NCBI GenBank assembly: GCA_024278345.1
Contig: JAJRTK010000155.1
Coordinates: 1-12,707, forward strand
Source of the DNA: a bacterium
GTDB lineage: Bacteria; CSSED10-310; JAJRTK01
Length of the DNA stretch: 12,707 nucleotides
Direction of reading: 5' to 3'
The notes below the pieces were generated by a model, which worked only from the letters and a program-made list of their open reading frames with translations, did no database searches and had not been told where the DNA came from. Shown here one piece after another: positions 1 to 12,707 of the stretch (within the stretch, counting starts at the first letter, position 1; each line of letters starts with the position of its first letter). Both the position numbers and the translations under genes were made by a program.

Positions 1-55
1 ACATCACCGCTGGGGCAGGCCTCCTTCCCGGCTCCGTGCAGCCCGGAGGGCGCTA

Positions 56-74
56 CACCGGCAAGATGCCGGTG
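56..74. repeat. Hairpin repeat element (ACCGGCAAGATGCCGGT type)
   Basis: CACCGGC (56-62) and GCCGGTG (68-74) form a perfect 7-bp stem around the loop AAGAT, followed by CCACCG. Read on the minus strand it would encode the peptide GTGILPV, a tail I have often seen on spurious hypothetical proteins in environmental genomes, which suggests a widespread palindromic repeat. The identification as a family rests on memory; the hairpin itself is directly visible. Confidence 0.6.
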
Positions 75-130
75 CCACCGTTTCGGCGAAGAAAATTGTA
101 AAGCAAAAACACGACAATTTGATAGGTCCC

Positions 131-217
131 CGCTGCGCCTATTTTTTGACGCTTTTTTTTCATGCTTCTGGGCTGGTTCGATTCCTCTCCATGAGTGTTC
201 AGTGGATACCCCAGGCG
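131..217. repeat. Dispersed intergenic repeat, copy 1
   Basis: This stretch aligns with 4549-4643. Shared blocks in order are CGCTxCGC, a T-run, TTTGACGC, a T/C-rich stretch, GGTTCGATTC, CATGAGTGTT and TACCCC or TAACCCC. This copy is slightly shorter and lacks the second GACGC/GCGTC hairpin arm. The GGTTCGATTC block resembles a tRNA T-arm, but the flanking arms do not pair, so I do not call a tRNA. Confidence 0.7.
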
Positions 218-415
218 TTTTTGTTTCTTCCGCGGTGGCGTCTTGACAATGTGAGTGGAAGTGGCTAGTGAAGAAGACGCGCATTGAGCGGGAAACCTTG
301 GTTCGTTGTGCAACAGTTTGTGGTGCATCCGGTGTACCAACCCGGGTGTATTTGAAAAAGCCACGATGGAGGGCATAGCCTAAAATCTACTGATAAAACA
401 ATTCTTTACGGGATC

Positions 416-491
416 TAGCGAGCTGTATGGCACGCTTGGTCTGAGGTTCGTCATCAGTAGGTCGGAGGTTGAACTCCTATCGCCGGCTCCA
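416..491 (+). pseudogene. tRNA-like remnant (3' half)
   Basis: The segment ends GGTCGGAGG, TTGAACT, CCTAT, then the seven bases CGCCGGC, T and CCA. This is the layout of a tRNA variable loop, T-arm, 3' acceptor strand, discriminator base and CCA end. The T-loop has G where tRNAs carry the invariant C56, one T-stem pair is lost, and upstream there is no GCCGGCG to pair with the acceptor strand. A D-arm-like GAGC...GCTT is present around 420-440. I read it as a decayed tRNA or a tRNA 3' fragment, such as an integration scar; chance resemblance is possible. Confidence 0.3.
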
Positions 492-501
492 TCTAGCCCA
501 T

Positions 502-572
502 GGTCATGAGGCGCCCTTCCGAGGGAGGGGAAACGCCGAAAGTTGGAAGGGCGTGCCGCGGCGATCATGACC
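502..572 (+). repeat. Long imperfect inverted repeat upstream of the PilZ gene
   Basis: GGTCATGA (502-509) pairs with TCATGACC (565-572), and just inside it CGCCCTTCC (512-520) pairs with GGAAGGGCG (545-553). The two stems are perfect (8 and 9 bp) and nested, with an asymmetric bulge of 2 versus 11 bases and a 24-base central loop. It ends 27 bases before the chosen start of the PilZ gene at 600, so it would lie in the 5' leader if transcription begins upstream. There is no T-run, so it does not look like an intrinsic terminator. Confidence 0.5.
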
Positions 573-599
573 CTCACACGCGGCGTTACGGGGTGGGCG

Positions 600-1055
600 A
601 TGCTCATCAGGTTGACGTTTCGGTCGTCGGAGGCTCTTCGTAGCCGTTGCGTGAACGCGCTTCGCCAGGGGCTCCTTTTTTTGCCATCGGCGGAGCCTCC
701 AGAACCGGGCAGCATCTGCCAGTTAGACTGGCTAGTCGAAGGGATGGGGCTGGTGCTTCGGGCGGGTGCCGTGAGCCTTGACGGCGCTCTGTTTGGCCCT
801 GGAACAGCCAGTGGCGACGGGTTTTGGGTCAAGATTCTGGAGTTTTCGCTGGTGGACTCTCTTCTTCGGGGGTGGCTCGAGTCCATAGGCTCGGTAGTTC
901 CTTGCGACTCCTGGAAGAATCTTCAGCCGGGACTTTCCGGGGCGGGCGTGGAGATCTCGGACCAGAAGCCGACAGCGGCAACTCCGAGCCCGGCAGAGCA
1001 ATCGCAGCTTCATGACGACGAAGACTTTGGTTGGCTTTCGGCGAACATCAAATAG
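600..1055 (+). CDS. Small degenerate PilZ-domain protein
   Basis: The 151-residue product has a PilZ-like core over residues 3-90: strand, 'NALRQGLLFLPSAEPPEPGS', strands around 'LVLRAGAVSL' and a closing 'GFWVKI'. This matches the layout of small stand-alone PilZ proteins common in Myxococcota-like genomes, which bind cyclic di-GMP and regulate motility or envelope functions. The usual D/N-x-S-x-x-G motif is NALRQG (residues 19-24), with leucine for serine, and no clear RxxxR precedes it, so nucleotide binding is doubtful. Residues 110-151 are polar and probably disordered. I chose ATG 600 because GGGGTGG lies just upstream and the domain begins at once; ATG 567 and TTG 543 are in frame but lie in the inverted repeat. 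The next gene follows after 45 bases on the same strand, suggesting an operon. Confidence 0.65.
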   Translation: MLIRLTFRSSEALRSRCVNALRQGLLFLPSAEPPEPGSICQLDWLVEGMGLVLRAGAVSLDGALFGPGTASGDGFWVKILEFSLVDSLLRGWLESIGSVVPCDSWKNLQPGLSGAGVEISDQKPTAATPSPAEQSQLHDDEDFGWLSANIK

Positions 1056-1100
1056 GGGAGTTCTCCCGTCCATCCCGGGGCGAATCCGGCGGCAAGACAG

Positions 1101-2375
1101 TTGGCTCACCAGAACTATCAGCTCAAGCTTATCGTTGTGACCTTGGCGCTCTGCGGCTCGACCTGCAAGCTTGTGGAGCTTTGGAACGAAACTTGCCGAA
1201 TTCGGATTGGTGAGGCAGTCGCCCTGGCCCGAGAGCTTGATGGAACGCTCAGAAGCACTGTTTATCCTCGGCCTCCGATTTTTTCGGGGCAAGTTCCTGT
1301 CCCCGGTGAAGCCACTTTTTTCTACGCCATGGCGGAGGCCGAGATGCCTCCCCATTCCCTCCGGGAAGACAGCCTTCTAGCCGAGACCGTCACCTTGGCT
1401 CATTTCGTGGCACAGCCGGCGGCGCTAGAGTTGTTGGACCGCTACAAGGCGTCACTCCAGCAGGTGGAGGCCGGGATCACCAGCAGTTCCTGCGGCCCCT
1501 GGCCCGATTTTGGAAAAGGGAGCCCCGATCCCAAGGTTCACGAGTTCCTTGCAAGTTTGCTGATGCTCCGAAGCCGCTTGAGGTTCCAGCTTGAAAAGGC
1601 GGAGGATGGGATTCAGGACCTTCTGGGAGCTTTGGAGTACGCACAGGATATTTGCCGTTTCACAAGAGTCCAGGTCTGTCGCCAGATGGTACCGATTCGC
1701 CTTCGCGGCTTGGCCATGACCCGGGCGATGATTCAGTCTCCCTTGACTGGGCCTCGGCTGGTAAGATTTCTGAAAGACGGGCTCCTGCTCCTGGATGAAC
1801 TTGATCCGGGGGTTGATTCCAACTTTCGTGCGACGACTCTGGAGACCCTCTTGGGCTTGAAGGAGCGCCTGGAAACGGAGTTGGACACTCGTTCCCGCCT
1901 TGAAAAGATCTTGACTGGCCCGCTGTTTTGGGCGGCGGGAACCGACCAGGCGGAAAAACTCAGGCGCCGACTCCAAGGGATTTCCAGGATTCGCTTGAAG
2001 TCCCTGGAGCCCCATAGAACCATGGTGAGTACCAAGGCTTTCTCCGCGGGCAGTCTTGCCGTGGGATCGTTATTGGAATCGGAAGCCCTACTCCCGGACT
2101 CCTTCAGAACCTTTGGTGACCAAGGCACCCGCATTACCGAAGCCAGGCGTTTGACGCTATTACTGGCCTCCCTGAGATTGCACCATGAGACGACGGGCAA
2201 GTTTCCCTTGGGGCTCAAGGGGCTCAAGGGACGGCAGCTCCGGAGAATCCCTTTCGATCCCTGGACCGGTCTTCCCTTTCATTATCGCCTCACGAATCGC
2301 GGCCCGGTTTTGTGGTCGAGTAGAACGGGAGAGAGAGAAACGCCATACCGGCTCGAACCAGGCCCGGACAGTTGA
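1101..2375 (+). CDS. Membrane-anchored protein of unknown function
   Basis: I do not recognise the family of this 424-residue protein as a whole. Residues 8-26 are hydrophobic (KLIVVTLALCGST) and look like a signal anchor, or a signal peptide without a clean lipobox. Residues 35-330 are mostly helical with many Leu, Arg and Glu. The C-terminal ~75 residues have the pattern 'LLLASLRLHHETTGKFP ... RRIPFDPWTGLPFHYR', a module seen at the end of many planctomycete-type envelope proteins. The start is uncertain: the open frame begins after the TAG of the PilZ gene at 1055, and TTG 1101 is the first plausible codon, with GTG 1137 the next; neither has a strong ribosome site. The 45-bp gap and shared strand suggest co-transcription with the PilZ gene, so a joint envelope or surface-machinery role is possible but unproven. 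Confidence 0.7.
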   Translation: MAHQNYQLKLIVVTLALCGSTCKLVELWNETCRIRIGEAVALARELDGTLRSTVYPRPPIFSGQVPVPGEATFFYAMAEAEMPPHSLREDSLLAETVTLAHFVAQPAALELLDRYKASLQQVEAGITSSSCGPWPDFGKGSPDPKVHEFLASLLMLRSRLRFQLEKAEDGIQDLLGALEYAQDICRFTRVQVCRQMVPIRLRGLAMTRAMIQSPLTGPRLVRFLKDGLLLLDELDPGVDSNFRATTLETLLGLKERLETELDTRSRLEKILTGPLFWAAGTDQAEKLRRRLQGISRIRLKSLEPHRTMVSTKAFSAGSLAVGSLLESEALLPDSFRTFGDQGTRITEARRLTLLLASLRLHHETTGKFPLGLKGLKGRQLRRIPFDPWTGLPFHYRLTNRGPVLWSSRTGERETPYRLEPGPDS

Positions 2376-2438
2376 GAACTCGCTGGAAGGCTTTGTGGTG
2401 ATCCGGGCTTCGTGCAACGGATCGAGCGGGTCGAACGC

Positions 2439-2511
2439 GGCGAGTAGCGGGCGCCGGACGGCGACCGATGGGAGCGGAACGCAACAAAAGGAGAACAGAA
2501 AGTCTACCGAA
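2439..2511 (+). repeat. Intergenic repeat 'TGGGAGCGGAAC', copy A
   Basis: Lies in the 238-base gap between 2375 and 2614, which contains no gene. It aligns over about 73 bases with 10999-11070: GGCGAGTAGCG, then a variable GC-rich stretch, CGATGGGAGCGGAAC (2466-2480), CAAC, an A-rich stretch and CACCGAA or TACCGAA. It stands about 100 bases before the epimerase-like gene. Its function is unknown. Confidence 0.6.
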
Positions 2512-2613
2512 AGCCATACCCTGGATGGAGAGCACTCTTCACACTCCGGGGGAGCATTCATGGATCTGGCCTCTTGCCACAAGTCCACACAAATTTCAGG
2601 AGAAGACTGAGGA

Positions 2614-3183
2614 ATGGAAAAAGCCACGGAGTCCTTGCCTAAAATAGCAGGCGCCTATGTGGGGCCGCCCAAGAGCTACGACGCCAAAACAAGCATCGAA
2701 GGAGTGGAAGTCCTTCATCTCCACCGCTTCGTCGATGATCGGGGTTTTTTTATGGAGCTCTTCCGAAATCGCTCCACACACCCCCGAAACGATGCCCTGG
2801 CACAGTTTTTCAGCAACGATCCACCGGCTCAGGTCAATTTTTCCATGGTCAACGTCCATGGGCACATCAAGGGGCTCCACTACCACCTGAAGCAGAAAGA
2901 CATCTGGTTCTGCCCGCCACCCTCGAAGATGAAGATTGTCCTTCTCGATGTCCGAGCCGACAGTCCCACCTTCAGAATGGCTCAGGTTCTGGTTGCTGGA
3001 GACGGCAATGACATTTTGGTGAAGATTCCCGAGGGCGTTGCCCACGGATATCGGCCCCTGACAAACCCCTGTTCCCTCTTCTACCTGGTGACCAGGGCCT
3101 TCGACGTAGACGATCCCGACGAATACAGAGTCCCATGGGACCATCCGTCGATTCGGGAGCTGTGGGACGTGCCCAACGGCTGA
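2614..3183 (+). CDS. dTDP-4-dehydrorhamnose 3,5-epimerase-like cupin
   Basis: The 189-residue product has the RmlC cupin signatures in order: 'VDDRGFFMELFR' (40-51), 'IKGLHYH' (85-91), 'LLDVRADSPTF' (110-120), 'VKIPEGVAHGYRPL' (136-149), 'FYLVTRAFD' (156-164) and 'EYRVPWDHPSI' (170-180). RmlC epimerises C3 and C5 of dTDP-4-keto-6-deoxyglucose in the cytoplasm during dTDP-rhamnose synthesis. The catalytic histidine is present (His89). The tyrosine of the 'TNYY' motif is phenylalanine (Phe163). The chain ends right after 'RELWDVPNG', before the 'LSxKD' tail that carries the dyad aspartate in Salmonella RmlC, so a standard reaction is uncertain. It may act on another sugar nucleotide or catalyse a single epimerisation. 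No rmlA, rmlB, rmlD or glycosyltransferase gene is nearby. ATG 2614 is preceded by AGGAG at about 11 bases. Confidence 0.85.
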   Translation: MEKATESLPKIAGAYVGPPKSYDAKTSIEGVEVLHLHRFVDDRGFFMELFRNRSTHPRNDALAQFFSNDPPAQVNFSMVNVHGHIKGLHYHLKQKDIWFCPPPSKMKIVLLDVRADSPTFRMAQVLVAGDGNDILVKIPEGVAHGYRPLTNPCSLFYLVTRAFDVDDPDEYRVPWDHPSIRELWDVPNG

Positions 3184-3198
3184 ATCGCAGCATCTTCC

Positions 3199-3216
3199 GC
3201 CGGAGTCCGGTCCGGC
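3199..3216. terminator. Possible hairpin between convergent genes
   Basis: GCCGGA (3199-3204) and TCCGGC (3211-3216) form a perfect 6-bp stem with a 6-base loop, in the 73-base gap where the epimerase-like gene and the two-PilZ gene converge. There is no T-run on either side, so intrinsic termination is only a guess from position. Confidence 0.3.
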
Positions 3217-3256
3217 AGGCTGAAGTCGTTGACCGGGCTGCGGAACCCTTCGCTTT

Positions 3257-4183
3257 TCAGGGGGGAATCGGCAAAGTGGATGGATCGGGAGGAGGTCCTA
3301 ACACTCCTTCCAGTCTCCAGGCAGTCACAAACCACATAAGCCCGGCCCAAGCGACGATGAATAGGACTGCGAGAGTCACCTTGAGGGCGAATGGCATCCC
3401 GCCCAAGGCAGCGCCAGGAACCGTTGGTTCCAGGATGCGAATCCCGGCGGCGGCAGCCTCTTCCGGGACCCAAACCTGCTCGCTCCGCGCCTTCTGCTCC
3501 CCGTAAGCCTCGGCAAGAGTGGGCCTTATCCATCGCACAAGGGGTCCGGGTATTTTGCTTCCTTCCAGCAGGCGCAGGGCCACGCCGTACCCTGATTCAC
3601 CGTATTTTGCGGAACCAGGCGGATCGACTCTCGCGATGCTCCCGCGAGCCCGGAAGGAGGCGATCTTCTCCCCCACTGGAACCATGAGCTCCAAAACAAG
3701 CTCCTGCCCCATGTCCCACCCCTTGGGCGAAGTGAGATAGGCGCCGGTTTCGCTGATATCCAAGAGCTTGGCCGCATGCTTGGGCTCATCGATGCCCAAA
3801 CGGGCCGCCAAGTCGGCAATCACTCGCGCCGAGCGTTGAAGCTCAATCTTTGGCTGCCCCTTTTCGGATTCCTTCCTCGGTTCCGGAAGCCCCAGATACT
3901 GGCGAAGCTCTTGCTCACCTCTGGGGAAGGCATGAGCCTTGAGCTGAAAACCCTCGACGTTGTCTCGCTCTGGCTTGGCCGAAACCCCTAGGACCTCGAT
4001 CGTTCCTGCTTTTTCCGGTAGTGAGAAGCGGAGGCGAATCTTGGAGCCAACTCTTGGAGGGGACATGGTATGGACGAACATTCTTTGTGGCGAGAGTTTC
4101 GTCAGCAAGCCAAAGGCATTCTGGCCACCTTCCGTGTAGACCGCCTTGAGAGCGACTGCTACCGTCTTCGTCTCAGCACTCAT
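3257..4183 (-). CDS. Tandem PilZ-domain protein with C-terminal membrane anchor
   Basis: The 308-residue product carries two PilZ-like domains and one membrane segment. Domain 1 (about 5-95) is degenerate: 'KLSPQRMFV' sits where D-x-S-x-x-G should be, followed by 'VGSKIRLRFSLP' and 'GFQLKA'. Domain 2 (about 115-210) has the canonical DISETG (142-147) and the closing 'GYGVALRL' (198-205). The arginine motif in front is RSAR (117-120) rather than RxxxR, and is further away than usual. Residues 264-288 are strongly hydrophobic (a transmembrane helix), followed by a Pro-rich tail, so the PilZ domains should face the cytoplasm. PilZ proteins sense cyclic di-GMP and alter motility, polysaccharide export or transcription; no partner is identifiable here. 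ATG 4183 has GGAGGAGG seven bases upstream, a strong start. It is transcribed in the same direction as the HEAT gene but separated from it by a 439-base repeat block. Confidence 0.85.
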   Translation of the reverse strand: MSAETKTVAVALKAVYTEGGQNAFGLLTKLSPQRMFVHTMSPPRVGSKIRLRFSLPEKAGTIEVLGVSAKPERDNVEGFQLKAHAFPRGEQELRQYLGLPEPRKESEKGQPKIELQRSARVIADLAARLGIDEPKHAAKLLDISETGAYLTSPKGWDMGQELVLELMVPVGEKIASFRARGSIARVDPPGSAKYGESGYGVALRLLEGSKIPGPLVRWIRPTLAEAYGEQKARSEQVWVPEEAAAAGIRILEPTVPGAALGGMPFALKVTLAVLFIVAWAGLMWFVTAWRLEGVLGPPPDPSTLPIPP

Positions 4184-4339
4184 ACGCGCCTCCTCCCGGC
4201 GACCCCTGATCTTCGCCCGTGACCCCAGAGGTATTCCGAACCGGCTTTATGGATTTTTTGTTTCCCCCTCTATTTCAAGCGCATGGAAGAGCGCTCGTCA
4301 AGCTCAACAGTGGGTCACTTCGCGGCCAAGACCACGTCC

Positions 4340-4444
4340 GGGCAACGCCGCGCTCCGCTCGGCGGGCAACGCCGCGCTCCGCTCGGCGGGCAACGCCGCG
4401 CTCCGCTCGGCGGGCAACGCCGCGCTCCGCTCGGCGGGCAACGC
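4340..4444. repeat. 24-bp tandem repeat, four perfect units plus a partial one
   Basis: Units at 4340-4363, 4364-4387, 4388-4411 and 4412-4435 are identical, and the first nine bases of a fifth follow (4436-4444). Each unit begins GGGCAACG and contains the imperfect hairpin GCCGCGC-TCC-GCTCGGC, whose loop TCC also appears in the hairpin at 4466-4484. There are no unique spacers, so it is not a CRISPR array. The period is a multiple of three and all frames stay open, but no surrounding gene is recognisable. Confidence 0.9.
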
Positions 4445-4465
4445 ATCGCGTTACCCGGCGGTCGT

Positions 4466-4533
4466 CCGGGGACTCCGTCCCCGGTCCCCTGGCAGGGCTT
4501 CGCCCTGCACCCACCAGGGAGTTCACTCCCTGG
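4466..4533. repeat. Array of three small-loop hairpins
   Basis: Three perfect palindromes lie head to tail. CCGGGGAC/GTCCCCGG (4466-4484) has an 8-bp stem with loop TCC. GCAGGGC/GCCCTGC (4492-4508) has 7 bp with loop TTC. CCAGGGAG/CTCCCTGG (4514-4533) has 8 bp with loop TTCA. The linkers are short and C/A-rich (TCCCCT, ACCCA). Similar chains of C-rich hairpins occur between genes in other GC-rich genomes, from memory. With the 24-bp units upstream and GACGC/GCGTC downstream, this makes a nearly continuous row of hairpins between the two minus-strand genes. Confidence 0.85.
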
Positions 4534-4548
4534 ACCCACGTTTTTGTA

Positions 4549-4643
4549 CGCTACGCGTTTTTTTTTTTTGACGCTGCGCGTCTTTTCTTCTTCTTCGGGG
4601 TGGTTCGATTCTCCCATGAGTGTTAAGAGGTAACCCCTCGCCG
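4549..4643. repeat. Dispersed intergenic repeat, copy 2
   Basis: Aligns with 131-217. It contains ACGC-TAC-GCGT (4548-4558) followed by a run of T to 4569, then the perfect hairpin GACGC-TGC-GCGTC (4570-4582) followed by TTTT, then GGTTCGATTC, CATGAGTGTT and TAACCCC. Read on the plus strand, both small hairpins plus T-runs resemble weak intrinsic terminators. The match with copy 1 extends across the stop codon of the HEAT gene (4623-4625), so the last codons of that gene appear to lie inside the repeat. Confidence 0.7.
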
Positions 4644-5363
4644 TTTGACCCGTCCCCTCCTGTCCACCAGGTAACTGTCGGGCGCAATGGCTTCGACCTT
4701 TTTCCGGTATCCCTTGACGTGCCATTGATTCTGGGCAAGGACTTCCATGATGGCGTTCTGAAGGCGAATGCTCTCTTCCTCGTTGACCAGGGCTTCAAGG
4801 AGTGCGATCCTGGCCTGTTCATCCTCATTTTGCTGGCCCAGAACGGTGGCGGCGGCAACTCGGATATCGTCGTCGGCATCTTCCAACAAGAGCACGGCGC
4901 GCTCGGCGATCCGCCGATCCGTGAACTCCTCCAGGAACTGCAAGAGTTGGAGAGTCTTGGGGATGGTCCGCACTCCGGGGATCCCAATTTTTTCAAGAAT
5001 ACCGACGACAACTCCGACGCACGTTTCTGGTGATGCCAAACGGGAAAGAGCAATGAGGGGGAAACGGATTTCGTCTTCGTGTTCCAGGTAGGCCTGGATA
5101 GGTGGCAGGGCAAGCTCGCCCTTGGAGACCACGAGATCGAGGATGTAATCTTTTTCTTCCCTGTCCGTGATCCCCGAAGTAATCGTGCTTTTGAAGCGAA
5201 GAAGGAGCATGGCCACGGCCTCCCCCGTCTCTTCATTCGCCAAGAGATCGATGGCTTTGTGGCGTGCCTCTGGCGTGGAAATGTTCGATGCGAGTTTTTC
5301 GCCAGCCCGGCGAATGGCCCGTTTGTGCCTTTTTTCAGAGTCAAAAAAATCCAGTAGGCTGAT
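4623..5363 (-). CDS. HEAT-repeat protein, apparent ATC start
   Basis: From residue 1 the reading frame gives (M)SLLDFFDSEKRHKRAIRRA, the usual opening of a HEAT-repeat protein family I associate with Myxococcota-like bacteria. It continues with 'SGITDREEKDYILDLVV' (63-79), 'GELALPPIQAYLE' (82-94) and helical repeats to about residue 210, including 'AERAVLLLEDADDDIRVAAATVLG' around 153-176. Such alpha-solenoids are cytoplasmic protein-binding scaffolds; no catalytic motif is visible. No ATG, GTG or TTG exists near the family start. The frame is closed by TAG at 5421-5424 or earlier only upstream of this, and the first standard codon is TTG 5243, which would remove 40 conserved residues. AGGAGG at 5370-5375 is exactly six bases before ATC 5361-5363, so initiation there is the best reading; a sequencing error in an ATG is the alternative. 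The C-terminus (RRGVTS) ends within repeat copy 2. Total 246 residues. Confidence 0.8.
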   Translation of the reverse strand: MSLLDFFDSEKRHKRAIRRAGEKLASNISTPEARHKAIDLLANEETGEAVAMLLLRFKSTITSGITDREEKDYILDLVVSKGELALPPIQAYLEHEDEIRFPLIALSRLASPETCVGVVVGILEKIGIPGVRTIPKTLQLLQFLEEFTDRRIAERAVLLLEDADDDIRVAAATVLGQQNEDEQARIALLEALVNEEESIRLQNAIMEVLAQNQWHVKGYRKKVEAIAPDSYLVDRRGRVKRRGVTS

Positions 5364-5369
5364 GGCGCA

Positions 5370-5375
5370 CCTCCT
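5370..5375 (-). promoter_or_regulatory. Ribosome binding site that fixes the HEAT gene start
   Basis: Perfect AGGAGG on the minus strand with a six-base spacer (TGCGCC) before the ATC codon at 5361-5363. This is the ideal distance, and it is the strongest Shine-Dalgarno sequence near the gene. It is the main evidence for a start upstream of TTG 5243. Confidence 0.75.
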
Positions 5376-5589
5376 ATGGCGAGGGTCAGCGCCTGCGGAG
5401 CGCCGGCCAACCCAGGTCCAATGGAATCGAATGCCAGAGTTTAGATGACCTCAGCCATGCCGTCAAACCTAAAGCTCGGTGGAAATGGAAGTCTTGGGAT
5501 CTGGATTGCCCCTAAGGTGGCGGCTACTTCCCGGAACTCCGTGAATACCGCACAGCAGATGGTTGAACTCTCTTCTTCGAAACAGGCAC

Positions 5590-5618
5590 TTGACATATCC
5601 CAAAAGCATGCCTAATAC
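5590..5618 (+). promoter_or_regulatory. Sigma-70 type promoter of the tRNA operon
   Basis: TTGACA (5590-5595) is a perfect -35 box, followed by a 17-base spacer and TAATAC (5613-5618) as the -10 box. Transcription would start near 5625, about eight bases before tRNA-Ile. A strong consensus promoter is expected for stable RNA genes. The rest of 5376-5589 shows no gene or clear signal. Confidence 0.8.
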
Positions 5619-5632
5619 TTACTTTCGCCTGT

Positions 5633-5706
<74 letters not shown>

Positions 5707-5721
5707 CTTTTGGTTCGTACT

Positions 5722-5797
5722 GGGGGTGTAGCTCAGCTGGAAGAGCACCTGCCTTGCACGCAGGGGGTCAGCGGTTCGAGTCCGCTCACCTCCACCA
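5722..5797 (+). tRNA. tRNA-Ala (TGC)
   Basis: Cloverleaf with acceptor stem GGGGGTG (5722-5728) and CACCTCC (5787-5793), one G-U pair, discriminator A 5794 and encoded CCA 5795-5797. The anticodon loop is CTTGCAC with anticodon TGC at 5755-5757, and the T-loop is TTCGAGT. It starts 15 bases after tRNA-Ile. This Ile-Ala order is the one normally found in 16S-23S rRNA spacers, but no rRNA sequence flanks it here. Confidence 0.97.
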
Positions 5798-5826
5798 GTG
5801 GGTTCTGGGTCTGGGATCTTTCTTGA

Positions 5827-5857
5827 AAAGCGCTTTTTGGCGGAAAGCGTTTTTTTT
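5827..5857 (+). terminator. Rho-independent terminator of the tRNA operon
   Basis: CGCTTT (5831-5836) pairs with AAAGCG (5844-5849) around TTGGCGG and is followed by eight T residues (5850-5857). The stem can extend through G-T and A-T pairs with AAAAG upstream. It lies 30 bases after tRNA-Ala, and five bases past the 3' end of the M20 gene on the other strand, which it may also help to insulate. Confidence 0.85.
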
Positions 5858-5861
5858 GTTC

Positions 5862-7214
5862 TTATGCCCCATGACTCTCCGCGCCGCAAAACCTTTTCAC
5901 AAGGTCATAAAGGGTCTCAATCCCAAAACGGTAAGAGCTGATGGGGATTCGCTCGTCGTCGCCATGGAACATCTGGGCGAACTGGAGGCCTGGCGGTAGA
6001 TCCAGGGGATAGAATCCGTAGCAAACAGCCCCGAGCTGGGCGTATTTGCTGGAATCGGTGAAGCCCGAGACCAAATAGGGTACGGGGAGGCCACTTGGGT
6101 CATGCTCCAGGAGAACCTGTGTCATGGTTCGAAAAAGGTCGCTATCAGGTGAAAAGACCGTTGCTGGCGCCTCTTGGACGACCTCGATCTGGAATTCGGG
6201 TCCCAGGAGGGAGCGGACTTCGCGGGTGAGGTCCTGGGCAGTCTGACCGGGCAGGGTGCGGCCATCGACGCCGATCTCCGCCGACGACGGGACGACATTG
6301 ATTTTCGTGCCTGCCTGAACCAAGGTCGGATTGACGGTATTGCACAGGATCGCCTGGAGCGTTGCCCTTACCATCGGGTCGCCGATAAGGCGGTCGAGAA
6401 CGACACCGGCCAGTAGAGGAAACCTCAGAGCCGACAGAGCGGCCTTTTGGGGGAAATCGATCTCTGAAGAGACTGCTTTCAAGAAATCCAGGGCAGGAGA
6501 GGTCGGGTGAAACGGCAGGCGGCTCTGGGTCAGAATCTGGAGCGCTCGGCCAACGGATGCGAGGCAAGAATCGGGTTTGGGAAGGGAACCATGGCCTGGC
6601 TGGCCTCGGACGGTGATCCGGAGCCAGGCAATGCCCTTTTCCGCCACCTGGATAGGATAAAACTTCTTCCCCCCCATTTCCAGGGAAAACCCGCCCACTT
6701 CGTTAATGACATATTCGGCGTCGATGAGGCCTGGATGCTGCTCCACCAAAAAGGCAGAGCCAAACTCGCAACCGGCTTCCTCATCGGCGACGGCAGCCAG
6801 GATGAGATCCCGGTGAAGCAGAGCACCGGATCGCTTCAAGAGGCGGAGCACGGTGAGGCCCATGGCCGTCATTCCCTTCATATCGATGGCGCCCCGACCC
6901 CAAATGCAGCCGTCAGCACGGGCTCCGGAAAAGGGAGGATGGGTCCAGCGATTGGGATCGGCGGGGACAACATCCAGATGCGAGCTGAGCATGAGCGGCC
7001 GACGCTTCCCGGAACCTGGCAGGCGTGCCACGAGGCATGGCCGGCCTGGTGTTTTGGAGACCATTTGGTAATCGATGCCCTCTTTGTCGAGCTGAGCGGC
7101 CAGGTATTGGGCCGCGGGGAGCTCATTCCCCGGGGGATTGGTCGTATCGATCCGAAGCAGGTCTTGAAGGGTTGTGACAGCTTCCTGAAGCTGGTCGTCG
7201 CTCAATCGAAACAT
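5862..7214 (-). CDS. M20 family metallopeptidase
   Basis: The 450-residue product has the ArgE/DapE/carboxypeptidase G2-like motifs in order: 'SSHLDVVPAD' (77-86; His79 metal ligand, Asp81 catalytic), 'GRGAIDMKG' (106-114; Asp111 bridging ligand), 'ADEEAG' (143-148; Glu145 general base, Glu146 ligand), 'NEVGG' (171-175; Glu172 ligand) and 'FHGDDERIP' (416-424; His417 ligand). The dimerisation domain starts near 'GIAWLRITVRGQPGHGSLP' (194-212). It should be a two-zinc amide or peptide hydrolase in the cytoplasm, with no signal peptide. The substrate cannot be told, and no arginine or lysine biosynthesis gene is nearby. I chose ATG 7214, with GGGGA about six bases upstream; a TTG at 7316 is in frame but would add 34 unconserved residues and coincides with a possible -35 box. 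Divergent from the large gene at 7365. Confidence 0.9.
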   Translation of the reverse strand: MFRLSDDQLQEAVTTLQDLLRIDTTNPPGNELPAAQYLAAQLDKEGIDYQMVSKTPGRPCLVARLPGSGKRRPLMLSSHLDVVPADPNRWTHPPFSGARADGCIWGRGAIDMKGMTAMGLTVLRLLKRSGALLHRDLILAAVADEEAGCEFGSAFLVEQHPGLIDAEYVINEVGGFSLEMGGKKFYPIQVAEKGIAWLRITVRGQPGHGSLPKPDSCLASVGRALQILTQSRLPFHPTSPALDFLKAVSSEIDFPQKAALSALRFPLLAGVVLDRLIGDPMVRATLQAILCNTVNPTLVQAGTKINVVPSSAEIGVDGRTLPGQTAQDLTREVRSLLGPEFQIEVVQEAPATVFSPDSDLFRTMTQVLLEHDPSGLPVPYLVSGFTDSSKYAQLGAVCYGFYPLDLPPGLQFAQMFHGDDERIPISSYRFGIETLYDLVKRFCGAESHGA

Positions 7215-7288
7215 CAACAGTCCCCATTGGTGGATAGTTTTCTCAAAGCCGTGACCAAATTTCTCAGTGTAACGAATCCCGCCCACGG

Positions 7289-7316
7289 AGTGTAATCTGT
7301 AGCGTGGCAACTTCAA
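7289..7316 (-). promoter_or_regulatory. Possible promoter of the M20 peptidase gene
   Basis: On the minus strand TTGAAG (7311-7316) and TACACT (7289-7294) are separated by 16 bases, a fair sigma-70 match in the 150-base divergent gap. A transcript from here would begin near 7282 and have a leader of roughly 70 bases. No equally good signal is seen for the gene at 7365. Confidence 0.35.
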
Positions 7317-7364
7317 AAGAAGAGCGCTGTTGTGGGGAAAGCGAAATGGAAGAGCAGGTGATGG

Positions 7365-10300
7365 ATGAACGGGCGTTGGTTAATCTGGGTGTCGATGTGC
7401 GCGGCGGTTCCAGCCTTTTCCGTAAAGAATGGACAAACGGCTCCCGACCACGAAGCGAGCTTTAAGACGGGAAGGTGGCCGAGCTATCTTGGAGCACGCA
7501 ACGGCGGAAGCACCGGGGCAGTCGTGGGGTTGGAGGCTCGCTGGACAGATTTTGGGGCTGGAAAACGGAAAGCCAATGGCGGCAAGATGAACGAGCTTTC
7601 CAAAAAGCTTGCCTCCCTGGCACGTCCTTCCAGGGGGACGAGGGAAAAGCCTCTGGTCTTCTTAAGGCTCACGCCGGGAAACCTGGATGATTCTGGGCTG
7701 GCACAGACAGAAGAAATCATCAGCATTCGCTACAATCGGTGGTTCGCCTGGCTCCACGAGATGGTCATCCGGCTGGGACCTCAAGTGGACGTCTGGATTC
7801 TAGACCTGAAGCCAGCCAAGTTGGTAGCCCCCTTCGATCCAGCCTCGCCCTTCTATTCCCAGCTCTTGAAGAGCTCGGCGACGGAGCTTCGCGGCACGGA
7901 TCGCGGATGCAGGGTCCTTTGGAGGACGGATGTTCCGAAGCCTGTCGCTCCTTGGTGGCCCAGGGACGCCATCGCCTACTACGATGGACTGGAAGTGGCG
8001 GCGGACACCGACATTCAGGAGCTTCGAAACCTCCTTCCGCGGCGGGATTTCGAGCTTTGGCTCCGCCGGCGGAAAAAGCCTCCGGAACCCCTGCCGGAAA
8101 CTCTCATCAGCCTTCTTCTCTCTGGCCATGAAAAGGGGTCTCAAGTTTTGTTCTGGAAAGATGCGGGTTCCAGTACCGAACGGGTGACTCAGGCCTCCAG
8201 AGTGGCGCAGGCCATCGCCGCGGGTGATTGGACACCGGGTGAAACGGTTCTCGTGGAGGCACCTCCCGGCGTGAAATCCCATGTTTTGCTCGATTCGAAG
8301 AAGCGGGATGTCCGGATTGTGCTTCTCAATCCGCAAGGAGCTCTCAACCGTCTGGAAATAGGGGTTGGCAAACCTTCGGAGGCTCTCTACACCACCCCCC
8401 TGGGCGAAGCCACAGGAGAACTGGAAGTGGGGCGAAGCCGGGGAAACTTGGTGCTGACGGGCTTCCCGGCCGCCAAGCTGCTCGTCGTCGATCTGAAGGG
8501 AGCCCTGCCGCCTGGCTTCCAGGTCACCACAACAGCTTCCGCGGGAATGACGGGCCGCGAGATCATCGCCAGAACAGAGGCTTATTGGTTTTGGCTCCGC
8601 CGCACCCTGCCACAACTGGCGGCGCGAATCGAAATCGACTGGCAGCTCGGGGAGGCCGTGGGCTTCATGGTGACCGAAATGCTCTACGAGCCGGCCTCCA
8701 CCACTCTCTGGCTCGAAATCCTCGAAGAGCTGGAACAGGGCCTTCCCATCAATCCCAACAAGCGCCGGTACATGTTTTTCGAACGGGGCGGCGGAGTCTC
8801 GGTGCCTCTGGTCCAAGCGGTGGATGAGGACCACCGATACACGCGGCTTCCCGATGTCCGCCGAAACGGAAAGACCTTTCTGGCCGTTCGTTACACTCCG
8901 CGATCCGGGGTTGAAACTCGCACACGAGGCATGCTCCTCATCGATCCTGATAGCTACGCCGTCGCCTACATGGAAGATCGGGATCCCAAGCCTCCCTTCC
9001 CGTCCACAAGCCTCAGCACGGAGATGAGCTTCTCCGAAAAGCCCGGAGGTTTCTGGCTTCCCAACAAGAGCCGAGAGATCCGGCGAGTGGCCCTCCTTGG
9101 CCTGAGCTTCACCCTCCGTTCGAAGCTGCGGTTTTATGCCTACGACCTCGCGGTCAGGGATCTGGCGACCCGCGTTGAGAAGAGCTTGCGCTCGGCGAAT
9201 CCCGTCCTTGTCTGGAACGAGGCTCGCGACGAGTTCATGGTCTTGCGCAAAAAGAACCGGCCCCGGAAACCGAAGAAAAAAGGCCCCAAGCCAAAAAAAA
9301 GCCCGCGCACCAAGGAGGGAGTGCCGGCTCCGCATGAGAGGAGCAAAGAAGCCCCCCCAACGAGCACTCCTTATTGGAATCCGGAGGCCGCCGCTCCAAT
9401 CGATCAAGTCGAATCCCCTCCTGAAGGCCAGGAAAACGACTATTTGATGCGGATGGCCTTTGGCCAGTCCCTGGAATTGGAAGCCACGGCCACCGCGAAA
9501 AAAGTGGAGCAACTTCGGCCGGCCGACGCGGTTTCTCCCAGCTTGGGTCGAGCAGATAGCCTGAGATCGATGGCGCGGCGCCTGGGAAACGTCGAGCTCG
9601 TTCGCGGGGGCGACGCCAAACGAGTGGGAACCCTATTCGTGGGCGGCGGATACGCCAGTGGTGACTTCGCGCCCATCTTGCTGTACAGCCGCCTCTATCT
9701 GGAGTGGCTGGGGAAACGGGACTGGCAGTTCGTCATCTTCACCGCGGGAATCTTCAACCTTCTGCGTTGGACGGATACAAGCCTGTTCGGTTCCCGCTGG
9801 AACGGTTCGGTAACGACGCTCCTGCCCTTGCTCCCCTTTCCCGATGCACCAGAAGACCGCTTCGGGAAGGATGTTGACGAAGAAGAGATGTGGCGGTTCT
9901 TTCCGTCGCTGGAGTTTTCGGCCAGGCGAGCCCTCTGGGGACCTTTGAACATCGAGTTCGCCGCCGTGACCACCTGGCAGTTCTTCGGAGAGTCAGGCAA
10001 CACCGCGGACAACTTCATCGTGCCAAGCTCCCACCTGGAAACCCGCTTCCGCTCCCGGTTGGAGCTTTCGTTCGCCCGCTCCCGGGTGGCGGCCACGGCG
10101 GAACTCGGAACCCGAACTTCCTGGAACACCTGGGGATATGGAACTGAAAAACCATCGGCGGATTTCCAGCGCTACCGCATCGCGGCGGCTCACAGCTTTC
10201 GGCTGGGTCGCACAGGCATCCTGCAAATCGCCGGAGGTGGCGGAGGCGGCAATCACCTCGACCGCTTCACGGCCTTCGGCCCGGGCCAGTTCGACCTGGA

Positions 10301-10628
10301 CTCCATTGGGTCTCGATTCGTCCCCCCCACGAGCCCGCTCTATTTCAGCCGTTTCGGCTCTCTTGAAGGGAGCTTGGAGGCGACGGTCAAAAGGAAAATC
10401 CGCCTGGGCCTGGAAGCTGCCTACTTGGCGGGAAGCGACGAAGATCTCTTTTTGGCGGGAGTCAAGAACTTGGGTGAAAACCGAGGATTCGCCTCGGCGG
10501 GCGTGACCTTTCAGTTCAATTCGCCATGGAATACTCGGGCGCTTCTCCGCGTTGGAAACGCGTGGGAGCTTGGAGAAGAGGGTCCCTCGTCAGTTTACGC
10601 AACGCTCTCTCTGATCCGCCCCAGGTGA
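7365..10628 (+). CDS. Large secreted multidomain protein with C-terminal beta-barrel
   Basis: The 1087-residue product begins with a signal peptide (WLIWVSMCAAVPAFS, residues 5-19). Residues 95-235 alternate hydrophobic strands and helices ('VDVWILDLKP', 'RVLWRTDV', 'AIAYYDGLEV'), reminiscent of a TIM-barrel glycosidase, and 290-378 look like an all-beta cap; this is inference only. Residues 430-600 ('YTRLPDVRRNGKTFLAVRY', 'TRGMLLIDPDSYAVAYMEDRD', 'GGFWLPNKSREIRR') resemble LolA/outer-membrane lipoprotein-sorting-like beta domains. A basic Lys/Pro-rich linker spans 627-660. Residues 750-1087 have alternating amphipathic strands with aromatic girdles and end 'SSVYATLSLIRPR', suggesting an outer-membrane beta-barrel like the Bac_surface_Ag domain. 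The protein would thus sit in the outer membrane with its N-terminal domains in the periplasm or outside. ATG 7365 has AGGTG seven bases upstream. The frame is unbroken. The function is unknown. Confidence 0.85.
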   Translation: MNGRWLIWVSMCAAVPAFSVKNGQTAPDHEASFKTGRWPSYLGARNGGSTGAVVGLEARWTDFGAGKRKANGGKMNELSKKLASLARPSRGTREKPLVFLRLTPGNLDDSGLAQTEEIISIRYNRWFAWLHEMVIRLGPQVDVWILDLKPAKLVAPFDPASPFYSQLLKSSATELRGTDRGCRVLWRTDVPKPVAPWWPRDAIAYYDGLEVAADTDIQELRNLLPRRDFELWLRRRKKPPEPLPETLISLLLSGHEKGSQVLFWKDAGSSTERVTQASRVAQAIAAGDWTPGETVLVEAPPGVKSHVLLDSKKRDVRIVLLNPQGALNRLEIGVGKPSEALYTTPLGEATGELEVGRSRGNLVLTGFPAAKLLVVDLKGALPPGFQVTTTASAGMTGREIIARTEAYWFWLRRTLPQLAARIEIDWQLGEAVGFMVTEMLYEPASTTLWLEILEELEQGLPINPNKRRYMFFERGGGVSVPLVQAVDEDHRYTRLPDVRRNGKTFLAVRYTPRSGVETRTRGMLLIDPDSYAVAYMEDRDPKPPFPSTSLSTEMSFSEKPGGFWLPNKSREIRRVALLGLSFTLRSKLRFYAYDLAVRDLATRVEKSLRSANPVLVWNEARDEFMVLRKKNRPRKPKKKGPKPKKSPRTKEGVPAPHERSKEAPPTSTPYWNPEAAAPIDQVESPPEGQENDYLMRMAFGQSLELEATATAKKVEQLRPADAVSPSLGRADSLRSMARRLGNVELVRGGDAKRVGTLFVGGGYASGDFAPILLYSRLYLEWLGKRDWQFVIFTAGIFNLLRWTDTSLFGSRWNGSVTTLLPLLPFPDAPEDRFGKDVDEEEMWRFFPSLEFSARRALWGPLNIEFAAVTTWQFFGESGNTADNFIVPSSHLETRFRSRLELSFARSRVAATAELGTRTSWNTWGYGTEKPSADFQRYRIAAAHSFRLGRTGILQIAGGGGGGNHLDRFTAFGPGQFDLDSIGSRFVPPTSPLYFSRFGSLEGSLEATVKRKIRLGLEAAYLAGSDEDLFLAGVKNLGENRGFASAGVTFQFNSPWNTRALLRVGNAWELGEEGPSSVYATLSLIRPR

Positions 10629-10660
10629 AAGGGCAACTGAGCCATAACAGGCGCCCCCCA

Positions 10661-10675
10661 GTGCCGAATTGGCAC
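10661..10675. terminator. Short hairpin after the large gene
   Basis: GTGCC (10661-10665) and GGCAC (10671-10675) form a perfect 5-bp stem around GAATT, 33 bases after the TGA of the large gene. There is no T-run, so a terminator role is weakly supported. Confidence 0.25.
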
Positions 10676-10803
10676 AAACGTCTCGGTGGCAACATGGCGC
10701 GTCTTGGCTCCTCTGCCACCCAATACCAGCTTCCGCATGCCTGAAACGACGTTCAGAAGGGTCTCGGAGCTCCCTGGAACCGGAGCCCCGTCATAGTGCC
10801 AGA

Positions 10804-10837
10804 GTTGTCGTCCATTTTGAGAAGAACAACCGACAAC
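10804..10837. repeat. 7-bp inverted repeat, possible operator
   Basis: GTTGTCG (10804-10810) and CGACAAC (10831-10837) are perfect inverted arms separated by 20 bases. The arm spacing (27 bases start to start) does not fit two and a half or three helical turns exactly. It lies about 300 bases ahead of the activator gene. It may be a protein-binding site or chance. Confidence 0.3.
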
Positions 10838-10887
10838 ATGAATTCTGAGTCCTGGTATGTTTTTTGCGTATCGAAATGACTGTTTTT

Positions 10888-10925
10888 TCGCCATGGACTC
10901 CGCCGTTCGCCATGGACCCCGCCGC
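10888..10925 (+). repeat. 19-bp tandem duplication
   Basis: TTCGCCATGGACTCCGCCG (10888-10906) is followed at once by the same 19 bases with one T to C change (10907-10925). Each unit contains the palindrome CCATGG. It lies about 200 bases before the activator start, so a doubled protein-binding site is possible. Confidence 0.75.
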
Positions 10926-10998
10926 CGGTTTTCCCTGGGAACGATCCGGGGCGGAAAACTCTTCCATCGGGTAGGCGCCAGTCCCCGGGGCGGCACCA

Positions 10999-11070
10999 GG
11001 CGAGTAGCGTGAGCGGCTGCGAACGATGGGAGCGGAACCCAACGCAAAAAAAGAAAGACGACTCACCGAA
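10999..11070 (+). repeat. Intergenic repeat 'TGGGAGCGGAAC', copy B
   Basis: Second copy of the element at 2439-2511, in the same orientation, with the core CGATGGGAGCGGAAC at 11024-11038 and an A-rich stretch after it. It ends 55 bases before the activator's ATG, a position comparable to copy A relative to the epimerase-like gene. It probably lies in the 5' leader or promoter region. Confidence 0.6.
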
Positions 11071-11125
11071 CTGATTGTTCCCGCGCGAAGTGGCACAGCT
11101 CGAATCTTCTCCAGATGGCCTCGAA

Positions 11126-12619
11126 ATGACGAATTCCTCCTTTTCGGACTCATTGCCCTCGCCATCGTTGGCCGCCGAGGATCTGTGGGAGCTGGCTCGA
11201 GGCTTTGGGAAGTTCGGCGGTTCTCCTGAAGGCCTGGCGACATGCTTGACCGGGCTCCTGGGGGGGTTGCCGGAAATCCCGCAACACATTAAGAGTAAAG
11301 ACTTTTCAGGGGGCGCCGAACAATTTATCGGCGACATCTTCCAGTCGATGGCGGCCAGGGACCTCCAGGGCATCACCCGTGCGTTGCGCTCGTGGACTCA
11401 GACGTTGGTGGACCGTGGGATTCGTCCGGAGGATGCTCTGGCCTCCTTTGCCCTTTTTCGCCGTGAGGTCCTTCACCACCTCTGGACGGACGCGAGCCAG
11501 CCGCCGCTCCCTCGATTCCTCTTCGCCTTTGATAATTTGTGCTCCCTGGCCCTGGCGGAGCTTTTGAGAACTTATTTTGACCGGGGACAACAGTGCCCGG
11601 AAATGAAACAAGGGGTTCAAGAGAGAGAATCCGACAGCAAGAAAGTCAGGAAGCGGCAAGGCTCAAGCTTCCACGGGCTCGTGGGTGCCAGTCCGGTGAT
11701 GCAAGAGCTCTATGGTCAGATCGAGGCGGTATCCCGAAGCCGGGCTCCAGTCCTCATTGTGGGGGAATCGGGAAGTGGCAAGGAACTCGTGGCCCGTGCG
11801 GTGCATCTTGCCGGCCCGGATCCGAAGAGCCCCTTCATAGCCCTCAACTGCGCAACACTTCCGGAAAGCCTTTTCGAGAGCCAGTTATTCGGTCACATTC
11901 GAGGCGCTTTTACCAGCGCCACGCGATCAACACTGGGGTTGTTTCGAGCGGCGGACGGGGGAACTCTCTTCTTGGACGAGATCACCGAGATGCCTCCGAA
12001 TCTTCAGGCCAAATTGCTTCGGGTTATCCAGGAAAGACAGCTCCGCCCCTTGGGTTCGACGCACGAAGTGGCCATCGACGTTCGTCTCGTGGTGGCGACA
12101 AACCGCAACCTGCAAAGAGCGCTGGATGAAGGATCGCTTCGCGGAGATCTCTTCTACCGCCTTGAATCCCTCATGTTGAACCTGCCTCCTCTTCGGCAAC
12201 GGTCGGAAGATATCCCTCTCTTGGTGGAGCACGCCCTTGGTCTTTTGAAAGAGCGGCACTGGAGGCAGGTTTCCGGGGTCTCCCAAAAAGCCATGGAAGC
12301 CCTCCGCCGTTATGAGTGGCCCGGAAATGTCCGGCAGCTCATCGGCGTCTTTGAACGGGCACTAACTTTCGGTCGGGGCCAGGTCATCGAGATCGGTGAT
12401 CTACCGCGATCGATTGTGGATTCGGAAACCGAGAAACCGCGGCCCACCCTGGCCCCCTCGTCCGATCCCTTGCCTCTCATGACGTTCGTGGAAGCAGAGC
12501 GCTCCCTTCTCCGGCGCGCCCTTGAGCTGGCTGAAGGAAACAAGACCCGCGCGGCGGCTTCCCTGGGCATCTCCAGAAAACAGCTCTACCAGAAGATCCG
12601 AAAATACCGCCTGGATTGA
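11126..12619 (+). CDS. Sigma-54-type AAA+ transcriptional activator (NtrC family) with GAFTSA loop
   Basis: The 497-residue product has an all-helical N-terminal domain (about 18-152), then an AAA+ domain (about 183-412): Walker A GESGSGKE (213-220), GAFTSA (260-265) in place of the sigma-54-contacting GAFTGA, Walker B GTLFLDE (279-285), arginine-finger region 'RGDLFYRL' (339-346) and sensor II WPGNVRQ (398-404). A Fis-type helix-turn-helix ends the protein (about 463-494). Such proteins bind enhancer DNA and use ATP hydrolysis to open sigma-54 holoenzyme promoters. The N-terminal domain is not a receiver, GAF or PAS domain; its helices, with 'ALFRREVLHHLW' near 109-120, recall RsbR-type or similar helical sensors, but I cannot name it. 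Target genes are unknown. ATG 11126 is chosen over in-frame TTG 11075 because homology begins near residue 17; its ribosome site is weak. Confidence 0.93.
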   Translation: MTNSSFSDSLPSPSLAAEDLWELARGFGKFGGSPEGLATCLTGLLGGLPEIPQHIKSKDFSGGAEQFIGDIFQSMAARDLQGITRALRSWTQTLVDRGIRPEDALASFALFRREVLHHLWTDASQPPLPRFLFAFDNLCSLALAELLRTYFDRGQQCPEMKQGVQERESDSKKVRKRQGSSFHGLVGASPVMQELYGQIEAVSRSRAPVLIVGESGSGKELVARAVHLAGPDPKSPFIALNCATLPESLFESQLFGHIRGAFTSATRSTLGLFRAADGGTLFLDEITEMPPNLQAKLLRVIQERQLRPLGSTHEVAIDVRLVVATNRNLQRALDEGSLRGDLFYRLESLMLNLPPLRQRSEDIPLLVEHALGLLKERHWRQVSGVSQKAMEALRRYEWPGNVRQLIGVFERALTFGRGQVIEIGDLPRSIVDSETEKPRPTLAPSSDPLPLMTFVEAERSLLRRALELAEGNKTRAAASLGISRKQLYQKIRKYRLD

Positions 12620-12662
12620 GCAGCGCCCTCCGTCATTCAAAACGCCTCCCCAGACCGATTCT

Positions 12663-12707
12663 CCCAGCCTGCCCTTGACGCATACCATGGGCTGGGTTCC
12701 GCTCCCA
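12663..12707 (-). repeat. Inverted repeat and edge copy C of the 'TGGGAGCGGAAC' element
   Basis: Bases 12691-12707 are the reverse complement of TGGGAGCGGAACCCAGC, matching the cores of copies A and B but in opposite orientation, and cut by the window end. CCCAGCC (12663-12669) and GGCTGGG (12690-12696) form a 7-bp inverted repeat with a 20-base loop, 44 bases past the activator's stop. No T-run follows, so I do not call a terminator. Confidence 0.5.

Follow-up and report, generated by a model that had tools for sequence, protein, structure and literature searches.

We describe a protein whose architecture is new and built from known folds. On its predicted structure, the 1,087-residue protein P0001 is almost certainly composed of a pseudo-GH39 (β/α)8 domain, a LolA-like domain, a linker, and a 16-stranded Omp85-type barrel. 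It is predicted to be a secreted outer-membrane protein in which the LolA-like domain takes the position held by POTRA in other Omp85 proteins. Profile comparisons place it, as a divergent member, in an unannotated Acidobacteriota family that combines pseudo-GH39, LolA, and barrel parts.

The gene lies in a window of 12,707 nucleotides (the whole stretch of DNA that was analyzed), at positions 7365 to 10628 of the forward strand, with an ATG at 7365 and a stop codon ending at 10628. The reading frame is real. It is the longest among the ORFs of the window, is intact (0 internal stops), and has GC contents of 0.62, 0.50, and 0.69 at the three codon positions, similar to those of the neighboring genes. 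Upstream, it is adjoined by a divergently transcribed gene for an M20 peptidase (5862 to 7316, reverse strand), while a gene for a sigma-54 regulator lies 447 bases downstream of the frame.

The model of the whole chain obtained by AlphaFold2 with the family alignment (pLDDT 71.8, pTM 0.72) has low confidence at the N-terminus and in a disordered linker (residues 642 to 752), and a second model, of residues 1 to 625, reached a pLDDT of 76 and a pTM of 0.77. An earlier note, made from the sequence alone, had proposed one uninterrupted chain carrying a TIM barrel with a β cap, a LolA-like β domain, a basic Lys/Pro linker, and a C-terminal barrel. All these modules were recovered, within a single frame of 1,087 codons without internal stop. 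The ranges given there (residues 90 to 380, 430 to 600, and 745 to 1087) were close to those of the models, except that the TIM barrel begins near residue 41. The N-terminus (7365 to 7439; residues 1 to about 25) is plausibly a Sec signal peptide, as the model shows a hydrophobic helix at residues 4 to 17 followed by a low-confidence segment.

Searched alone, P0001 had no significant match in Pfam, NCBIfam, or the PDB sequences, nor in a scan of the contigs of the named genomes; the same contig scan with a 12-sequence family alignment recovered the relatives. A protein search of related genomes gave one homolog from the same phylum (G003), and a profile of these two sequences revealed relatives in another phylum, in 44 of its 149 genomes. 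These were Acidobacteriota (Thermoanaerobaculia, Holophagae, Vicinamibacteraceae, Polarisedimenticola, and soil groups 7 and 22). With a 55-sequence profile, strong members (E below 1e−39) were found in 53 of the 149 sampled Acidobacteriota genomes, a count that leaves out weak rows, mostly short frames aligned over the LolA positions alone. The members are mostly single frames of about 950 to 1,150 amino acids. No match was found in plasmid records, nor in PHROGs when searched with the family. Membership was checked independently with a profile built from 12 relatives from which P0001 was left out, using 200 shuffles as a control. P0001 scored 130.7 bits (best shuffle, 1.7 bits; n = 200), in three collinear segments covering residues 80 to 426 (36.9 bits), 479 to 614 (2.2 bits), and 782 to 1066 (83.9 bits), so that the order of its domains is that of the profile.

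The comparison of gene neighborhoods revealed no consistent operon partner of the family genes, and no conserved transporter, lipoprotein, anti-sigma, or two-component gene adjoining them. Genes encoding RecA, DUF4388, RNase J, AsnRS, and UppP recur near the genes of some clades (all identified by eye except DUF4388), which we attribute to lineage synteny. In one paralog (L016), the N-terminus carries an additional stretch resembling an STN domain. The overlapping N-terminal and LolA-barrel frames of L120 and L135 look more like frameshifts of draft assemblies than like genuine two-gene versions.

In the models, eight β/α repeats span residues 41 to 285 of a domain that extends to about residue 300 (7485 to 8264), with β1 to β8 at residues 41 to 45, 53 to 59, 97 to 102, 143 to 148, 183 to 187, 208 to 212, 230 to 235, and 261 to 265. 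The domain is followed by a β-sandwich cap (8265 to 8534; residues 301 to 390) with seven strands between residues 304 and 378, and the matches to GH39, GH30, and GH79 extend over both the TIM barrel and this cap. The best VIA match was a GH39 structure (5jvk; Z = 17.9; residues 44 to 378), with PslG (Z = 16.5), GH30, and GH79 not far below. Since other GH families lie within 1.5 Z units of 5jvk, the assignment to GH39 rests also on the most enzyme-like relative (L065), which matches GH39 xylosidases (4ekj; 8.7e−6) and PslG (1.2e−4) by sequence. In addition, the N-terminal part of the family profile matches Glyco_hydro_39 proteins in unrelated genomes.

The description of this region as sugar-hydrolase-like in the earlier note holds for the fold and not for the activity, because the catalytic glutamates are absent. 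None of the 55 aligned members has a Glu in the column of the GH39 acid/base residue. At the end of β4, where GH39 enzymes have WNEP with this Glu, P0001 reads WILDLKP (7794 to 7814; residues 144 to 150), and in L065 the alignment of YYEVWRTPN with the GH39 motif FFEVWNEPN indicates that the Glu was replaced. The end of β7 (ELWLRRRKKP; 8052 to 8081; residues 230 to 239) is the expected site of the nucleophile Glu, and the corresponding column of P0001 has no Glu, LRRRKK being found there. Some relatives keep a Glu near the end of β7, so that one of the two catalytic residues may remain in them, not the pair. An active glycosidase was therefore rejected, and the absence of the acid/base Glu across the family suggests that the module is very probably non-catalytic.

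PslG is a GH39 protein of the Psl exopolysaccharide pathway, and its high rank in the fold and sequence comparisons would fit a function in the export or processing of exopolysaccharides or other glycans, with the GH39 domain guiding or trimming the polysaccharide as it is made and the barrel serving as its outlet. Such a function is quite improbable given that the catalytic Glu is missing in 55 of 55 members, that conservation is lowest in the GH39 domain, and that the barrel is of the Omp85 type, whose lumen is normally closed. It would also leave the LolA domain unexplained, and no conserved polysaccharide-synthesis neighbors of the family were recognized.

The LolA-like domain (8535 to 9209; residues 391 to 615) is modeled as a helix (residues 397 to 414), strands between residues 418 and 594, and a second helix (residues 600 to 609). 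Foldseek matched it to LolA3 of P. gingivalis (9tp6; 1.4e−6), to 3bk5 (4.4e−6) and 3buu (5.5e−6), and further to a DUF1329 protein (4z48) and RseB. LolA folds are missing from the VIA list because the TIM barrel fills it. By sequence, the segment of P0001 is weak, below Pfam detection, and without the conserved LolA motif of the family (FINGVRW..IPELPLIQPEK). Among 12 relatives, the Pfam profiles LolA_like (PF17131) and MucB_RseB (PF03888) gave weak matches in 11 (best, 9.9e−6) and in 5, respectively, while the middle of the family profile picked up ordinary LolA_like proteins in unrelated genomes. The LolA assignment of P0001 is thus a model-based one, resting on the Foldseek match, collinearity, and the sequences of the relatives.

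LolA relatives form an open β half-barrel with a greasy cavity, and LolA-type domains are common lipoprotein carriers. However, RseB and MucB, which have the LolA fold, sense misfolded proteins or LPS and are not cargo carriers. The matches to RseB/MucB could therefore point to a PlpD- or RseB-like function in envelope-lipid homeostasis or stress sensing, with periplasmic modules that bind phospholipid, LPS, or glycan on the inner side of the outer membrane and adjust lipid composition or signal damage, the barrel serving mainly as an anchor. The STN-like stretch of the paralog L016 and the case of PlpD, with a periplasmic N-terminal domain whose loss is followed by a rise in many lipids (PMC11116518), are also consistent with this function. 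Against it, no enzymatic residues were recognized in the protein and no anti-sigma or two-component neighbor is conserved, and we regard it as unlikely.

The C-terminal region (9618 to 10625; residues 752 to 1087) is predicted to be a closed barrel with 16 strands between residues 754 and 1086 (pLDDT mostly 75 to 95). The best Foldseek match was TamA (4n74; 1.5e−7), followed by BamA, Sam50, and others, and VIA-align gave Z values of 19 to 22 against BamA, FhaC, and TamA, with about 260 to 310 residues aligned. The Omp85 profile of Pfam (PF01103) gave no match in P0001 at E values up to 10; the C-terminal end of the family profile matches a protein with PF01103 and POTRA in an unrelated genome. 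The loop between strands 11 and 12 (10254 to 10349; residues 964 to 995) corresponds to loop 6 of Omp85 proteins. Many relatives have there a VRGF, VRGY, VHGY, or IHGI motif, and all have DRF just before it. P0001 keeps the latter, as LDRF near the start of the loop, and has a degenerate version of the former (GSRF).

Omp85 barrels are universal machines for inserting proteins in outer membranes, and RseB, one of the fold matches to the LolA region, binds misfolded outer membrane proteins (OMPs). P0001 might act in OMP assembly, with the LolA-like domain replacing POTRA, chaperoning unfolded β-strands or taking them from SurA-like chaperones, and with the pseudo-GH39 domain anchoring the protein to peptidoglycan. 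The closest folds of the barrel (BamA, TamA, FhaC, and Sam50) all agree with it, and Heinz and Lithgow take assembly or translocation as the conservative assumption for Omp85 subfamilies that are undescribed (PMC4104836). Nevertheless, POTRA was found in P0001 neither by Pfam nor in the model, and the same genome encodes a separate BamA candidate (C85, an 867-amino-acid frame) and several other Omp85 frames. Moreover, the patchy distribution of the family (53 of 149 Acidobacteriota genomes) speaks against a housekeeping role. An assembly factor is, for these reasons, a fairly unlikely explanation.

Between the LolA-like domain and the barrel lies a disordered linker with a Lys/Pro-rich start (9237 to 9617; residues 625 to 751). 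Its composition is basic (13 K, 12 R, and 16 P), and its pLDDT in the whole-chain model is about 30 over residues 642 to 752. It is about 100 residues longer than in the relatives, where it is short, and is thus largely special to P0001. A long, disordered linker would suit a surface adhesin whose barrel passes the N-terminal modules of the same chain to the outside and so displays a lectin-like domain that binds glycans, and patatin-type Omp85 proteins were long believed to self-translocate (PMC4104836). This seems very improbable, because in PlpD, the only such fusion that was tested, the domain stays in the periplasm (PMC11116518) and the linker of the relatives is short. By analogy with PlpD and the Omp85 precedent, the N-terminal modules of P0001 should face the periplasm. 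This topology makes the surface processing envisaged in the earlier note unlikely. Its other suggestion, an export device, or else an insertion device, would be a reasonable idea.

Conservation in the family is concentrated in the LolA domain and the barrel. The TIM barrel and the cap have mean pairwise identities of 26% and 28%, against 44% for the LolA domain and 41% for the barrel, and the columns conserved at 90% number 2, 1, 28, and 35, respectively. In one clade (f280; 11 genomes, frames of 829 to 878 amino acids), the profile match covers the LolA domain and the barrel only; the N-terminus is shorter in the two members read, and the clade has no recognizable GH39 module. These patterns indicate that the core activity resides in the LolA domain and the barrel and that the pseudo-GH39 domain is accessory. 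The genome of P0001 also encodes one LolA and six LolA_like proteins, which, together with its BamA candidate and other Omp85 frames, indicates that P0001 belongs to an accessory system. Since P0001 lacks the LolA motif and the VRGF/VHGY motif of the family, its function may have drifted or been altered, and the degenerate loop 6, the altered LolA motif, and the extra basic linker suggest that its exact activity may not be the one of typical members.

We tentatively favor a reading in which the LolA domain hands acylated cargo to the gate of the barrel and the pseudo-GH39 domain is an arm for glycan. That the LolA domain and the barrel handle lipids or lipoproteins is possible, somewhat short of probable. 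After Sec export, BAM would insert the barrel in the outer membrane, with the preceding modules on the periplasmic side. A lipoprotein, a glycolipid, a phospholipid, or another acylated or lipidic cargo would be taken up by the LolA-like domain and handed over at the lateral seam of the barrel, which would perturb the bilayer and so help the cargo insert into, or flip to, the outer leaflet. The pseudo-GH39 domain would bind glycan, recognizing either peptidoglycan or sugars carried by the cargo. The topology, the cargo, the direction, and the partner are in this scheme those that we infer. We counted for the lipid-cargo model the lipid phenotype of PlpD, the precedent of BBJ28/BBJ25, the DUF5686 core, the conservation of the LolA domain and barrel, and the divergent gene in a family without conserved operon partner. 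Counted against it were the weak LolA sequence signal of P0001, the sensing of RseB/MucB type, and the lack of a transporter or lipoprotein neighbor. A broader version, in which the family works on its own as an outer-membrane insertase or flippase for lipidated or glycolipid cargo, made of a LolB-like acceptor, an Omp85 lateral gate, and a dead GH39 glycan receptor, with DUF5686 as its Bacteroidota counterpart, is doubtful. If it is true, LolA-Omp85 proteins without POTRA would make up a new functional class. The presence of LolA and Omp85 in one chain, lacking POTRA and preceded by a dead glycosidase, in about a third of the sampled Acidobacteriota genomes, and the DUF5686 core, suggest a class of outer-membrane devices that went unrecognized, and make testable how, in poorly studied diderm phyla, material that is lipidated or glycosylated reaches or crosses the outer membrane.

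Among known systems, DUF5686 proteins (PF18939; Bacteroidota and others) resemble the family in having a LolA-like domain directly before an Omp85-type barrel, without POTRA. The LolA parts of both are similar (hhalign, E = 1.9e−6), and the barrel region of DUF5686 overlaps PF01103 in three proteins (L151, L153, and L154). However, their N-terminus is a carboxypeptidase-regulatory-like domain or nothing, in place of the pseudo-GH39 domain, and PF18939 has no match in P0001 over the curated cutoff. The literature searched yielded no work on DUF5686 and no LolA-fused Omp85 protein. GH39 enzymes (β-xylosidases and PslG) share the (β/α)8 barrel and β cap with P0001 and differ by their catalytic Glu pair, both members of which are missing in the P0001 domain, which is fused to LolA and a barrel. 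Similarly, the LolA/LolB/RseB superfamily (PF17131, PF03548, and PF03888) shares a helix and an antiparallel half-barrel with the LolA-like domain, which differs in being fused to an outer-membrane barrel. The Omp85 superfamily (BamA, TamA, FhaC, and PlpD) has the same 16-stranded fold preceded by N-terminal modules, but P0001 has no POTRA and carries the LolA-like and pseudo-GH39 domains instead. The superfamily was defined by its barrel, POTRA-less groups included; P0001 falls into none of its ten subfamilies, and the text describing them mentions no LolA or glycosidase module (Heinz and Lithgow 2014, PMC4104836). PlpD offers a precedent for a periplasmic N-terminal domain with a lipid phenotype, many lipids rising upon its loss (PMC11116518). 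Finally, the Omp85 protein BBJ25 and the LolA-like protein BBJ28 of Borrelia were proposed to deliver non-polar cargo jointly to the outer membrane (PMC13078400). Each has its own gene, within a cluster of seven that also includes an ABC transporter, whereas P0001, which has no transporter neighbor, joins both parts in one chain.

In the family joining a pseudo-GH39 TIM barrel, a LolA-like domain and an Omp85-type barrel, a CxxC motif was found inside the first 60 residues, directly after the signal peptide, in 35 of the 55 members (e.g., L014:8457-11345 and L013:8599-11703), and P0001, the divergent 1,087-residue member encoded in the window, is without this N-terminal motif. Two loci carried the family member in two overlapping frames, split where the GH39-like part gives way to the LolA part (L120:1184-4151 and L135:4824-7839), which are probably frameshifts of draft assemblies. 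A 1,072-residue paralogue (L016:1837-5052, minus strand), which gave no match against Pfam, showed an additional N-terminal stretch preceding the TIM-like, LolA and barrel parts, in that order; judged from its sequence, this stretch reads like an STN domain.

The genes surrounding the family members were also considered. A DUF4388 gene adjoins the family gene divergently in 12 of 54 loci (e.g., L073:3749-4879, minus strand, with similar positions in about 12 loci), and the genome of the window itself has a DUF4388-like frame downstream of another Omp85 gene (L176). In the related genome G003, a single 2,174-residue frame (L003:380-6904, plus strand), located 1.7 kb upstream of the family member, combines TamB (PF04357) and POTRA repeats with an Omp85 barrel in a one-chain TamB-TamA fusion.

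Outside the P0001 gene, the window carries adjoining tRNA-Ile(GAT) and tRNA-Ala(TGC) genes (5633-5797, plus strand). This pair is the usual content of rRNA spacers; no rRNA gene was noticed next to it within the window. A perfect tandem repeat of 4.4 copies of a 24-base unit lies between the PilZ and HEAT-repeat genes (4339-4444), and several frames are open through it.

Regarding known families, the DUF5686 and Omp85 matches cover overlapping residues in the proteins of L151, L153 and L154, suggesting that DUF5686 is a POTRA-less LolA plus Omp85 family that does not carry such a label.
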